From assembly GCF_011694815.1 (NCBI RefSeq), contig NZ_CP050177.1, positions 7,075,501 through 7,139,500 on the forward strand: a stretch of DNA of 64,000 nucleotides, read 5' to 3'. Shown piece after piece: positions 1-64,000 of the stretch (the first letter of the stretch is position 1; the number at the start of each line of letters is the position of its first letter). The stretch is from Streptomyces liangshanensis (GTDB taxonomy: Bacteria; Actinomycetota; Actinomycetes; Streptomycetales; Streptomycetaceae). The position numbers were made by a program, and so were the translations under genes. The notes beneath the pieces are model-generated. The model saw nothing but the letters and a program-made list of their open reading frames with translations. It searched no databases and was not told the DNA's origin.

Positions 1-752
1 TCCTCCACGAGCCGCGCCGCTTCGACCCCCTCATCGAGCTGGGCTTCTTCCGCAGCTTCCCGTTCGCCGCCTCGAACCTGATGGCCGTGCTCTCCTTCGC
101 GGCCCTCGGATCCTTCCTCTTCCTCAACAGCCTCTACCTCCAGGGGGAACGCGGGTACTCCGCCCTCACCGCCGGACTCCTCGTCCTGCCGCTCGCGGCG
201 GTCAGCGTCGTCCTCGGCCCGGTCGGCGGACGCGTCCTGGCCGTACGAGGGCCCCGCATCCCCCTGGCCGTCGCCGGGACCGGCATCGGCGCCACCGGCG
301 TCATGCTGTCCTTCGCCGGCACCAGCACCCCGGTGTGGTGGCTGCTGCTCGCCTACACCGTGATGGGGATCGGCAACGCGGCGGTCGGCGCCCCGATCTC
401 CCAGGCCGCCGTGGCCGGCATGCCGCGCGAGCGCATCGGCGTCGCCACCGGCATCAGCTCCACCAGCAGACAGATCGGCGCGACGCTCGGGGTCGCCGTC
501 GCGGGCGCGGTCCTCGGCGCCGGGGGTGCCAGGGGCGGCGGTGGGAGTGGGGGCGTCGGGTGGTGGCTCAACGCCGGGTACGGTACGGCGATCCTCGTCC
601 TCGGACTCCTCTCGACCACGGCCCGGGCGCGCGCGTCGGCCCACGCCGTAACCGGCCCTCCGCCCGTACCGCCGCCGGGAGACACGGCCCCTCCCGCCGG
701 ACCGGGCACCAGGAGGCCGAGAGTCGGCAACGGCCGGAGCGACGGACAATGA
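1..752 (+). CDS. MFS drug exporter, DHA2-like, C-terminal part (partial)
   Basis: This is the C-terminal part of a major facilitator superfamily exporter, probably the 14-helix DHA2 (EmrB/QacA-like) type, which drives small molecules out of the cell with the proton gradient. The frame is open from base 3 and has no start in the window, so the gene begins upstream. About six hydrophobic segments are visible in the 249 residues present, followed by a Pro/Arg-rich soluble tail. The motif FDPLIELGFFR before the first helix is usual in DHA2 proteins. The stop lies 4 bases before the SARP-type regulator gene, so the two may share a transcript. The superfamily is clear; the subtype is inferred and the substrate is unknown. 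Confidence 0.85.
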   Translation, partial: LHEPRRFDPLIELGFFRSFPFAASNLMAVLSFAALGSFLFLNSLYLQGERGYSALTAGLLVLPLAAVSVVLGPVGGRVLAVRGPRIPLAVAGTGIGATGVMLSFAGTSTPVWWLLLAYTVMGIGNAAVGAPISQAAVAGMPRERIGVATGISSTSRQIGATLGVAVAGAVLGAGGARGGGGSGGVGWWLNAGYGTAILVLGLLSTTARARASAHAVTGPPPVPPPGDTAPPAGPGTRRPRVGNGRSDGQ

Positions 753-756
753 ACTT

Positions 757-2856
757 ATGATGCGTTTCGAGCTTCTCGGTCCCGTACGGGCCTGGTGCGA
801 GGACGAGGAGGTGGCCCTCGGCACCCCGCAGCAGCGCGCGGTGCTGGCCCTCCTCCTCCTGCACGAGGGGCACCTGGTCGAGACCGACACGGCGCTCGAC
901 GTCCTGTGGGGGGAGCGGGCGCCCCGCGGAGGGCGGGGGACCGTCCGTACGTACGTCTACCGGCTGCGCCCGCTCCTCGGCGGCGCCGCGGCGATCGAGT
1001 CCGCGAGCAACGGCTACGTCCTGCGCCTGCGCGACGCGACCCTCGACGTGACCGGATTCCTGCGGCTGACGGAGCAGGGGTACGAGGCGGGCCGCCACGG
1101 CGATCCCGGCGGCGCGGCCCGCTCCCTGCGGCAGGCCCTCGGCGCGTGGCGGGGGCAGGCGCTCGCCGGGATACGCGGGGTCTTCTTCGAGTCGGAACGC
1201 GACCGGCTGGAGGAGCTGCGCCTCACCGCGCTGGAGGAGCTGCACGCCGCCGAACTCCAGCTCGGCGAGAGGCCCGGCCTGACGGCCGAACTCCGCGCCG
1301 CCGTCGCGGCGCACCCGCTGCGCGAGCGCCTGCACGAGCAGCTGATGCTGTCCCTCTACCGCTCGGGCCGCCGCGCCGACGCCCTGGCCGTGTACCGCGA
1401 GGCCCGGCGGACCCTGCGCGAGGAGCTGGGCGTCGACCCCGGCGCGGGCCTCGCCCGTCTGCACACCCGCATCCTGCACACCGACCCGGCGCTGGACATC
1501 CCACAGCTCCCGTCCGCCGCGCCCCCGCCTGCGGCGTCCACATCCTCCTCGCCCAACTCGTCCGCGCCCCGGGCTTCCACCTCCCCGCCTCCCGCGCCCC
1601 CGTCTTCCGCACCCTGGCCGGTCCCGTCCGAACTGCCCCCGGACCTCCGTGCGTTCACCGGCCGCGCGGCCGAGATCGCGGAGCTGACCGCGGCCCTGGA
1701 CGACCCCTCCGGGACACCGGTGGCCGGCGTCACGGGCCTCGGCGGTACGGGCATGACGACGCTCGCCGTCCGGGTCGGGCATCTCGTGAGCGACCGCTTC
1801 CCCGACGGCCGGCTCCACGCCGACCTCGGAGCGGACGGCGCCCCCGCCGACCCGGTCGAGGTGCTCGGCCGGTTCCTGCGCGCGGTCGGCGTCGACCGGC
1901 CGGCGGCCACCCTCGGCGGACGGGCGGCCCAGTGGCGTACCGCCGTCGCGGGCCGCAGGCTGCTGGTCGTCCTCGACAACGCCGACAGCGCCGAGCAGGT
2001 CCGCCCGCTCCTGCCGGCCTCGCCGGGATGCGCCGTCCTGCTGACGGCCCGGCGGCGCATCGTCGACCTGCCGGGCGTCCACTGGCACCGGCTCGGGGTG
2101 CTGCCGCCGGACGACGCGCTGGAACTGCTGGCCACGATCTCCGGGCGCCGGAGGGTGTACGCGGAGCGCGAGGCGGCCGAGCGGCTGGTCGCCGCGTGCT
2201 CGTACCACCCGCTGTCCGTAGGCGTGGCGGCGGCCCGGCTCGCCGCCCGGCCGTCCTGGACGATCGACGAGATCCTCGCCCAGCTGGAGGACGACCTGCG
2301 ACAACCGGTGGTCATGCACGAGGACTGCGCGATCGTCGACCGGCCCTTCCGGGACGCCCAGGAGCGCATGGACACCCGCCAGCGGGCGGCCTTCCACCTC
2401 GCGGCCGTCCCCGACTGCCGCCGGCTCACCCCTGAGGCCGCCGCGGCCCTGCTCGACCTGCCCGTCGACCGGGCGAAAGCGCTGATGGAGGCGCTGGTCG
2501 ACCTGCACGTGGTGGAGACGGGCCCCGGCGGCTACCGGTACCTCGGCCTCGTCAAGGCCTACGCCCGGCGCCAGGCCCCGGCCGGCCCGGGCCGGGAGCG
2601 GGCGCTGCGGCGGCTGCTGCGCCACTACCTGGCGGACGGCCTGGTCGGCGGCTCCGCGGACCCCGCCGACGTACGGGCGGTACGCGACCAGGTCGCCGCT
2701 CTCACGCAGGCGGCGCCCGCGCCCGTACCGGAGCGCGCCGCCCGCCGCCGCCACACGCACCGCCGCGGCGAACCGCAGGAACAGACCGCCGGCGCCCCAT
2801 CCCCCCGCCCCCTGTCAGGCCCACGCCCGGACAAATCAAGCCCGTCCGGCATTTGA
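757..2856 (+). CDS. SARP/AfsR-family transcriptional regulator with altered NB-ARC P-loop
   Basis: A 699-residue Streptomyces antibiotic regulatory protein of the AfsR type. It has an OmpR-like winged-helix DNA-binding domain (about residues 5-90), a bacterial transcriptional activation domain (about 95-245), a Ser/Pro-rich linker (about 250-295) and an NB-ARC-type ATPase domain (about 298-560). The P-loop reads GLGGTGMTT, so Met333 takes the place of the nucleotide-binding Lys; the Walker B-like LLVVLDNAD (about 402-410) is intact. There is no TPR domain, so it is shorter than AfsR. Such proteins activate secondary-metabolite or development genes. Two ATGs stand in tandem at the start (757 and 760). 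No biosynthetic genes lie nearby, so its target is unknown. Confidence 0.9.
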   Translation: MMRFELLGPVRAWCEDEEVALGTPQQRAVLALLLLHEGHLVETDTALDVLWGERAPRGGRGTVRTYVYRLRPLLGGAAAIESASNGYVLRLRDATLDVTGFLRLTEQGYEAGRHGDPGGAARSLRQALGAWRGQALAGIRGVFFESERDRLEELRLTALEELHAAELQLGERPGLTAELRAAVAAHPLRERLHEQLMLSLYRSGRRADALAVYREARRTLREELGVDPGAGLARLHTRILHTDPALDIPQLPSAAPPPAASTSSSPNSSAPRASTSPPPAPPSSAPWPVPSELPPDLRAFTGRAAEIAELTAALDDPSGTPVAGVTGLGGTGMTTLAVRVGHLVSDRFPDGRLHADLGADGAPADPVEVLGRFLRAVGVDRPAATLGGRAAQWRTAVAGRRLLVVLDNADSAEQVRPLLPASPGCAVLLTARRRIVDLPGVHWHRLGVLPPDDALELLATISGRRRVYAEREAAERLVAACSYHPLSVGVAAARLAARPSWTIDEILAQLEDDLRQPVVMHEDCAIVDRPFRDAQERMDTRQRAAFHLAAVPDCRRLTPEAAAALLDLPVDRAKALMEALVDLHVVETGPGGYRYLGLVKAYARRQAPAGPGRERALRRLLRHYLADGLVGGSADPADVRAVRDQVAALTQAAPAPVPERAARRRHTHRRGEPQEQTAGAPSPRPLSGPRPDKSSPSGI

Positions 2857-3430
2857 GGACATCGCGGAGCCGCGCTTACCCACCGGACCAGGGCAAAACC
2901 GGCCGGTCCGCCGCCCGAGGACACCGGTGAGCCGCGCTCAGGCACCGGGCCTGGGCAAAACCAACCCGTTCGGCGCCCGAGGACATCGTTGAGCCGCGCT
3001 TACCCACCGGGCCTGGGCAAAACCGGCCCCGTTCGGCGCCCGTGGACATCGTTGAGCCGCGCTCAGGCACCGGGCCTGGGCAAAACCGGCCCCGTTCGGC
3101 GCCCGAGGACACCGGTGAGCCGCGCTTACCCACCGGGCCCGGGCAAAACCAGCTCGTCCGGCGTTTGAGGACATCGCCGAGCCGCGCCTACCCACCGGCC
3201 CCAGGCAAAACCGGCCCGTCCGCCGCCCGAGGACATCGCCGAGTCGCGCTCAGGCACCGGCCCGGGCAAAACCAACCCGTCCGGCCCCCGAGGACATCGG
3301 TGAGCCGACCCACCCACCGGACCCGGGCAAAACCAGCTCGTCCGGCGCCCGAGGGCATCGGTAAGCCGCGCTTACCCACCGGGCCCCGGCAAAATCCAGC
3401 CCGTCCGGCGATTGAGGACGTCTTTGACCT
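2831..3430. repeat. Tandem array of ~62-bp repeats, ten units
   Basis: Ten tandem units of 61-63 bases (first and last partial) fill most of the gap between the SARP gene and the FAD oxidoreductase. Each unit has the core GGGCAAAACC, then CCGTCCGGCG, GAGGACATCG and GAGCCGCGCT, ending in CACCGGGCC. A short segment switches between two forms, TTACCCA and TCAGGCA. The order from the left is A,B,A,B,A,A-like,B,A-like,A, which suggests a ~124-base dimer was amplified. Single copies of a similar element (GTCCGGCGTTTGAGGAC) are, as I recall, scattered between genes in Streptomyces; a long array is less usual. Open frames run through it only because stops are rare at this GC content. Confidence 0.9.
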
Positions 3431-3524
3431 GCACGGGAGAGCTGACCCGCAGGTTCGGCAGGCCTGCCCCACGCACCCCGCCAGGGCAATCCCGCACCCC
3501 GTCGGCGGTTCGTCGACACCGCGT

Positions 3525-3541
3525 CGACAGGGCTCCTGTCG
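3525..3541. promoter_or_regulatory. Inverted repeat just upstream of FAD oxidoreductase (possible operator)
   Basis: CGACAGG-gct-CCTGTCG is a perfect 7-base inverted repeat ending 9 bases before the ATG of the FAD oxidoreductase. Two direct copies of GTCGACA lie just upstream. This position fits a repressor site over the transcription start, but no regulator is encoded next to it. Confidence 0.4.
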
Positions 3542-3550
3542 TATGGACAC

Positions 3551-4939
3551 ATGCTGAGTTCACCGAAGCACGACACCCTGGCCGCCCAGGTCACCGGCCC
3601 CGTCCTCGGGCCGGACGACGACGGCTTCGCCGAGGAGTGCGCGCCCTACAACCTTGCCGTGACCCACCGTCCCGCCGTCGTGGCCGGCGCGGTCGACGCC
3701 GCCGACGTCCAGGCCGCAGTCCGCTTCGCGGCGGCGCACGACCTGCCCGTCGCCGTCCTCGCCACCGGGCACCAGGCGATCGTCCCGGCCGACGGGGCCG
3801 TCCTCGTCACCACCCGGCGGATGAACCGCGTGAGCGTCGACGCCGAGGCCCGTACCGTACGGGTGGAGGCGGGGACCATCTGGCAGCAGGTCGTCGACGC
3901 GGCCACCCCGCACGGCCTCGCCCCCCTCAACGGCTCCTCCCCGCTGGTCGGCGTCGTCGGCTACACCCTCGGCGGCGGCCTCAGCCCCACGATGGGCCGG
4001 ACCCACGGCTGGGCGAGCGACCACGTCACCTCCCTCGACGTCGTCACGGCGGACGGCACGGCGCGCCACGTGGACGCCACCACGGACCCCGACCTGTTCT
4101 GGGCCCTGCGCGGCGGCAAGAGCAACTTCGGCGTCGTCACCGCGATGGAGTTCGCGCTCTTCCCCGTCACACGGCTGTGGGCCGGCGGCCTGTTCTTCTC
4201 CGGGGACGACACCGAGGCCGTCCTGCGCGCCTACGCGGACTTCACCGCCACCGCCCCCGACGCGCTCAGCTCCTCGATCGCCCTGCTGCGGCTGCCGCCC
4301 CTCCCGGGGATCCCCGAACTGCTCGCCGGGAAGTTCACCCTCCACGTCCGGATCTCCTACCTGGGCGACGACACGCAGGAGGCGGAGCACCTGATAGCGC
4401 CGCTCCGGGCCGCCGCACCGGTCCTCCTCGACACCCTCGGCCCCATGCCGTACGAGGACTTCGCCCAGATCCACTCCGACCCCGTCGACCCCGCGCCCTT
4501 CGCGGAGTACACGACGCTGCTCTCCGCGCTCACCCCCGGCGCCGTCGACACCATCCTGGAGGCGGCCGGTCCCGGCGCCGACTGCCCGGTGCAGTTCGTC
4601 GAACTGCGCCACCTCGGCGGCGCGCTCGGCCGCCCCGCGGACAACGCCGTCGGCAACCGCAACGCCCGCTACGCCCTGTGGATCGTGGCCATCGGCATGC
4701 CCGGAGGACTCACCGCGCAGGACGCCTACGCCGACGCGCTGCTCGCGCGGATCCGCCCCTGGTCGACCGGCGGCCGGTACCTCAACTTCATGGCCGCGCA
4801 CGACAACTCCGTACCGGACGTCCGCACCGCGTACGACGAGGCCGCCTACGGCCGGCTGCGCGAGGTCAAGCGCCGTTACGACCCCGACAACCTCTTCCGC
4901 CTCAACCACAACATCCCGCCCTCGGAGGCCACGGAATGA
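3551..4939 (+). CDS. FAD-binding oxidoreductase, berberine-bridge enzyme-like
   Basis: A 462-residue flavoprotein of the PCMH/BBE family, which oxidises sugars, alkaloids or polyketide intermediates with covalently held FAD. The FAD_binding_4 domain spans about residues 35-210, with the nucleotide-binding stretch GYTLGGGLS. The C-terminal BBE segment ends RYDPDNLFRLNHNIPP. His74 (ATGHQ) is where the 8-alpha-histidyl flavin bond forms; the second anchor, a Cys in bicovalent members, is Ser here (NGSS, 127-130), so a single bond is expected. There is no signal peptide, so it is cytoplasmic. The stop overlaps the next start (ATGA), which couples it to a SnoaL-like protein. Substrate unknown. Confidence 0.88.
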   Translation: MLSSPKHDTLAAQVTGPVLGPDDDGFAEECAPYNLAVTHRPAVVAGAVDAADVQAAVRFAAAHDLPVAVLATGHQAIVPADGAVLVTTRRMNRVSVDAEARTVRVEAGTIWQQVVDAATPHGLAPLNGSSPLVGVVGYTLGGGLSPTMGRTHGWASDHVTSLDVVTADGTARHVDATTDPDLFWALRGGKSNFGVVTAMEFALFPVTRLWAGGLFFSGDDTEAVLRAYADFTATAPDALSSSIALLRLPPLPGIPELLAGKFTLHVRISYLGDDTQEAEHLIAPLRAAAPVLLDTLGPMPYEDFAQIHSDPVDPAPFAEYTTLLSALTPGAVDTILEAAGPGADCPVQFVELRHLGGALGRPADNAVGNRNARYALWIVAIGMPGGLTAQDAYADALLARIRPWSTGGRYLNFMAAHDNSVPDVRTAYDEAAYGRLREVKRRYDPDNLFRLNHNIPPSEATE

Positions 4940-5415
4940 CCGACCACACGCTCCAGCTCCTCGTCGACCGCGCGGCGATCGCCGACACCTTGCACCGCTA
5001 CGCCGCCGGCCTGGACCACGGCGACGCCGACCTCCTCACCTCGGCGCTGACCGAGGACGCGACCGTCGACCTCACGCCCGCCACGGGCAAGATCGGCCTG
5101 GACTTCCCCGTACTGACCCCGCGCGAGACCGTCGTCGGGGTGCTGATCCCGGCGGTCGGCCCCCTGGACACCAGCCACGTGATCAGCAACATCCGTACGA
5201 CGGTGGACGGCGACACCGCCAACGCGCGGGCCTACGCGACGGCCCAGCACTTCCCGCCCGGCGACGGCCCCAAGCCGGACCGCACCCGCCAGGCGCTCAT
5301 GATGAACCGTTACGACGCCGACCTGGTGCGCGACGGTGAGACGTGGCGCATCAGGCGCCTCACCATCGACAGCGCGTGGTTCTCCGGAGACCCGAAGATC
5401 CTCACGGGCGAGTGA
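4936..5415 (+). CDS. SnoaL-like / NTF2-fold polyketide cyclase-type protein
   Basis: A 159-residue protein with the NTF2/SnoaL-like cone fold. The N-terminal helix pair (LVDRAAIADTLHRYAAGLD) and the later sheet residues (AYATAQHF, WRIRRLTIDSAWFSGD) are characteristic. Members include polyketide cyclases, dehydratases and small isomerases. The start overlaps the stop of the FAD oxidoreductase by 4 bases, so the two are translationally coupled and probably act on the same substrate. Catalytic residues vary in this fold, so the reaction cannot be told. A strong hairpin follows shortly after the stop. Confidence 0.82.
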   Translation: MTDHTLQLLVDRAAIADTLHRYAAGLDHGDADLLTSALTEDATVDLTPATGKIGLDFPVLTPRETVVGVLIPAVGPLDTSHVISNIRTTVDGDTANARAYATAQHFPPGDGPKPDRTRQALMMNRYDADLVRDGETWRIRRLTIDSAWFSGDPKILTGE

Positions 5416-5440
5416 CCGCCCCCGGGGCGGAGTGGTGAAG

Positions 5441-5473
5441 GGTGGGCCCTCCCGTGTGCGGGGAGGGCCCACC
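5441..5473. terminator. Bidirectional hairpin terminator
   Basis: GGTGGGCCCTCCC and its exact complement form 13-base arms around a 7-base loop. The hairpin sits between two convergent genes, the SnoaL-like gene and the discoidin-domain gene, and could stop transcripts from both sides. There is no U-tract, which is common in Streptomyces. Confidence 0.75.
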
Positions 5474-5543
5474 TCGATGTGCGGCTACGGTCGCGGGTCC
5501 GGCTCCGCGCGCGGGTACGGTCCCGCTCGCGCCCCGCTCGCGC

Positions 5544-8500
5544 CTAGGAACCCAGCACCGACACGGACACCACCCGCGCGTCGTTCGCCCCCCGTCCGCG
5601 CACGGCGAGCGCCACGTAGCGCGCCCCCGCCGCGGCGGCCAGTACGCCCGTACGGCCCCGGGCCCGAAGGGTCCCCGCCGGTGTGTACGTCAGCCCGTCC
5701 GTGCTGAACTCCACCTGGGAGGACGGGACGCGGCCGCTCGTCCACGTCACCCTTACCTCACCGACCGGGATCACCGCTCCCAGGTCCACCACCATCCGGC
5801 CCTGCGCGCCGGGGTTCCAGGACGTGTGGGTGTCACCGTCCACCGCGGTTGCCGGATCGGACATCCCCGACGGAAGGGGGGCCGTGGGGAAGGTGGTACG
5901 GCCGAGGGCGCGGTCCGCGAGCGGATAGGCGGTGACACCGGACACGGTCACCCGCTCCGTACGCCCGCTCCTGACCGTCACGTTCACCTTCCGGCCGTCC
6001 GGGGTGGTGAGGACGAGTTGGCAGGACGGCCCCGAGAACGAGACCGTCGCCGCGTCGACGACCTCGGCGCGCACGCCCGCCGGGACGCGCGTCCCGCTGC
6101 CCGGCCGCAGGGTGAACCGGGCGGGCGCGATCACGGCCGCCGCGCCGGCGAGCTGCGCGACGTGGTCGGTGCCGGTCGCCGTGACGGTCTGGATCCCGGC
6201 GTACAGGGTGACCGTACGGGTGTCCTGCGCCACCGACACCGTGGTCTTCACCGCGGCCGCCGACAGGTTGAACAGGCTCAGGTGCCCGCCCGCGACGCTC
6301 GCCTTCACCGCCGTACTCGCGGACACCGGGGCCGGGCGGGCCGCCGCCGCCTTCACGTCGGCCACCGTCCTCCCCGCGTACCCCTCGACGAGGACGGGCT
6401 CGGCCGGTCCGTCGGACAGGACCAGGATGTCGCCGGAGACGGTGAGCGGGTTCTTCGCGCCCCGGACGACAAACCCGGCCCGCCCGTCGACGTCGACCCA
6501 ACCGCCCGCGCTGGTGAGGTCGGGCCGGGGATACCGGACGAGATCCGTCCACGCCTTCCCGTCCGCCGAGCCCTGGACCACGTAACCCCGCCCCGCCGCC
6601 GCCTCCCAGCGCAGCGTGACCCGGTCGAAGCTCCGCGCCTCGCCCAGGTCGAGCGCGAGCCAGCTGTCCGCCTTCGGCCGGTCGGCGACGGAGACGGCCC
6701 ACCGGGTCGTCAGATCGCCGTCGACGGCCAGGGGCGCGCCCTTGCCGGTGTCCGCGGAGGACGCCGTGGCGGTGGAGCCCCGGGCGAGGTCGGTACCGGC
6801 GGCGCCGTCCCGCACCTCGACCGCGTACAGCGAGTAGCCGTAACGGGGGTCGGGGCTGATGCCCTGGACCCGCACGTAGCGGTACGAGGCCCGGGTGACG
6901 GTGAGGTCGTCGGTGCGCCCGGTCGTGGACGGCGGCGCCGTGCCCGCGTCCTTGGCCGCGACACTCACACTGCCCTCGGCGGTGGTGTACGTACGGCTGC
7001 CGTCGAGCCCCGCGACGCCCGGCATGGTCAGGTTCCACACCTCGATGTGGCCTTCGCCCGCCGCGGTCCCGGTGGACGCGTAGACGACGTCACCGGACGG
7101 CAGCGTGGTGAATCCGGCGAAGCCGCCGCCCAGGGTGAACACCGACGCGCTGCCGTCGAACCCGTCCCGCACCTTGGTGTACGTGGCGATGGTGCGCGTG
7201 CTCGTGCTGCCCGCGACCGAGGGCAGGAACATGGGTGTGGTGCCGCTCAGCGAGAACAGCCAGTCGTCGTGGGCCGGTTGCCAGCAGAACTTGAGGAAGC
7301 CCTGCTTGCTGACGGCGGCCGCCCAGGCGGCGGGGGACTGGTGCGCCACCAGCCCCGGCCCCGCGCCGAAGTCCTTCACCCCGCTCGCGCGGGCGAACAA
7401 CTCCGGGTCGGTGAGGGGACGTACCGCCGCGCCCTGCGAGGCCCGCCACTCGTGCAGCAGGTAGCTGATGGCGACCTCGGCACGGGCCTCCGGCTCGTAC
7501 TTCGGTTCGCCGGAGAACTTGGTGAGCCGGTAGGCCGGGGCGTACGCCTGGTAGGCCGCGAGGCGTTCGGCGAGCGCGGCCTCGGACCGGGCGGCGGCCC
7601 GGTCGCCCAACACCTGGGCGAGGAAGGCGATCGGGATGACGTCCCGTCCGTACAGGTGCTCCCGGTCGTTGACCATCGGCATCAGGGGCTCGCCCGCGTC
7701 GCTCATGACGGTGAGCAGTGTGTCCCAGAGCGGTCCGGCGTTGGGCTGCGCGGTCAGGACCTGGGGGAGGGGCCGGCCCGCGGTGATGAAGTGGGCCGCG
7801 TTGCGGCCCGACGTGCGCCACAACTCCTCCTGGTAGTGCGGGCCGAAGGAGTTGTGGTTCTCGACGATGAACGTGTCGTACAGGTTCTGCGCCGTGTTCG
7901 CGCTGATCGCGACGCCGTCCACCAGGGCGGGGTTGGCGCGGTCGGCGGCGGGAAGGCCGGCCTCGTTGCGGCTCCACCGGCCGAAGGCGTCGCTCCACGC
8001 CTTGTGGCGCGGGTCGTCCGAGGCCCAGGCGAGACCCGGCGCGAGGGACTGGGCGTAGACGCCCATCTCCTCCAGCTTCGTGTCCCCGACGTATCCGCCG
8101 GTGAGGCCGTTGGGCGTCCAGCCGCCCGACGCGGGGTCGTTGGCGGCGCCCAACGCGGTGGTGTAGGCGGCCTGTTCGCGGACGATGGTGTCGACGTTCG
8201 TACGGGTCGCCGCGTCCAACTGGTCCCACAGCAACCGGGCGGCGAGCACGAAGTACAGCTGGAACGTGGTGTCGAAGAACAGGGTACGACCCCATTCGGT
8301 GCCGCCGGTCAGGCGGCTCGACGCGGCGAAGTGCGTGAGGGTCGCGAGGGTACGGGAGCGCAGGGTCTCCTTGTCGATGCCCGCGCTCGCGGCGTCGTAG
8401 GTCCCGCGGGTGAGCAGGACGGCATGGCCGAGGACCACCGCGAAGCCGAAGTCCTTCGCGGTGTAGTAGCCCTTGGCCGCGTCCCACTGCGTCTCCGACC

Positions 8501-8702
8501 AGCGGGTATGGGTGAGCAGCGCCTGATGGTACGCGGCGGCGACCTCGTCCGGTGGCGCGAGGTGGTGTGCCTTCCTGCGACGGTCGGCGGCCGAGGCGGG
8601 CGCGGCCTCGGCGAGGGAGAGCGGCATGGCCGTCAATGCGGCGGTCAGGCCTGCGAGTTGGGCGAAACGGCGTCTGTTCATTTCGGCCGGTCGGTGGTTC
8701 AT
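5544..8702 (-). CDS. Secreted protein with helical toroid-like region and two F5/8 type C (discoidin) domains
   Basis: A 1052-residue exported protein. The start is set by AGGAGG 9 bases upstream of ATG. A twin-arginine signal is visible (MNRRRFAQLAGLTAAL, then AEAAPASA). Residues about 40-480 are helical, with many aromatic residues (ENHNSFGPHYQ, DREHLYGRD), and resemble the alpha/alpha toroid of polysaccharide lyases and unsaturated glycosidases. A beta-rich middle follows. F5/8 type C carbohydrate-binding domains lie at about 640-770 and 930-1052. The likely role is binding and cutting an extracellular polysaccharide, but I recognise no catalytic motif. A perfect LacI-type palindrome sits on its promoter, which supports sugar-controlled expression. 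Confidence 0.78.
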   Translation of the reverse strand: MNHRPAEMNRRRFAQLAGLTAALTAMPLSLAEAAPASAADRRRKAHHLAPPDEVAAAYHQALLTHTRWSETQWDAAKGYYTAKDFGFAVVLGHAVLLTRGTYDAASAGIDKETLRSRTLATLTHFAASSRLTGGTEWGRTLFFDTTFQLYFVLAARLLWDQLDAATRTNVDTIVREQAAYTTALGAANDPASGGWTPNGLTGGYVGDTKLEEMGVYAQSLAPGLAWASDDPRHKAWSDAFGRWSRNEAGLPAADRANPALVDGVAISANTAQNLYDTFIVENHNSFGPHYQEELWRTSGRNAAHFITAGRPLPQVLTAQPNAGPLWDTLLTVMSDAGEPLMPMVNDREHLYGRDVIPIAFLAQVLGDRAAARSEAALAERLAAYQAYAPAYRLTKFSGEPKYEPEARAEVAISYLLHEWRASQGAAVRPLTDPELFARASGVKDFGAGPGLVAHQSPAAWAAAVSKQGFLKFCWQPAHDDWLFSLSGTTPMFLPSVAGSTSTRTIATYTKVRDGFDGSASVFTLGGGFAGFTTLPSGDVVYASTGTAAGEGHIEVWNLTMPGVAGLDGSRTYTTAEGSVSVAAKDAGTAPPSTTGRTDDLTVTRASYRYVRVQGISPDPRYGYSLYAVEVRDGAAGTDLARGSTATASSADTGKGAPLAVDGDLTTRWAVSVADRPKADSWLALDLGEARSFDRVTLRWEAAAGRGYVVQGSADGKAWTDLVRYPRPDLTSAGGWVDVDGRAGFVVRGAKNPLTVSGDILVLSDGPAEPVLVEGYAGRTVADVKAAAARPAPVSASTAVKASVAGGHLSLFNLSAAAVKTTVSVAQDTRTVTLYAGIQTVTATGTDHVAQLAGAAAVIAPARFTLRPGSGTRVPAGVRAEVVDAATVSFSGPSCQLVLTTPDGRKVNVTVRSGRTERVTVSGVTAYPLADRALGRTTFPTAPLPSGMSDPATAVDGDTHTSWNPGAQGRMVVDLGAVIPVGEVRVTWTSGRVPSSQVEFSTDGLTYTPAGTLRARGRTGVLAAAAGARYVALAVRGRGANDARVVSVSVLGS

Positions 8703-8730
8703 GGACACGCACCTCCTGGGCACCAGGGCT

Positions 8731-8784
8731 TCGACAACGTTGTCAAGCGGGCTCATTGTTAGACCCCCGCGGCCGGGACGTCAA
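8731..8784 (-). promoter_or_regulatory. Promoter with overlapping LacI-type operator for the discoidin-domain gene
   Basis: On the minus strand, TTGACG (8779-8784) and TAACAA (8756-8761) are spaced 17 bases apart. Just downstream, covering the expected transcription start, is the palindrome GACAACGTTGTC (8733-8744), extended to TTGACAACGTTGTCGA with one mismatched pair. This is a typical target of actinobacterial LacI-family sugar repressors. It differs from the GCAAACCGGTTTGC operator of the nearby LacI gene, so a regulator elsewhere should control it. Confidence 0.75.
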
Positions 8785-8816
8785 GAAGTCCGACAGCCCT
8801 GTGCCGGTGCGGTCGT

Positions 8817-9725
8817 TCAGCGGCCGGTGAGCTCCCGGGGGGCCGGATTGCGCTCCCTGAGCAGGTCGAGGAAGGCTTCCGTCGTCGCGCCGGTACGCCG
8901 GTTCGCGTCGGTGGCGACCACGAGTTGCCAGCGCAGTTCGTGGTCGGCGACCTCCAGGACGTCCAGGCCCGCGTGGTCGTCGACGAGGAAGCGGGCGAGG
9001 AATCCGATCCCGAGCCCCGCGCGGATGAAGTGCACGGCGGTCCCGATGTCCGCGACCTCGAGTGTCACCTCCCGCTCGACGCCCGCGGCGGCGAACGCCC
9101 GGTCGACCAGGACGCGGTTGCCGAACCCCTGCGGGGAGTCGACGAACGGGAACTCGCCCAACTGCGCCAGCGACACCCGGCCGGCTCCGGCCAGCGGATG
9201 GGTGCGGGGCACGTAGAGGAAGAGCGGGGCCGTGGCCAGCAGCCGGGTGTCCAGGCCGGCCGGGGCGGGGCCGGGCAGGGACAGGAAGGCCACGTCGAGG
9301 TGGCCGTCGCGCAACTCCTGGGCCAGGCCCGCCGATCCGGCCGACGCGGCCCGCAGCCGTACGGTGACGGCGGGATGCCGGTCCCGGAGGACGCTGAGCA
9401 GCTCCGGCAGGCCGGTGACGTCGATCGAGGTCAGCGTGCCGACCGTGACCTCGCCCTGGAGGGTGCCCTGGGTCCGGTGCACCGCGTCCCTGGCGGCGTC
9501 CGCCGCGCCGAGCGTCTCCCGGGCCCGGGGCAGGAAGGCCCGTCCGGCGGCGGTCAGGGTGACGGCGTGGGGGCCGCGGACGAACAGGTCGGAGCCGAGG
9601 TCGTGCTCCAGCGCCTTGATCGTCGCCGACACGCCCGACTGGACCACGTGCAGGGCCCGCGCCGCCCGGGTGAAGCTGCCGGTGTCGGCGACCGCGAGGA
9701 AGTATTCGAGGTGGCGTAGCTCCAT
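8817..9725 (-). CDS. LysR-family transcriptional regulator
   Basis: A 302-residue LysR-type regulator. The N-terminal winged helix-turn-helix (MELRHLEYFLAVADTGSF, then ARALHVVQSGVSATIKALE) is followed from about residue 90 by the periplasmic-binding-like effector domain. MELRHLEYF, the standard LysR N-terminus, was chosen over an ATG five codons upstream. GATACT lies 7 bases before this ATG, so the message may be leaderless. It is divergent from the LacI-led operon and upstream of the discoidin-domain gene. LysR proteins often control a divergent neighbour, but the LacI operon has its own repressor, so the target is open. Confidence 0.9.
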   Translation of the reverse strand: MELRHLEYFLAVADTGSFTRAARALHVVQSGVSATIKALEHDLGSDLFVRGPHAVTLTAAGRAFLPRARETLGAADAARDAVHRTQGTLQGEVTVGTLTSIDVTGLPELLSVLRDRHPAVTVRLRAASAGSAGLAQELRDGHLDVAFLSLPGPAPAGLDTRLLATAPLFLYVPRTHPLAGAGRVSLAQLGEFPFVDSPQGFGNRVLVDRAFAAAGVEREVTLEVADIGTAVHFIRAGLGIGFLARFLVDDHAGLDVLEVADHELRWQLVVATDANRRTGATTEAFLDLLRERNPAPRELTGR

Positions 9726-9732
9726 GACACCG

Positions 9733-9738
9733 AGTATC
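9733..9738 (-). promoter_or_regulatory. Candidate -10 box of a leaderless LysR transcript
   Basis: GATACT is preceded by TGTG (extended -10-like) and lies 7 bases before the chosen ATG. Transcription would begin at or next to the start codon. The first base of the hexamer departs from the TAnnnT rule, so this is the weakest of the leaderless candidates. Confidence 0.4.
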
Positions 9739-9976
9739 ACACGTGCTGCTGAGGCCCATCACGAGAAATCGTTGGCCGTGATGGCGGCACGGGGTGACCG
9801 TGAGCGGGGGAGGTTGTCCCGCCGGGGCACGGACGAAGGGGAACGGCAGGGGCCTCGCCCCGCCTTGCCCGCCGGCCCGCGCCGCCGCGTCGGGGCGCGA
9901 TGAACAGGTTTGTCGAATTCCGGACAGCACACCTCTTGACTTCCTGGCCGGATCTGGATGACTGTTGCTCTCATAC

Positions 9977-9990
9977 GCAAACCGGTTTGC
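9977..9990. promoter_or_regulatory. LacI operator O1 upstream of the LacI-led operon
   Basis: GCAAACCGGTTTGC is a perfect 14-base palindrome centred on CG, the hallmark of LacI-family operators. It lies 15 bases before the ATG of the LacI gene. TTGACT at 9936-9941 could be the -35 of the promoter, with a poor -10 near 9959. A second identical palindrome is found 67 bases downstream, centre to centre. Confidence 0.85.
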
Positions 9991-10005
9991 AACGAAGGAG
10001 CGCAG

Positions 10006-11067
10006 ATGGCGGAGACGGGCGACACGCCCAAGGAGGCTCCCGGGCAAACCGGTTTGCCGACCGACCGGCCCAAGGGGCCCGCGACCATCTCCGACGTCGC
10101 CGCCCGGGCCGGGGTCAGCAAGACGACCGTCTCCCACGTCCTGTCCGGCCGGCGGCCCGTCTCCGAGGCCACCCGCCGCAAGGTGACGCGGGCCGTCGAG
10201 GAGATGGGGTTCCAGCAGAACTTCTTCGCCCTCGGCCTGTCCGGCCGCCGCAGCCAGACCGTCGCCCTGGTCGTCCAGGACCTGACCAACCCGTTCTACC
10301 CCGCCCTCGCGCGCGGCCTCCAGCAGGCGGTCGGCGGCCGTGACTACGTCGTCCTCCTCGCGGACGTCGGAGCGGGCACACCGTCGATCGAGACCTTCCT
10401 CAACGAGGCGGTCCAGCGGCGTGTCGACGGAGTGGTCGTCGCCGCCGTCGACGTACCGGACAAGCTGCTGGAGCCCCTGCTCGCCTCAGGGGCCCGGGTG
10501 GTGACCGTCGGCTCGCCCCGGCACGGGACCTCCACCGACGTGGTGTCCTCCGACGACGAGAGGATCGCCGCCGACGCCGTCGCCCACCTGTACGCCCAGG
10601 GCCACCGGAACCTGGGCATCATCTCGGGACCCGTCCGGGTCGCCCCCGGTTCCGCCCGCCTCGACGGCTACCGCCAGGCCCTGCGCGACCACGGCCTGCG
10701 GCCGCTGCGCGCGGCCGAGGCGGTGGGGGACTGGACGAGGGACTCCGGGGCCAAGGCCATGCAACAGCTGATGGACCTGGAGCGCCGCCCCACGGCGGTG
10801 TTCTGCGCCAACGACCTCATGGCGATCGGCGCCCTCGACACGGCCCGCTCGCTCCGCCTGTCGGTCCCCTCCGACGTCGCCGTCGTGGGCGTGGACGACA
10901 TCGACGCGGCCGGTCTCGTCAGTCCCTCCCTGACGACGGTCCGCGTCCCGGCCCAGGAGATCGGCCGGGTGGCGGGGGAGCTGCTGCTCGCCCGCATAGA
11001 CACACCGTCCGCGACGCCCCGCCGCGTCCTGGTCCAGCACCACCTTGTTCACCGTGAATCTGCCTGA
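10006..11067 (+). CDS. LacI-family repressor of the adjacent ribosyl-compound uptake operon
   Basis: A 353-residue LacI/GalR repressor. After an unusual ~27-residue extension comes the helix-turn-helix and hinge (TISDVAARAGVSKTTVSHVL, then GRRPVSEATRRKV). The periplasmic-binding-protein-like sensor domain follows (QDLTNPFYPALARGLQQA; FCANDLMAIGALD; GVDDIDAAG). The start is set by GAAGGAG 6 bases upstream of ATG. A copy of its presumed operator lies inside the N-terminal codons (GQTGLPT). It is the first gene of the operon, and its stop is 14 bases before the next start. The inducer is probably the transported sugar or a derivative. Confidence 0.93.
   Translation: MAETGDTPKEAPGQTGLPTDRPKGPATISDVAARAGVSKTTVSHVLSGRRPVSEATRRKVTRAVEEMGFQQNFFALGLSGRRSQTVALVVQDLTNPFYPALARGLQQAVGGRDYVVLLADVGAGTPSIETFLNEAVQRRVDGVVVAAVDVPDKLLEPLLASGARVVTVGSPRHGTSTDVVSSDDERIAADAVAHLYAQGHRNLGIISGPVRVAPGSARLDGYRQALRDHGLRPLRAAEAVGDWTRDSGAKAMQQLMDLERRPTAVFCANDLMAIGALDTARSLRLSVPSDVAVVGVDDIDAAGLVSPSLTTVRVPAQEIGRVAGELLLARIDTPSATPRRVLVQHHLVHRESA
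10043..10058. promoter_or_regulatory. LacI operator O2 inside the repressor coding sequence
   Basis: GGCAAACCGGTTTGCC is a perfect 16-base palindrome that contains the same 14 bases as the upstream operator. It lies within codons 13-18 of the repressor gene. Two bound repressor dimers could loop the intervening DNA or block elongation, giving tight autoregulation. Confidence 0.8.
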
Positions 11068-11081
11068 GGAGCTCACCGCTC

Positions 11082-12401
11082 GTGCACGACGTACTCGACC
11101 CACGCGACCTCGTCCCCGACGAAGCCGAACAGCTTCTGTCCTCGGGGTACGCGGCCGAGGAGCTGCTGGAAGCGGCCCGTCGCGCCGCCGCGGCCGACGA
11201 CCTCGCGGAACTGGCCTCCATCGCGGCGGCGCTCACCGGACTGCGGCGCCCGGACGGCTGGAACTACGACGAACCCTCCGACGCGGAGGAGATATGGGCG
11301 TCCCTTCCCCCGGCGCCCGCCCGCCGCACCCTCGTCGCGGCGGAACTCCCCGGCCGGCTGGCGGGCGCCTGGCTGGGCCGCTGCGTGGGCAACACCATGG
11401 GCAAGCCCGTCGAGGGACTGACCCGTGACGAGGTCGGTGTGTACCTGCGGGCCGTGGGCCAGTGGCCGCAGACCGGCTTCGTCCCGCTGCTGGACGAGCT
11501 GCCCGCCGGGGTCAGCCACCTCCACGAATCGGCCCCCTTCGCCGCGGCCGGCCTCTTCGACGCCGTCCCCCGGGACGACGACCTGGACTGGACCATCCTC
11601 GGCCTGCACCTCCTGGAGACGTACGGGCGCGGCCTGACGACCGAGGACATCGGCCACGAGTGGCTCGACCGCATCCCCTTCACCCAGACCTTCACCGCCG
11701 AGCGGGCCGCCTACCGCAACCTCGTCCACGGCATGCGGACCCCGGAGACGGCCACGTACAACAACCCGTACCGTGAGTGGATCGGTGCGCTGATCCGTAC
11801 CGACATCTACGGTTACGTCCAGCCCGGCGACCCGCGTGCCGCGGCGGGAATGGCGCTGACCGACGCGCTCCTGTCGCACACCGCCAACGGGATCTACGGC
11901 GCGATGTGGTCGGCGGCCCTGGTGGCCGAGGCCCTCGTCGCCACCGAGCCCGCCGACGCCCTGCGGGCCGCGCTCACCGTCGTCCCGCCGCGCTCCCGGC
12001 TCCACGAGAGCCAGGCCGGAGTGCTGCGCCTGTACGAGCGGGGCGCGGACGCCGGGACGGCGCAGCGGTGGATCGACGAGGAGCTGGGCCACTACAACTG
12101 GGTCCACACCGTCAACAACGCGGCCATCATCGCGGCCGCCCTGCTGTGGGGCGAGGACGACTTCGTCCGCACGGTGGGCCTCGCCGTCGCCGCGGGCCGT
12201 GACACCGACTCGACGGCGGCCACGGTCGGCAGTGTGTTCGGCGCCCTGCACGGTCCTGACGCCGTCCCCGCCCGGCTGGTGGAACCGACCGGCGGAGTGG
12301 TCCGCAGCGCCGTCCAGGGCTTCGACCGCATCACCGTCACCGAACTCGCCGCACGGACCGAAGCCGTCCGTGTCGCCCTCGAACAGGAAGTGCACGCATG
12401 A
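11082..12401 (+). CDS. ADP-ribosylglycohydrolase-family protein
   Basis: A 439-residue protein with an ADP-ribosyl-acceptor hydrolase domain. These enzymes use two Mg2+ ions to cut N- or O-glycosidic bonds to ADP-ribose or related ribosides. Visible motifs are GRCVGNTMGKPVEG (99-112), DDDLDWT (165-171) and the metal-binding GRDTDSTAATVGS (372-384). A helical N-terminal extension of about 85 residues precedes the domain. It starts at GTG after GAGGAG. It sits inside a sugar-uptake operon with a nucleoside hydrolase and a ribokinase-like kinase, so its substrate is more likely a small imported riboside than a modified protein; that is inference. Confidence 0.88.
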   Translation: MHDVLDPRDLVPDEAEQLLSSGYAAEELLEAARRAAAADDLAELASIAAALTGLRRPDGWNYDEPSDAEEIWASLPPAPARRTLVAAELPGRLAGAWLGRCVGNTMGKPVEGLTRDEVGVYLRAVGQWPQTGFVPLLDELPAGVSHLHESAPFAAAGLFDAVPRDDDLDWTILGLHLLETYGRGLTTEDIGHEWLDRIPFTQTFTAERAAYRNLVHGMRTPETATYNNPYREWIGALIRTDIYGYVQPGDPRAAAGMALTDALLSHTANGIYGAMWSAALVAEALVATEPADALRAALTVVPPRSRLHESQAGVLRLYERGADAGTAQRWIDEELGHYNWVHTVNNAAIIAAALLWGEDDFVRTVGLAVAAGRDTDSTAATVGSVFGALHGPDAVPARLVEPTGGVVRSAVQGFDRITVTELAARTEAVRVALEQEVHA

Positions 12402-13402
12402 CCGCCACCCGCAGGATCGTCATCGACACCGACCCCGGTCTGGGCGAACCCGGATCCGACATCGACGACGGCCTCGCCATCGCGCTGGCCCTGCGCTCGC
12501 CCGAAGTGACCGTCGAGGCCCTGACCGTCGTCAACGGCAACGTCGACGTCGACACGGGCGTCGATGTCGCGCGGCGGCTCGGCGAGCGCCTCGGCCACCC
12601 GGACCTGCCGGTCGTGCGCGGCGCCGACCGCCCGCTGCTGCGTGACATGGCCCCCGTACGCGCGCTGTTCGACGACGTCATCGAGGACCACCCCGTCCGG
12701 ACGGCGGCGGAGGACCGGCTCGGACCCACCACGGACGTCACGGCCGCCGAGTACCTCGTCGAGCTGGCGGCCGCGTTCCCCGGCGAGATCTCGGTGCTGG
12801 CCATCGGCCCCATGACCAACCTCGCGCTGGCGCTGCGCCTCGACCCCGGCTTCGCCAAGAACGTGGCGGAGATCGTCATGATGGCCGGCTCCGCCACCGG
12901 GTACGCGCAGAACATCACCGTCGTCGGCGACTTCAACGCCTACGTCGACCCCGAGGCCCTCGCGATCGTCCTCGCCGGCGGCGCGAAGCTGCGCATGGTG
13001 GGCATCGACCAGACCTCGCGGGTACGGCTCACCCGGGACGACGCCGCCGTCCTGTCCCGGGGCGACGCCTTCGGCCGCTGGGCCGGCGAATGCGCCCTGG
13101 CCTGGATCGAGTTCCTCTCCCGGGCCTTCCCGCTGCGCGAGGAGCACCGGGACGCGTGCTTCCTGCACGACCCGCTCGTCGTCGCGGCCTTCCTCGACCC
13201 GTCGCTGTGCACGTGGGCCGACGCCCACGTGGTCACCGACACCACCAGCGAGCTGGCCAGGGGTCTGGTCGTCGCCGACCGCGGCCTCGCCCTCGCCCCG
13301 CCCCCCGGACCCCCCAACGCATCGGTCGCCGTCGACACCGACGTGCCTGGCTTCGGCCGCCTCTTCCTCGATCGCCTCACCGGTACCTCTGCCGGCGATT
13401 GA
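12398..13402 (+). CDS. Nucleoside hydrolase (inosine-uridine type)
   Basis: A 334-residue member of the IU-nucleoside hydrolase family, which cleaves the N-glycosidic bond of ribonucleosides to free ribose and base with a Ca2+ ion. The N-terminal aspartate cluster reads DTDPG, then a seven-residue insertion, then DIDDGLA, instead of the compact DTDPGxDD. The later MAGSATGYAQN stretch and VGDFNAYVDPEA are family features; the C-terminal catalytic segment has HDPLVVAAFLDP. The ATG overlaps the stop of the ADP-ribosylglycohydrolase gene by 4 bases. Together they could strip an imported ribosyl compound to ribose, to be phosphorylated by the kinase downstream. Confidence 0.9.
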   Translation: MTATRRIVIDTDPGLGEPGSDIDDGLAIALALRSPEVTVEALTVVNGNVDVDTGVDVARRLGERLGHPDLPVVRGADRPLLRDMAPVRALFDDVIEDHPVRTAAEDRLGPTTDVTAAEYLVELAAAFPGEISVLAIGPMTNLALALRLDPGFAKNVAEIVMMAGSATGYAQNITVVGDFNAYVDPEALAIVLAGGAKLRMVGIDQTSRVRLTRDDAAVLSRGDAFGRWAGECALAWIEFLSRAFPLREEHRDACFLHDPLVVAAFLDPSLCTWADAHVVTDTTSELARGLVVADRGLALAPPPGPPNASVAVDTDVPGFGRLFLDRLTGTSAGD

Positions 13403-13434
13403 CCGTAACCGCATGACCGTCAGAGAGGACCGTC

Positions 13435-14796
13435 ATGAAGCTCCCCGTTCTTCCCCGCCCCGCCCGGGCGGCGACCAAACTCGCCGGCGGCGCGATCGCC
13501 GTGGCTCTGCTCGTCACCGGCTGCGGCTCCGGATCCGGTTCGTCCGGCGGCTCGCAGCAGCCGGCCGGCCTCACCTCGGCCGACGCGCTGAAGGATCCGA
13601 CCGAGCCGGTCACGATCAACTACGCGGGCGCCGCGTACTCGGCCGATGACATCAAGCCGGTGCTCGAAGCCTTCCACAAGGAACACCCGAACATCACCGT
13701 CAACTACCAGGCGGTTCCGTTCGACCAGTTCAACAGCGTCCTCAGCACCCGCCTGAGCCGCAAGGACACGACGCTCGACCTGTACGACGTCGACATGCCC
13801 CGTACCGACGCGTACCAGGCGCGAGGCTGGCTCACCGACCTGTCGAAGGCGTTCCCGGACCTGGCGGGCAAGGTCGACAAGACCTCGCTGGACGCCGCGA
13901 CCAGCGACGGAAAGCTCGTCGCGATGCCCTTCCAGACGTCGAGCCAGCTGCTCTACTACAACAAGTCACTGCTGAAGAAGGCCGGCATCCCCTTCCCGTC
14001 GGCGAAGCCCGCCGACCGGCCGACCTGGGAGGCCGTCACCGCCGACGCCAAGAAGGCCCAGCAGGCCGGCGCCAAGTACGGGCTGGTGTTCGACCAGGTC
14101 AACCGCTACTACCAGTTGCAGCCCCTGGCCGAGAGCCTGGGCGGCGGCTCGGGCGCCGGCGGCGACAAGAACCTGACGCCCGAGCTGGAGACGGCGGGCT
14201 GGGAGAAGTCGATGGACTGGTACAGCTCGCTGTTCAAGGACAAGATCTCCCCGCGCGGCGTACCGGTCGCCCAGACCCCCGACCTCTTCGCCTCGGGCCA
14301 GGTCGCGTTCTTCCCCGGCGGCCCCTGGTGGGGCCCCAAGTTCGCCGCCGAATCCAAGCTGGACTTCGGTGTGGCCGCGTACCCCTCCTTCAAGGGCGGC
14401 AAGGCGGTCACCCCCACCGGCGGCTGGTCCCTCGGGCTGAACCCCGCGAGCAAGAAGGCGGTCGCGTCCGAGATCTTCATGAAGTTCATGGGACTCGACA
14501 ACGGCGGGTTCGCCCAGTACATGCCGAGCCTGGCGGTGCCGCCCTCCAACACGGCGGGTACGGCGAGCTTCTACGACGAGAAGATCTTCAAGGACCCCCG
14601 CATGGCGGGCGCCGTGGAACTGACCAAGTACGAGCTGGCCCACACCGCCACCCTGCGTGCCAGGACCACCGGCTACGTCGAGTTCGAGGACACGCTGTCC
14701 AAGACCTACGAGGACATCAGCAACGGCGCCTCCGTGAAGAGCGCGCTCTCGTCGGCCACCAGCACGATCAACCAGGCCTGGGCCAAGTACCGCTGA
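13435..14796 (+). CDS. Sugar ABC transporter substrate-binding lipoprotein (CUT1)
   Basis: A 453-residue extracytoplasmic binding protein of the family 1 (MalE-like) class. The signal ends in the lipobox LLVTGC, so Cys30 would be lipidated and anchor it outside the membrane; a Gly/Ser-rich linker follows. The mature part shows the usual features (VNYQAVPFDQFNSVL; GGPWWGPKF; TPTGGWSLGLNP). It begins 32 bases after the nucleoside hydrolase and is followed by two permease genes. No ATPase gene lies in the operon; Streptomyces CUT1 importers commonly share the MsiK ATPase, so a shared ATPase is likely. Confidence 0.92.
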   Translation: MKLPVLPRPARAATKLAGGAIAVALLVTGCGSGSGSSGGSQQPAGLTSADALKDPTEPVTINYAGAAYSADDIKPVLEAFHKEHPNITVNYQAVPFDQFNSVLSTRLSRKDTTLDLYDVDMPRTDAYQARGWLTDLSKAFPDLAGKVDKTSLDAATSDGKLVAMPFQTSSQLLYYNKSLLKKAGIPFPSAKPADRPTWEAVTADAKKAQQAGAKYGLVFDQVNRYYQLQPLAESLGGGSGAGGDKNLTPELETAGWEKSMDWYSSLFKDKISPRGVPVAQTPDLFASGQVAFFPGGPWWGPKFAAESKLDFGVAAYPSFKGGKAVTPTGGWSLGLNPASKKAVASEIFMKFMGLDNGGFAQYMPSLAVPPSNTAGTASFYDEKIFKDPRMAGAVELTKYELAHTATLRARTTGYVEFEDTLSKTYEDISNGASVKSALSSATSTINQAWAKYR

Positions 14797-14861
14797 CCCA
14801 GGCGAGCCGACCGGCCGGGGCGAGCCGATGGAGCCCCGGCCGGCGAGAGGGACAACCCGCA

Positions 14862-15809
14862 ATGACACTCACGACACACCACCCGGCGGGCGACGGGGCG
14901 AAACCGCCCCCGCTCCCCAGGGGAACACTTCAGCGGCGCAGGTTGCTGGGCAACCTGAGCGCGGCGGCGATCTTCCTGACGCCCGCGCTCGCCCTCATCG
15001 TCGTGCTCCGGCTCATCCCGGTCGTCCAGGCCGTGAACGACGCCACGCACACGAGTCTGCCCGGCAGCACACTCCCGCCGCGCTACGTCGGGTTCGACAA
15101 CTTCACCGCCCTGTTCTCGTCCCACGCCTTCTGGTCCTCCGTCCAGCAGACCCTGATCTTCAACGTCCTCGTCAACCCGTTGCAGATCGTGCTGGCCCTG
15201 GCCCTCGCGGTGCTCCTCACCCAGAACCTGCCGGCCACCGGCATCTGGCGCACCCTGATATTCCTGCCCGCCGCCGTCCCGATGACCGGCTCCGCGGTGG
15301 TGTGGGGGATCGCGCTGCGCCCGGACGGCCCCGTCAACGCGGCCCTCGCCTCCGTCGGCATCCACCAGCAGCCCTTCCTCACCGGCCAGGGACAGGTCCT
15401 CGGAAGCATCATCCTCATCGCCAGCTGGATCGGCGTCGGCTACTGGATGATCTTCCTCATCGCGGGACTCAACGACATCCCCACCGTGTACTACGAAGCG
15501 GCCGCGATCGACGGAGCGGGCCCCCTGCGCCGGTTCTGGTCGGTCACACTGCCCCTGCTCCGCAGGCCGCTCCTGTTCGTCCTGGTCGCCGACACCGTGT
15601 CGAACTTCGTGCTGTTCGCGCCGATGCAGATCCTGACCGACGGGGGACCGCAAGGAAAGTCGAACTTCCTGATGTACGACATCTTCCACAACAGCTTCGA
15701 GCTCTCCGACCCGCACACCGCGGCCGCCGAACTCCTCGTGCTGCTCGTCCTGATGATCGTCATCGTCGCGGTCCAGTTCCGGCTGCTGCGCAGCGCGGAG
15801 GAGAGCTGA
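14862..15809 (+). CDS. Sugar ABC transporter permease (MalF-like)
   Basis: A 315-residue inner-membrane permease with six predicted helices. The first helix follows a basic N-terminus (about residues 27-50). The ATPase-contacting EAA loop is present (YYEAAAIDGAGPLRRFW). The start was chosen as the ATG preceded by GAGAGGGACAA; the frame upstream is inside the binding-protein gene and is not this protein. It pairs with the next permease, which starts 2 bases after its stop. Confidence 0.92.
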   Translation: MTLTTHHPAGDGAKPPPLPRGTLQRRRLLGNLSAAAIFLTPALALIVVLRLIPVVQAVNDATHTSLPGSTLPPRYVGFDNFTALFSSHAFWSSVQQTLIFNVLVNPLQIVLALALAVLLTQNLPATGIWRTLIFLPAAVPMTGSAVVWGIALRPDGPVNAALASVGIHQQPFLTGQGQVLGSIILIASWIGVGYWMIFLIAGLNDIPTVYYEAAAIDGAGPLRRFWSVTLPLLRRPLLFVLVADTVSNFVLFAPMQILTDGGPQGKSNFLMYDIFHNSFELSDPHTAAAELLVLLVLMIVIVAVQFRLLRSAEES

Positions 15810-15811
15810 TC

Positions 15812-16705
15812 ATGAACCGCACCCCGCTTCCGCACCCCGGCGCCCCTGCCGCCCACGCCCTGACCGCCCCGAAACGCAGGCGTACCGGCCGCGTCGTGCT
15901 GACCGTCCTCGCCGTCGTCGTGGCCCTGGCCTTCCTCGTACCGGTCCTCTGGCTCATCGCCAGCACGTTCCGCAGCTCCACCGAGACCTTCGCCAACAGC
16001 TCGTCCATGAACTGGCACATGCTGTGGCCCGCGCACTGGACGCTGGAGAACCTCCGCTCGGCCGTCGACAACGGCTTCCTGCGCAACCTCGCCAACAGTG
16101 TGATCGTCGCGGCCGTGACCGTCGTCCTCGGCATCGCGATCTCGGCGATGGCCGCGTTCGCGCTGGCGGTCGTCGACTTCCCCGGGCGCAGGATCGTCTT
16201 CGGCCTGGTCGTGCTGAGCTTCCTCGTCCCCTTCGAGGCCATCGCCATTCCCCTGGCGCACACCTTCAGCGACTGGGGACTGACGAACAACTTCCCCGCC
16301 CTGGTCCTGCCCGGGCTCGGGAACGGACTGGCGATCTTCACACTCCGTCAGTTCTTCCTGGGCATCCCGCCGGAACTGGCCGAGGCGGCCCGCGTGGACG
16401 GGGCCGGCTGGCCCCGCATCTTCCTGCGGATCTACCTTCCGCTGACCCGCCCCGCGCTCATCGGCACCGGCCTCGTCCTGTTCCTCTTCCAATGGCAGGC
16501 GTACCTGTGGCCCATCCTCGTCACCACCAGCGACGACAAGGACGTGGCACCCGTCGCCATCGCCAAGACGTTCGCCGCGTTCAGCAGTGACTACGGCCGC
16601 GTCTTCGCCGAGACGGCCGTGCTGGCCGTCATCCCGGCGGTGATCCTGCTCGGTCTCCAGCGCTACTTCGTCGCGTCCGTCGCCAGCACCGGGAGCAAGA
16701 ATTGA
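15812..16705 (+). CDS. Sugar ABC transporter permease (MalG-like)
   Basis: A 297-residue inner-membrane permease with six predicted helices and the EAA loop LAEAARVDGAGWPRIF near the C-terminus. It forms the translocation pore with the preceding permease. GGAGAG upstream of the ATG lies within the end of the previous gene. Its TGA stop overlaps the TTG start of the kinase (TTGA). Confidence 0.92.
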   Translation: MNRTPLPHPGAPAAHALTAPKRRRTGRVVLTVLAVVVALAFLVPVLWLIASTFRSSTETFANSSSMNWHMLWPAHWTLENLRSAVDNGFLRNLANSVIVAAVTVVLGIAISAMAAFALAVVDFPGRRIVFGLVVLSFLVPFEAIAIPLAHTFSDWGLTNNFPALVLPGLGNGLAIFTLRQFFLGIPPELAEAARVDGAGWPRIFLRIYLPLTRPALIGTGLVLFLFQWQAYLWPILVTTSDDKDVAPVAIAKTFAAFSSDYGRVFAETAVLAVIPAVILLGLQRYFVASVASTGSKN

Positions 16706-17547
16706 ACCGCGTAGCCGTGGTCGGATCCGCCAATCTCGACCTGGTCGCCCGTACGCCCCGCCGCCCCGACCCGGGCGAGACCGTGTTGGGCACCACCTAT
16801 GAGCGCCACCCGGGCGGGAAGGGCCTCAACCAGGCGGCCGCCGCGGCGACCGTCACGGCGACCTCGTTCGTCGGCCGCCGCGGTTCCGACGAGGCCGGCC
16901 GCGTCCTGGAGGCGGAGCTGGTACGGCGCGGAGTCGACGTCTCCCGCTTCCTCCCCCTGGAGGGGGCCAGCGGGCACGCCCTGATCACCGTGACGCCCGA
17001 CGGCGAGAACAGCATCGTCGTGCTCCCCGAGGCCAACAGCCTGGTGCGGCCGCGGGACGTCACCGACGCCCTCGACGCGCTCGCACCGCAGGTCGTCCTC
17101 ACCCAGCAGGAGATCCCGCTCGCGGCCACCCTGGCCACGGCACGGTGGGCGCTCACGCACGGGGCGCGGCTGATGCTCAACGCCAGCCCCAGTGCCCCTC
17201 TGCCCGGCGACGTCCTTGCCGCCGCGGATCCCCTCGTGGTAAATCTCACGGAAGCACACTTCCTGACCTCCGCCGACACACCGTCGGACGCCGCGAAGGT
17301 CCTTTCCCGGCAGTGTGTTTCGGTGGTCATCACCCTCGGTTCCGACGGATCCCTCGTCGTGGAGAACGGTCGGACGACCCACCTTCCCGCACCCCGGCTC
17401 ACCGCGGTCGACACCACGGGAGCGGGCGACATGTTCGCCGGGGTCATGGCGGCCCATCTCGCCCTCGGAACCGGCCTCGTCGAAGCGGCACGACAGGCAA
17501 CCCAGGCAGCAGCCCAGGCCATTCAGACACCAAGGTCCAGCCGATAG
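16702..17547 (+). CDS. PfkB-family sugar kinase, ribokinase-like
   Basis: A 281-residue carbohydrate kinase. The N-terminus (VAVVGSANLDLVARTP), the sugar-binding GGKGLNQA segment and the catalytic DTTGAGDMFAG motif match ribokinases. The product would be a sugar phosphate, most simply ribose 5-phosphate. The start codon is TTG, overlapping the stop of the permease as TTGA, with no good ribosome-binding site of its own, so it depends on coupled translation. It is slightly shorter than typical ribokinases (~300 residues). Fructokinase or a nucleoside kinase is possible, but ribose fits the nucleoside hydrolase in the same operon. Confidence 0.88.
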   Translation: MNRVAVVGSANLDLVARTPRRPDPGETVLGTTYERHPGGKGLNQAAAAATVTATSFVGRRGSDEAGRVLEAELVRRGVDVSRFLPLEGASGHALITVTPDGENSIVVLPEANSLVRPRDVTDALDALAPQVVLTQQEIPLAATLATARWALTHGARLMLNASPSAPLPGDVLAAADPLVVNLTEAHFLTSADTPSDAAKVLSRQCVSVVITLGSDGSLVVENGRTTHLPAPRLTAVDTTGAGDMFAGVMAAHLALGTGLVEAARQATQAAAQAIQTPRSSR

Positions 17548-17556
17548 GAGCATCGC

Positions 17557-19479
17557 GTGCACGTCAGAGTCGACGCCCCACGCCGTATCCGGCATCTGCG
17601 ACACACCACGGCAGGTCTCGTGGTCGCCGTTCTCGCCACCTTCTCCGTGGCGCTCCCCGCCCACGCCGACACCGCCCCCGTACCCGGGAAGGCCAGGCCG
17701 GCGCCGTCCCTGGCGGCGGCCGTACCGCCCCCGACCACCGGCGCCCGGCTCCAGACCTCGGGCAATCCCACTCCGGTGGGCACCGGGAAGGTCTACTACC
17801 TGGACGCGCAGTCCGGGAACGACGGCGCGGCGGGCACCACCACCGCGACCGCGTGGAAGACACTGAACCGCATCACCACCGCGACCCTGTCACCCGGTGA
17901 CGTGGTCGCCCTGCGCCGGGGCCAGACCTTCACCGGCACCGGCACCGTGAACGGCTCCGGTACCACCGCGGCCCCCATCACCGTCACCGCGTTCGGCAGC
18001 GGGGCCGCGCCGACGCTGACGAACCCGGCGGGCTGGAACATGCTCCAGCTGGCGGGCAGTCACATCGGCGTCACCCAGCTGCGGTTCGCCGATGGCGTGG
18101 TCTTCGACAACGCCGACGGCAAGGGCATCACCGGCCCCAAGTACAAGCTCAGCGGCGCGATAGCGGTCACCGATCCCGCCGCCTCGGCGCACATCCACGA
18201 CAACGAGTTCACCCAGGTCGGTGTGGGGGTCAAGACCTACGGCACCGGCACACTGATCGACCACAACTCGTTCCACGACCTGAAGATCGCCTTCAGGGGC
18301 ATGGACTCGGGGTCCGAGACCTCCTACGGAGCCGTCGGCGTCTCGATCAACAACAGCGGCGCCCAGGTCAGTTACAACCAGTTCGTCAACTGCCGCTCCA
18401 CCGACAGCCCGTACGGGGCGGACGGCGGCGCCCTGGAGATCGAGGGCTTCGACCACGACAAGAACAACATCACGATCGACCACAACTACTCCTCGGGATC
18501 GCAGGGCTTCCTGGAGGTGACCGAGACCAACAGCTCCAACGTCAAGCTGCTCTACAACATCAGCGACGACTACCAGCAGTTCGTGGCCTTCGACACCACC
18601 ACCCACCCCTCCGGGTACCAGGCCGACCACAACACGGTCGTACGCGCCCGGGGCGACAACCAGACGCAGTTCGCGATCTACTTCTACCGGGAGGAAGGCC
18701 CGCCGGCGGCCGACGCCTGGCTCTCGATCACCAACAACATCTTCTACCTGACGTCAGGTGTCGTCCTCTACGACTACAACTGGCCCCACCACCACAACCT
18801 CGTGTACGGCGCGCTCGGCTACTCCCCGGGCGTCGGCGACATCGCGGCCGACCCCCAGTTCACCAACACCGCGGGCGGCGACTTCCGGCCCGGTCCGACC
18901 AGCCCGGCCAAGGACAACGGCACCACGGCGACGGCCACCACCGACATCTACGGCAACAACAGCACGGTGGGCCTCGGCACCGACATCGGCGCGGTCGAGG
19001 CGCAGACCGCGCCGGCCGCGGGCGCGAACGCGGTGTCCGACAGCGGCTTCGAGCAGCAGACGGCCATCACGGCGACCAGCACCCCCTGGCTGGCCGAGGG
19101 CGCTCTCGCGACCGGCGTCGACGTCGCCCAGGGCAAGGCGCACAGCGGCTCCGACAACGCCTGGATCACCTCGGCCGGCCAGACCGACTGGGGCGGGGTC
19201 AAGCAGATCGTGAACGTCACCGCCGGCGCCACGTACCGGCTGACGGTCTGGGTGAGGAACTCCGGGAACATCGACCACGGCTGGCTCGGCGCCAAGACGA
19301 CCACGGGCACCGTGGTCAACGAGATCAGCTACGGGAGCAGCCCGGCCTGGACCCGCTACGTCCTCACCGTGAAGCCCGGGACGGCGACCCAGCTGTCGCT
19401 GTACGCCGGGTACTACGGCCCGTCCGGCGTGAGCACGTGGCAGACGATCGACGACATCACCCTGCAAAGGATCAGTTGA
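17557..19479 (+). CDS. Secreted right-handed parallel beta-helix protein with C-terminal carbohydrate-binding-like domain
   Basis: A 640-residue exported protein. A Sec-type signal ends near ALPAHADT. Residues about 75-470 show the short Asn/Gly-rich repeats of a right-handed parallel beta-helix, with recurring DHN and NN turns (IDHNSFHD, IDHNYSS, ITNNIFY), as in pectate lyases and related polysaccharide-active proteins. The last ~150 residues (AVSDSGFEQQT to DDITLQRIS) look like a CBM4/9-type jelly roll. GGAG lies 7 bases before the GTG start, which is 9 bases after the kinase. It is probably the extracellular enzyme that releases the compound the operon imports; the substrate is not evident. 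Confidence 0.85.
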   Translation: MHVRVDAPRRIRHLRHTTAGLVVAVLATFSVALPAHADTAPVPGKARPAPSLAAAVPPPTTGARLQTSGNPTPVGTGKVYYLDAQSGNDGAAGTTTATAWKTLNRITTATLSPGDVVALRRGQTFTGTGTVNGSGTTAAPITVTAFGSGAAPTLTNPAGWNMLQLAGSHIGVTQLRFADGVVFDNADGKGITGPKYKLSGAIAVTDPAASAHIHDNEFTQVGVGVKTYGTGTLIDHNSFHDLKIAFRGMDSGSETSYGAVGVSINNSGAQVSYNQFVNCRSTDSPYGADGGALEIEGFDHDKNNITIDHNYSSGSQGFLEVTETNSSNVKLLYNISDDYQQFVAFDTTTHPSGYQADHNTVVRARGDNQTQFAIYFYREEGPPAADAWLSITNNIFYLTSGVVLYDYNWPHHHNLVYGALGYSPGVGDIAADPQFTNTAGGDFRPGPTSPAKDNGTTATATTDIYGNNSTVGLGTDIGAVEAQTAPAAGANAVSDSGFEQQTAITATSTPWLAEGALATGVDVAQGKAHSGSDNAWITSAGQTDWGGVKQIVNVTAGATYRLTVWVRNSGNIDHGWLGAKTTTGTVVNEISYGSSPAWTRYVLTVKPGTATQLSLYAGYYGPSGVSTWQTIDDITLQRIS

Positions 19480-19507
19480 CCAGTTGAACCGGTTGACCGG
19501 CTGACCG
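19475..19507. repeat. Short tandem repeat across the stop codon
   Basis: Four imperfect 8-9 base units of the form GTTGACCG begin at the stop codon of the beta-helix gene. They do not form a strong hairpin. Function unknown; probably replication slippage. Confidence 0.55.
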
Positions 19508-19713
19508 TCCGCCGGGTAAGTCGGACGACCGTCCGCGGGGCGCGGGCGGTGGGGACGGAGTGGCGCGGTCGGTGGCGGGCGGCAGCCATTCGACCGATGC
19601 GGGTGGACCGGGCCCGGTGCGACCTTGTGAGCACGCCGCGGAACCCGCGTTCGGTGTGTACGCGGGGCGGCGGGGCGGATCCCTGGTGATACGCCCTCTC
19701 ACAAGGAGGAACC

Positions 19714-20565
19714 GTGCTTCGCAACCGTAGATTCCATGTCACCGTTCTCGGCGCGGCGGTGGGGGTGGTCCTCGCCTCGGGCCTCCCCACCCTCGCGTCG
19801 GCCGCGCCCGGCCACCGCCCGGCCCCGAAGCCGACCGTGGTCCTCGTCCACGGCGCGTGGTCGGACTCCGCGAGCTGGAGCGGCGTGGTCAAGCGCCTCC
19901 AGGCCAAGGGCTACCCGGTCACCGCCGTGCCCACGCCGCTGCGCGGTCTCTCCGACGACTCCGCGTACCTGGCCTCGTACCTCAAGACCGTCCAGGGCCC
20001 GGTCATCCTGGTCGGCCAGTCCTACGGCGGGTCCGTCATCACCGACGCCGCCACCGGCAACACCAACGTGAAGGCCCTCGTCTACATCTCCGCCTTCGCC
20101 CCCGACAAGGGCGAGAGCGCCGCGGACCTGGCGGCGAAGTTCCCGGGCTCCCACATCACCGACGACCCCGACGCCCCGCTCCCCACCGCGCTCAACGCGG
20201 TGCCCCTCACCCTCGCCGACGGCACCGCCGGCGGGGTCGACCTCTACGTCAAGCCCGGCCAGTACCGCGACCTCTTCTTCGGCGACCACCTCGGTGCCGC
20301 GCGCGCGGCCGAACTCGCCGCCACCCAGCGCCCGATCACCCTCCAGGCCCTGGGCGAGGCCTCGGGTACCCCCGCCTGGAGGACCATCCCCTCCTGGTAC
20401 CTCGTCTCGAAGGACGACCACCTCATCCCGCCGGCCGCCGAACGCTTCATGGCCGCCCGCGCCCACTCCCACACCGTGGAGGCCAGGACCCCGCACGCCG
20501 CCCAGGTCACCGACCCGGGTGTGGTCACCGACCTCATCGAGAGCGCGGCCGACGGCACCCGCTGA
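19714..20565 (+). CDS. Secreted alpha/beta hydrolase (copy 1)
   Basis: A 283-residue alpha/beta-fold hydrolase with an N-terminal signal peptide (cleavage near ASA-APG, about residue 31). The oxyanion-side motif VLVHGAW, nucleophile elbow GQSYGG (Ser103), acid in KDDHLIPP and His in TPHAAQV form the catalytic set. The GTG start follows AGGAGG by 5 bases. It resembles salicylate/methyl-ester esterases (MES-like) in its LVHGAW and short cap, but the substrate is unknown. A paralogue lies about 2.5 kb downstream. A promoter region of about 230 bases precedes it, in which I see no other gene. Confidence 0.88.
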   Translation: MLRNRRFHVTVLGAAVGVVLASGLPTLASAAPGHRPAPKPTVVLVHGAWSDSASWSGVVKRLQAKGYPVTAVPTPLRGLSDDSAYLASYLKTVQGPVILVGQSYGGSVITDAATGNTNVKALVYISAFAPDKGESAADLAAKFPGSHITDDPDAPLPTALNAVPLTLADGTAGGVDLYVKPGQYRDLFFGDHLGAARAAELAATQRPITLQALGEASGTPAWRTIPSWYLVSKDDHLIPPAAERFMAARAHSHTVEARTPHAAQVTDPGVVTDLIESAADGTR

Positions 20566-20581
20566 CCCCGCCGGTCACACC

Positions 20582-20638
20582 CCCGGCCCCGGTCCGCCTC
20601 GCCGCCCCGACGGGGAGACGAGGCGGACCGGGGCCGGG
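20582..20638. terminator. Bidirectional terminator, 20-base stem
   Basis: Arms of 20 perfectly paired bases (left arm starting CCCGGCCCCGGTCC) enclose a 17-base loop. It lies between the convergent hydrolase and HxlR genes. Confidence 0.85.
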
Positions 20639-20643
20639 TTGTC

Positions 20644-21165
20644 CTACTTGCCCGGTTCTCCCGGTTCTCCCGGTTTCCCCGCTCCAGCGGCCTTCTCCGG
20701 TCCCGCGAGATTCCAGTGGGGGACGAGCATCTCGTGGGTGACCTCGTCGGCGCTGTCCAGATGGCCGCAGGTCGCGCAGGTCGCCGTGAGGGCCAGCGGA
20801 TGGTCGTGATGCGTCTGCCCCATCGGCGGTGAGTCCACCGTCCACTTGGCGCCCCAGGACATCAGCATCAGGACCGCCGGGCCGAGTTCCTCGCCGGCCC
20901 GCGTGAGGTGGTAGCCCTCGTACCGCGAGCCCTCGGGGTCGGCCCTGCGTTCCAGGATGCCTCCCTCCACCAGGGCTTTCAGGCGCGCCGAGAGGCGGTC
21001 GCGCGGCGCTCCGGTGTTCCGTGCGATCTGGCTGAACCGGTGGTTGCCGAACGAGACCTCGCGCACGGCGAGCAACGACCAGCGGTCACCGACGAGTTCG
21101 AGCGCGGAGGCGAGGCTGCACGGGCGGCCGGGGAGCGTGGTCGGGTCGATGCGTATCACGGGCAT
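20644..21165 (-). CDS. HxlR-family regulator with a CxxCxH C-terminal module
   Basis: A 173-residue winged-helix regulator. The HxlR domain (about residues 15-110) has the signature CSLASALELVGDRWSLLAVR and the recognition helix around GAPRDRLSARLKAL. Behind it is an unusual tail: CATCGH (130-135), which could bind a metal, and a Pro/Gly-rich end, GKPGEPGEPGK. HxlR proteins respond to aldehydes, oxidants or small ligands, and their single redox Cys is near the N-terminus (Cys16 here). It is divergent from the dehydrogenase gene, and palindromic GGTTTG sites lie between them, so it probably represses both. Confidence 0.88.
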   Translation of the reverse strand: MPVIRIDPTTLPGRPCSLASALELVGDRWSLLAVREVSFGNHRFSQIARNTGAPRDRLSARLKALVEGGILERRADPEGSRYEGYHLTRAGEELGPAVLMLMSWGAKWTVDSPPMGQTHHDHPLALTATCATCGHLDSADEVTHEMLVPHWNLAGPEKAAGAGKPGEPGEPGK

Positions 21166-21171
21166 GGACCC

Positions 21172-21177
21172 ACTCTA
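21172..21177 (-). promoter_or_regulatory. -10 box of a leaderless HxlR transcript
   Basis: TAGAGT lies 6 bases before the ATG of the HxlR gene, so transcription should start at the start codon. No good -35 is visible, which fits a promoter that needs help or is weak. Confidence 0.55.
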
Positions 21178-21190
21178 CCTCGCATGTGGT

Positions 21191-21219
21191 TTGAAAGTCG
21201 TACCGCACCGTGCTAGCGT
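21191..21219 (+). promoter_or_regulatory. Promoter of the short-chain dehydrogenase gene
   Basis: TTGAAA and TAGCGT are spaced 17 bases apart, a good vegetative promoter. The -35 overlaps GTGGTTTGAAA, a half-site related to the palindrome at 21236-21252, so repressor binding could block it. Confidence 0.7.
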
Positions 21220-21235
21220 TCGATCAACGGCTTGC

Positions 21236-21252
21236 GGTTTGGAAACCAAACC
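21236..21252. promoter_or_regulatory. Candidate HxlR operator
   Basis: GGTTTGG-aaa-CCAAACC is a perfect 7-base inverted repeat between the divergent HxlR and dehydrogenase genes, just downstream of the promoter's expected start point. Confidence 0.6.
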
Positions 21253-21292
21253 ATACTGGCTTCGCGCCGACCTCACCAGACGGGAATCGATC

Positions 21293-22087
21293 ATGTCCGC
21301 ACACGCCTCCAAGACCGCTGTCATCACGGGAGCCTCCTCCACGTTCGGCGAGGCCTACGCCCGAAGGCTCGCCGAGCGGGGGTACGACCTGGTGCTGGTG
21401 GGCCGGAACGAAGGCAAGATCAAGAACGTGGCCGAGGCCCTCGCCGAGCACAGCGAGGTGCACGTCGGCACCCTCGTCGCGGATCTGTCCGACCCCGCCC
21501 AGCTGGCGAAGGTCGAGGAGCGGCTGCGTTCCGACGAGTCGCTGGACCTGCTGGTCAACGCGGCGGGGGCGGCCACGTTCGCGCCCACCCCGGGCTTCGA
21601 CACCAAGGCGGTCGACGTACAGGTGGCGCTCAACATCACCGCCACCACCCGGCTCACGGCCGCCGCGCTGACCGGCATGACGCGGCGCGGACAGGGGACG
21701 ATCGTGAACGTCTCCTCCGCCATGGCGTTCTGGATCCAGCCGGTCAGCGCGGTCTACAGCGCCACCAAGAGCTATGTGCTGACCTTCACCCAGGCCCTCC
21801 AGCAGGAGCTGTCCGGTACGGGGGTACGGGTGCAGGTGGTCGTCCCGGGCGCGATGTCCACCGGGTTCTGGGACGGCTCGGGCGTGGAGCTGTCCGACTT
21901 CCCGGCCGCCAACATCATGACCCCCGAGGCCGCCGTCGACGCGGCGCTGGCCGGACTCGACGCGGGAGAGGACGTCACCATCCCCTCCCTGGCCGACGTC
22001 TCGGTCTGGAACACCTACGAGGAGGCGCGGGACGCCCTCGCCCCCGTCCTGTCGCGGGACGTCCCCGCGGAGCGCTACCGCCGCTGA
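21293..22087 (+). CDS. Short-chain dehydrogenase/reductase
   Basis: A 264-residue classical SDR. The dinucleotide-binding TGASSTFGE (12-20), the NAAG motif (89-92), catalytic Ser in VNVSS and the YSATK pair (Tyr155, Lys159) are all present, so it should be an active NAD(P)-dependent oxidoreductase. The start was chosen at ATG of MSAHASK because it follows the promoter and operator; the frame is open further upstream but overlaps them. It is divergent from the HxlR regulator. The substrate may be an aldehyde or ketone that also induces HxlR, which is inference. Confidence 0.9.
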   Translation: MSAHASKTAVITGASSTFGEAYARRLAERGYDLVLVGRNEGKIKNVAEALAEHSEVHVGTLVADLSDPAQLAKVEERLRSDESLDLLVNAAGAATFAPTPGFDTKAVDVQVALNITATTRLTAAALTGMTRRGQGTIVNVSSAMAFWIQPVSAVYSATKSYVLTFTQALQQELSGTGVRVQVVVPGAMSTGFWDGSGVELSDFPAANIMTPEAAVDAALAGLDAGEDVTIPSLADVSVWNTYEEARDALAPVLSRDVPAERYRR

Positions 22088-22121
22088 CACCATCCCGCCC
22101 GCGAGGGCGCCGATCCACCGA

Positions 22122-22154
22122 CGAGCCCCGGACCGACCCACGGTCCGGGGCTCG
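22122..22154. terminator. Terminator after the dehydrogenase gene
   Basis: CGAGCCCCGGACCG and its exact complement (14 bases each) flank a 5-base loop, 34 bases after the stop codon. Confidence 0.85.
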
Positions 22155-22283
22155 CTCGCGCGGCCGTTCGAATGAACTTGTCCGGACTCCGCGCTCGGCC
22201 GGGAGGCTTTCCGCATCGCGAAAGTAATCTGACGCCGCTCCCGTCGACGTCCGGCAGCCGAACTCCACGAGAAGAGAGTTGTC

Positions 22284-23114
22284 ATGAAGGAAAAGCGAAG
22301 AATCACCCTCAGCGTGCTGGCGACGGCGGCCGCGGTCACCCTCACACTCGGGTCCGCGGCCACCGGCAACGCCCGGTCCACCGGTCCTTCGCACGGTCCC
22401 GCGCCCACGATCGTCCTGGTCCACGGAGCGTGGGCCGACGCCTCCAGCTGGGCCGCCGTCACCGAGCGTCTCCAGGACCGGGGTTTCACGGTCAAGGCTC
22501 CGCCCAACACACTGCGAGGGGTCGCCACGGACTCCGCCAACCTGCGGGCGTACCTCAAGACGCTCACCGGTCCCGTGGTGCTGGCGGGCCACTCCTACGG
22601 CGGCTTTGTCATCTCCAACGCCGCGACGGGCCTCAAGAACGTCAAGTCCCTCGTCTACATCGACGCGTTCATCCCCGCCGAGGGCGAGACGGCGGGCGAG
22701 CTGAGCGCGGCCGAGCCGGGCTCCGCGCTGGCCGTGCCCGACCCCAGCACCGTCTTCGACTCCGTGCCGATCCCGGGCGGCGGCGGAGACGTGGACCTGT
22801 ACGTGAAGCAGAACCTGTTCCCGGGGATCTTCGCCGGTGGTGTGCCGCGCAACACCGCGAACGTGCTCGCGGCCGGTCAGCGCCCGCTCGCGGCGAGCAC
22901 GCTCGACGAGCCCTCCGGGAAGCCGGCCTGGAAGAAGATCCCCTCCTGGGCCCTCATCGGCACCGAGGACCGGGTCATCCCCCCGGCGGAGCAGCGCAAC
23001 ATGACCGCGCGGGCCGGGTCCCACACCGTCAGTGTGAAGGCCCCGCACCTGTCGATGGTCTCCGACCCGGACGCGGTCACCGAGGTCGTCATCAGGGCCG
23101 CACGGCACAGCTGA
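22284..23114 (+). CDS. Secreted alpha/beta hydrolase (copy 2)
   Basis: A 276-residue secreted alpha/beta hydrolase. It shares the order of motifs with the hydrolase at 19714: VLVHGAW (45-51), nucleophile elbow GHSYGG (Ser104), VYIDAFIPAEGE, acid-loop GTEDRVIPP and a C-terminal His (PHLSMV). The signal peptide runs to about residue 31. The two copies align along most of their length, so they arose by duplication. Copy 1 has Gln before the nucleophile where copy 2 has the usual His, so substrate or rate may differ. A strong hairpin follows. Confidence 0.88.
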   Translation: MKEKRRITLSVLATAAAVTLTLGSAATGNARSTGPSHGPAPTIVLVHGAWADASSWAAVTERLQDRGFTVKAPPNTLRGVATDSANLRAYLKTLTGPVVLAGHSYGGFVISNAATGLKNVKSLVYIDAFIPAEGETAGELSAAEPGSALAVPDPSTVFDSVPIPGGGGDVDLYVKQNLFPGIFAGGVPRNTANVLAAGQRPLAASTLDEPSGKPAWKKIPSWALIGTEDRVIPPAEQRNMTARAGSHTVSVKAPHLSMVSDPDAVTEVVIRAARHS

Positions 23115-23120
23115 ACCGGC

Positions 23121-23161
23121 AAGGGGGCCGTGCGGGGTACGTCACCCCGCACGGCCCCCTT
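23121..23161. terminator. Terminator between convergent genes
   Basis: AAGGGGGCCGTGCGGGG pairs perfectly (17 bases) with its complement across a 7-base loop. It lies between the second alpha/beta hydrolase and the degenerate dehydrogenase gene. Confidence 0.88.
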
Positions 23162-23209
23162 CCCCCTGTCCCGCACCGGCTCCCGAGGACCGGCGGGCAC
23201 GCGCTCCCC

Positions 23210-24007
23210 TCACGGCGTACCGGTCGCGACCCGCAGTGGAGAACCGCCCCGGGGGCCGTCCACCACGGCGACGACGGCCCGCGCCACCCGTTCCGCCTCC
23301 GCGCCGGTGACGGCGTGCTCGGCCAGCCGCCCGTCCACCCGGTCGACCAGCCCCGGGTACCGGGCCTCGTACGCCCCGGCCGTCTCCAGGTCGTCAGGAC
23401 CCAGCGGGCGGAACCGCTCGCCGGTGTCGGGCGCCAGGGAACCGGACACGACGATCGCGGTCTCCACGCCGAAGCCGGCCAGCTCCCTCGCGTAGCTTTC
23501 GGCGAGGTGATCCGCCGCGCCGACGGCCTCGGAGTGCAGGGCCAGGTACGGCGTGTCGCCGGCGTCCCCCGAGGCGAGGATCCACACCAGCAGGCCGTCC
23601 CGGCGCTCCCGCATGCGCGGCAGCACCGCACGGTTCACCCGCTGCGTGGACAGCACGTGCGCGTCGTAGATCTGCGCCAGTTGGTACGGCGTGAACGACT
23701 CGACGGGCCCCCTGGGCACGGGGCCCGCGGTGTGGACGACGACGTCGATCCGCCCCGCCTCGCTCAGGACGCCCGCGACCGCCGTGGCGACCGAGCGCTG
23801 GTCGGCCACGTCGACGGTCACCGGCCGCAGCCCCGCGCGGGACGGCACCGAGCCCGGTCCGGCGGACCCGCCGCCGTACCGGACACCGGAGTACCCGCCG
23901 GCGTACCCGACACCGGCGTAGACGAGGTGCCCGGCGTCGGCCAGCGCCTCGGCCGTAGCCCCTCCCAGGACACTGGAGGCCCCGGTGACCAGGACGATCT
24001 TCGACAT
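23210..24007 (-). CDS. Short-chain dehydrogenase homologue lacking the YxxxK catalytic pair
   Basis: A 265-residue SDR-fold protein. The cofactor-binding TGASSVLGG (8-16) and HTAGP are intact. At the catalytic site, where relatives have PYLAxYxxxK, it reads PYLALHSEAV, so Tyr becomes His158 and Lys becomes Val162. The usual catalytic Ser region is ILASGDAG. A Gly/Tyr-rich insert (GYAGGYSGVRYGGG, about 34-47) follows the second beta strand. It may bind NAD(P) without catalysing reduction, perhaps as a redox sensor. The second of two adjacent ATGs was chosen, 4 bases after GAGGAG. The neighbour upstream on the same strand is a flavoprotein. Confidence 0.8.
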   Translation of the reverse strand: MSKIVLVTGASSVLGGATAEALADAGHLVYAGVGYAGGYSGVRYGGGSAGPGSVPSRAGLRPVTVDVADQRSVATAVAGVLSEAGRIDVVVHTAGPVPRGPVESFTPYQLAQIYDAHVLSTQRVNRAVLPRMRERRDGLLVWILASGDAGDTPYLALHSEAVGAADHLAESYARELAGFGVETAIVVSGSLAPDTGERFRPLGPDDLETAGAYEARYPGLVDRVDGRLAEHAVTGAEAERVARAVVAVVDGPRGGSPLRVATGTP

Positions 24008-24148
24008 CATGCTCCTCGGCGGACCGTGGGCGCGGCGAGGAGTACGACGCGCGCTTGACCACAGGCCCAGCATCGGCGCCACCGCGACCGGTCGGCATAG
24101 GTCACATGACTGCGCCGGAGACTGCGGCCCGGCCGGCGGCGGTACGCC

Positions 24149-25618
24149 TCAGCCGCGGTACGCCTTCAGCAGGTACAGCCAGATCTCGCTGACCGTCGGG
24201 AAGCAGGACACCGCGTGCCGGAGGCGGGGGACGGGGACCTCGCCGACGACGGCGATCGTGGCCGAGTGGAGCAGCTCGCTCACGCCCGGGCCGACGAAGG
24301 TCGCGCCCAGCAGGGTCTCCCGGTCCAGGTCGACGACGAGGCGGGCCCGGCCCCGGTAGCCGTCGGCGTGGAGCAGCGCGCCCGGCACGGTGGCGAAGTC
24401 GACGTCCACGGCCCTGACCCGGTGTCCGGCCCGGGTGGCCTCCTCGGCGGACAGGCCCACCGCGGCGGCCTCGGGGTCGGTGAAGAAGATCTGGGGGACC
24501 GCGTGCCGGTCGGCCGTGGTGGCATGCGCGCCCCAGGGGGCGGTGTCCAGCGGTTCGCCGGCCGCGCGGGCGGCGATCGCGTCACCGACGATCCTCGCCT
24601 GGTACTTGCCCTGGTGGGTGAGCAGGGCGTGCTGGTTGATGTCGCCGACCGCGTACAGCCAGGACCCGTCGACCCCGCGGACCGCGCACGTCTCGTCGAC
24701 GTCCAGCCAGGACCCCGGCGTCAGGCCCACCGTCTCCAGCCCGACGGCCGTCGTGCGGGGCGAGCGCCCGGTGGCGAACAGGATCTCGTCGGCCTCCAGC
24801 CGGGTGCCGTCGTCCAGGACCACGTCGACGGGCCCGTCCGGATCGGGGCGGTGCAGTGCCGTGACCGACACCCCGATCCGTACGTCCACCCCGCCGTCCT
24901 TGAGCCCGTCCGCGACCATCTCGCCGACGAACGGTTCCATGCGGGGCAGCAGCGGGCGCCGGGCCAGCAGGGTGACGCGCGAGCCGAGCCCCTGCCAGGC
25001 GGTGGCCATCTCGACGCCGACCCCGCCGCCCCCGACCACGACCAGCCGGCCGGGCACGGTACGGGAGTCGGTGGCCTCGCGGTTGGTCCAGGGCCGCGCC
25101 TCGGCGAGCCCGGGCAGGTCCGGCACGACCGCGTCGCTGCCGGTGCACAGGGCGACCCCGTGCCGGGCGGTGAGGACCGTCTCCCCGCCGTCGGCGGTAC
25201 GGACCACCACGCGGCGGGCGCCGTCCAGCCGCGCGTCGCCCCGCAGGAGGTCGGCGCCGATGCCCCGGACCCAGTCGGCCTGGCCCGTGTCGTCCCAGTC
25301 GGTGACGTAGCGGTCGCGCCGCCCGAAGACGCCGTCCGTGGAGATCTTTCCGCTGACGGCCTCGCGCGCCCCGTCCACCTTGCGCGCGTCGGCGACGGCG
25401 AGCACCGGCCGCAGCAGCGCCTTGCTGGGCACACACGCCCAGTACGAGCACTCCCCGCCGACCAGTTCCCGTTCCAGCACCGCCACACTCAGCCCGCCGG
25501 CCCGCGCCCGCTCGGCGACGTTCTGGCCCACGGGACCGGCGCCGACGACCACGACGTCGTACGGGAGATCCGTACGAGCGTCCTGTCCTGTTCGTGAGGT
25601 TTCAGGTGATTTGCCCAT
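24149..25618 (-). CDS. Pyridine nucleotide-disulfide oxidoreductase (class I flavoprotein) lacking the catalytic His
   Basis: A 489-residue FAD/NAD(P) flavoprotein related to dihydrolipoamide dehydrogenase and mercuric reductase. It has the FAD site VVVGAGPVGQ (24-33), the redox pair GECSYWACVPSK (Cys57, Cys62), the NAD(P) site VVVGGGGVGVE and ATGRSPRTT. In the C-terminal dimer domain the standard HPTxSE reads FPTVSE, so Phe473 replaces the proton-transferring His. A dithiol reductase role is therefore uncertain; it may reduce quinones or another acceptor. It is encoded just downstream of the UvrA-like gene on the same strand, 57 bases apart. Confidence 0.87.
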   Translation of the reverse strand: MGKSPETSRTGQDARTDLPYDVVVVGAGPVGQNVAERARAGGLSVAVLERELVGGECSYWACVPSKALLRPVLAVADARKVDGAREAVSGKISTDGVFGRRDRYVTDWDDTGQADWVRGIGADLLRGDARLDGARRVVVRTADGGETVLTARHGVALCTGSDAVVPDLPGLAEARPWTNREATDSRTVPGRLVVVGGGGVGVEMATAWQGLGSRVTLLARRPLLPRMEPFVGEMVADGLKDGGVDVRIGVSVTALHRPDPDGPVDVVLDDGTRLEADEILFATGRSPRTTAVGLETVGLTPGSWLDVDETCAVRGVDGSWLYAVGDINQHALLTHQGKYQARIVGDAIAARAAGEPLDTAPWGAHATTADRHAVPQIFFTDPEAAAVGLSAEEATRAGHRVRAVDVDFATVPGALLHADGYRGRARLVVDLDRETLLGATFVGPGVSELLHSATIAVVGEVPVPRLRHAVSCFPTVSEIWLYLLKAYRG

Positions 25619-25675
25619 ACCTCAATCGGACCATGTTTCGGGCCCGACTTCCAGGCGCCCGCGCCCGGCGCCCGG

Positions 25676-28066
<2,391 letters not shown>

Positions 28067-28122
28067 CGTGTTTCCCTCTCCTCGGTGCGTCGTCTGTCGC
28101 GCAGTCTGCCGTGCCGGACCGC

Positions 28123-28533
28123 TCAGCGGACCTCGTTGATCCGGATCAGGTTGCCCGAGGGATCGCGGAAGGCACAGTCCCGTACACCGTAGGGCTGGTC
28201 GGTCGGCTCCTGGACGACCTCGGCACCGGCGGCCTGGAGCTCGGCGAAGGTGGCGTCGACGTCGGCGGTGGCCAGGATGACGCGCACGTACGTGCCCTTG
28301 GCCATCATCTCGGCGATGGTGCGGCGCTCGTCGTCGGTGACGCCGGGGTCCGCGGCCGGCGGCTCCAGGACGAGGGACGTGCCGGGCTGGTCGGCGGGGC
28401 CGACGGTGATCCAGCGCATCCCGCCGTATCCGACGTCGTTGCGCACCTCGAAGCCGAGGATGTCGCGGTAGAAGGCCAGGGACGCGTCCGCGTCGTCGTG
28501 CGGGAGGAACGTGGTGTGAATCGTGAGGTCCAT
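28123..28533 (-). CDS. VOC-family (glyoxalase/bleomycin-resistance-like) protein
   Basis: A 136-residue vicinal oxygen chelate protein, made of two beta-alpha-beta-beta-beta modules (DADASLAFYRDILGFEVRND; GAEVVQEPTDQPYGVRDCAF; DPSGNLIRINE). Members bind drugs such as bleomycin or carry out metal-dependent isomerase, dioxygenase or lyase reactions. The ATG of MDLTIHTTF was chosen because TAGTGT lies exactly 7 bases before it, giving a leaderless start; a longer frame would run into the AraC gene. It stands 10 bases after the AraC gene and 56 bases before the UvrA-like gene. Confidence 0.88.
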   Translation of the reverse strand: MDLTIHTTFLPHDDADASLAFYRDILGFEVRNDVGYGGMRWITVGPADQPGTSLVLEPPAADPGVTDDERRTIAEMMAKGTYVRVILATADVDATFAELQAAGAEVVQEPTDQPYGVRDCAFRDPSGNLIRINEVR

Positions 28534-28540
28534 GCCGATC

Positions 28541-28546
28541 ACACTA
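28541..28546 (-). promoter_or_regulatory. -10 box of a leaderless VOC transcript
   Basis: TAGTGT overlaps the stop codon of the AraC gene and lies 7 bases before the VOC ATG. The VOC gene can therefore be transcribed apart from the AraC gene. Confidence 0.55.
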
Positions 28547-28984
28547 GGCGCGGCCCGATGCCCGCGCTTCTCGATTCCTGACCGGTCTGGTGACCTGCTT
28601 CGAGACACACGACGGCATCTCCGCCGCCGCGCCCGCCGTACGGCGTTGATACGTGCTGGGAGGCACGCCGACCAGCTCGGTGAAGCGGGTGCTGAACGTG
28701 CCCAGCGACGAGCACCCGACCGCGAAACACACCTCGGTGACACTGAGGTCGCCCCGCCGCAGCAGTGCCATCGCGCGCTCGATACGCCGGGTCATCAGGT
28801 ACGCGTACGGCGGCTCGCCGTACGCGGTGCGGAACGCCCGGCTCAGGTGCCCGGCCGACATGTGCGCGCCGCGGGCGAGCGCCTCGACGTTCAGCGGCTG
28901 CGCGTACTCGCGGTCGATCCGGTCGCGGACACGGCGCAGCCGCGCGAGGTCGCGCAGGTGCTGCTCGGAGGTGGATCCGGTCAT
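28544..28984 (-). CDS. AraC-family regulator (DNA-binding domain only)
   Basis: A 146-residue protein made almost wholly of the AraC double helix-turn-helix: first HTH NVEALARGAHMSAGHLSRAF, second LSVTEVCFAVGCSSLGTFST, and the closing FTELVGVPPSTYQRR. There is no ligand-binding domain, as in SoxS/MarA-like or Ada-type regulators, so it may be controlled by its level. It is transcribed toward the VOC and UvrA-like genes and is their probable activator. Confidence 0.87.
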   Translation of the reverse strand: MTGSTSEQHLRDLARLRRVRDRIDREYAQPLNVEALARGAHMSAGHLSRAFRTAYGEPPYAYLMTRRIERAMALLRRGDLSVTEVCFAVGCSSLGTFSTRFTELVGVPPSTYQRRTAGAAAEMPSCVSKQVTRPVRNREARASGRA

Positions 28985-29149
28985 CCCGAAAGCCTGCCAT
29001 GCCGGGCCCGGGGGTGGCCAGGCACAGTCCGTCGCCGTCCCCGCGCCCGCCGCCACGCCAAGGGCGTGAGCGCGTAAGGGAGATGCGGCGGGCGCACGGG
29101 TGTGCCACGCTGGCCGGTCCGCCGATCTTCCCTCCCCCTGGAGTGCCGT

Positions 29150-29785
29150 GTGACCCCCACGAGGCTGGTCCCCCTGCTGGAACAGTTCGACTTCGCCCGC
29201 GAACGCCTCGGCGGCCGCCTGGCGGGCCCCGTCATGGACAGCGGCGACGGTAGTGAGACCGCGGTCGGCCCCCTGACGGACGCGGAGTACCTCTGGGAGC
29301 CGGTGCCCGGCTGCTGGTCGGTCCGGCGGCGGACGGGCGGACCGGGCACGCGGGCCGCCTTCCTGGCCGGCGCGGGCGAGTGGGGCCGCGACGCCGCCTC
29401 GTACCCGCACCCGTGGCCCCCGCCCTTCACCACCCTCGCCTGGCGGCTGAGCCACCTCACCGAGATGCTGGCGCTCCGCGCCGACCACACGGCGGGCGGC
29501 CGCACACTGACCCGCGACGACCACCCCGTCCACGGCGACGCGGCGACCGCGGTCGCCGCCTTCGAGGAAGGCGCCGCGGCCTGGCGGACGGCGCTGGCGA
29601 CCGCGGACGACACCGCGCTGGACACCGTGGGGTACTGCACGTATCCGCACGGCAGCGACGCCGAGGAGCCGTTCGTCGACATCGTGTGGTGGGTCAACCA
29701 GGAAGTGCTGCACCACGGGGCCGAGATCGCCCTGCTCCGCGACCTGTACCGGGCGAGCGGGGGCGGCGGCGCGGGCGCCGCATGA
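29150..29785 (+). CDS. DinB/YfiT-like four-helix protein
   Basis: A 211-residue protein of the DinB/MDMPI superfamily, four-helix bundles that use three His to hold a metal and act as thiol-dependent (often mycothiol-dependent) transferases. Visible His residues at bundle-like spacing are in LSHLTEML and NQEVLHHGAEIALLRDL; the N-terminal LLEQFDFARERL begins the first helix. The GTG start follows GGAG by 6 bases. It is divergent from the AraC gene. The substrate is unknown; detoxification would fit the neighbouring VOC and UvrA-like genes. Confidence 0.8.
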   Translation: MTPTRLVPLLEQFDFARERLGGRLAGPVMDSGDGSETAVGPLTDAEYLWEPVPGCWSVRRRTGGPGTRAAFLAGAGEWGRDAASYPHPWPPPFTTLAWRLSHLTEMLALRADHTAGGRTLTRDDHPVHGDAATAVAAFEEGAAAWRTALATADDTALDTVGYCTYPHGSDAEEPFVDIVWWVNQEVLHHGAEIALLRDLYRASGGGGAGAA

Positions 29786-29790
29786 GCGAA

Positions 29791-29818
29791 GCCCCGGATC
29801 CGCTGCGGGATCCGGGGC
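29791..29818. terminator. Hairpin terminator shared by dinB-like gene and tRNA-like gene
   Basis: GCCCCGGATCC and its complement (11 bases) flank a 6-base loop. It lies just after the DinB-like stop, and 10 bases beyond the 3' end of the tRNA-like gene on the other strand, where it is followed by TTCG. It can serve both transcripts. Confidence 0.8.
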
Positions 29819-29827
29819 CTCGTACGG

Positions 29828-29897
29828 AGCGCTGGGCAGGCCTTGCACCTGCATTTCCCCACGGGAAGCGGGGCGTCTTTCCTTGGACCACCAACGC
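29828..29897 (-). tRNA. Atypical glycine tRNA-like gene, anticodon UCC, with a GUGCAA T loop
   Basis: The minus strand folds into a complete cloverleaf of 69 nucleotides plus a discriminator U. The acceptor stem is GCGTTGG/CCAGCGC (7 pairs, one G-U), the D stem GTC/GAC with GG in the loop, the anticodon stem CCCCG/TGGGG (5 pairs, one G-U) with loop CTTCCCG, the variable loop AAAT, and the T stem GCAGG/CCTGC (5 pairs). With U33 in place the anticodon is UCC (glycine). G1:C72, C2:G71, G3:C70, C35, C36 and U73 match bacterial glycine identity. Departures from a ribosomal tRNA are the T loop TGCAAGG (TTCRA expected) and C instead of a purine at 37. CCA is not encoded. A promoter-like box lies upstream and a hairpin downstream. 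Confidence 0.75.
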
Positions 29898-29937
29898 CGG
29901 GCCCGCATCCGGTGTTCCGGTCGCAAGCTCAAGATCA

Positions 29938-29967
29938 ACTGTAGCGCACCTCGCGCGGATCCGGAAA
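29938..29967 (-). promoter_or_regulatory. Candidate promoter for the tRNA-like gene
   Basis: On the minus strand TACAGT (29938-29943) is a good -10 box; TTTCCG 18 bases upstream is a poor -35. A start near 29931 would leave a leader of about 34 bases before the cloverleaf. It lies in the gap after the zwf stop, so the tRNA-like RNA need not depend on zwf transcription. Confidence 0.45.
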
Positions 29968-29986
29968 CCCGCCGACGGGTCGTGTC

Positions 29987-31429
29987 TCAGCGGGCCGGAC
30001 CCGTCCAGGGCTCCCGCCACGACGGATGGCCGCGCACGAGCCTCTTCGCCTCCTCCGGGCCCCACGAACCGGGCTGGTACGGGTGGACCTCGGGCGGGTT
30101 GTCGAGCAGCGGCTGCACGATGCGCCACGACTCCTCGACGCTGTCCTCGCGCGTGAACAGCCGGTGATCGCCCGTCAGGGCGCTGTGCAGCAGCCGCTCG
30201 TACGGCTCGAAGGGCTCACCGACGTCCGGGGCGAACGAGGCGTTGAGGTTGATCGGCCGCCAGGCCTCGTCGCCGCCCTGCCCGACGAGCTGGACCCGCA
30301 GCCCGGGGTCCGGGTCGATGCGCAGCACGATCTGGTTCTGCTCCGCCTGCGTCGGCGTGGGCAGACAGGCCAGCCGCGGCGCGCGGCGCAGCAGGAGCCG
30401 TACCTCCGTCGCCCGCAGCGGCAGCTTCTTGCCCGTGCGCAGGAAGAACGGCACGTCGGCCCACCGCCAGTTCTCCACCTCCAGCCGCAGCGCGGTGAAG
30501 GTCTCGGTGGTGGACCCGGCCGCCACCCCCGGAACGTCCGCGTACCCCGCGTACTGGCCCCGGACGCAGTGCTCCGGATCAGCCGCGCGGACGGCGCCGA
30601 GGATCTCCGCCTTCTTGTCGCGCACGCTGTCCGCGTCGGCCCGGGTCGGCGGGTCCATCGTGACCAGCGCGAGCACCTGGAGCAGGTGGTTCTGGACGAC
30701 GTCGCGGAGCGCGCCCACCGAGTCGTAGAACTTCCCCCGGTCCTCGACGCCGAAGTCCTCCGCCATGGTGATCTGGACGGCCGAGACGCTGTTGCGGTCC
30801 CACAGGCCGGCCAGCGCCGGGTTGGCGAACCGCAGGTACTCCAGCTCGATGACCGGTTCCTTGCCGAGGAAGTGGTCGACCCGCAGCAACTGGCTCTCGT
30901 CCAGCACCGCGCGCAGCCGCGCGTTGAGCTCGCGCGCGGACTCCAGGTCGTTCCCGAAGGGCTTCTCCACCGCGACACACGCGGTCCCCAGGATGTCCGC
31001 CTTGCCGAGCCGTTCGACGATCGGCGCGAACAGCGCGGGGGGCATCTCCAGGTAGTACAGGGGGCGGTGTCCCGGCCCGATCTCCCGCGCCAGCTGTGCG
31101 TAGAGCGCGTCGTCCAGGACGTCGCCGTGCACATACGTCAGCCGCCCGGCGAACCGCTGGAAGACCGCGTCCTCCACCTGCTCCCCGGTGGCGGCGACGG
31201 TCTCGCGCGCGTACGCCACGAGCTGCGCGGTGGACATGTCCGTGGACGCCACCCCGATGACGCGGCAGTCGAGGAGGCCGCGCCGCTCCAGGCGGTAGAG
31301 GGAGCGGAGCGTCATCTTGCGGCCGAGATCCCCGGTGATGCCGAAGACGACCAGGGTGTCCGACGCGCGGGTGCTGTCGGGCACACTGGTGCTGTCGGTC
31401 GCCGACCGTTCGCCGTTGGTCTTCGCCAT
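29987..31429 (-). CDS. zwf: Glucose-6-phosphate 1-dehydrogenase
   Basis: A 480-residue cytoplasmic enzyme that oxidises glucose 6-phosphate to 6-phosphogluconolactone with NADP+ (or NAD+), the entry to the pentose phosphate pathway. The nucleotide-binding GITGDLG (30-36), EKPFGND (155-161) and active-site RVDHFLGKE (183-191, with the catalytic His in DHF) are all present, and the length is normal. GGAAGG lies 6 bases before ATG; a longer open frame upstream overlaps the divergent GNAT gene and was rejected. It stands alone, without tal, tkt or opcA, so it may be a second copy in the genome. Confidence 0.95.
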   Translation of the reverse strand: MAKTNGERSATDSTSVPDSTRASDTLVVFGITGDLGRKMTLRSLYRLERRGLLDCRVIGVASTDMSTAQLVAYARETVAATGEQVEDAVFQRFAGRLTYVHGDVLDDALYAQLAREIGPGHRPLYYLEMPPALFAPIVERLGKADILGTACVAVEKPFGNDLESARELNARLRAVLDESQLLRVDHFLGKEPVIELEYLRFANPALAGLWDRNSVSAVQITMAEDFGVEDRGKFYDSVGALRDVVQNHLLQVLALVTMDPPTRADADSVRDKKAEILGAVRAADPEHCVRGQYAGYADVPGVAAGSTTETFTALRLEVENWRWADVPFFLRTGKKLPLRATEVRLLLRRAPRLACLPTPTQAEQNQIVLRIDPDPGLRVQLVGQGGDEAWRPINLNASFAPDVGEPFEPYERLLHSALTGDHRLFTREDSVEESWRIVQPLLDNPPEVHPYQPGSWGPEEAKRLVRGHPSWREPWTGPAR

Positions 31430-31554
31430 GTCGAACCTTCCCTCACCGACAACAGGGCAGGGTGCGGGTGGGCGTGTCGCTCGACTCACTGTAGGTCCGT
31501 TCCGGGGCGGGCGCCCGTTCGTGGGGCGGCTCCGGGTCCGCGAATGTATAGAAG

Positions 31555-31560
31555 TACAAT
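31555..31560 (+). promoter_or_regulatory. -10 box of a leaderless GNAT transcript
   Basis: TACAAT lies 7 bases before the chosen ATG of the acetyltransferase gene, so the message should begin at the start codon. An ATG upstream, at 31544, would fall before this start and is unlikely to be used. Confidence 0.6.
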
Positions 31561-31567
31561 CATCTGC

Positions 31568-32113
31568 ATGGATATGCGTACTGTTTCGTTCGGTCACCCC
31601 GACGCCGTCAAGCTCAACGATCGTGTCCAGCTCGAATACGCCGAGCGGTACGGCGACGAGGGCGACGTCACCCCGCTCGCGCCGGACATGTTCGACCCGC
31701 CCCAGGGCCGCTACCTGATCGTGTACGACGAGGAGGGCACCCCGGTCGCCACCGGCGGCTGGCGCAGCCAGGACAAGAACGAGGACGGCTACTCCGACGG
31801 TGACGCGGAGATCAAGCGCATGTACGTGACCCCGGAGGTGCGCGGGCGCGGCCTGGCCCGGCGGGTGCTGGCCGCCCTGGAGGAGGACGCGCGGGCCGCC
31901 GGCCGTACCCGGATGGTGCTGGAGACCGGCACCAAGCAGCCGGAGGCACTGGCCCTGTACGCGTCCAGCGGCTACGAACCCTGCGTCAAGTTCGGCCACT
32001 ACCGCTTCCACGAACTGAGCCTCTGCTACGCGAAGCCCCTGACGGCCCCCGCGCCCGCCACCACCGCCGGACACGGGACGGCCCACGACACCGGGGCCCC
32101 GGCGGCCGGCTGA
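31568..32113 (+). CDS. GNAT-family N-acetyltransferase
   Basis: A 181-residue acetyltransferase of the GNAT fold. The acetyl-CoA-binding motif A is clear: IKRMYVTPEVRGRGLARRVL (V-x-RGRGLA). The C-terminal part (LALYASSGYEPC) forms the substrate pocket edge. The family acetylates amines on antibiotics, proteins or metabolites; the substrate is not evident. The last ~20 residues are Pro/Ala/Thr-rich. It is divergent from zwf and convergent with the SpoIIE-type gene. Confidence 0.9.
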   Translation: MDMRTVSFGHPDAVKLNDRVQLEYAERYGDEGDVTPLAPDMFDPPQGRYLIVYDEEGTPVATGGWRSQDKNEDGYSDGDAEIKRMYVTPEVRGRGLARRVLAALEEDARAAGRTRMVLETGTKQPEALALYASSGYEPCVKFGHYRFHELSLCYAKPLTAPAPATTAGHGTAHDTGAPAAG

Positions 32114-32172
32114 GGCCGGGCGCGCGCATGAGGGCGGCCCACTCCGGGACCGTCCTCACCCCGGGGGCGGCC

Positions 32173-33960
32173 TCACTCCGGCAGCGGCTGCTCCGTCCAG
32201 ACCGTCTTGCCGGACGAGGTGTACCGGGTGCCCTGGTGCGCGGTGAGCCGGCCGACGATCGTCAGGCCGCGCCCGCCCTCGTCGGTCGCCCGCGGCCGGA
32301 CCGGGTGCGGGCCGGCGCCGCTGGTGTCGGAGACCTCGCAGATGAGGACGTGCTCGTCGCGGATCAGGCGCAGGCCGATGGGGCCGCCGGAGTAGCGCAC
32401 GGCGTTCGTGACCAGTTCGCTGACCACCAGCGTCGTGTCGTCCGCGAGGTCGTCGAGCAGCCAGGCCGTGAGCCGGCGGCCGGCCCAGGCGCGGGCCGTG
32501 GAGACGGCCGACGGGTCGGGCGGCAGGGTCAGGTCGGCGACGTCCTTGTTGCCCAGCGCCCGCGTACGGGCCAGCAGGACCGGAGGCCTCCGGTCCTCGG
32601 GCAGGTGGCGCAGCAGGAGCGCCGCGAGGCGGGGCAGGTGGGGCGCGGAGTGGGGCATGGCTTCGCGGAGCCGTTCCATGGTCGGGTCGTCGGCGTCGGC
32701 GACGACGTCGGTATCGGTGCCCGGGTGGGCGGAGGCGTCCGTACCACTGTCGGCGTCACCGTCGGCGTACGGGGAACGCCCTTCCGGCACCGCCCGGCCG
32801 CCGCCGCCCTCACCCCGCAGCACCAGCGTGCTGCCCGCGGGCGTGGCGAACTCGGTGTTCTCGAACGGCTCGCCGTCCGTGCCCAGGCCGCCGTGGGCGG
32901 CGAGGGGAGGGGCGCTGACCCCGCCGTCGGGATCGGCGACCAGCACCGAGGAATCGCCGGCCCGGGCGGAGACACAACGCTCGGTGGTCGGGTCGTAGAT
33001 CACGTAGAGACAGCTGGTCCCCGGCTCGGCCCCGCCGTCCGGGCCGCGGTACGGCGCCGGCCGCCGCCGGTCCAGGCGCGTCACCACGTCGTCCAGGCGG
33101 GCCAGCAGCTCGTCGGGCCGCAGGTCCAGCGCGGACAGCGTCGTGATCACCGCCCTGAGCTGGTGCATACCGACCGCGGCGGGAACCCCCGACCCCGCCG
33201 CCGTCCCCACCACCAGAGCCACCCGCGCACCGGACAGCGGGAGGACGTCGTACCAGTGCGCGGCGCCGGCCCCGGCCGGGTACTGCCCGTGGACCGCTTC
33301 GAGCGCGCTGAGCACCGGAGGCTCCTCGGCGCCGGGGGACTGCCGCAGGAGCCGGGCCAGCGCGTCCTCCTCGATCCGCCGGCGGACCGTGTCGAGGGAC
33401 AGCGCGGCGCGCTCCGCGAGCCGTGCGGCCTCGCGGAGGCTGTCCTCGCCGAACGGGTTCGACCCCGCCAGCCGGTACAGGACGAACAGCCCGAGGACCA
33501 CGCCCCGGACCGTCAGCGGGAGCACGATCAGGGAATGGGCGCCCGCCTCGCGGATCATCCGCGCCCGTCCGGGGTCGCGGGCGAGCCACCGGCTCTGATG
33601 GCTCAGATGGCGGATCAGGCGGGGACGCAGATCGGACAGGCTCCGCCGGAACGGCGTCGCGTCCGGGAACTGGCTCGCCTTGCCCACCGCGGACGTGCTC
33701 CGGGCGACGTCCTCCCGTGTCGCGGCGAAGGCGGCGCACCGGAACAGCTCGCTCCCGTCCACGGGGCCCGGCGGGGGCGCTTCGCCGCGGAGCAGCTGTT
33801 CCAGCACGTCGACGGAGGACACGTCGGCCAGGGTGGGGACGGCGGCGCCGGTGAGGTTCCTGGCCGCTCGGAAGAGGCCGTGGGAGGGGTCTGTCGAAGG
33901 GGTGTCGGTGGAGGTCGTGGCCGGGGTCGTGGTCCTGGGTTCGTCGGGGCCGGAGGTCAT
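32173..33960 (-). CDS. GAF / degenerate SpoIIE-type phosphatase / HATPase regulator
   Basis: A 595-residue regulatory protein with a GAF-like domain (about 60-190), a SpoIIE/PP2C-type domain (about 215-465) and a C-terminal RsbW-like ATPase (about 475-590). In the PP2C part the metal-binding Asp residues are gone: the usual GDWYD is AHWYD (His235), GDVxGHG is GTAAGSG (252-258), YTDGLVE is LRGEGGGG (381-388) and DDxxLL is RPPVLL (458-463). The ATPase keeps its N box (ELVTNAVRYS, 515-524) and G box (GGRGLTIVG). It is thus a probable pseudophosphatase with a working anti-sigma-type kinase domain. It is divergent from a two-component system. Confidence 0.85.
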   Translation of the reverse strand: MTSGPDEPRTTTPATTSTDTPSTDPSHGLFRAARNLTGAAVPTLADVSSVDVLEQLLRGEAPPPGPVDGSELFRCAAFAATREDVARSTSAVGKASQFPDATPFRRSLSDLRPRLIRHLSHQSRWLARDPGRARMIREAGAHSLIVLPLTVRGVVLGLFVLYRLAGSNPFGEDSLREAARLAERAALSLDTVRRRIEEDALARLLRQSPGAEEPPVLSALEAVHGQYPAGAGAAHWYDVLPLSGARVALVVGTAAGSGVPAAVGMHQLRAVITTLSALDLRPDELLARLDDVVTRLDRRRPAPYRGPDGGAEPGTSCLYVIYDPTTERCVSARAGDSSVLVADPDGGVSAPPLAAHGGLGTDGEPFENTEFATPAGSTLVLRGEGGGGRAVPEGRSPYADGDADSGTDASAHPGTDTDVVADADDPTMERLREAMPHSAPHLPRLAALLLRHLPEDRRPPVLLARTRALGNKDVADLTLPPDPSAVSTARAWAGRRLTAWLLDDLADDTTLVVSELVTNAVRYSGGPIGLRLIRDEHVLICEVSDTSGAGPHPVRPRATDEGGRGLTIVGRLTAHQGTRYTSSGKTVWTEQPLPE

Positions 33961-34170
33961 CGTGTCCGTCCTGGGAGGAGACGTTCAACCTGTCTCTTCC
34001 GAGCCTGCCGCCCCGGCGGCCCCGTGGCGTCGGCACTGCCCCGCACACCAGTTTCCGCCTTCCGCGCCGCCCGTGCGGCCTTGTCCGCACCGGCCGCACG
34101 GTCACCGCGGGGACGCGGCGGGTTTCCCGCAACCTTGATCGCCGAGTTCTCGTGGACCATCCCCGCGATC

Positions 34171-34176
34171 TACGGT
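34171..34176 (+). promoter_or_regulatory. -10 box of a leaderless response-regulator transcript
   Basis: TACGGT is followed by 7 bases and then ATG. This supports the ATG at 34184 over the GTG at 34175, which would lie inside the promoter. Confidence 0.55.
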
Positions 34177-34183
34177 GGGGTGC

Positions 34184-34855
34184 ATGGACGTCGACCGCAC
34201 CACCGGTGGGGACGTGTCGCCGCGCCTGAGCGTGGTGCTCGCCGACGATCACCTGGTGGTCCGCGCGGGCATGCGGCTCCTGCTCGCGCAGGACCCCGCG
34301 TTCGAGATCGTCGCGGAGAGCGCCACGCTGCCGGAGACCTTCGCCGCCGTGGAGCGGCACCACCCCTCGGTCCTGGTCCTGGACCTGACCCTGGCGAGGC
34401 AGTCGAGCCTGCGCTCGATCCCCGACCTGCTGGCCGCGTCGCCCCGTACCCGGATCCTCGTCCTCACCATGCAGGAGGACCCCGCGTTCGCCCGCGAGGC
34501 ACTGCGCGCCGGGGCCACCGGATACCTGCTGAAGGAGGCCGCCGCCGAAGAGCTCCTGGGCGCGGCCCGCCAGGTCGGCGAGGGGGACACGTACGTACAG
34601 CCCTCCCTCGGCGCCCGCCTGGCCGTCACCGGACCCGACCTCCCCGGCACGGGTACCGACGGCGCCCTGACGGCGCGCGAGGTGGAGGTGCTGTCCCTGC
34701 TGGCCCAGGGCCACACGAACCAGGAGATCGCCCGGCAGGCGCATGTGTCCGTACGGACCGTCGAGACGCACCGCGCCAGGATCCGGGAGAAGCTCGGCGC
34801 CGAGACCAAGGCGGACCTGGTCTCCGCCGCACGTGAGCGCGGGCTGCTGGCATGA
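34184..34855 (+). CDS. NarL/LuxR-type response regulator
   Basis: A 223-residue two-component response regulator. The receiver domain has the acidic pair Asp21-Asp22, phospho-acceptor Asp67 (VLVLDLTL) and the conserved Lys in GYLLKE. The LuxR-type helix-turn-helix lies near the C-terminus (LTAREVEVLSLLAQGHTNQE, then VSVRTVETHRARI). It overlaps the histidine kinase gene by 4 bases (ATGA), so the two form a pair. Targets are unknown. Confidence 0.92.
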   Translation: MDVDRTTGGDVSPRLSVVLADDHLVVRAGMRLLLAQDPAFEIVAESATLPETFAAVERHHPSVLVLDLTLARQSSLRSIPDLLAASPRTRILVLTMQEDPAFAREALRAGATGYLLKEAAAEELLGAARQVGEGDTYVQPSLGARLAVTGPDLPGTGTDGALTAREVEVLSLLAQGHTNQEIARQAHVSVRTVETHRARIREKLGAETKADLVSAARERGLLA

Positions 34856-35898
34856 GTGAGCTGTCGCGGGCCCGGGCCGGCAAGGTCGTCGAGGCGGCCG
34901 GCTCCTTCCTGCTCCTGATCACGCTCGCCTTCGAGGTCGCCCACCACTCGCTGACCGTCGAGTTCGCGCTCTGCCTCGCCGCCGGCACCTCCTTCCTGGC
35001 GGCGGCCGTGCTCAGCCCCGAGGCCCGGCGCCCCTGGCTCGCGGTCATCAGCGGCATCTCGTACGTGATCGCCGTGGCCCTCCTCGTACGGATGGTCGAG
35101 GCGCCCCTGCTCAACGGGCTGCACCTCGTCCCCCTCACCCTGATCGCCTGCGCCGCGGCGATCGGACGCCGGTCCGCCCTGCGCCACCGCAGCCTCGACC
35201 GCGAGTGGAGCCAGGCCCGCCGGGACGGTGAGGAACGCGAACGGCGGCACTGGGCCCGCGAACTGCACGACGACACCCTCCAGGAGCTGGGCGCCGTACA
35301 GATCGTGCTGACCTCGGCGGCCAGGAGCGACCGCCCCGGGGTCATGAAGGAGGCCATCGACCAGGCGCGGCGCCTCGTCGGCAACCAGATCACCTCCTTG
35401 CGCCACCTCATCGCGGAGCTGCGCCCGGTCGCCCTGGACCAACTCGGCCTGCGCCCGGCCCTGGAGGCGCTCTGCCGGAGCACGTCGGACAACTTCGGCG
35501 TCGACGCGGAGCTGCGCGTGGCGCCGCGGTGGGACCAACTCGGCGCGAAACTGTCCCCCGAGGCGCAGGCGCACGTCTACCGGATCGTGCAGGAGGCGGT
35601 GACCAACGCCGTCAAGCACGCGCGGCCGGGGCGGATCCGCGTCGACCTGGACACCGACGGCCACACCCTCTCCACGAAGGTCACGGACGACGGCGACGGC
35701 CTGACTCCCGCCGCCGCGGCGGCCCTTCGCGCCCCGGCCCGTGCGACTGTCTCCGGAGGCGTGGGCATGGCGGCGATGCGCGAGCGCGCCGACCTCCTCG
35801 ACGCGCGCCTCACCGTGCACTCGACACCGGGGGAAGGCACCGACGTCACCCTGGAGGTCCCGGTCCACGGGCTGGGCGTCCGGCTTCACCGGCGGTAG
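34852..35898 (+). CDS. Sensor histidine kinase (HisKA_3 / NarX type)
   Basis: A 348-residue membrane sensor kinase. Three or four hydrophobic segments span residues 13-105 and leave almost no outside loop, so it may sense within the membrane or cytoplasm. The dimerisation/phosphorylation helix reads ERRHWARELHDDTLQ, with His139 as the phospho-acceptor. The ATPase domain follows (YRIVQEAVTNAVKHA N box; DDGDGL; GGVGMAAMRERA). It is translationally coupled to the response regulator upstream. Confidence 0.92.
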   Translation: MSELSRARAGKVVEAAGSFLLLITLAFEVAHHSLTVEFALCLAAGTSFLAAAVLSPEARRPWLAVISGISYVIAVALLVRMVEAPLLNGLHLVPLTLIACAAAIGRRSALRHRSLDREWSQARRDGEERERRHWARELHDDTLQELGAVQIVLTSAARSDRPGVMKEAIDQARRLVGNQITSLRHLIAELRPVALDQLGLRPALEALCRSTSDNFGVDAELRVAPRWDQLGAKLSPEAQAHVYRIVQEAVTNAVKHARPGRIRVDLDTDGHTLSTKVTDDGDGLTPAAAAALRAPARATVSGGVGMAAMRERADLLDARLTVHSTPGEGTDVTLEVPVHGLGVRLHRR

Positions 35899-35970
35899 GC
35901 GCGGCCCCGGTGCCGTGGATCCGGGCGGCCCGAGGCGGAACGCCGTCGGGGTCACCGACGTTGAACCCGC

Positions 35971-36390
35971 ATGACAATCTATGGTGATGACGAGACGATA
36001 AGGGACATCCTTACCGGAACGGGGGACACCTGGGCCGTGGTCGGCCTGTCCAACAACGAGGAACGGGCCGCCTATCGGGTGGCCGTCAAGCTGCGGCGGA
36101 TCGGCAAGCGGGTGGTGCCGGTGCACCCCAAGGCCGAGGCGGTGGAGGGCGAGCAGGGGTACGCGTCGCTCGCGGAGATCCCGTTCCCCGTGGACGTGGT
36201 GAACGTGTTCGTGAACTCCGAGCTGGCGGGTGACGTCGCCGACCAGGCGGTGGCCCTCGGGGCCAAGGCGGTCTGGTTCCAGATAGGCGTCACGGACGAG
36301 GCCGCGTACGACCGGACCCGCGCGGCGGGACTGCGGATGGTCATGGACCGGTCCGCGGGACGCGAGATCACCAGGCTGGAGCTGCTCTGA
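35971..36390 (+). CDS. CoA-binding domain protein (YccU-like)
   Basis: A 139-residue single Rossmann domain of the CoA-binding family. The start of the fold (WAVVGLSNNEERAAYRVAVK), the VVPVHPKAE turn, DVVNVFVN and GAKAVWFQIGV match the family. It probably binds CoA or acyl-CoA; no catalytic role is known for such single-domain proteins. It follows the histidine kinase on the same strand by 72 bases. Confidence 0.9.
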   Translation: MTIYGDDETIRDILTGTGDTWAVVGLSNNEERAAYRVAVKLRRIGKRVVPVHPKAEAVEGEQGYASLAEIPFPVDVVNVFVNSELAGDVADQAVALGAKAVWFQIGVTDEAAYDRTRAAGLRMVMDRSAGREITRLELL

Positions 36391-36496
36391 CGCTCGTCTC
36401 CTGACTGAGGCGGCCGGGCTCGCGCGGAGGAGGCGTGCGGCGAAGGCGCGGATGCCGGTCATCGGGACCGGGAGTCGGGAGCGGTGACACGAGGAC

Positions 36497-36560
36497 GGCC
36501 ACCGTGTGTTGTTGGAGAGATGTGCGGTCCCTCCACGAACACGCGGTGGCCTTTTCTCAT
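36497..36560 (+). terminator. Long hairpin with T-tract in a 334-base gene-free gap
   Basis: GGCCACCGTGTG pairs with CACGCGGTGGCC (12 pairs, one G-U) across a 31-base loop, followed by TTTTCTCATT, one of the few T-rich stretches in the window. It lies about 107 bases after the CoA-binding stop, in a gap of 334 bases that otherwise shows only a possible -10 (TATGGT near 36629) for the EF-hand gene. It could be the terminator of the kinase/CoA-binding transcript, or the end of a small RNA. Confidence 0.6.
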
Positions 36561-36724
36561 TGTCGCACCTCGCGCGGGTGACCCTTCGCGCGTATGTGCC
36601 CGTGGGGGTGGGGGCGCGTTCCGGCCTATGGTGACAAGCAGTTGATCGGACGCCGCTGTCCCTGGTGGGCGGTGGTGTGGCCGGTGGTTCGTGGATCGGT
36701 TCGGCGCCGAGAGGGAGGCCGCAC

Positions 36725-37276
36725 ATGGCCAGTACGTTTCAGGAGCGCAAGCTCAGGACGGTGTTCGCCGCGTTCGACGCGGACGGCGACGGGTACCTGC
36801 GCGAAGAGGACTTCCGGGCGCTGGTCGCCCGCTGGAACCGCCTGCCGGGAGTGGACCCCGGGACGGAACTGCGCGCACGCGTCGAGACGCTGCTGATGGG
36901 GTGGTGGGCGGCCCTGCTGGAGACGGGCGACGCGAACGGGGACGGCGCGATCGACATGGGCGAACTGCTCGCCCTCGTCGACAAGTTGCCCGCCATGGTC
37001 GCCGATGTCACCGCGACCGCCGAGACCGTCTTCGACGCCATCGACGCCAACGGCGACGGCGTGATCTCCCCCGAGGAGCACCGCAGGCTGGTCGAGACCT
37101 GGAACGGCCGCTCCGCCGACCTGACGGGCGTCTTCGAACTCCTCGACCTGAACGGCGACGGCCACCTCAGCCGCGAGGAGTTCGCCCTGCTGTGGCGCCA
37201 GTTCTGGATGAGCGACGACCCGGCGGAACCCGGCAACTCCCTCTGCGGCCGAGTCCCCGGCCAGCGGGAAGGGTGA
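36725..37276 (+). CDS. EF-hand calcium-binding protein (four loops)
   Basis: A 183-residue soluble protein with four calcium-binding EF-hand loops: DADGDGYLREED (18-29), DANGDGAIDMGE (69-80), DANGDGVISPEE (107-118) and DLNGDGHLSREE (141-152). Three end in the usual Glu and the first in Asp. The arrangement resembles the calerythrin/CABP group of actinomycete calcium-binding proteins, which act as buffers or sensors. There is no signal peptide. ATG follows GGGAGG by 6 bases. A run of ten C follows the gene. Confidence 0.93.
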   Translation: MASTFQERKLRTVFAAFDADGDGYLREEDFRALVARWNRLPGVDPGTELRARVETLLMGWWAALLETGDANGDGAIDMGELLALVDKLPAMVADVTATAETVFDAIDANGDGVISPEEHRRLVETWNGRSADLTGVFELLDLNGDGHLSREEFALLWRQFWMSDDPAEPGNSLCGRVPGQREG

Positions 37277-37300
37277 CCGCTTAAGACGGAGCTCTACGCT

Positions 37301-37310
37301 CCCCCCCCCC
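37301..37310. repeat. Run of ten C residues
   Basis: Ten consecutive C, then GAAAA and GGGG, so a small hairpin (CCCC-gaaaa-GGGG) can form just after the EF-hand gene. Such a run is prone to slippage and to sequencing error. It is outside any coding region. Confidence 0.9.
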
Positions 37311-37379
37311 GAAAAGGGGAGGCTTCCCTCACCCGGTCCGGCTACTGTCCCTCCCACGTGGCGGGGGACAGGGGGCCTG

Positions 37380-37826
37380 GTGGCGATGTCAGAGGTGAGC
37401 GTGGCGCTCGACCGGCTGTGTGCCGTCCGGATACCGGAACAGGACGACGCGGACCTCCCCGACGAGCTGTTCGACCGTGTGGACGACCTGATCGACGCCC
37501 ACGGCGCCGACGACGTGGCCGAGATGGTCGCAAAGGCGGTGGAAGCCGGTCAGGCGTCCATGCGGCAGGCGGTCGTGTTCCTCGACGTGGCGGTGTGGTC
37601 GGGGACGGACAACGGCAGCTCCATGAAGGTCACTCTGGACGAGTGGGTACGGAGAGCGGACGACCGCGTGCGCCTGGGCATCGCACTGCGCCACGAGTAC
37701 TACCCGTTGCCCACGCGCGCGGAGATGCTGCCGAAGCTCGCCGAGATCGCCCGGCGGTTCCCGGAGTACCGGACGGTCTGCGAACGCCACACCGCCGCCC
37801 GCCCCGCGGACCGCCCCCGCAGCTGA
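37380..37826 (+). CDS. Conserved-looking hypothetical protein, helical
   Basis: A 148-residue acidic, helical, soluble protein with no motif I recognise. The first half is Asp-rich (EQDDADLPDELFDRVDDLID) and the second half basic. Codon choice fits a real gene. GTG at 37380 has GGGGG 4 bases upstream; ATG at 37386 is the alternative and removes two residues. No signal peptide or membrane helix. It is convergent with the alpha/beta hydrolase gene. Confidence 0.7.
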   Translation: MAMSEVSVALDRLCAVRIPEQDDADLPDELFDRVDDLIDAHGADDVAEMVAKAVEAGQASMRQAVVFLDVAVWSGTDNGSSMKVTLDEWVRRADDRVRLGIALRHEYYPLPTRAEMLPKLAEIARRFPEYRTVCERHTAARPADRPRS

Positions 37827-37868
37827 CCCCCTCACACTGCCACCGGCATCCGGAGCGGGAGGTGGCGG

Positions 37869-38909
37869 CTATGGCCGGGCCGGTCGCTCGCGGTACGGGG
37901 TCAGGAACGTGGTCAGTGCGGTCAGGGTTGCCTGCGGGGCCTCCTCGGCGGGGTAGTGGCCGCAGTTCGGCAGGATCAGGCTCTCCACGTGGTCGGCGGC
38001 GCGGCGCATCGTGTCGCCTACCAGTTCGCCCGAGCAGTCCGCTCCCGCGATCGTCAGGACGGGGAGCGTCAGACGGTGTTCCTTGCGGCGGGTGTTCTGC
38101 TCCGTCGTCGTGCCGAGCGCGCGGTAGAAGGCGAAGCTGGACCGTAGGGCCTCGGGACTGGCCGCGAGGGCGTCCACGTAGACCTGGACGGCGTGGGGCG
38201 GGAGCGCCGTGGGGGTGGCCGCCTTCGTGGCGAACTGGTGCGAGAAGAAGGCGTGTTCCCGGCCCCTGACCAGCACCTCGTTCAGCTCCGCGAGCCGGTT
38301 GAAGCCGAAGTGCCAGAGGCGGTCGTTGAGTTCGCGGTTGCCGAACAGCGGCGGTGACGGCGACAGGCCCGGGATCGCGGCCTCGGCGACGACCAGGCGG
38401 TCGAGCCGGTCCGGGTGGTCGGCGGCCAGCGCGTACCCGGTCCACATGCCGATGTCGTGGCCGACCATGGCGAACCGCTCGTGCCCGAGCGCGGCCATCA
38501 GCGCCACCATGTCGGCCGCGAGCGTGCCGGTGTCGTATCCGTCCACGGGCTTGTCGGAGAGGCCCACCCCGCGCGGGTCGACCGCGACGACCTGGTGGTG
38601 CCGGGCGAGCGCGGGCATGAGGAGGCGCCAGGCGTACCAGGTCTGGGGCCACCCGGCGAGGAGGAGCAGCGGAGGGCCTTCGCCGCCGGTGACCGCGTGG
38701 AGGTGGAGGGCGCGGGGGTGGGGTTCCCGGCCGGGGGCCGAGGCGGCGCCCGGATCGGGGTACGGGGTGGTGTCGACTTCGCGGCCCGTGTCCAGGTACC
38801 GGCTGGTGAAGGTCTCGGCGAAGCCGGGGGGCAGGTCCGGCACCCCCGAGACCGAGCCGGGGCCGACGGGCGGCGTCGTGAGCGGGCGGGCCGGGGACGG
38901 GTGGTTCAT
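37869..38909 (-). CDS. Alpha/beta hydrolase, epoxide hydrolase/haloalkane dehalogenase-like
   Basis: A 346-residue alpha/beta hydrolase. The nucleophile elbow is GHDIGMW with Asp152 in place of Ser, as in epoxide hydrolases and haloalkane dehalogenases. The oxyanion motif reads LAGWPQTWYAW, and the catalytic His lies in NCGHYPAEE near the end. Residues 1-65 form an unusual Pro-rich N-terminal extension. AGGAGG lies 6 bases before the chosen ATG. It is divergent from a TetR regulator, with several GATCG-core palindromes between the two, so TetR probably represses it until an epoxide or similar compound appears. Confidence 0.88.
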   Translation of the reverse strand: MNHPSPARPLTTPPVGPGSVSGVPDLPPGFAETFTSRYLDTGREVDTTPYPDPGAASAPGREPHPRALHLHAVTGGEGPPLLLLAGWPQTWYAWRLLMPALARHHQVVAVDPRGVGLSDKPVDGYDTGTLAADMVALMAALGHERFAMVGHDIGMWTGYALAADHPDRLDRLVVAEAAIPGLSPSPPLFGNRELNDRLWHFGFNRLAELNEVLVRGREHAFFSHQFATKAATPTALPPHAVQVYVDALAASPEALRSSFAFYRALGTTTEQNTRRKEHRLTLPVLTIAGADCSGELVGDTMRRAADHVESLILPNCGHYPAEEAPQATLTALTTFLTPYRERPARP

Positions 38910-38987
38910 GAAGGTCCTCCTTGGGCGGCGGCGTGAGAGGGACCGTACACATGTTGGATCGATCAGTACAAGATCGGTCCAGGATTC

Positions 38988-39005
38988 TTTGAACGATCGT
39001 TCCAA
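38988..39005. promoter_or_regulatory. TetR operator between divergent hydrolase and TetR genes
   Basis: TTnGAACGATCGTTCnAA is an 18-base palindrome with a perfect 12-base core. Two related GATCG-core sites, GGATCGATC at 38956-38964 and GATCGGTCC at 38972-38980, lie between it and the hydrolase gene. The spacing suggests co-operative binding by the TetR protein encoded alongside. Confidence 0.7.
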
Positions 39006-39066
39006 GACCCGGGTAGGCTGGCGGCACAGGCACCACCGGCACGTTCACGCGCACAGGAGGTACGGC

Positions 39067-39684
39067 ATGGCGGGGCGGAAGCAGTTCGACGTCGACGTCG
39101 CCCTCGACCGGGCGATGCGGGTGTTCTGGCAGCAGGGGTACGCGGGCGCCTCCGTCGACCTCCTCGGCTCCGCCACCGGGCTCGGCCGCGGCTCGCTCTA
39201 CGGGACCTTCGGCGGCAAGGACGCCCTGTTCCGGCAGTGCCTCGACCGCTACGCGGCCATCTACGGCGCCCGGTACGAGCGGGCCCTCGCCGCGCACCAG
39301 GACGAGCCCGTGCGCGCGATGGAGGCGTTCCTCGGCGTGGTCCTGGACCGCATCGCCGACCCGGACGTCCCCGACGGATGCCTCGTCGCGCAGTCGACCG
39401 CGCAGTCGGCGACCCTCACCGAGGCCGGCCGCGCCCGCGTCATGACCCTGCTCGGCCAGCAACGGATCCGCGTACGGGCGGCGTTGGCGGTCTCCGGAGC
39501 GGACGCCCAGGTGGTCGAGGACCTGTCGGTGTTCGTGGTCGGCGTCGTCCAGTCGCTCGCGGTACTGAGCCGGGCCGGCACCCCGGACGCCGACCTGCGC
39601 GCCGTCGTGCGCCTCGCCTGCACCACCGTGGCCGACACGCTCGCCCGCGCGGCAAAGCGTTCGGAGTGCAACGGGCCCCGGTGA
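39067..39684 (+). CDS. TetR-family regulator
   Basis: A 205-residue TetR/AcrR-type repressor. The N-terminal helix-turn-helix is clear (ASVDLLGSATGLGRGSLYGTF, then GGKDALF), with the ligand-binding helical domain behind it. AGGAGG lies 6 bases before ATG. It is divergent from the Asp-nucleophile hydrolase and probably controls it and itself through the palindromes in between. Confidence 0.92.
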   Translation: MAGRKQFDVDVALDRAMRVFWQQGYAGASVDLLGSATGLGRGSLYGTFGGKDALFRQCLDRYAAIYGARYERALAAHQDEPVRAMEAFLGVVLDRIADPDVPDGCLVAQSTAQSATLTEAGRARVMTLLGQQRIRVRAALAVSGADAQVVEDLSVFVVGVVQSLAVLSRAGTPDADLRAVVRLACTTVADTLARAAKRSECNGPR

Positions 39685-39742
39685 GATGGGGCCCCGGTGA
39701 GATGATCGTGAGACCGCACGGCACAGGGAAGCGAGACCAGGC

Positions 39743-40423
39743 ATGGCGATCATCCACCAGGTGACACTGAAACCCACCAAGCTGGAGCTGCTCGCGGGCT
39801 GGCTGCCCGCACAGCCGTGGTACGCCGGCACCGGCGACGCGGCGGCCCTGGCCAAGGCGGGCGGCTTCCGGCTCGACGACCCGGAGGGCGCGGTCGGGAT
39901 CGAGTTCATGGTGGTGACCGACCGGTCCGGCGACGAGCCGGTCTCGTACCAGGTGCCGCTCAGCTACCGCGGTGCACCCCTCGACGGCGCGGAGCACGCG
40001 CTCGTCGGCACCACCGAGCACGAGGTGCTGGGGCGGCGGTGGGTCTACGACGGGACGCACGACCCGGTGCTGGTCGCCCAACTGCTCGCCCTCGTCGGGG
40101 GCGAGGCGCAGGCACAGGCGCAGAGCGTCAACGAGACCCCCGATCCGACGGTCACCGCCTTCTTCGCGGGGAGCGGCGGCCTGGGGGCGATCAGGTCCAC
40201 GAGCGTGACCGACGGGACGTACAGCACACGCCTCCTCGTACGGACGGACGGAGACGGCCCGGACACCACGCTGACCGTCCGGGTGCACCGCGTACTGCGC
40301 CCCGGTGAGGGCGACGCGGCCGCCCGCGCCGGACACGCGCTCGGGTACGTCTCCGCCCCCTGGCTCCTCCCGGACGGTACGACGGCACGCGACCTCTTCG
40401 CCGTGGTCGAGTCCGGCGCGTGA
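39743..40423 (+). CDS. Maltokinase N-terminal cap-like domain protein
   Basis: A 226-residue protein whose start (MAIIHQVTLKPTKLELLAGW) and body (AVGIEFMVVTDRSG, YQVPLSYRGAPL, EHEVLGRRWVYDGTHDPV) match the cap domain found at the N-terminus of actinobacterial maltokinases, here without the kinase part. Stand-alone cap-like proteins occur in Streptomyces; their function is not known to me. It follows the TetR gene on the same strand by 58 bases. Confidence 0.75.
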   Translation: MAIIHQVTLKPTKLELLAGWLPAQPWYAGTGDAAALAKAGGFRLDDPEGAVGIEFMVVTDRSGDEPVSYQVPLSYRGAPLDGAEHALVGTTEHEVLGRRWVYDGTHDPVLVAQLLALVGGEAQAQAQSVNETPDPTVTAFFAGSGGLGAIRSTSVTDGTYSTRLLVRTDGDGPDTTLTVRVHRVLRPGEGDAAARAGHALGYVSAPWLLPDGTTARDLFAVVESGA

Positions 40424-40456
40424 CAGCCCCGCGCGGCCGGGTCCCCGCGGACCGGG

Positions 40457-40630
40457 TCAGCGCCGGCGCCGCATCTTCCAGCTCGCCCACGCCCCCACGG
40501 CGAGCACGGCGGTGACGACCAGGTCACCCACGTCGCTGGGCCCGCCGGCCCCCGGGCCCGCCGACGCGAAGCTGCCGACCGCGAGGGCGGCGAGGAGGAC
40601 GGCGAGGACGGTCCAGAACGACACTTTCAC
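40457..40630 (-). CDS. Small membrane protein, 57 residues
   Basis: A 57-residue protein with two short hydrophobic segments (SFWTVLAVLLAALAVGSF, and VGDLVVTAVLAVGAWASW), ending in the basic KMRRRR. The start is GTG, 5 bases after AGGGGGC, a good ribosome-binding site. I recognise no family. It is convergent with the cap-domain gene and stands 52 bases from the Sua5/YciO gene on the same strand. Confidence 0.65.
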   Translation of the reverse strand: MKVSFWTVLAVLLAALAVGSFASAGPGAGGPSDVGDLVVTAVLAVGAWASWKMRRRR

Positions 40631-40682
40631 GGCTGCCCCCTGCGCGGACGGGATGGGGTGACCACCGTAACGGGGCCGCGCG

Positions 40683-41303
40683 CTACTCGAACCGCGCGGT
40701 GTCGCCCGCCCCGCGCCGTACGATCTCCATCTCGTCGCCCGAGAAGTCGATGACCGTCGTCGGCTCGGTCCCGCAGTCACCCGAGTCGATCACGACGTCC
40801 ACCACGTGGTCGAGCCGTTCCTTGATCTCCCAGCCCTGGGTCAGCGGCTCCTCCTCGTCGGGCAGGAGCAGGGTGCTGGAGAGCAGCGGCTCGCCCAGCT
40901 CGGCCAGCAGCGCCTGGGCGACGACGTGGTCGGGGATCCGGACCCCGACCGTCTTCTTCTTCGGGTGCAGCAACTGCCGCGGCACCTCCCGCGTCGCGGG
41001 CAGGATGAAGGTGTAACTGCCGGGCGTCGCCGCCTTGATGGCGCGGAACACGTCGTTGTCGATGTGCACGAACTGCCCGAGCTGCGCGAAGTTCTGGCAC
41101 ACCAGGGTGAAGTGGTGACGGTCGTCGAGGTTCCGGATGGACCGGATGCGGTCGATGCCGTCACGGCTGCCCAGTTGGGAACCGAGGGCGTAGCAGGAGT
41201 CGGTGGGGTACGCGATGAGCGCGCCGGACCGGATGCTGTCCGCCACACCGCTGATCGTGCGGCGCTGGGGATTCTCCGGGTGCACGTCGAAGTACTTAGC
41301 CAT
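40683..41303 (-). CDS. Sua5/YciO/YrdC-domain protein
   Basis: A 206-residue YrdC-fold protein. YrdC domains make threonylcarbamoyl-AMP for the t6A modification of tRNA. Motifs seen are GALIAYPTDSCYALGSQL, the RNA/ATP-binding HPKKKTVGVRIPDH and PLLSSTLLLP. It resembles the YciO subgroup, whose role is less clear than that of Sua5/TsaC, and lacks the Sua5 C-terminal domain. Its start is 42 bases from the stop of the ABC ATPase gene on the same strand, so it might be read through from the ABC transcript. Confidence 0.9.
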   Translation of the reverse strand: MAKYFDVHPENPQRRTISGVADSIRSGALIAYPTDSCYALGSQLGSRDGIDRIRSIRNLDDRHHFTLVCQNFAQLGQFVHIDNDVFRAIKAATPGSYTFILPATREVPRQLLHPKKKTVGVRIPDHVVAQALLAELGEPLLSSTLLLPDEEEPLTQGWEIKERLDHVVDVVIDSGDCGTEPTTVIDFSGDEMEIVRRGAGDTARFE

Positions 41304-41345
41304 CCGCCGAGCTTACGACCCCGCGCGGCGCGAACGGTTCCGGCG

Positions 41346-42089
41346 TCACCGAGGGCCGTGGTCCTCCACGACCTCACCGTCGTTCAGCTCCAGGACCCGG
41401 TCCGCGAGCCCCAGCCACTGGGCGTCGTGCGTGGCCACCAGCGCCGTCACGCCCTCGCTCCGTACCACCGCCCGGATCAGGTTCATCACCACCATGCCCG
41501 TCTCCGCGTCGAGCTGGCCCGTCGGCTCGTCGGCGATCAGCAGCGCGGGCCGGTTGGCGAGCGCGCGGGCGATCGCCACCCGCTGCTGCTGGCCCCCGGA
41601 CAACTCGCCGGGGCGCTGCGCCGCGTGCCCGTCGAGACCGACGAGGGAGAGGAGGAGCGCCACCCGCTCCTCACGCTCACGGGGGTCCGCCTCCCGGATG
41701 CGCAGGGGGACACCGACGTTCTCGGCCGCCGTGAGGATCGGGATCAGCCCGAACGACTGGAACACGAAGCCGATCCGGTCCCGGCGCAGCCGCAGCAGCC
41801 CCCGCTCGCCCAGCCCGGCCAGGTCCACCCCGTCGACGCTCACGCTGCCCGCGTCGGGGGTGTCCAGGCCGCCGATCAGGTTGAGCAAAGTGGTCTTCCC
41901 CGAGCCCGACCGGCCTTTGAGTGCGACCAGTTCGCCGCGCCCGACCGTGAGACCCACCCCGCGCAGGGCGTGCACGGCGTGCTCACCGGTGCCGTACGAG
42001 CGCCGCAGCCCCTCGACCCGCACCATCGGGTCGCCGGTCAGCACCTCCCCGGAGGCACCGGCCGCGCCCGGATCGATTCCCTCGGCCAT
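41346..42089 (-). CDS. ABC transporter ATPase (MacB/LolD-like)
   Basis: A 247-residue ABC ATPase of the MacB/LolD class. Walker A is KGRSGSGKTT, signature LSGGQQQR, Walker B LLIADEPTG, with the H-loop His in ATHD. ATG was chosen because it overlaps the stop of the preceding ATPase gene as TGATG; a GTG one codon upstream is possible. It is the last gene of the four-gene export cluster. Two ATPases and two permeases would make one heteromeric transporter or two related ones. Confidence 0.92.
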   Translation of the reverse strand: MAEGIDPGAAGASGEVLTGDPMVRVEGLRRSYGTGEHAVHALRGVGLTVGRGELVALKGRSGSGKTTLLNLIGGLDTPDAGSVSVDGVDLAGLGERGLLRLRRDRIGFVFQSFGLIPILTAAENVGVPLRIREADPREREERVALLLSLVGLDGHAAQRPGELSGGQQQRVAIARALANRPALLIADEPTGQLDAETGMVVMNLIRAVVRSEGVTALVATHDAQWLGLADRVLELNDGEVVEDHGPR

Positions 42090-43063
42090 CACTTGCCCCC
42101 CTCGGTGGTGTCACCGGACGCCCGCTGCTCCGGTTCGTCGGACGGCCACACGCCGATGTGGTCCCGTTCGAGCTCCAGCGCCACCCGGTGCCGCATCCCC
42201 AGCGCCGCGAGGTGCTCGGCGGGCAACTGGAGCCGCCCGGCGCGGTCCAGCATCGCGTACTCCCGCGACACCACCGACTCCCTGCCCTCCGCGTCGACCT
42301 CCGTGCGCCGCAGCACCTCGGAGGAGGTCCGGCCGTCCCGGATGGCGACCGTGCGCCGGACCTCGCTCGCCACCGCCTGGTCATGGGTGACGATCACGAT
42401 CGTGGTGCCGAGTTCCTCGTTGGCCCGCCGGAACGCGGCGAAGACCTGCTCGCCGGTGGCGGAGTCCAGCTCTCCCGTCGGCTCGTCGGCCAGCACCACG
42501 GAGGGCGAGTTGGCCAGCGCCACCGCGATCGCCACCCGCTGCTGCTGGCCACCGGACAACTGGTACGGGCGCCGGTCCCGGCACTCCGTGATCTCCAGCA
42601 GGGAGAGCAGGGACTCCACCCGCCGAGCCTTCTCGCGGGAACGGCCCCGCAACTGCATCGGCAGGGCCACGTTCTGAGAGGCCGTCAGGTAAGGCAGGAG
42701 GTTGCGGGCGGTCTGCTGCCACACGAAGCCCACCACGTCCCGGCGGTAGCCCAGCCGCGCCTTCGCGTCCATGGCGAGGAGATTGTGGTCACCGACCCGC
42801 GCCGCGCCCGCCGTGGGCACGTCCAGGCCCGCGAGGATGTTCATCAGGGTGGACTTGCCACTGCCCGACGCCCCGACGAGCGCGATCAGGTCGCCCTTCC
42901 CGACGCGGAGATCGAGGCCCTGGAGCGCCTGCACCTCCACCCCGTCGGTGGCGAAGATCCGGACCAGGCGGTCGCAGGCGATCAGCGCGTCCCGGTCGTC
43001 GCGGACCGCGTCACGCCGGGCGGCGGCGCGCCGCTCCAGCTCGGCGAGCGTGGTGTCGGTCAT
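42089..43063 (-). CDS. ABC transporter ATPase with C-terminal AbrB-like domain
   Basis: A 324-residue ABC ATPase of the MacB/LolD class. Walker A GASGSGKST, signature LSGGQQQR, Walker B VVLADEPTGEL and H-loop VTHD are intact. Beyond the ATPase is a tail (about 266-306) that reads like an AbrB/SpoVT swapped-hairpin: SREYAMLDRAGRLQLPAEHL, then MRHRVALELERDHIGVWP. AbrB domains usually bind DNA or mediate dimer contacts; here the tail may regulate or dimerise the transporter. The start overlaps the permease stop upstream in transcription order. Confidence 0.9.
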   Translation of the reverse strand: MTDTTLAELERRAAARRDAVRDDRDALIACDRLVRIFATDGVEVQALQGLDLRVGKGDLIALVGASGSGKSTLMNILAGLDVPTAGAARVGDHNLLAMDAKARLGYRRDVVGFVWQQTARNLLPYLTASQNVALPMQLRGRSREKARRVESLLSLLEITECRDRRPYQLSGGQQQRVAIAVALANSPSVVLADEPTGELDSATGEQVFAAFRRANEELGTTIVIVTHDQAVASEVRRTVAIRDGRTSSEVLRRTEVDAEGRESVVSREYAMLDRAGRLQLPAEHLAALGMRHRVALELERDHIGVWPSDEPEQRASGDTTEGGK

Positions 43064-45888
43064 CGTGCGTCCCCTGTCCTGAGTCGGTCTGCGGATCCCT
43101 GGCGGGCCGCCCGGCGGGCCTGCACGGCCGTCACCGTACCGGTGAGCACCACCACGCCCAGCGCGAACAGCGCCAGGGACCAGGGTTCGGGGCGCAGCGG
43201 CGCGCCGCCGGCGGCCGCGAGCCCGGCGGCCAGCCCGGGGTCGGCGGCGAGGGCGAGCCGGGTCACGTCGACCCCGGGCGCGATCAGCAGGATCGTCGCC
43301 CAGCCCGCGAGCGTGCCGCCCAGGGCGGCGAGGACGGCCTGCGGCAGGGCCTCCAGCGCGAGCAGCCGCCGGCCCTGCCGGGTCGTGAGGCCGAGCGTGC
43401 GCAGCAGGGCCAGCAGGGAGACTCGCTCGGGCGTCGTGGCCACCAGCGAGAGCAGCAGGGCGACCAGGACGTACCCGGCACCCGCCAGGACGGACGCGGT
43501 GTGGATCAGCTCGGCGCCGGTCTGGAGCGGCGAGTCGACCAGCCGCGCCCGGATCTCGCCGCGCAGCTGTACGGAGTGGTCGGCGCCGGACGCGCGGACC
43601 GCCGCCCGCAGGGCCGCCCCGTCCAGGTCGCCGCCGGAGACCAGCAGGGTGGTCGCCGCGCGCGTCGGCAGCCGGCCGCGGTCGGCCAGCAGGAACTCCG
43701 CGGACGCGGTGGCGGGCGTCTGTGAGCGGACCGCGACGACCCGTACGGTCAGCGGGCCCGCGAGGGTCTCGATCCGCCGGGGCGTACGGCCCAGCTTCTC
43801 GGCGAGCCCCGGCGAGGCGACCACCGGGAGGACCGCGTCCCCGGACGACGGGCCGGCCGGGGTCCCCGTACCGAGCGTGCCCGCGGGGAAGCCGCCGAGG
43901 TCCGCGTCGCGCGCCAGCGCCGCGTACGGCACCGGGTCCACGCCGACCAGGGTGGTCGTACGGACGGCGTCCGGACCGCCGGACGGCACTTCCACGGCCA
44001 CCTGGTGCTCCACCCGTACGGCGGTCACCGACCGCACACCGGGCACGCCCCGGACCGCCCGCTCCGTACCGGCGGGCAGCGCCAGGGTGTCGTGGGGGGA
44101 GAAGACCCGCGCGTCGGCCCGGGTGGCCAGCAGCGCCGCCCGGTCCCGCGCGTCCGCCGTGCCCGCGAGCACCGCCTGACCGAAGGCCGCCGTGCCGAGG
44201 GCGACGACGAGGACGAGGAGCGTCGAGGTCCCGGTGGCCGGCGCGCGGCCGGCCCGGGCCAGGGCCAGGAAGCCGACCGGGCCGCGCAACCGTTTCGCCG
44301 GGCGGGCGGCCAGGCGCAGCGGCAGGGGATACAGCCGGACGAGCACGGTCGCCGTGATCAGCCCGGTCAACACGGGCGCGGCGCTGACGAGATGGTCCCC
44401 CGGGTCGGTCGTCCCGCGCTGCCGCAGCGCCGTGACCGCGCCCACGGCCAGGACCAGCAGGGTCAGTTCGGCGACGGTACGGCGCCGGCTCGGCCGGCCG
44501 CGCACGAGGTCGTCGCGCTCCCCGTGCACCTGGGGCCTGCGGTGGGTCACGACCGCGCGGAGCGGGAGCGCGGCGCCGGCCACCACGGCGACCGCCGCCG
44601 CGGCGAGCACGGCGGGGCCCGACCGGCCGCCGGGAACGAGGAGGACGGCCACCAGCAGGCCGAGCGCGGCGGCGGGCAGGACGACCACCGCCGTCTCCGC
44701 GCCCAGCCGCCCGGCGATCCCCTTCAGGGAACCGCCACGGGCCCGTAGCAGGACCAGTTCGGTGTGCCGGCGGCTCGCGGACAGGCCGCCGGCCAGCGCC
44801 AGGACCACCAGGGCGACCGTACCGATCCCGACGGCCGCGACGGCCACCACCGGGGTGATCGCCGCGCGCAGCGAGTCGTACGAACGGAGCAGGTCGTCCA
44901 GGTCGGTGTCCACGGAGGCGTTCGTCCCGGCGGCCGATCGCAGGCGCGACAGGGCCGGACCGTCCTGGAGCGAGGCGATGCGCTCCGACAGCGCGGACAC
45001 CTGCTGGCCGGTGAGACGGCTCGTGTCCGGGGCGACGCGCCAGTAGCGCTCGGGCTCACCGGCCGTCCCCAGCAGGGCCGGCGCCGCCTCGGGGGCGAGC
45101 AGCAGGGCCGCCTCCCAGGAGAACTGCGGTGGCTTCCCGCCGTTGCTGGTGAGATGCGGCGTCCGCAGCAGGCTCTCCGCCGTCCAGTAACTCCCCGACG
45201 GGCGCACCGGATCGACGATGCCGCTGATCCGGACGGCCAGCGCCGGGGAACCCGGCCTGCCGACGTGCAGCACCGCGCCGACGGAGAGCCGCAGTGTCTT
45301 CGCCGTCTCCGACGACACCGCCGCCTCCACGTCCTTCGTCGCGGCGGTCACGCGCCCGTCGGCGGCGGGCAGCCGGCCCTCGCGCACGGTGGCGTGCCCG
45401 GCGAGGTCCGCCTGCGCCGCCAGCACGAACTGCGGGGGCAGCCCGTCATGACGCGGCAGCCACGGTTCGGCCCCGAACAGGGTCCGGCCGGTCCGTACCC
45501 CCCGCGCGGACTCGGCCGTGTCCGCGCGGAGCGGATCTGCGAGCAGGCCGGACACCTCCGCCTGCACGGCGTCCACACGGCCCGGCCGCAGCTTCTCCTC
45601 CCGTGCGGCCAGGGGCAGTTCGAAGGAACGCTCGGGCGAGCGGAAGTCCAGCACCCGGTGTTCGGGCGAGGCCTCGGCGACGGCGTCGCGCAGCCCCCGG
45701 GTCCCGTACGTGTCCATGGTGCGGGGGAACGCGGCGGCGAGGAACGCGGTCAGCGTGACCAGCACGCCGAGCACCAGGGCCGTCCCCGGCGCGGTGCGCA
45801 GCCGGGTCCTGACCCAGGGGGCGGCCGCACGCTCACCGCGGCCGGTCCGCCGCTTCCCGCGCCGGTCGTCATGTGTGGGGCCGGTCAT
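43060..45888 (-). CDS. FtsX-like ABC permease (942 residues)
   Basis: A 942-residue MacB/FtsX-type permease. After one N-terminal helix (about 35-55) comes a large outside domain, then FtsX-like blocks of three or four helices near 340-480, 500-580 and 780-930, about ten helices in all. Such permeases do not pass substrate through a pore but push molecules outside the membrane, such as lipoproteins, peptides or antibiotics. It overlaps the first ATPase gene by 4 bases, and its ATG is 1 base after the stop of the other permease. The fast-evolving outer domain holds no motif I recognise. Confidence 0.9.
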   Translation of the reverse strand: MTGPTHDDRRGKRRTGRGERAAAPWVRTRLRTAPGTALVLGVLVTLTAFLAAAFPRTMDTYGTRGLRDAVAEASPEHRVLDFRSPERSFELPLAAREEKLRPGRVDAVQAEVSGLLADPLRADTAESARGVRTGRTLFGAEPWLPRHDGLPPQFVLAAQADLAGHATVREGRLPAADGRVTAATKDVEAAVSSETAKTLRLSVGAVLHVGRPGSPALAVRISGIVDPVRPSGSYWTAESLLRTPHLTSNGGKPPQFSWEAALLLAPEAAPALLGTAGEPERYWRVAPDTSRLTGQQVSALSERIASLQDGPALSRLRSAAGTNASVDTDLDDLLRSYDSLRAAITPVVAVAAVGIGTVALVVLALAGGLSASRRHTELVLLRARGGSLKGIAGRLGAETAVVVLPAAALGLLVAVLLVPGGRSGPAVLAAAAVAVVAGAALPLRAVVTHRRPQVHGERDDLVRGRPSRRRTVAELTLLVLAVGAVTALRQRGTTDPGDHLVSAAPVLTGLITATVLVRLYPLPLRLAARPAKRLRGPVGFLALARAGRAPATGTSTLLVLVVALGTAAFGQAVLAGTADARDRAALLATRADARVFSPHDTLALPAGTERAVRGVPGVRSVTAVRVEHQVAVEVPSGGPDAVRTTTLVGVDPVPYAALARDADLGGFPAGTLGTGTPAGPSSGDAVLPVVASPGLAEKLGRTPRRIETLAGPLTVRVVAVRSQTPATASAEFLLADRGRLPTRAATTLLVSGGDLDGAALRAAVRASGADHSVQLRGEIRARLVDSPLQTGAELIHTASVLAGAGYVLVALLLSLVATTPERVSLLALLRTLGLTTRQGRRLLALEALPQAVLAALGGTLAGWATILLIAPGVDVTRLALAADPGLAAGLAAAGGAPLRPEPWSLALFALGVVVLTGTVTAVQARRAARQGSADRLRTGDAR

Positions 45889-45889
45889 G

Positions 45890-48800
45890 TCAGTTCGCCC
45901 CTCGGTGGCGCGGTGTCACGGTGGGGTCGGTCGAGCGGGCGGCGGCGACGGCGACCGTCAGCAGGGGGAGGGCGGCGACCCCGGCGAGCAGCAGGACCAC
46001 CTGCGGCAGCGGCAGTTGGACCAGCACGGGCGGCAGGGGCGTGGTCGCGCGGCTCGTGAGGACGACGAGCGGGACCACCGTCCTGGTCAGGGCGGTACCC
46101 AGCACGAGGCCCACCAGCAGGGCGACGCCCACCAGCACACCGTGCTCGGCGGCGACCGCCCCCACCAGCCTGCGCCGCGGTGTGCCCAGGGCGCGCAGGA
46201 CCGCCAGCTCCGCGGACCGCTCCCGCAGTGTGCCGACCACCATGACGGCGAATCCCACGGCGGCGAGCGCGGCGGCGGCCACGGCGACGGCCGGCAACGC
46301 CGAGTACGGCCCGGCGCCGAGCGGGTCGTCGAACAGTTCGGCGGCGGCCTCGTCACGTACCAGCACATCCGCCGTGTCGACGTCCGGTCCGGCGCGCAGC
46401 GACGTCGCGACCCGCCCCGCCGCGCCCGGGTCCGTGCTCAGCCACCACTCGTTGGGCGCGAGGGAACCGCCGTCCCGCTGAGCCAGCACCTCGTTGACGG
46501 TCCGCAGGTCGAGCAGCAACGCCCCGCCGTCCGCGCCGTTCCCGGACGCCGCGGGCTCCCCTGTCGCGGCGGCGCCTCCCGCCGTCACCGCCTCGTCGGG
46601 AGCGGTGGTGGGCAACCGGCGTACCGCGCGGACCAGCGTGACCTGGATCCGCTCGCCCGCCAGGGTCACGTCGATCCGCTGCCCCTCCGCCGCCCCGGTC
46701 GCGCGGAGGAACGCGTCGGTGGCGATACCGGGGACCCGCCGGGCGATCGGTGACCGCGCGGCCTCGACCCGCAGCTCCAGGCTTTCGGCCGGCGGGTACG
46801 GGGTGTCCGCGCCCACGCCCGAGCGCAGCCGGTACGGCAGGGACAGGGGCGTCGTGGCCGTGGCCGCCGGCCGCAGCGGCCCCGGCCGTCCGGGCACCGC
46901 GTCCACCGTCGCCGTCCCGGAACCCCGCCAGCGCAGCCCCTCCGGTACGGGGACGGTCCCGGCCGCTCCCGCCCGGTCCGTGACGCCGACCCGCACGAGG
47001 TCGAACCGCTGGGCGTACCGCGCGCCGGGAGGTACCGGACCGGTCACGTGCAGGCCGATGAGGGTCAACGCGCCGTGGAAGGAACCGTGTTCGGGACCGC
47101 TGTCCAGGTCGACGGGGAGGGAGTGGACGCGGCCGTCGGCGGGCACCTCCCCGGCGGGCAGGCTGTACCGGAGGCCGTACCCGTCCTCGACGAGCACGGT
47201 CACCGCCGACACGACGCGCGCCGCCGCCCTGTCCTCGCTCTTGCCGCCCCTGCCGCCCTTGTCGCTCTTCCCGTCCTTTCCGCTCATTCCACCCTTCCCG
47301 TCCGTGCCGATCCTGACGGCGAGGGTGAGCCCGCGGGTGTCCGCGGGCAGGAGGATCCCGGGGCGCGGTGTGTCCCGCGGCCGCAGCGGTGCGAGCAGCC
47401 GGTCCGCGGGCTCCCCGGCCAGGTCCTCCCGCAGCAGCAGCCGGTCCCGGGCGTCCTCCGTGTCCAGCGCCAGCACGGTGGCGGTCCGGCCGTCCGACAG
47501 GGCCGTCGTCGTACGGTGCGCGGGCGCCGCCGCCCGTACGCCCGGCAGCGCGGCGTACCGCCCGGCCTCCCCGGGCGTACCGCCCTGGGGGGCCAGGACC
47601 CGCACCGACGTCCCCGCGCCGAAGTCCGCCTGGTCGTTCTGCGAGCGCTCCCAGGACGCGTTCTGGCCGATGGCCAGCATCCCCGTCGCCACCGCCAGGA
47701 CCAGCAGGAGCACGGATCCGGCGCTCCCCAGCAGCCGGCGGCTGAACTGCCAGCCCGCCAGAGCCGCCGACAGCCCGCGCCCCCGGGCCGCGAGCCGCTC
47801 GGCCAGGCGGGCGGCGGGCGGCAGCAGCCGCAGGGTGAGGACGGTCCCGGCCAGCAGGGCCAGCGCCGGGGCCGCCACCAGCAGCGGATCCATGCCGAGG
47901 CCGCCGTCCTGGCCGCCGGTGAGGGCGCCACCCGTGCGCCGGGACAGCTGCCACAGCGCCACGCCCGCCACCAGCAGGAGGCCCACATCGGCGCCCGCGC
48001 GCACCGGGGCGGGCAGCGAGGCGGCGCGGCCCCGCACCAGGGCCCCGGCGGACCCGGCGAGCGCGGGGAGCAGCACCGCCGCCGCGCAGCACGCCGCGAC
48101 CAGGACCGCCGTGAACCAGACGTCCGCCCGCGGCACCCCGCCGAGCGGCAGGTCCAGCCGGCCGAGGACCGACCCCCGCGTCATCAACCGCACCAGCGGA
48201 CCCGCCAGCAGCGGCGCGCCCACCGCCGCGGGGAGGGAGAGCAGCAGCGCCTCCAGCGCCGCGAGGCCCGCGAGCCGCCGCCCGGACGCGCCCCGGGCCC
48301 GGAGGAGCCGGGTCTCGGCCGTACGTTCCGTGGTCAGCAGCCGGGCCACCAGCAGCAGGGCGTACCCGGCCAGCAGGACGAGCTGGAGAGCGACGATCAT
48401 CAGGGTCGTCCGGGAGACCAGCAGCGCGCGCTCGGCCCGGGTGAGCACCGTCGCCAGGTCGCTCCGTACGTCCACCGAGCCGGCCAGCGCGGGATCCTCG
48501 CCGAGGGCAGCGACCCCGTCGGTGGCGGCGGTACGCAGGGTGCCGATGTCCCCGACCCGCGCGCCCGCGAAGTCGGCGGTCACCAGCCAGCCGGTGTCAC
48601 CGCGGCTGGTGCGCCCGGAGGACAGCACCGAGGGGTCGGCGAGAAGCGGACCGTAGGTGGTGAAGACCAGATGGCTCACCCCGCGACCGCCGAGACTGTC
48701 CAGCGTCCAGTACGGATCGCTCGGGTCGACGGGCCGGTACAGGCCGGTGAGCCGGACGGTCAGCGGCTTGTCGGACACCCGGTCGGTGAGGGTCAGCACC

Positions 48801-49330
48801 GCGCCGGGCCGCAGGTTCAAGCGCCGCGCGGCGACCTGGGGGAGCGCCACGGGCAGCGGCTCGGGAGAAGTGGCGTTTGTCGTGCGGCCGCTCCCGGCCG
48901 TCCCCCGCGCGGGACCGGGCGCTGTGCCGGCCGTCAGCTCCACCTTGGCGCGGTCCAGCGCCGCGAAGTGGGTCAGGTCGGGGTACGTGGCCTTCGCGGC
49001 CGGGTCCTGGAGGGCGCGGGGCAGGGCGTACGCCCCCGAACGGTCCAGCCGGCGCACGGTGGTCGGCAGTCCGCCGAAGGTCTGCCGGGCCCCGCGGACC
49101 ACGGCGGCCTGCGCCGCGTCCAGATTCCCCGGGGGCAGTTGGGCGCTGACCCCCAGCGCGGTCGACGCCCCCCGGTCCCGGGCCAGGGCGTGCCGCAGGG
49201 AGGCGTCACCGACGGAACCGGACAGCGCGACCAGGGCGGTCAGCACACACGTGGTGAGCAGGACGGCCAGGAACGCCGAGGCCAGGAGCAGCCGATGCGC
49301 CCTGACCCGGAACAGCACGAACGCCGTCAC
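45890..49330 (-). CDS. FtsX-like ABC permease (1146 residues) with Gly/Lys-rich insert
   Basis: A 1146-residue FtsX-type permease, related in layout to its neighbour. The first helix follows the start directly (LLLASAFLAVLLTTCVLTAL); FtsX blocks lie near 310-450, 480-580 and 1010-1140. An outside segment near residue 680 is low in complexity (TDGKGGMSGKDGKSDKGG). The GTG at 49330 was chosen because it gives MTAFVLFRVRAHR just before the helix; the frame stays open up to 50125 but would overlap the divergent TetR gene. It is the first gene of the export cluster. Confidence 0.88.
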   Translation of the reverse strand: MTAFVLFRVRAHRLLLASAFLAVLLTTCVLTALVALSGSVGDASLRHALARDRGASTALGVSAQLPPGNLDAAQAAVVRGARQTFGGLPTTVRRLDRSGAYALPRALQDPAAKATYPDLTHFAALDRAKVELTAGTAPGPARGTAGSGRTTNATSPEPLPVALPQVAARRLNLRPGAVLTLTDRVSDKPLTVRLTGLYRPVDPSDPYWTLDSLGGRGVSHLVFTTYGPLLADPSVLSSGRTSRGDTGWLVTADFAGARVGDIGTLRTAATDGVAALGEDPALAGSVDVRSDLATVLTRAERALLVSRTTLMIVALQLVLLAGYALLLVARLLTTERTAETRLLRARGASGRRLAGLAALEALLLSLPAAVGAPLLAGPLVRLMTRGSVLGRLDLPLGGVPRADVWFTAVLVAACCAAAVLLPALAGSAGALVRGRAASLPAPVRAGADVGLLLVAGVALWQLSRRTGGALTGGQDGGLGMDPLLVAAPALALLAGTVLTLRLLPPAARLAERLAARGRGLSAALAGWQFSRRLLGSAGSVLLLVLAVATGMLAIGQNASWERSQNDQADFGAGTSVRVLAPQGGTPGEAGRYAALPGVRAAAPAHRTTTALSDGRTATVLALDTEDARDRLLLREDLAGEPADRLLAPLRPRDTPRPGILLPADTRGLTLAVRIGTDGKGGMSGKDGKSDKGGRGGKSEDRAAARVVSAVTVLVEDGYGLRYSLPAGEVPADGRVHSLPVDLDSGPEHGSFHGALTLIGLHVTGPVPPGARYAQRFDLVRVGVTDRAGAAGTVPVPEGLRWRGSGTATVDAVPGRPGPLRPAATATTPLSLPYRLRSGVGADTPYPPAESLELRVEAARSPIARRVPGIATDAFLRATGAAEGQRIDVTLAGERIQVTLVRAVRRLPTTAPDEAVTAGGAAATGEPAASGNGADGGALLLDLRTVNEVLAQRDGGSLAPNEWWLSTDPGAAGRVATSLRAGPDVDTADVLVRDEAAAELFDDPLGAGPYSALPAVAVAAAALAAVGFAVMVVGTLRERSAELAVLRALGTPRRRLVGAVAAEHGVLVGVALLVGLVLGTALTRTVVPLVVLTSRATTPLPPVLVQLPLPQVVLLLAGVAALPLLTVAVAAARSTDPTVTPRHRGAN

Positions 49331-49436
49331 CCGCCCCCACCCACTCCGCGACCCCCGGGTCCGCGTGGCGCACGCCCCCCGCGGAGCCGGCCCCGCCGCG
49401 CGCGAAACCCCCGGGAGGGGGCGCCACAATTGGGCG

Positions 49437-49457
49437 ACTGTACAACACACGTACGTT
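49437..49457. promoter_or_regulatory. Candidate promoter/operator between ABC cluster and TetR gene
   Basis: On the minus strand TACAGT (49437-49442) is a plausible -10 for the ABC cluster. Next to it ACGTACGT is self-complementary and could be part of a TetR site. The rest of this 222-base gap shows nothing else I can support. Confidence 0.3.
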
Positions 49458-49552
49458 CGAGCCCCTGGTCCCGGTGGCCCGCTCCTCTTCTCCCGCTCTT
49501 CTCCTCCCGCCCTTCTACTATTGGCCTCTATCCGCTGGGAAGGGAGTGACGG

Positions 49553-50188
49553 GTGGACAACGAGGGTCCGGGACGTCCCGTCAGGGGCCGGCCGCGCAGT
49601 GAGCGGGCGCGGGCCGCCGTGCTGGACGCCGCGTCCGACCTGTTGGTGACCGGTGGGATCGACGCGGTGACGATGGAGGCCATCGCCGCCCGCGCCAAGG
49701 TCAGCAAGGGAACCCTCTACAAGTGGTGGCCGTCGCGGTCCCACGTGATGCTGGAGAGCTTCTTCCGCCTGGCGAAGAGCACCATCGCGGTCGACGAGGG
49801 CGCCTCGCTGGAGGACGTGTTGACCTTCCAGCTGGCGTCGCTGTCGGACCTGTTCCGGGACACCGCGGCGGGACCGTTGATGGCCGACCTGGTGGCGGCG
49901 GGACAGGCCGACCCGGAGATCCGGGCGGCGCTGGAGGACGAGTGGCTGCGCCCGCGCCGGCAGGTGGGGGCGCGACTGCTGACGGACGCCGTGGAGCGGG
50001 GCGAACTCGACCCGCGTACCGATGTGGCGGCCGCGGTCGATCAGCTCTTCGCGCCCGTCTACTACCGGCTGTTGATGGGGCACGAGCCCCTGGACGCGGC
50101 GCTGGCGGCGACGCTCGTCAGGCAACTGCTGGACGGGGTACGGAGTCCTCGTCCCCCGGCGGCGGTCACGGCGACGGAGGCGGGGTGA
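49553..50188 (+). CDS. TetR-family regulator of the ABC export cluster
   Basis: A 211-residue TetR-type repressor. The helix-turn-helix reads VTMEAIAARAKVSKGTLYKW, followed by WPSRSHVMLESFFRLAK; the C-terminal domain is the TetR_C-like helical bundle with TDVAAAVDQLFAPVYYRLL. The GTG start follows AAGGGAG. It is divergent from the FtsX/MacB cluster and is its likely repressor. Its last 23 bases overlap the end of the convergent MFS gene. Confidence 0.9.
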   Translation: MDNEGPGRPVRGRPRSERARAAVLDAASDLLVTGGIDAVTMEAIAARAKVSKGTLYKWWPSRSHVMLESFFRLAKSTIAVDEGASLEDVLTFQLASLSDLFRDTAAGPLMADLVAAGQADPEIRAALEDEWLRPRRQVGARLLTDAVERGELDPRTDVAAAVDQLFAPVYYRLLMGHEPLDAALAATLVRQLLDGVRSPRPPAAVTATEAG

Positions 50189-51560
50189 CCGCCGCGGCCT
50201 CCGCGCGTGCCGCGGCCTCCGCGCGCCGCTGCCGGAGGGTGGCGACGGTCCAGACGGCCAGGCCGATCACGGGGAGCGCGGCGCCGAAGAGGGTGACCCC
50301 CGTCCAGCCGTGACCGTCGTGCAGGACGCCCGCGATACCGGAACCAGCTGCTCCGCCGAGGAAGACGGAGCCCATGAAGACCGTGTTGACGCGGGCGCGG
50401 GCGTCGGCGCGCAGGCCGAATATCTCCCGCTGGCTGAAGACCTGGTGGCTCTGGACGGCGAAGTCCAGCAGGACACCGGCCAGCGCCAGCAGGATCAGGC
50501 TGCCCGCGCCGAGGCAGGCCAGCACCAGCGCGCCCGCCGCCAGCGCCAGGGCGAGCCCGCTGCCGATGCGGGCGTGGCCGCGGTCGCTGAGGCGCCCCGC
50601 CAGCGGGGCGGCCGCCGCACCCGCCGCGCCCACCAGCGCGAACGCGCCGATCCCGACCTGGCCGAGGTGGTGGCGGCTGATCAGCTCGAAGGCCACCGAC
50701 GTCCAGAAGCAGCTGAACGCGCCGAACATCAGCGCCTGGCTCACCGCCCGCCGCCGCAGCGCCGGCTCCTCCCGGACGAGATGGCCCAGCGACAGCAGCA
50801 GCGTCGGATAGCCGCCGCTGTGGACCGGGCGCCGCTGGGGGAGCATGCGGACCAGCAGGACCGACAGCGACACCATGAGCACGGCGGAGATCAGGTAGAT
50901 GGCCCGCCAGCCCCAGGCGGCGGCGACCAGGCTGGAGATCGTACGGGCCAGGAGGATGCCCAGCAGCAGGCCGCTCATCACCGTGCCGACGAACTTCCCG
51001 CGCTCCCGCTCGGGCGCCAGGTGCACGCCGAACGCGACGAGGATCTGGGCGACCACCGAGGTCGTCCCGACCAGGACCGACGCCGCCAGGAACATCCCGA
51101 AGTACGGCGACAGCCCGGCGGCCACCAGCGCCGCCGCCGTCACCAGCAGGGTGCGCGAGGCCAGCGCCCGGTTCTCCAGCAGGTCCCCGAGCGGCAGGAG
51201 GAGCACCAGCCCGAGCGCGTAGCCGAGCTGGGTGAGGGTGACCACCAGCGCGGTGCTGCCCGCGCTGACGCCGAAGGTCGAGGCGATGGGGGCCAGGAGC
51301 GGCTGCGCGTAGTAGATGTTCGCCACCGTCACGCCGCACGCGAAGGCGAGAAGCAGCACCACCCGTCGCAACTGCGCGGACGACAGGGCGCCGTCGGGCG
51401 TCGGCGGCGGGGCGGGCGTCGGCGCGGTGGGTTCCGCCGTGGTGGGTTCCGGCGCACCCTCCCGGGCACGGGCGGGGCGGGGGACACGGGACAGGCGCCG
51501 CTCACCCCGGGACGGGTGGCCCGCGTCGGCGTCCGGCGGGCATTTCGGGCTGTGGTCCAT
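50166..51560 (-). CDS. MFS transporter, 12-helix exporter
   Basis: A 464-residue MFS exporter with twelve hydrophobic segments. A Pro/Ala-rich soluble N-terminus of about 60 residues precedes the first helix. The motif-A loop is GDLLENRALASR, and the second half carries GRLSDRGHARIG. It resembles the YnfM/sugar-efflux group (start of helix 1: ANIYYAQPLLAPIA). It follows the Rieske oxygenase gene on the same strand after 146 bases and may export its product. Convergent with the TetR gene. Confidence 0.88.
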   Translation of the reverse strand: MDHSPKCPPDADAGHPSRGERRLSRVPRPARAREGAPEPTTAEPTAPTPAPPPTPDGALSSAQLRRVVLLLAFACGVTVANIYYAQPLLAPIASTFGVSAGSTALVVTLTQLGYALGLVLLLPLGDLLENRALASRTLLVTAAALVAAGLSPYFGMFLAASVLVGTTSVVAQILVAFGVHLAPERERGKFVGTVMSGLLLGILLARTISSLVAAAWGWRAIYLISAVLMVSLSVLLVRMLPQRRPVHSGGYPTLLLSLGHLVREEPALRRRAVSQALMFGAFSCFWTSVAFELISRHHLGQVGIGAFALVGAAGAAAAPLAGRLSDRGHARIGSGLALALAAGALVLACLGAGSLILLALAGVLLDFAVQSHQVFSQREIFGLRADARARVNTVFMGSVFLGGAAGSGIAGVLHDGHGWTGVTLFGAALPVIGLAVWTVATLRQRRAEAAARAEAAAVTPPPSP

Positions 51561-51647
51561 CGGGGCCTCTCATCCGCTCGTCCCGCGCCCGTTCCCTTCG
51601 GGCAGGTCCCCGGGGAATCGCGCGCCTAATTTCTGGACGTCGCGTTC

Positions 51648-51656
51648 ACTATATAA
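51648..51656 (-). promoter_or_regulatory. AT-rich -10-like box before the MFS gene
   Basis: TTATATAGT on the minus strand is exceptional in this GC-rich window. TATAGT fits a -10, about 90 bases before the MFS start, but no good -35 precedes it. The MFS gene may thus have its own promoter. Confidence 0.4.
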
Positions 51657-51706
51657 CCCGGAGGGGGAGCGGCGGAGGCGCGGGAGGCGGGGGAGCAGCC
51701 GGCGGC

Positions 51707-52885
51707 CTAGGCGGTCCCGGCCGGTGTCTTCGTGCCGCAGAGCGCGGCGGCGCCGCACAGCGCGGACTCCGGGCGGATGGGCACGCCGTTCGTGCGCAGC
51801 ACGTCACGGACGTCGAGGATCAGCGGGAAGACCTCCTGGTTCCAGTCCTCGCCCTGCTCGTCCCAGGCCCGCTGCTCGGCTTCGACCGCCATCCGGTCCT
51901 CGGCGAACACCCGCTCGGTGAAGCGCCGGATGAACGGCCAGGCCAGCCGGAGCGCCCCGGGGACCGGCGGCTTCTCGATCATGAGGAGGCCGTAGACGTG
52001 GTTCGTGCGCTGCTCGGTGTCCTCCGGTACGTACGCCACCCAGAGCGAGAACGCCGGGAGGTCGGCCTTCTCGGGGACCACCTGGAGGGTCTGGTACGGA
52101 TAGTCCGTACGGACCGTGACGACGTCCGGCGAGCTGGAGCCGCCGATCCCCTCGGCGGCGAGCAGCCCGGCGCCGGGGTCCTTCTTCCCGCCCGTGTGCG
52201 TGAACAGGTACCGCGCCTCGACGAACCGCGGACCGGACTCGGACCCGAGAAGCTTCGGCTGGATCCGGCCCAGAACACCCCGGTGGAGGAATTGGTGGTT
52301 CATGTCGAGCAGATTCTCGTGCATGAACGAGTAATGGCAGTTCACGGTCCGCGAGAACGTCATGGTCCGGTGTCTCGCCGAATGGAATTCCGGCAGCTCG
52401 GGCATCGGTGTGGTGGCCGCTTTCCCCGGATCGCCGGGAAAGACGAAGACCAGCCCGTACGCCTCACGGACCGGATAGGCGCGCACTCCGCGCGGCGGCC
52501 GGGCGACGCCCTTGGGCAGATAGGGGATCTGCGAGATGTGACCGTTCCCGCGATAGGCCCACGCGTGGTAGCAGCAGCGCAGCGCCTCACCCTCCACGAC
52601 GCCCATGCTCAGCGGCACCTGGCGGTGGGCGCACCGGTCCTCCAGCGCGTACACCGTGCCGCTCGCGCCCCGGTAGAGCACGATCCGCTCACCGGCGAAC
52701 ACCGCCGCGAACGCCTTGTTCTTCCGGACGGTCCGCGAGACGGCGACGGGATACCAGAAATTCGGGTCGATTCCGGTGCGCCGGAGGTCAGTCACGGCTT
52801 CGGAACGGAATTCAGGCACGGGGTACGGGTCACTCGCCGGCCCGGCCGTCAATGCACCGTCCTTCGCGGACTGCGCCTCGGTCAT
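51707..52885 (-). CDS. Rieske non-heme iron oxygenase
   Basis: A 392-residue Rieske-type oxygenase. The [2Fe-2S] ligands are Cys85, His87 (CAH), Cys104 and His107 (CCYH). The mononuclear iron site is carried by Asp194, His197 and His201 (ENLLDMNHQFLH). Such enzymes hydroxylate, demethylate or desaturate aromatic or alicyclic substrates with electrons from a reductase, which is not encoded nearby. It resembles the group acting on larger ring systems more than the benzoate dioxygenases. GGGAGAA lies 4 bases before the chosen ATG. A possible exporter follows downstream. Confidence 0.9.
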   Translation of the reverse strand: MTEAQSAKDGALTAGPASDPYPVPEFRSEAVTDLRRTGIDPNFWYPVAVSRTVRKNKAFAAVFAGERIVLYRGASGTVYALEDRCAHRQVPLSMGVVEGEALRCCYHAWAYRGNGHISQIPYLPKGVARPPRGVRAYPVREAYGLVFVFPGDPGKAATTPMPELPEFHSARHRTMTFSRTVNCHYSFMHENLLDMNHQFLHRGVLGRIQPKLLGSESGPRFVEARYLFTHTGGKKDPGAGLLAAEGIGGSSSPDVVTVRTDYPYQTLQVVPEKADLPAFSLWVAYVPEDTEQRTNHVYGLLMIEKPPVPGALRLAWPFIRRFTERVFAEDRMAVEAEQRAWDEQGEDWNQEVFPLILDVRDVLRTNGVPIRPESALCGAAALCGTKTPAGTA

Positions 52886-53002
52886 GCGCTTCTCCCTTGC
52901 ACGCGGATGGCGAGATGCTTTCTGCGACAACGCTTACCACGGCTCCCGGGCGCGGGCGAGCGCAGCGGGAACGCCTGCCGCGGCCCCGCGTTTCCGCCGG
53001 GC

Positions 53003-53038
53003 CGTCACGCGGTTCGTCACCCGGTCCGTCACCCGGGC
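53003..53038. repeat. Three tandem 12-base repeats upstream of the Rieske gene
   Basis: CGTCACGCGGTT, CGTCACCCGGTC and CGTCACCCGGGC follow each other without a gap. They lie in a 361-base gene-free region between the divergent Rieske and universal-stress genes. Repeats in phase near one helical turn can be sites for a co-operative regulator. Confidence 0.7.
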
Positions 53039-53064
53039 GGGGGCACGCGTCTCGCCGGATTCGT

Positions 53065-53091
53065 CCGGCCGTCACCGTCCGTGACGGCCGG
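53065..53091. promoter_or_regulatory. Inverted repeat between Rieske and universal stress genes
   Basis: CCGGCCGTCAC and its complement (11 bases) flank the loop CGTCC. It contains the CGTCAC core of the adjacent tandem repeats, in both orientations. It could be an operator or a hairpin. I see no clear promoter boxes in the remainder of this gap. Confidence 0.5.
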
Positions 53092-53246
53092 GACGCGCGC
53101 CGCCCCGCCGGGCCCGGATCGGTCCGGCGACGGCTGTCCACCGGTAAGTCCTCCCCGTGCCGGCGGTCCGGCGGTCTCCATCCGGGGGCGCGAAGTGTGA
53201 AGCTGTAAGGAGAGTCAACCGACCGGCGTGAAAGGCGGTGGGGGCC

Positions 53247-54137
53247 ATGGTGTCTCCCCTGGTGGTCGCTGTCGACGGATCCCCGTCCAGCCTCGAAGCG
53301 GTGGACTGGGCGGCGGACGCGGCGGCCAGGCACGGTGTGCCGCTGCGCGTGGTCCACGGTGTGGTGCAGGCCAACCGCCCGGAGCCCCGGGAGGACGAGG
53401 CCCTTCCCTTCGCCCCGTCCCGTACCCGCGAAGAGGCGGTGGAGGAGGGCGACGAGGTCGTCGGGGCGGCGACCGAACGAGTGAGGCGGCGCGCGCCCGG
53501 CGTGGAGGTGACCGGCGAGGTGTTGCCCGGGGAGGCGGTGACCGCCCTGCTCGGCGAGAGCGCGGGGGCGTTCGCCCTCGTCCTCGGGCACCGCGGGCGC
53601 GGTGCGCTCACCGGGCTGCTGCTCGGCTCGGTCGGCCTCGAGGTGGCGGGCCGCGCCGAGTGTCCCGTGGTCATCATCCGGGGGGAGAAGCCGAACATCG
53701 CCGGTGAGTTCGGCCGGGTCGTCCTCGGCGTGCGCGAGACGGACGACGCGCCCGCGGCGGCGGAGTTCGCGTTCCGGGAGGCCGAGGCGCGGAACTGCGA
53801 ACTGCACGCCGTCCACGCGTGGCACCTCCAGTCCGGCCAGGACGAGGCGATGAAGGACGGCATTCCCTGCGGCCCGATGATGTTCGCGGCGGAGGAACAC
53901 CTGGAAGAGACGCTCAAGGGGCCCGCTGCCCGCCACCCCGGCGTGAAGGTGATCAGCCAGGAGGCGTACTGCGGCTCCGCGCGGGACGGTCTCCTGCGCG
54001 CCGCGGCCTCCGCCGACCTCCTCGTCGTCGGCTCGCGCCGCCTCCAGCGCGCCTTCGGCCTCCAACTGGGCCCGGTCAGCCACGGCGCGCTGCACCACGC
54101 CGCCTGCCCGGTCGTGATCGTCCCCCAGCCGTCCTGA
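53247..54137 (+). CDS. Universal stress protein, tandem UspA domains
   Basis: A 296-residue cytoplasmic protein with two UspA domains (about 4-143 and 155-295). The first keeps the ATP-binding motif G-x2-G-x9-GS (GHRGRGALTGLLLGS); in the second, GSRRLQRAFGLQLGPVS has Pro where Ser would be, so it may not bind ATP. In actinomycetes such proteins are typically induced by hypoxia or stationary phase. ATG at 53247 was chosen so that the protein begins MVSPLVVAVDGSPSS; a GTG three codons upstream is an alternative. Confidence 0.9.
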   Translation: MVSPLVVAVDGSPSSLEAVDWAADAAARHGVPLRVVHGVVQANRPEPREDEALPFAPSRTREEAVEEGDEVVGAATERVRRRAPGVEVTGEVLPGEAVTALLGESAGAFALVLGHRGRGALTGLLLGSVGLEVAGRAECPVVIIRGEKPNIAGEFGRVVLGVRETDDAPAAAEFAFREAEARNCELHAVHAWHLQSGQDEAMKDGIPCGPMMFAAEEHLEETLKGPAARHPGVKVISQEAYCGSARDGLLRAAASADLLVVGSRRLQRAFGLQLGPVSHGALHHAACPVVIVPQPS

Positions 54138-54198
54138 CGCCGGCCCGGCCCGGGCCACGGCCAAGCCCGGGCACGGTCGATCGATGTAGCGGCCATTT

Positions 54199-54216
54199 GT
54201 TCTCCTGATCTTCACT
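54199..54216 (+). promoter_or_regulatory. Possible PHO box upstream of secreted phosphatase
   Basis: GTTCTCC and CTTCACT are spaced exactly 11 bases apart. The Streptomyces PhoP box is built from 11-base direct repeats with the core GTTCACC. Two units with 5-6 matches of 7 is suggestive, and the next gene encodes a phosphoesterase, which PhoP often controls. Confidence 0.35.
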
Positions 54217-54305
54217 CAGGTACGGCGGACGGCCCGCCCGGCCGCTCCTAGGGTTTGCGGCGCCCCAACACCCTTGCGGGGTACGCCACTTTCCCTAGGA
54301 GAGCC

Positions 54306-55196
54306 ATGAGCGCATCCAAGGCCCGCAGCAGCAGACGACTTTCCCTCACCGCGCTGGCCGGGGCCGCGGGCCTCGCCGCCGCCGCGCTCGGCCTCTGGGC
54401 CACGACCGGATCCACCGCCCAGGCGGCGGCGCTCCCCGCCCCCGACCACGTCGTGGTCGTCGTCATGGAGAACCACGCCTACAGCCAGGTCATCGGCAGC
54501 TCCACCGCGCCGTACCTCAACAACACGCTGAAGGCCGGCGGCGCCACCCTGACCCAGTCCTTCGGGCTCACCCACCCGAGCGAGCCGAACTACTACATGC
54601 TCTTCTCCGGCTCCAACCAGGGCCGTACCGACGACGGTTGCGTCAAGGTCGGCTCCCTCTCCGCCCCCAACCTCGCCTCCGAGCTGATCGGGGCCGGCAA
54701 GACGTGGGCGAGCTACAACGAGTCGCTGCCCAGCCAGGGTTCGACCACGTGCAGCAGCGGCGACTACGCGCAGAAGCACAACCCGTGGTTCGGCTTCTCC
54801 AACGTGCCCACCAGCACGGCGAAGACGATGACGCAGTTCCCCACCGACTACACCACCCTTCCGAAGGTCTCCTTCGTGGTGCCGAACCTGTGCAGCGACA
54901 TGCACGACTGCTCGGTCGCCACCGGCGACACCTGGATCAAGAACAAGCTGGGCGCCTACGCCACGTGGGCCAAGACCCACAACAGCATGCTCGTCGTCAC
55001 CTTCGACGAGGACAACAAGCTGTCGGGCAACCGCATCCCGACCCTCTTCTACGGACAGCATGTCGCCCCCGGCAGCTCCGTGGCCACCACCTACAACCAC
55101 TACAACGTGCTGCGCACGCTGGAGGACCTGGCGGGACTGACCGCGCACGCGGGCAACGCCGCCTCGGCCTCCGCCGTCTCGGGTATCTGGAACTGA
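54306..55196 (+). CDS. Secreted acid phosphatase / phosphoesterase-family protein
   Basis: A 296-residue exported phosphoesterase related to AcpA and phospholipase C. The signal peptide (SRRLSLTALAGAAGLAAAAL) ends near AQAAALPAP. The N-terminal metal/nucleophile region is DHVVVVVMENHAYSQV, and a second metal site lies in VTFDEDNK. It would release phosphate from organic esters outside the cell. AGGAGA lies 3 bases before ATG. The next gene, an MFS protein, starts 6 bases after its stop, followed by an overlapping beta-propeller-like gene. Confidence 0.88.
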   Translation: MSASKARSSRRLSLTALAGAAGLAAAALGLWATTGSTAQAAALPAPDHVVVVVMENHAYSQVIGSSTAPYLNNTLKAGGATLTQSFGLTHPSEPNYYMLFSGSNQGRTDDGCVKVGSLSAPNLASELIGAGKTWASYNESLPSQGSTTCSSGDYAQKHNPWFGFSNVPTSTAKTMTQFPTDYTTLPKVSFVVPNLCSDMHDCSVATGDTWIKNKLGAYATWAKTHNSMLVVTFDEDNKLSGNRIPTLFYGQHVAPGSSVATTYNHYNVLRTLEDLAGLTAHAGNAASASAVSGIWN

Positions 55197-55202
55197 CCGC
55201 CC

Positions 55203-56528
55203 GTGTACCTCGCGGACTCCCGCGGCAGCAAGGCCCCCGCCGCCCCGGACAACGGACTCCGTCCGGGGCGGCGGGTGGCCGCCGTGCCCGGCACCGTGCT
55301 GGCCCTCGGCGCGGTCAGCCTCATCACCGACATCTCCTCCGAGATGGTCACCGCCGTCCTCCCGCTCTACGTGGTCGCCGCCCTCGGGCTCTCCCCGCTC
55401 GGCTTCGGCCTGCTCGACGGCATCAACAACGGGGTCGGCGCCCTGGTCCGGCTGGCCGGCGGGCACCTCGCCGACCGCGGCGGACGACAGCACAAGGCGG
55501 TCGCCGGGATCGGCTACGGCCTGTCCGCGCTCTGCAAGCCCCTGCTCCTGCTCGCCCACACCCTGCCCGTGATCAGCGCCGTCCTCGCGCTGGACCGCAC
55601 CGGCAAAGGGCTGCGGACGGCACCCCGGGACGCGATGATCTCCCTGTCGACCCCGCCCGAGCGACTCGGCAGGGCCTTCGGGGTGCACCGCGCCATGGAC
55701 ACCACCGGCGCGCTGCTCGGCCCGCTCGTGGCCTTCGCCGTGCTCCGGTTCACCGTCGACGGGTACGACGCGGTCTTCGCCGTCAGCGGGTGCGTCGCGG
55801 CCCTGGGCGTTCTGGTGCTGGTCCTCTTCGTACCCCGGCAGGTCGCCTCGCGGCGGCACGCGCCCGACGCCCCGGGGCCGCACACCTCACCACCGGACCC
55901 GGCCGGATCCGGCTCCCCGGAGCCCCGCGCCACACTCCGCGACTCGGTCGCCCTGCTGCGCCGCCCGGCGCTCCGGCGGCTCACCGTGTGCGCCGTGCTC
56001 CTCGGCCTCACCACCGTCAGCGACTCCTTCCTCTACCTGCTGCTCCAGCGCGAACTGCGCCTGCCCGTCCACCTTTTCCCGCTCCTGCCGCTCGGCACGG
56101 CCGCCGCCTTCCTGCTGCTCGCCGTGCCGATGGGGGCGGTCGCCGACCGCGTCGGCCGGCGCGGGCTCTTCCTCGCGGGACACGGATTCCTGCTGCTGGC
56201 CTACGGGTTGGTGCTCCTCGCGTCCCGGAACGCCGGCACGTCCGTGGTGGTGGCCGTCCTGATCCTGCACGGCGCCTTCTACGCGGCCACCGACGGCGTG
56301 CTGGCGGCGGCCACCGCCCGGGTGGTCCCGCCGCAACACCTGGGCGCCGGGCAGGCGTTGGTGGGTACGGGGCAGGCGCTGGCCCGGTTCGTCTGCTCGC
56401 TCGGCTTCGGCGCGGCCTGGACCCTGTGGGGCGGCCGGACCGCCCTCGCGGTCACCGCCGCCGCCCTCGTCGCCGCCGCCGTCGCGGCCTCCTTCGTCCT
56501 CCGTACCGCCGATGAGGTGCCCGTATGA
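55203..56528 (+). CDS. MFS transporter
   Basis: A 441-residue MFS transporter with twelve hydrophobic segments. Helix 1 starts VLALGAVSLITDISSEMVTA, a pattern (LTDxSSEM) seen in a widespread group of uncharacterised bacterial MFS proteins. Motif A-like loops are GGHLADRGGRQH and GAVADRVGRRG; DRTGKGLRTAPRDAM lies after helix 4. The GTG start is 6 bases after the phosphatase stop, with no clear ribosome-binding site, so translation is probably coupled. It may import or export the phosphatase product. Confidence 0.88.
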   Translation: MYLADSRGSKAPAAPDNGLRPGRRVAAVPGTVLALGAVSLITDISSEMVTAVLPLYVVAALGLSPLGFGLLDGINNGVGALVRLAGGHLADRGGRQHKAVAGIGYGLSALCKPLLLLAHTLPVISAVLALDRTGKGLRTAPRDAMISLSTPPERLGRAFGVHRAMDTTGALLGPLVAFAVLRFTVDGYDAVFAVSGCVAALGVLVLVLFVPRQVASRRHAPDAPGPHTSPPDPAGSGSPEPRATLRDSVALLRRPALRRLTVCAVLLGLTTVSDSFLYLLLQRELRLPVHLFPLLPLGTAAAFLLLAVPMGAVADRVGRRGLFLAGHGFLLLAYGLVLLASRNAGTSVVVAVLILHGAFYAATDGVLAAATARVVPPQHLGAGQALVGTGQALARFVCSLGFGAAWTLWGGRTALAVTAAALVAAAVAASFVLRTADEVPV

Positions 56529-57547
56529 CCCGCACCAGCCGCCTGATGATCCTGCTCGTCGCCGTCCTGCTGCTCGGCGCGGCCGGCACGGGAGCCGTGC
56601 TGCACGCGGCGAACCGGTCCGGCGAGCGGAACCAGGAACAGGCGGGCGGCGCGCCCGTCAGGACCGGTACGGTCTCGCTCCGGCCGGACGGCGGGCGCCG
56701 CCTCCTCGTCCGCAACCTCGCGTGGGGGCCGCACCGCGACGAGATCGCGTCCGTCCCCGCCGGCCGGCCGGACGGGCCGCGCACGGTCTCCGGCGTGAAG
56801 TGCCTGCGCTTCCACGCCGCCGCCGGGACCGGCATCTGCCTCCAGGCCCGCCACGGGGCGCTGGAGGACACCTACCGGGCCGTGGTGCTCGACGCGGACC
56901 TGCGCGAGGTACGGCACTACCCGGTCGCGGGCATCCCCACCCGGGCCAGGGTCTCGCCCTCGGGGCACCTCGTCGCCTGGACGGTCTTCGTCAGCGGCGA
57001 CTCGTACGCGGGCACCGCCTTCTCCACCCGCACCTCCCTCGCCGACGCCCGCACGGGCGCGATCGACGACAACCTGGAGACGTTCTCCGTCGTCAAGGAC
57101 GGCCGGCCGTACCACGCCTCCGACATCAACATCTGGGGTGTCACCTTCGCCGACGACTCCCGCTTCTACGCGACGCTGGCCACCGCCGGGCAGACGTACC
57201 TCGTCCAAGGGGACCCGGCCGCACGGACGTTGACCACCCTGCACCGCAACGTCGAGTGTCCGTCGCTCTCGCCCGACGGCAGCCGGATCGCGTACAAGAA
57301 GCGGGTCCCGGGAGCGCCGGCGGACGCGCCGTGGCGGCTGTACGTGCTCGACCTCCACGACATGACCGAGACCGCGACCGCCGAGCGGCGCGACGTCGAC
57401 GACCAGGCGTTGTGGGCGGACGGCTCCACGCTCGTCTACGCGCTGCCGGGCGACTACGGCTCCGACCTGTGGACCGTACCCGCCAACGGGACCGGGGCGC
57501 CCCGGCGCCTGATGCGCTCCGCCGTCGCCCCCGCCTACCTGGGCTGA
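56525..57547 (+). CDS. Membrane-anchored beta-propeller-like (TolB/PD40) protein
   Basis: A 340-residue protein with one N-terminal hydrophobic segment (LMILLVAVLLLGAAGTGAVL), a signal anchor or uncleaved signal. The rest reads as TolB/WD40-like propeller blades (VSPSGHLVAWT; CPSLSPDGSRIAYKK; ALWADGSTLVYALPG; SDLWTVPANG). It should sit outside the membrane and bind a protein or ligand. Its ATG overlaps the MFS stop by 4 bases, so the phosphatase, MFS and propeller genes form one unit. Confidence 0.85.
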   Translation: MTRTSRLMILLVAVLLLGAAGTGAVLHAANRSGERNQEQAGGAPVRTGTVSLRPDGGRRLLVRNLAWGPHRDEIASVPAGRPDGPRTVSGVKCLRFHAAAGTGICLQARHGALEDTYRAVVLDADLREVRHYPVAGIPTRARVSPSGHLVAWTVFVSGDSYAGTAFSTRTSLADARTGAIDDNLETFSVVKDGRPYHASDINIWGVTFADDSRFYATLATAGQTYLVQGDPAARTLTTLHRNVECPSLSPDGSRIAYKKRVPGAPADAPWRLYVLDLHDMTETATAERRDVDDQALWADGSTLVYALPGDYGSDLWTVPANGTGAPRRLMRSAVAPAYLG

Positions 57548-57634
57548 CGGCGGGCTCCGGTCACCGGCGTCGGCCACCGGGATCGGCCACCGGCGCCCGA
57601 ACCCGCCCGGCGACGACTGCCCGGACCCGCCCGG

Positions 57635-58699
57635 CTACGACAGACCGTGCCGGCTGTCGCCGAGCACCCGCTCGCACACCGCGCGCTCCATCGCGGGGGA
57701 GAAGGGATCGCGGCGGGCGGCGACGGCCCGCCGGGTGTCCTGGGCCGTCAGGTCGGCGTTGATCGCCGCTCCCGCGCGCCTGCCCGCGTCGGCGGCGCCC
57801 AGGACCTGGTCGGTGAGCGACGTGATGTTCCCGGCCGCCCACACCCCGGCGACGGCCGTCGCGCCGACGGCGTCGGCCTCGACACGGCTGCCGATCACAT
57901 GGCCGCCCACCTCCTGGGCGACGGGCTCCAGGCCGAGGCCGCCGAGGGCGCCGACCCGGGCGGTGAAGCGCGGCGCGACCACCAGGGCCTGACACGCGAC
58001 CTCCGGGCCGGCCGCCAGCCGGACGGCGGTGAGCCGGTCCTCCGCGACCACCAGCCCGGCCATCGTGCCGTCCACCACGGAGACGTCCCGGGCCGCGAGC
58101 TGTTCGTACGCCTCGTCGTCCGGCTCCGGCCCCGTGTGCAGGAAGAGCGTGACGTCGTCGCTCCACTGCCGCCACATCAGGGCCTGGTGGGCGGCGAGGG
58201 GGCCGGTGCCGAGGATCCCGACGGCCTGGTCCCGTACCTCCCAGCCGTGGCAGTACGGGCAGTGCAGCACGTCCCGCCCCCACCGCTCCGACAGGCCCGG
58301 GACGTCGGGCAGTTCGTCGACCAGGCCGGTGGCGAGCAGCAGCCGCCGGGCCGACACGGCCGTCCCGTCGCCGAGGACGAGACGGAAGTCACCGGCCGCC
58401 CGCCGTTCGGCGGCCACCACCGTGCCGGTCACCAACTCGCCGCCGTACCCGGCTACTTCGGCGCGGCCCGTCGCCAGGAGATCCCCCGGCGGGGTGCCCT
58501 CGCGGCCCAGGTAGTTGTGGACGCCCGACGCCGGGGCGTTACGAGGATGTCCGGCGTCGACCACCAGGACCGAGCGCCGGGCCCTGGCCAGGGTCAGGGC
58601 GCCGCTCAGGCCCGCGGCCCCGCCGCCGACCACCACCACGTCGTGACGCCGCTCGACCCCGGGGGCGGGGTCCGGTGTCCGTGGATTCCGTGCTGTCAT
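57635..58699 (-). CDS. NAD(P)/FAD-dependent oxidoreductase, thioredoxin-reductase-like
   Basis: A 354-residue flavoprotein of the thioredoxin reductase fold. The FAD site is VVVGGGAAGLSGAL (22-35), the redox pair is CPYC (Cys147, Cys150) in HCPYCHGWE, and an NAD(P) site GILGTGPLAA follows. CPYCHGWE is characteristic of the TrxR-like group that includes dithiol oxidases of the HlmI/GliT type. Those close disulfides in natural products, but no partner pathway lies here. GGAGG lies 8 bases before the chosen ATG. There is no thioredoxin gene nearby. Confidence 0.88.
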   Translation of the reverse strand: MTARNPRTPDPAPGVERRHDVVVVGGGAAGLSGALTLARARRSVLVVDAGHPRNAPASGVHNYLGREGTPPGDLLATGRAEVAGYGGELVTGTVVAAERRAAGDFRLVLGDGTAVSARRLLLATGLVDELPDVPGLSERWGRDVLHCPYCHGWEVRDQAVGILGTGPLAAHQALMWRQWSDDVTLFLHTGPEPDDEAYEQLAARDVSVVDGTMAGLVVAEDRLTAVRLAAGPEVACQALVVAPRFTARVGALGGLGLEPVAQEVGGHVIGSRVEADAVGATAVAGVWAAGNITSLTDQVLGAADAGRRAGAAINADLTAQDTRRAVAARRDPFSPAMERAVCERVLGDSRHGLS

Positions 58700-58798
58700 G
58701 TCGCGCACCTCCGTTCAACGGCGATACTTCACCCCGGGTGGCCGGTTCGACAAACATCTTTGCGGGAACGGCAAACGTGGCGTGGTGCCCTCTCCACC

Positions 58799-58829
58799 GG
58801 CGCCCCTCCTGCGGCGAGGCGCCCCTCCT
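58799..58829. repeat. Direct repeat before the small ABC transporter
   Basis: GGCGCCCCTCCT occurs twice, 19 bases apart, the second copy touching the -10 box of the ABC ATPase gene. This could be a regulator's direct-repeat site. Confidence 0.5.
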
Positions 58830-58834
58830 ATGCT
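58829..58834 (+). promoter_or_regulatory. -10 box of a leaderless ABC ATPase transcript
   Basis: TATGCT lies 6 bases before the ATG of the ABC ATPase gene. It abuts the direct repeat that occupies the -35 region. Confidence 0.6.
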
Positions 58835-58840
58835 GGCCCG

Positions 58841-59665
58841 ATGAGACTCGACGGGATCGGCCTGCGCCACGGACGGCGCGGCCCCTGGCTCCTGCGCGAT
58901 GTGCAACTGGAGCTGCTGCCCGGCCAGTTGATCCGGGCTCAGGGACGCAACGGCTGCGGGAAGTCGACCCTCCTGCGGGTGGTCGCCGGGGCGGCCCGCC
59001 CCGGCCGGGGCCAGGTGCTCGGACGCCCGGCGCGCACCGCGTACGTACCGGAGCGCTTCCCGCCCGCCCTGCCGTTCCCCGCGCTGGAGTACCTGCGGCT
59101 CATGGGCCGGGTGCACGGCCTGCCGGCGGCGGAGGCCGAGCGGCGCGGCACCCGGCTGCTCTCCCGCCTCGGCGCCGAGGGGCACGCGGACCGGCCGCTG
59201 GCCCGGCTCTCCAAGGGCACGTGCCAGAAGGTCGCGGTGGCGCAGGCCCTCCTCGCCGACCCGGCGCTGCTGGTGCTCGACGAGGCGTGGACGGGCCTGG
59301 ACACCGACGCGCGGACGGCCCTGGACGAGGAGGTGGAGGAGCGCGCCGACCGGGGGACCACCGTGGTCTTCGTCGATCACGACCCGTCCCGGCTCGGCCT
59401 CCGTACCGACCTGCGCTGGGCCCTCGGCGACGGCACGGTGGCCGTGACGTCCCAGGAAGCCGCCACGCCGGTGCGGATCGACTGCACCGGTGTCGCGGAC
59501 GGGCCCGAGGCCCTGTCCGCCCTGCCGGGTGTCCGGGCCGTCACCGTCCTCGCCGACGCGACCGTACGACTGGAGACCGACGAAGCCCACTCGGACGCGC
59601 TGCTGCGCGCGCTGCTCGCCCTGCCGGGCACCCACGTCCGCCGCGTGAGCGGGGGACTGCGTTGA
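58841..59665 (+). CDS. ABC transporter ATPase
   Basis: A 274-residue ABC ATPase. Walker A is GRNGCGKST, the signature is the variant LSKGTCQK, Walker B is LLVLDEAWTGL and the H-loop is VDHD. LSKGxxQK is common in ATPases that work with simple exporter permeases. About 60 residues beyond the ATPase core form a small extra domain of unknown role. It is coupled to the membrane protein gene that follows through TTGA. Confidence 0.9.
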   Translation: MRLDGIGLRHGRRGPWLLRDVQLELLPGQLIRAQGRNGCGKSTLLRVVAGAARPGRGQVLGRPARTAYVPERFPPALPFPALEYLRLMGRVHGLPAAEAERRGTRLLSRLGAEGHADRPLARLSKGTCQKVAVAQALLADPALLVLDEAWTGLDTDARTALDEEVEERADRGTTVVFVDHDPSRLGLRTDLRWALGDGTVAVTSQEAATPVRIDCTGVADGPEALSALPGVRAVTVLADATVRLETDEAHSDALLRALLALPGTHVRRVSGGLR

Positions 59666-60336
59666 GAGCACTGCTCCGCTACTACGGCGTCCTGCTGCTG
59701 CGCTCACAGCGCTGGCTCCCGCCCGTCGTGGCCTACGCCGGGCTGGTGGCGATCTCGACGGACGGCGTGTCGCGGCTCGGCAGCCAGCTGGGCTGGAACG
59801 CCGCCGCGCTGGTGCCCGTCCTCGCCTGGCTCACCCGCTCCCTGCTGACCGGCGAGCCGCCCGCGGCCCGCGCCTGCCTCGCCGCCGCGACGGGCACCCG
59901 CCGCCCCCAGTACGCCGCGCTCGCCGTCCCCCTGGCCGCCGGCCTGCTGCTGATGGCGCTCGCGGCGGCGGTCGCGCTGCTGACCTGCCCGGTTCCCGCG
60001 GACGTCCCGTTGGCGAGTGTGCTCGGCGGGGGACTGGCCACCGGTGTGGTCTGCTGCCTGGCGGGCAGCGCGCTGGGCGCGCTCTGCGCCCCGCCGCTGC
60101 TGCGCACGACGGCGGGCGGGGCGGCGGGGCTGGTCCTGGGGTCCGTCCTGCTGCTGGTGTTCTCCGCCTCGCCGGTCAACGCCGCCGTCCGCGACGCGGT
60201 CTCCTCCGGCCCGGCCGGTGCGCCGTTCCCGGCGCTGCCGTTGCCGGCCGCGCTCGCCCTGGCCGCCGCGTGCTGGTGGGCCTCCGCCCGGGCGGCCGGG
60301 CGCGTGGGCGGAGGCACCGGACCGGAGTCCGGCTGA
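59662..60336 (+). CDS. ABC transporter membrane subunit (small)
   Basis: A 224-residue membrane protein with six hydrophobic segments, rich in Ala and Leu and with no conserved permease motif. Its position makes it the likely membrane partner of the ATPase. The only in-frame start compatible with the neighbour is TTG, which overlaps the ATPase stop as TTGA; no upstream ATG or GTG exists in frame. Substrate unknown. Confidence 0.8.
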   Translation: MRALLRYYGVLLLRSQRWLPPVVAYAGLVAISTDGVSRLGSQLGWNAAALVPVLAWLTRSLLTGEPPAARACLAAATGTRRPQYAALAVPLAAGLLLMALAAAVALLTCPVPADVPLASVLGGGLATGVVCCLAGSALGALCAPPLLRTTAGGAAGLVLGSVLLLVFSASPVNAAVRDAVSSGPAGAPFPALPLPAALALAAACWWASARAAGRVGGGTGPESG

Positions 60337-60377
60337 GGCGGGCCCCAGGGGCCGGACCGGCAGTGCGACGACAAGCC

Positions 60378-60677
60378 CTAGGCGACCGTCACGTCCTTGC
60401 CGAAGGCCACGTAGCCGGTGAAGTCCCTTCCCACCCGGTCGACCGCGGAGGCCGGCGGCTGCGGGTACGACCAGGCCGCGTCCGGGTGGTCGTTCCCCGG
60501 GATCCGCGCGTCGAAGTACTGCGCCTTTCCCTTCCACGGGCAGGTGTAGGGGGTGTCGCTCTCGGACAGGGCCTGAGGGGTGATCGCCTCCGGGGGGAAG
60601 TACCAGTTCCCCTCGATGGAGACCACGTCGGCGTCGTTCGCGTCCGCGAGGACCGTTCCGTCGAGTACCGCCTGCAT
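60378..60677 (-). CDS. DUF427-domain protein
   Basis: A 99-residue protein of the DUF427 family, a small beta-barrel-like fold widespread in actinobacteria with no established function. The family pattern is clear: DVVSIEGNWYFPPEAI, TPYTCPWKGKAQYFD and DAAWSYPQPP. AAGGAA lies 7 bases before ATG. The 213 bases upstream hold no other gene that I can support. Confidence 0.92.
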   Translation of the reverse strand: MQAVLDGTVLADANDADVVSIEGNWYFPPEAITPQALSESDTPYTCPWKGKAQYFDARIPGNDHPDAAWSYPQPPASAVDRVGRDFTGYVAFGKDVTVA

Positions 60678-60878
60678 GAGTCGTTCCTTTCAGAAACCAC
60701 GTGCCAGTTCCGGGGTGGGGCACGCCGTGTACGGTGCCCCGCCCCCTCCAGGGAGAAGCGCACGTCGGCGTTGTCCAACCCACCCGGGGAAGCGGGTCGG
60801 CCATTCGCATTATTCCCGCGCGGCACCGGCACCGCATCGGAAGGCGGCCCTGGCCGGGCCGCCCCGGGAGCGGCGGGA

Positions 60879-60884
60879 TAGCGT
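60879..60884 (+). promoter_or_regulatory. -10 box of a leaderless transcript for the hypothetical gene
   Basis: TAGCGT lies 6 bases before the ATG, the same arrangement as at the HxlR, VOC and ABC ATPase genes. It supports both the reality and the start of this hypothetical gene. Confidence 0.5.
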
Positions 60885-60890
60885 GCCGGA

Positions 60891-61391
60891 ATGGGAGATC
60901 ACTCAGCTGAACCGGCCCCTGGGCTCTGGGAGTACGCGCTCGCCGCGGCGGACGAGCTGGTGCTGTGGCACCTCGGCACCGCAGCCGCCCGGCAGGACCG
61001 GGTCGAGGAGGTCCAGGCGCACCATGCCCCCGTGGTCGTGCTGCTCGCGGCGGCCCTCCACGACCGGGCCCTCGCCGCGGACCTGGCCGGCACCGACCTC
61101 GACCGGGTGGAGCTGGCGGCCGCGTACCAGGTGCTCGAAGCGCACGCCGTCCCCGCCGTCGAGGCGGCGCCGGCCGCCCCGGGACTCGGGGGCGAGCAGC
61201 GCGCGCAGTTGCTGGCCGAGCGCGAGACCCCGGCGTTCGAGGTCGTCCGTACGGCCGCCCTGCGGGTCCTCGCCGGGCACCTCGCGGACGGCGGCCCCCT
61301 GCTCGCCGACCGCGCGGGCGCGCTCGCTGCGGAGGGACGGGCCCGCAGGCTGAGGCAACTGGAACACCGGGGCCCGACCGGCGGAATCTGA
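60891..61391 (+). CDS. Hypothetical helical protein ending in a tandem repeat
   Basis: A 166-residue, Ala/Leu-rich, soluble helical protein with no motif I recognise. Heptad-like stretches (ADLAGTDLDRVELAAAYQVLE) suggest a helical bundle or coiled coil. Codon choice and a leaderless -10 box favour a real gene; a reverse-strand frame over the same bases has poorer composition. The stop codon falls within the first unit of a 14-base tandem repeat, so slippage there could change the C-terminus. Confidence 0.6.
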   Translation: MGDHSAEPAPGLWEYALAAADELVLWHLGTAAARQDRVEEVQAHHAPVVVLLAAALHDRALAADLAGTDLDRVELAAAYQVLEAHAVPAVEAAPAAPGLGGEQRAQLLAERETPAFEVVRTAALRVLAGHLADGGPLLADRAGALAAEGRARRLRQLEHRGPTGGI

Positions 61392-61467
61392 CCGGCAGGA
61401 TCTGACCGGCGGGATCTGACCGGCGGGATCCGACCGGCAGGATCCGACCGGCGGGATCTGACCGCCA
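61384..61467. repeat. Six tandem copies of a 14-base repeat
   Basis: Six consecutive units of GGATCTGACCGGCG, differing at one or two positions (T/C at base 6, G/A at base 14). The first carries the TGA stop of the hypothetical gene. Because 14 is not a multiple of 3, gain or loss of units does not affect that stop. The array lies between convergent genes. Confidence 0.92.
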
Positions 61468-61515
61468 CCCGTACGCCCGCCGGGACAACGCCCCGGCCCG
61501 AGCCCTCCGGTTCCG

Positions 61516-62757
61516 TCAGGACGGGCTCGGCGACCCCGCGCCCACCAGGCGCCGTGCCGCCGTCAGCGCCCCGTCCGTGCACACCGCGCCGGCGATCCGC
61601 CGCGCGCGAGCCGCCACCTCCGGCCGGAGGGCGTGGTCGAGAGCCGCGGTCAGGGAGTCGGCGGTCGGGTCGGCGGGCGGGTGCGCGCTGCCGATCCCTA
61701 GCGCGTCGACGCGCCGGGCCCAGTAGTGCTGGTCGTACACCTGTGGGACGACCACCTGCGGCGCTCCGGCCCGGGCGGCCGCGGTGGTGGTGCCCGCGCC
61801 GCCGTGGTGGACGACCGCCGCGACCCGTCCGAAGAGCGCCTGTTGGTTGACGTCCCCGAGGGACAGGCAGTCCGGCCGGTCGTCCGGCGGCAACAGCCCG
61901 GCCCACCCGCGCGACACGATCACGCGCCGTCCGAGCGCGCGCGCCGCCCGGACCATCGCCCCACTGACGTCGTGGGGGGCACGGATGCTGCCGAAGCCGA
62001 AGTACACGGGCGGCTCGCCGGCGTCGAGGAACGCCTCCAACTCCGGGGAGAGGGGCCGCTCGTCGGGCAGGATCCAGGCACCCGTCGGGATCACGTCCAG
62101 CTCCGCCGGTTCCGGCCAGGGCGCCAGCGCGGGATCGGCGGCCAGCCAGGGCGAGTCGGTGAAGATGTGGTCCCGTACGTCGGCGACGGGCGCCAGTCCG
62201 GCGGCCGCCCGGTGGGCGTCGAGGGCCGGGCCGATGGTGCTGTTCCAGCGCCGGGCGTCCTCCGCCCAGAGGGTACGGGGATCGGCCGCGCCCGGCACCG
62301 GAGCCGGCCCCCGCAGGGACATCGGCGGGGGCGCGTGGTGCGGGGAGGGCAGGGTGACGGGGCAGTAACTGGCGTAGACGTAGGCGATTCCCAGCTGTTC
62401 CGCCACCGAGCGGGAGGCGAACTGCAGGGCCCCGCCCGCCACCACCGCGTCGCAGCCCCGGGCCGCCGCCGTCACGGCGGCGAACTGCGCGGCGACGCTC
62501 GCGTCCGCCAGCCGCCGCAGCTCCTCGGGCGTGGGCGGCGTCCGCGCGGCCGGTGAGGCGGTCGCCGACGCGCGCGCGGTCGGGCGCAGTTCGGGCCCGA
62601 CGGACGTGAACGGGATGCCGAGCGTGCCGGCCCACTCCCGGAAGTCGGGCGGCGCGCACAGCCGTACCTCCGCGCCGAGGACCCGCAGCTGCGACGCCAG
62701 CGCCATCAGGGGCTGGACCTCGCCCCGCGACCCGATGGTCGACAGCAGTACACGCAT
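61516..62757 (-). CDS. Glycosyltransferase, MGT/GT1 family
   Basis: A 413-residue GT-B glycosyltransferase of the macrolide/glycopeptide type. The N-terminal acceptor domain begins MRVLLSTIGSRGEVQPLMAL; the C-terminal nucleotide-sugar domain has VYFGFGSIRAP, the donor-binding VHHGGAGTT and PQVYDQHYWARRV. It would attach a sugar to a small hydrophobic acceptor such as a macrolide, flavonoid or lipid. Streptomyces often keep one such gene for inactivating macrolides. There is no sugar-biosynthesis gene nearby. GGGGGAG lies 8 bases before ATG. Confidence 0.92.
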   Translation of the reverse strand: MRVLLSTIGSRGEVQPLMALASQLRVLGAEVRLCAPPDFREWAGTLGIPFTSVGPELRPTARASATASPAARTPPTPEELRRLADASVAAQFAAVTAAARGCDAVVAGGALQFASRSVAEQLGIAYVYASYCPVTLPSPHHAPPPMSLRGPAPVPGAADPRTLWAEDARRWNSTIGPALDAHRAAAGLAPVADVRDHIFTDSPWLAADPALAPWPEPAELDVIPTGAWILPDERPLSPELEAFLDAGEPPVYFGFGSIRAPHDVSGAMVRAARALGRRVIVSRGWAGLLPPDDRPDCLSLGDVNQQALFGRVAAVVHHGGAGTTTAAARAGAPQVVVPQVYDQHYWARRVDALGIGSAHPPADPTADSLTAALDHALRPEVAARARRIAGAVCTDGALTAARRLVGAGSPSPS

Positions 62758-62946
62758 GAGAGATCTCCCCCGTCACGGCCCCGGTCACCCCGTCCCGGCG
62801 CTCACCGGCCCGAATTGTGGACCAGCACCGGGCCCTTGCCGCAAGTACCCCCTGCTGCTGGACAATGAAGTGGCGCCGGGAGACGCCACCGCGCCCGGCC
62901 GGGAGACTCACGGCCGCACCGGCGGCGGGTGGACCGCCGCCCCGTG

Positions 62947-63588
62947 TCACACCGTCAGCGACTCGCCCGGGGCCAGGATCGTCAGCGGCTTCCCCGTCAG
63001 GCCGCCCTCGCCGAGGATCGCCGCGGTGGACTGCTGCCCCAGCTCGCTGAGCAGCAGCTCGTGGATCTGGACAACCCGCTCCGGCTTCACGGCGCGTACG
63101 TAGTCGGCGGCCTCGCTCAGCTTGGTCCACGGCCCGCTGGTCGGCAGCAGCAGCGTCTCGACCGCCACGTCCGGCACGTGGTACGAGTCGCCGGGGTGGA
63201 AGACCGTGCCGTCGACCAGGAAGCCGACGTTGTCCGCGCGCGGGATGTCCGGGTGGATGACGGCGTGCCGCTCCCCGTCGACCGCGACGGAGAAGCCCCC
63301 GACGGTGAACGTGTCCCCGCTGGCCACGGCCCTGACCCGGCCGCCGTGCTCCCCGAGCTGCTCGGCCACGGCGGCGGGGGCGAACACCAGCAGGTCCGGC
63401 CGGGCGTCGAGGGCGGCCGTGAGCAGCTCGGCGTCGAAGTGGTCGGCGTGGTCGTGCGTCACGAGGACCCCCGCCGCGCCCGCCACCGCCTCCTTGGCCT
63501 CGGGCGTGTACTTCCCCGGGTCGAGGACGAGGGTCACGCCGTCCTTCTCCAGGGCGACGCAGGCGTGGGCGTACTTGGTCAGCTTCAT
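62947..63588 (-). CDS. MBL-fold metallo-hydrolase
   Basis: A 213-residue metallo-beta-lactamase-fold protein of the UlaG-like group. The metal-binding motif is THDHADHFD; later ligands lie in FHPGDSYH and the closing region VVQIHELLLSELG. The N-terminus (MKLTKYAHACVALEKDG) is typical. Members cleave lactones, phosphodiesters or thioesters; the substrate is unknown. GAGGAG lies 5 bases before ATG. It follows a MarR gene on the same strand, with TGTACA repeats between. Confidence 0.9.
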   Translation of the reverse strand: MKLTKYAHACVALEKDGVTLVLDPGKYTPEAKEAVAGAAGVLVTHDHADHFDAELLTAALDARPDLLVFAPAAVAEQLGEHGGRVRAVASGDTFTVGGFSVAVDGERHAVIHPDIPRADNVGFLVDGTVFHPGDSYHVPDVAVETLLLPTSGPWTKLSEAADYVRAVKPERVVQIHELLLSELGQQSTAAILGEGGLTGKPLTILAPGESLTV

Positions 63589-63615
63589 GGTGGCTCCTCA
63601 CGGACAGCGGAGAAC

Positions 63616-63647
63616 TGTACAACTCGAATGTACAACTTGGCTGTATA
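63616..63647. promoter_or_regulatory. Three TGTAyA boxes at 13-base spacing
   Basis: TGTACA (63616), TGTACA (63629) and TGTATA (63642) are spaced exactly 13 bases apart; the first two share TGTACAACT. They lie 28-60 bases before the metallo-hydrolase start, downstream of the MarR gene, and are a likely regulator site or multiple -10 boxes. Confidence 0.6.
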
Positions 63648-63704
63648 GGTCAACGATTCCGGGGTGGTCGTCCCCCCCACGCTTCCGATCCTGGCCGTCT
63701 CCCG

Positions 63705-64000
63705 TCAGGACCGCTCGTCGTGCGCCGAGAGCTTGTCCAGGAGCCCGGGCAGCGCCTCCAGCTGCCGGCGCTCGTCCGCGTCGAGCGTGTGCGCGATGGC
63801 GCCGGCCATCCAGTCGCGCCGGGCCCGGCGGTCGGCCTCGACGGCCTCCCGTCCGGCGTCCGTCAGGGCGACCACGACGGCCCTGCCGTCCGCCGGGTCG
63901 GGGCGGCGGCGCACGTACCCGAGATCCTGGAGCTCCAGGACGGTGCGGCTCGCGCTCTGGTGCCGTACGCCCCGCCGCTGGGCCAGGGCGGCGATGGTGG
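63705..64000 (-). CDS. MarR-family regulator (partial)
   Basis: The C-terminal ~98 residues of a MarR-type winged-helix regulator; the start lies beyond the window. Reading in from the window end, the frame gives TIAALAQRRGVRHQSASRTV (recognition helix), then DLGYVRRRPDPADGRAVVV (wing) and ALTDAGREAVEADRRARRDW (linker helix). MarR proteins respond to phenols, oxidants or lipids. It is transcribed toward the metallo-hydrolase gene and may control it through the TGTACA boxes. Confidence 0.9.
   Translation of the reverse strand, partial: TIAALAQRRGVRHQSASRTVLELQDLGYVRRRPDPADGRAVVVALTDAGREAVEADRRARRDWMAGAIAHTLDADERRQLEALPGLLDKLSAHDERS

Follow-up and report, generated by a model that had tools for sequence, protein, structure and literature searches.

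The gene at positions 29,828-29,897 (minus strand) of the window, by which we mean the whole stretch of 64,000 nucleotides of Streptomyces liangshanensis DNA that was analysed, is a stand-alone glycine tRNA gene that carries a promoter-like box, a leader and a terminator-like hairpin of its own. The family of which it is a member is dispersed and conserved, and is present in about half of the Streptomyces genomes examined. We propose that the family RNA is probably a glycine tRNA gone from translation, and a candidate glycine donor to a non-ribosomal aminoacyl-transferase in trans, as judged from the conserved and altered positions of the sequence.

The gene and its surroundings

The tRNA-Gly-like and apparently non-decoding gene, which comprises tRNA positions 1-73, was delimited by ARAGORN, folding, covariation and DNA search. 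Read from the sequence, it consists of an acceptor stem GCGTTGG/CCAGCGC, a D arm GTC/GAC, an anticodon stem CCCCG/TGGGG closing the loop CTTCCCG (anticodon UCC), a T stem GCAGG/CCTGC with the T loop TGCAAGG, and U73. The cloverleaf with four stems and only two G-U pairs described in an earlier, sequence-only reading is borne out, the G-U pairs being located at 4-69 and 31-39. U73 is followed by CC (29,826-29,827, minus strand) and the full CCA is not encoded, the next base being G; position 75 is variable among the family copies. ARAGORN reports a tRNA-Gly(tcc) at 29,826-29,897 on the minus strand as the sole tRNA found in the window. The 70-mer also takes the cloverleaf shape as its structure of lowest energy (-32.9 kcal/mol, z -2.0), and 10 of 200 shuffled sequences fold equally well. 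In the fold of the window copy C32 and G38 are able to pair, which would leave five unpaired bases in the folded anticodon loop.

The Rfam tRNA model (RF00005) did not report the gene within positions 28,000-32,000 at E ≤ 10, and neither of the two family copies of this genome was among the 69 matches that it gave genome-wide at E ≤ 1. ARAGORN classifies 218 of 255 distinct family copies as tRNA-Gly and one as tRNA-Leu, missing the other 36, so that, as judged by this program, the copies depart moderately from a normal tRNA; the second copy in the S. liangshanensis genome receives no tRNA call from it.

Upstream of the tRNA, at a distance of 40 nt, a -10-like box TACAGT is found (29,938-29,943, minus strand), which is followed by TGATCTTG; a transcript starting as this box predicts would carry a leader with a hairpin (29,898-29,931, minus strand), as given by the fold. 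A terminator-like hairpin with a stem of 12 bp and without a U tract is located 6 nt behind CC (29,790-29,819, minus strand; sequence and fold), and also stands directly behind the convergent DinB_2 superfamily gene (29,102-29,785, plus strand; Pfam DinB_2, ORF list). The latter and the upstream neighbour zwf, encoding glucose-6-phosphate dehydrogenase (29,990-31,429, minus strand, the stretch as used in the family search; Pfam G6PD_N/G6PD_C), are given as context only. Of 253 family copies 217 have a -10-like box upstream, as compared with 15 of 759 stretches taken at random from the same loci, and a downstream hairpin (score of at least 10) is present in 249 of the 253 copies against 30 of the 759 stretches, with 243 distinct hairpin sequences behind the copies. 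This count took 253 of the 255 distinct copies, the rest being left out for an incomplete flank or N.

Distribution and conservation of the family

A DNA search matched the family in 51 of 101 Streptomyces genomes, at up to six places per genome, and gave no match in the other 50. Full-length matches outside the S. liangshanensis genome are 74-97% identical, and the second copy within it is 96% identical and lies 6.7 Mb away. A covariance model, R1, was built from the family and used at E ≤ 0.01 for the Streptomyces and order searches and at E ≤ 0.001 for the class. R1 finds matches in 62 of the same 101 genomes, 11 more than the DNA search, and in 111 of the 197 genomes of the order sample, a few of these being probably of the core or phage type (both described below) by score; as the 11 added genomes have nine matches at core-type places, one of the phage type (G025) and one weak match (G019), the figure of 62/101, and probably that of 111/197, overstates the family. 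In the class sample of 394 genomes R1 matches 40, comprising 21 Streptomyces (one of the core type) and 19 others, the latter scoring at most 48.9 bits, where intact members of the family in the 101-genome set reach 66.7-105.7 bits. The family was further found in one named Actinacidiphila sequence and in two Streptantibioticus plasmid records. On plasmids there are 134 family places in 68 records, including S. clavuligerus plasmids (H30-H40), with up to eight per record on large Streptomyces plasmids and four on pCLA1 of S. clavuligerus ATCC 27064; the PLSDB tables hold no RNA genes, and the entry "none" under plasmid matches is therefore uninformative on annotation. No family member was found in 50,697 phage records. 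Judged by titles and the beginnings of abstracts, none of the open-licence PMC papers that our searches listed names a family of this kind in Streptomyces.

Some family copies lie near chromosome ends. With wide flanks, 80 of the DNA-search matches listed were fetched from 47 of the 51 carrier genomes, and their flanking genes fall into about 65 site groups, as far as crude gene calls define them. The largest group is common to six genomes, which indicates that some copies were inherited vertically; this site (L042, L048, L087, L090, L093 and L096) is near a gene that we take to be tsaD-like. Two decayed copies without an intact acceptor stem were seen (L422 in G024:C53 and L428 in G081:C700), and another copy, L412 (G110:C41:16947-17019), has an extended D loop and, on inspection by eye, lacks a terminator hairpin immediately behind it.

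Conservation and compensatory changes in related genomes, which the sequence-only reading had set as a check, were both found, the former in 51 of 101 genomes and the latter in covarying stems. In 37 distinct sequences 99.5% of 740 stem cells are paired (shuffled mean 90.9%) and seven pairs have changed on both sides (shuffled mean 3.7, with seven reached by 2 of 500 shuffles), in an alignment that was fitted to the model and hence leans towards structure; with the stems slid along the alignment only 37-48% are paired. The two-sided changes occur in the acceptor, anticodon and T stems, the D stem varying on one side only, and the pair 51-63 is broken in three of the 37 rows. For 227 same-strand locus pairs aligning over the element, the median alignment begins at the first base of the element and stops at the last, and the flanks diverge between loci while the tRNA part does not. 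The pattern of these changes indicates that the family is under selection as RNA.

The glycine identity set that had been read from the window copy, with the pairs 1-72, 2-71 and 3-70 together with C35, C36 and U73, is kept across the family. G1-C72, C2-G71 and G3-C70 are present in 37/37 distinct rows, C35-C36 in 255/255 distinct copies and U73 in 72/72 copies; G10 is found in all rows and C50-G64 in 32 of the 37, the other five having U-G, and the Thermus element U16 is not evident. Bacterial glycine identity is given, in the part of PMC9976931 drawn on here, as G1-C72, C2-G71, C35, C36 and U73, to which Thermus adds G10, U16 and C50-G64. In an extract of PMC6097841, U73 is described as guarding glycyl-tRNA from the editing enzyme DTD, a role noted by its authors for tRNAs which do not bind EF-Tu.

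The anticodon loop takes seven forms in the 255 distinct copies, four of them with six bases (CTTCCTG 198, CTTCCCG 32, CAGCCG 9, CTCCAA 7, CAACCG 5, CTGCCG 3 and CCTCCTG 1). This set was collected with a regular expression requiring a TGC T loop and CGCT on the 3' side, and many copies came from a pattern scan demanding CTTCCYG, among the matches listed (80 of 120 stretches), so that the loop frequencies lean to the main type. U33 and a purine at position 37 are near-universal in decoding tRNAs. The C at 37 already pointed out in the window copy is confirmed by its loop, and all of the 231 copies with a loop of seven bases have C32-G38 and a pyrimidine at 37; the remaining 24 of the 255 have six-base loops. 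Position 34 is U, G or A, the six-base loops being numbered by a scheme of our own. The unusual G55 is likewise a family trait, since alignment columns 50-53 (G53-T54-G55-C56) read G, T, G, C in 72/72 copies. A51-U63 is present in 34 of 37 rows and 49-65 is G-C in 36 of 37. G18-G19 is kept in 72/72 copies, and two further variants (L391 and L392) are one base shorter and without GG.

A normal tRNA-Gly(UCC), which the sequence-only reading had proposed to look for, exists elsewhere in the genome, ARAGORN finding tRNA-Gly with UCC, GCC (two) and CCC among the 46 loci scanned, and thus the genome seems not to need the family RNA for translation. The family resembles these canonical tRNAs in the acceptor identity bases, C35-C36 and U73, but is only 42-51% identical to them, and the canonical tRNAs have a standard T loop, A37 and a loop with U33. 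The conserved positions argue that selection keeps the contacts with the glycyl-tRNA synthetase and has dropped decoding in the family.

In the non-proteinogenic tRNA-Gly of S. aureus (Giannouli et al. 2009), as summarised in the portions of PMC4052509 and PMC8007984 considered here, G18-G19 is replaced by UU or CU (PMC4052509), the T stem has A49-U65 and A51-U63, a set for weak EF-Tu binding (PMC4052509), and the T loop varies. The family is like these RNAs in being a tRNA-Gly(UCC) beside canonical ones, with an odd T loop, A51-U63 and glycine identity kept. The letters of the staphylococcal variant T loop are GUGC. Unlike the S. aureus RNAs, the family keeps G18-G19 and has G-C rather than A-U at 49-65, and for this reason we do not place it within the staphylococcal type. 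It differs also in that its anticodon loop is itself altered (C32-G38, Y37 and six-base loops), and in being dispersed over about half of the genomes with a promoter-like box and terminator of its own.

Two related types of tRNA-Gly

Through weak R1 matches we found another atypical tRNA-Gly(UCC), here called the core type, whose T stem has a bulged U and whose T loop reads TGCAAT; it adjoins tRNA-Gly(GCC) in the loci looked at. With a model, R2, made of five core-type sequences, the copy of the S. liangshanensis genome was located at C1:4192896-4192968 on the minus strand (L529). R2 gives a match of at least 97 bits in 101/101 Streptomyces genomes and, in the class sample, of at least 96.9 bits in 40/40 Streptomyces genomes, the best score elsewhere being 73.6 bits. 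The core type is like the family in G55 of the T loop, the glycine acceptor and C32-G38, the last in the five model sequences and not in the S. liangshanensis copy; it differs from the family in its seven-base loop with A37, its bulged U, its place beside tRNA-Gly(GCC) and its presence in every genome. Five family members are 54-68% identical to the core type, 49-75% to five phage types and 42-51% to canonical tRNA-Gly. A tree of 16 short sequences, with uneven support, groups the core type with canonical tRNA-Gly, between them and the rest. Further core-type loci are L381, L415, L423, L429 and L430, and three core-type matches lie close together in each of G018, G035, G051 and G060.

Other R1 matches in Streptomyces genomes, with 53.7-64.1 bits, stand directly upstream of a gene with PF22555 (DAM-like) and PF22559 (GNAT). 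PF22559 occurs in 6 of the 101 Streptomyces genomes and a tRNA-like gene lies upstream in four of the six; in the other two, G006 and G030, no such gene is found within 1.5 kb by either ARAGORN or R1. In 20 of 21 IMG/VR contigs that encode the DAM-like/GNAT protein, R1 gives an upstream match (40.8-67.5 bits), within about 210 nt in 18 and farther in L446 and L460, contig L459 having no R1 match upstream of the gene; ARAGORN calls a tRNA-Gly in 16 of the 21. Five of 13 phage records and four of ten plasmid records with the gene were looked at. Two mycobacteriophages have an annotated tRNA-Gly(tcc) upstream, and three Gordonia phages (L464, L531 and L532) show by eye, about 110-190 nt upstream, an unannotated glycine-type cloverleaf-like sequence that is missed by ARAGORN and has a T loop without TTC, the minimum-energy fold of one of them not being a clean cloverleaf. 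On two of the plasmids a tRNA-Gly immediately precedes the gene, and on two others, from Peribacillus, it lies 2.3-2.5 kb upstream. A ParB-like gene is located behind the DAM-like/GNAT gene in seven of nine annotated records looked at. The loci of this association are L403, L410, L411, L437-L440, L443-L463, L464-L468 and L530-L533.

The phage type is 59-75% identical to the five family members (49-59% for the mycobacteriophage sequence) and resembles the family in having, in several copies, C32-G38 and a TGC T loop; it differs in its linkage in cis to one protein gene, in the TTC kept by many copies and in a mostly purine position 37. No relative of the DAM-like/GNAT protein was found in the flanking DNA fetched for the 80 family copies (up to 9.5 kb on either side), and the S. 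liangshanensis genome gives no PF22559 match. The linkage in phages suggests that the DAM-like/GNAT gene encodes a glycyl-tRNA-using transferase. According to the part of PMC7824862 consulted, Mom-type GNAT enzymes acylate adenine in DNA. The DAM-like/GNAT protein, for which the model has low confidence, may thus modify DNA with the help of glycyl-tRNA.

Possible consumers of the glycyl-tRNA

A tRNA shaped for loading with glycine and not for reading by the ribosome, with copies in about half of the species, probably hands its glycine to another enzyme. In the mechanism that we favour, the RNA would be charged by glycyl-tRNA synthetase, while its T arm (G55 and A51-U63) and altered anticodon loop would prevent its use by EF-Tu and the ribosome; once charged, it would serve a non-ribosomal aminoacyl-transferase in trans. 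The latter would most likely have the GNAT fold, which the Fem ligases adopt and which is also present as a domain in the phage protein that accompanies the relatives of the family. No protein family recurs beside the copies in more than 7 of 47 genomes, so that the consumer must act in trans. Other users of glycyl-tRNA in the making of Streptomyces products, such as DhpK and Orf11, are mentioned in the section of a review that we used (PMC12945691). Points against this explanation are the patchy presence of the family, the G18-G19 that most of its copies retain in contrast to the RNAs of staphylococci, the U16 element not being evident, and the tRNA-Gly calls that ARAGORN still makes for most copies.

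The sequence-only reading had seen in the gene a glycine-identity tRNA gone from decoding, which agrees with the present results, and possibly a donor reserved for the Fem ligase of peptidoglycan, which they do not support, as the RNA is in 51 of 101 genomes and FemAB genes are in 101/101. The alternative that it named, another tRNA-dependent ligase, may still apply. If the RNA served FemX, the ligase that adds the one glycine bridging Streptomyces peptidoglycan, this would be a particular form of the mechanism above, and it seems to us rather unlikely. Fem ligases do use glycyl-tRNA, and staphylococci use variant tRNA-Gly for their bridge (PMC4052509 and PMC8007984, in the parts used here). 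FemAB genes are present in every genome, and raw FemAB matches are slightly more numerous in carriers than in non-carriers (means of 4.08 and 3.30, p 0.05); however, the association with RNA presence is gone after correction for genome size (p 0.87, 101 genomes), the RNA is found in only about half of the genomes, and another atypical tRNA-Gly is found in all of them. A relative of the two FemAB proteins of the S. liangshanensis genome lies near one of the 80 family copies. Since the core RNA is universal, as are the FemAB genes, it would be a better candidate donor of cell-wall glycine for the peptidoglycan bridge than the dispersed family, for which this role is less likely.

Another reading, which we regard as similarly doubtful, is that the RNA donates no glycine but acts as a decoy absorbing tRNA-Gly-directed enzymes (toxins, nucleases, acetyl- or pyrophosphotransferases), or as a sensor reporting the charging of glycine tRNA. 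Copies are often several per genome, some near chromosome ends and some on plasmids, and known toxins select tRNA-Gly by acceptor features (PMC11559606) and TacT by U73/G71 (PMC9976931). Nevertheless, a decoy for the acceptor end needs no C35-C36, yet both are kept while neighbouring loop positions change, and the lack of a neighbour recurring beyond 7 of 47 genomes extends to families of any kind. It is very improbable that the copies are attachment-site remnants or selfish dispersed DNA without RNA function: the roughly 65 site groups among 80 loci, the plasmid copies and the two decayed copies would fit with this, but the compensatory stem changes, the -10-like boxes and hairpins of most copies with their many distinct hairpin sequences, and the flanks diverging around a constant tRNA part do not. 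An ordinary decoding tRNA-Gly(UCC), despite the anticodon UCC of the commonest types, the glycine identity kept and the acceptance of most copies by ARAGORN, is hardly conceivable in view of the pyrimidine 37 and C32-G38 in every seven-base loop, the six-base loops and other bases at 34 in other copies, G55, the silence of the Rfam tRNA model and the presence of a canonical UCC tRNA.

Returning to a glycine tRNA gone from translation, we tentatively extend the proposal to a wider scheme, in which Streptomyces and their phages might run a parallel, non-translation pool of glycyl-tRNA, made up of the core type, the dispersed family and the phage copies, and feeding GNAT-fold transferases. The phage protein would then put glycine on adenine in DNA, and the dispersed family would feed a similar, unrecognised host enzyme.

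Glycine tRNAs for the cell wall that are kept out of translation were known before from staphylococci. In Streptomyces, a genus of great importance for antibiotics, such a tRNA takes the form of a dispersed family, often with several copies per genome, and in S. liangshanensis the Rfam tRNA model overlooks it. Its natural variants could show which positions of a tRNA are needed for charging and which for the ribosome, and the family points to a further consumer of glycyl-tRNA. Because its phage relative is linked in cis to a DNA-methylase-like/GNAT protein, a tRNA-dependent modification of DNA becomes an idea that can be tested directly.
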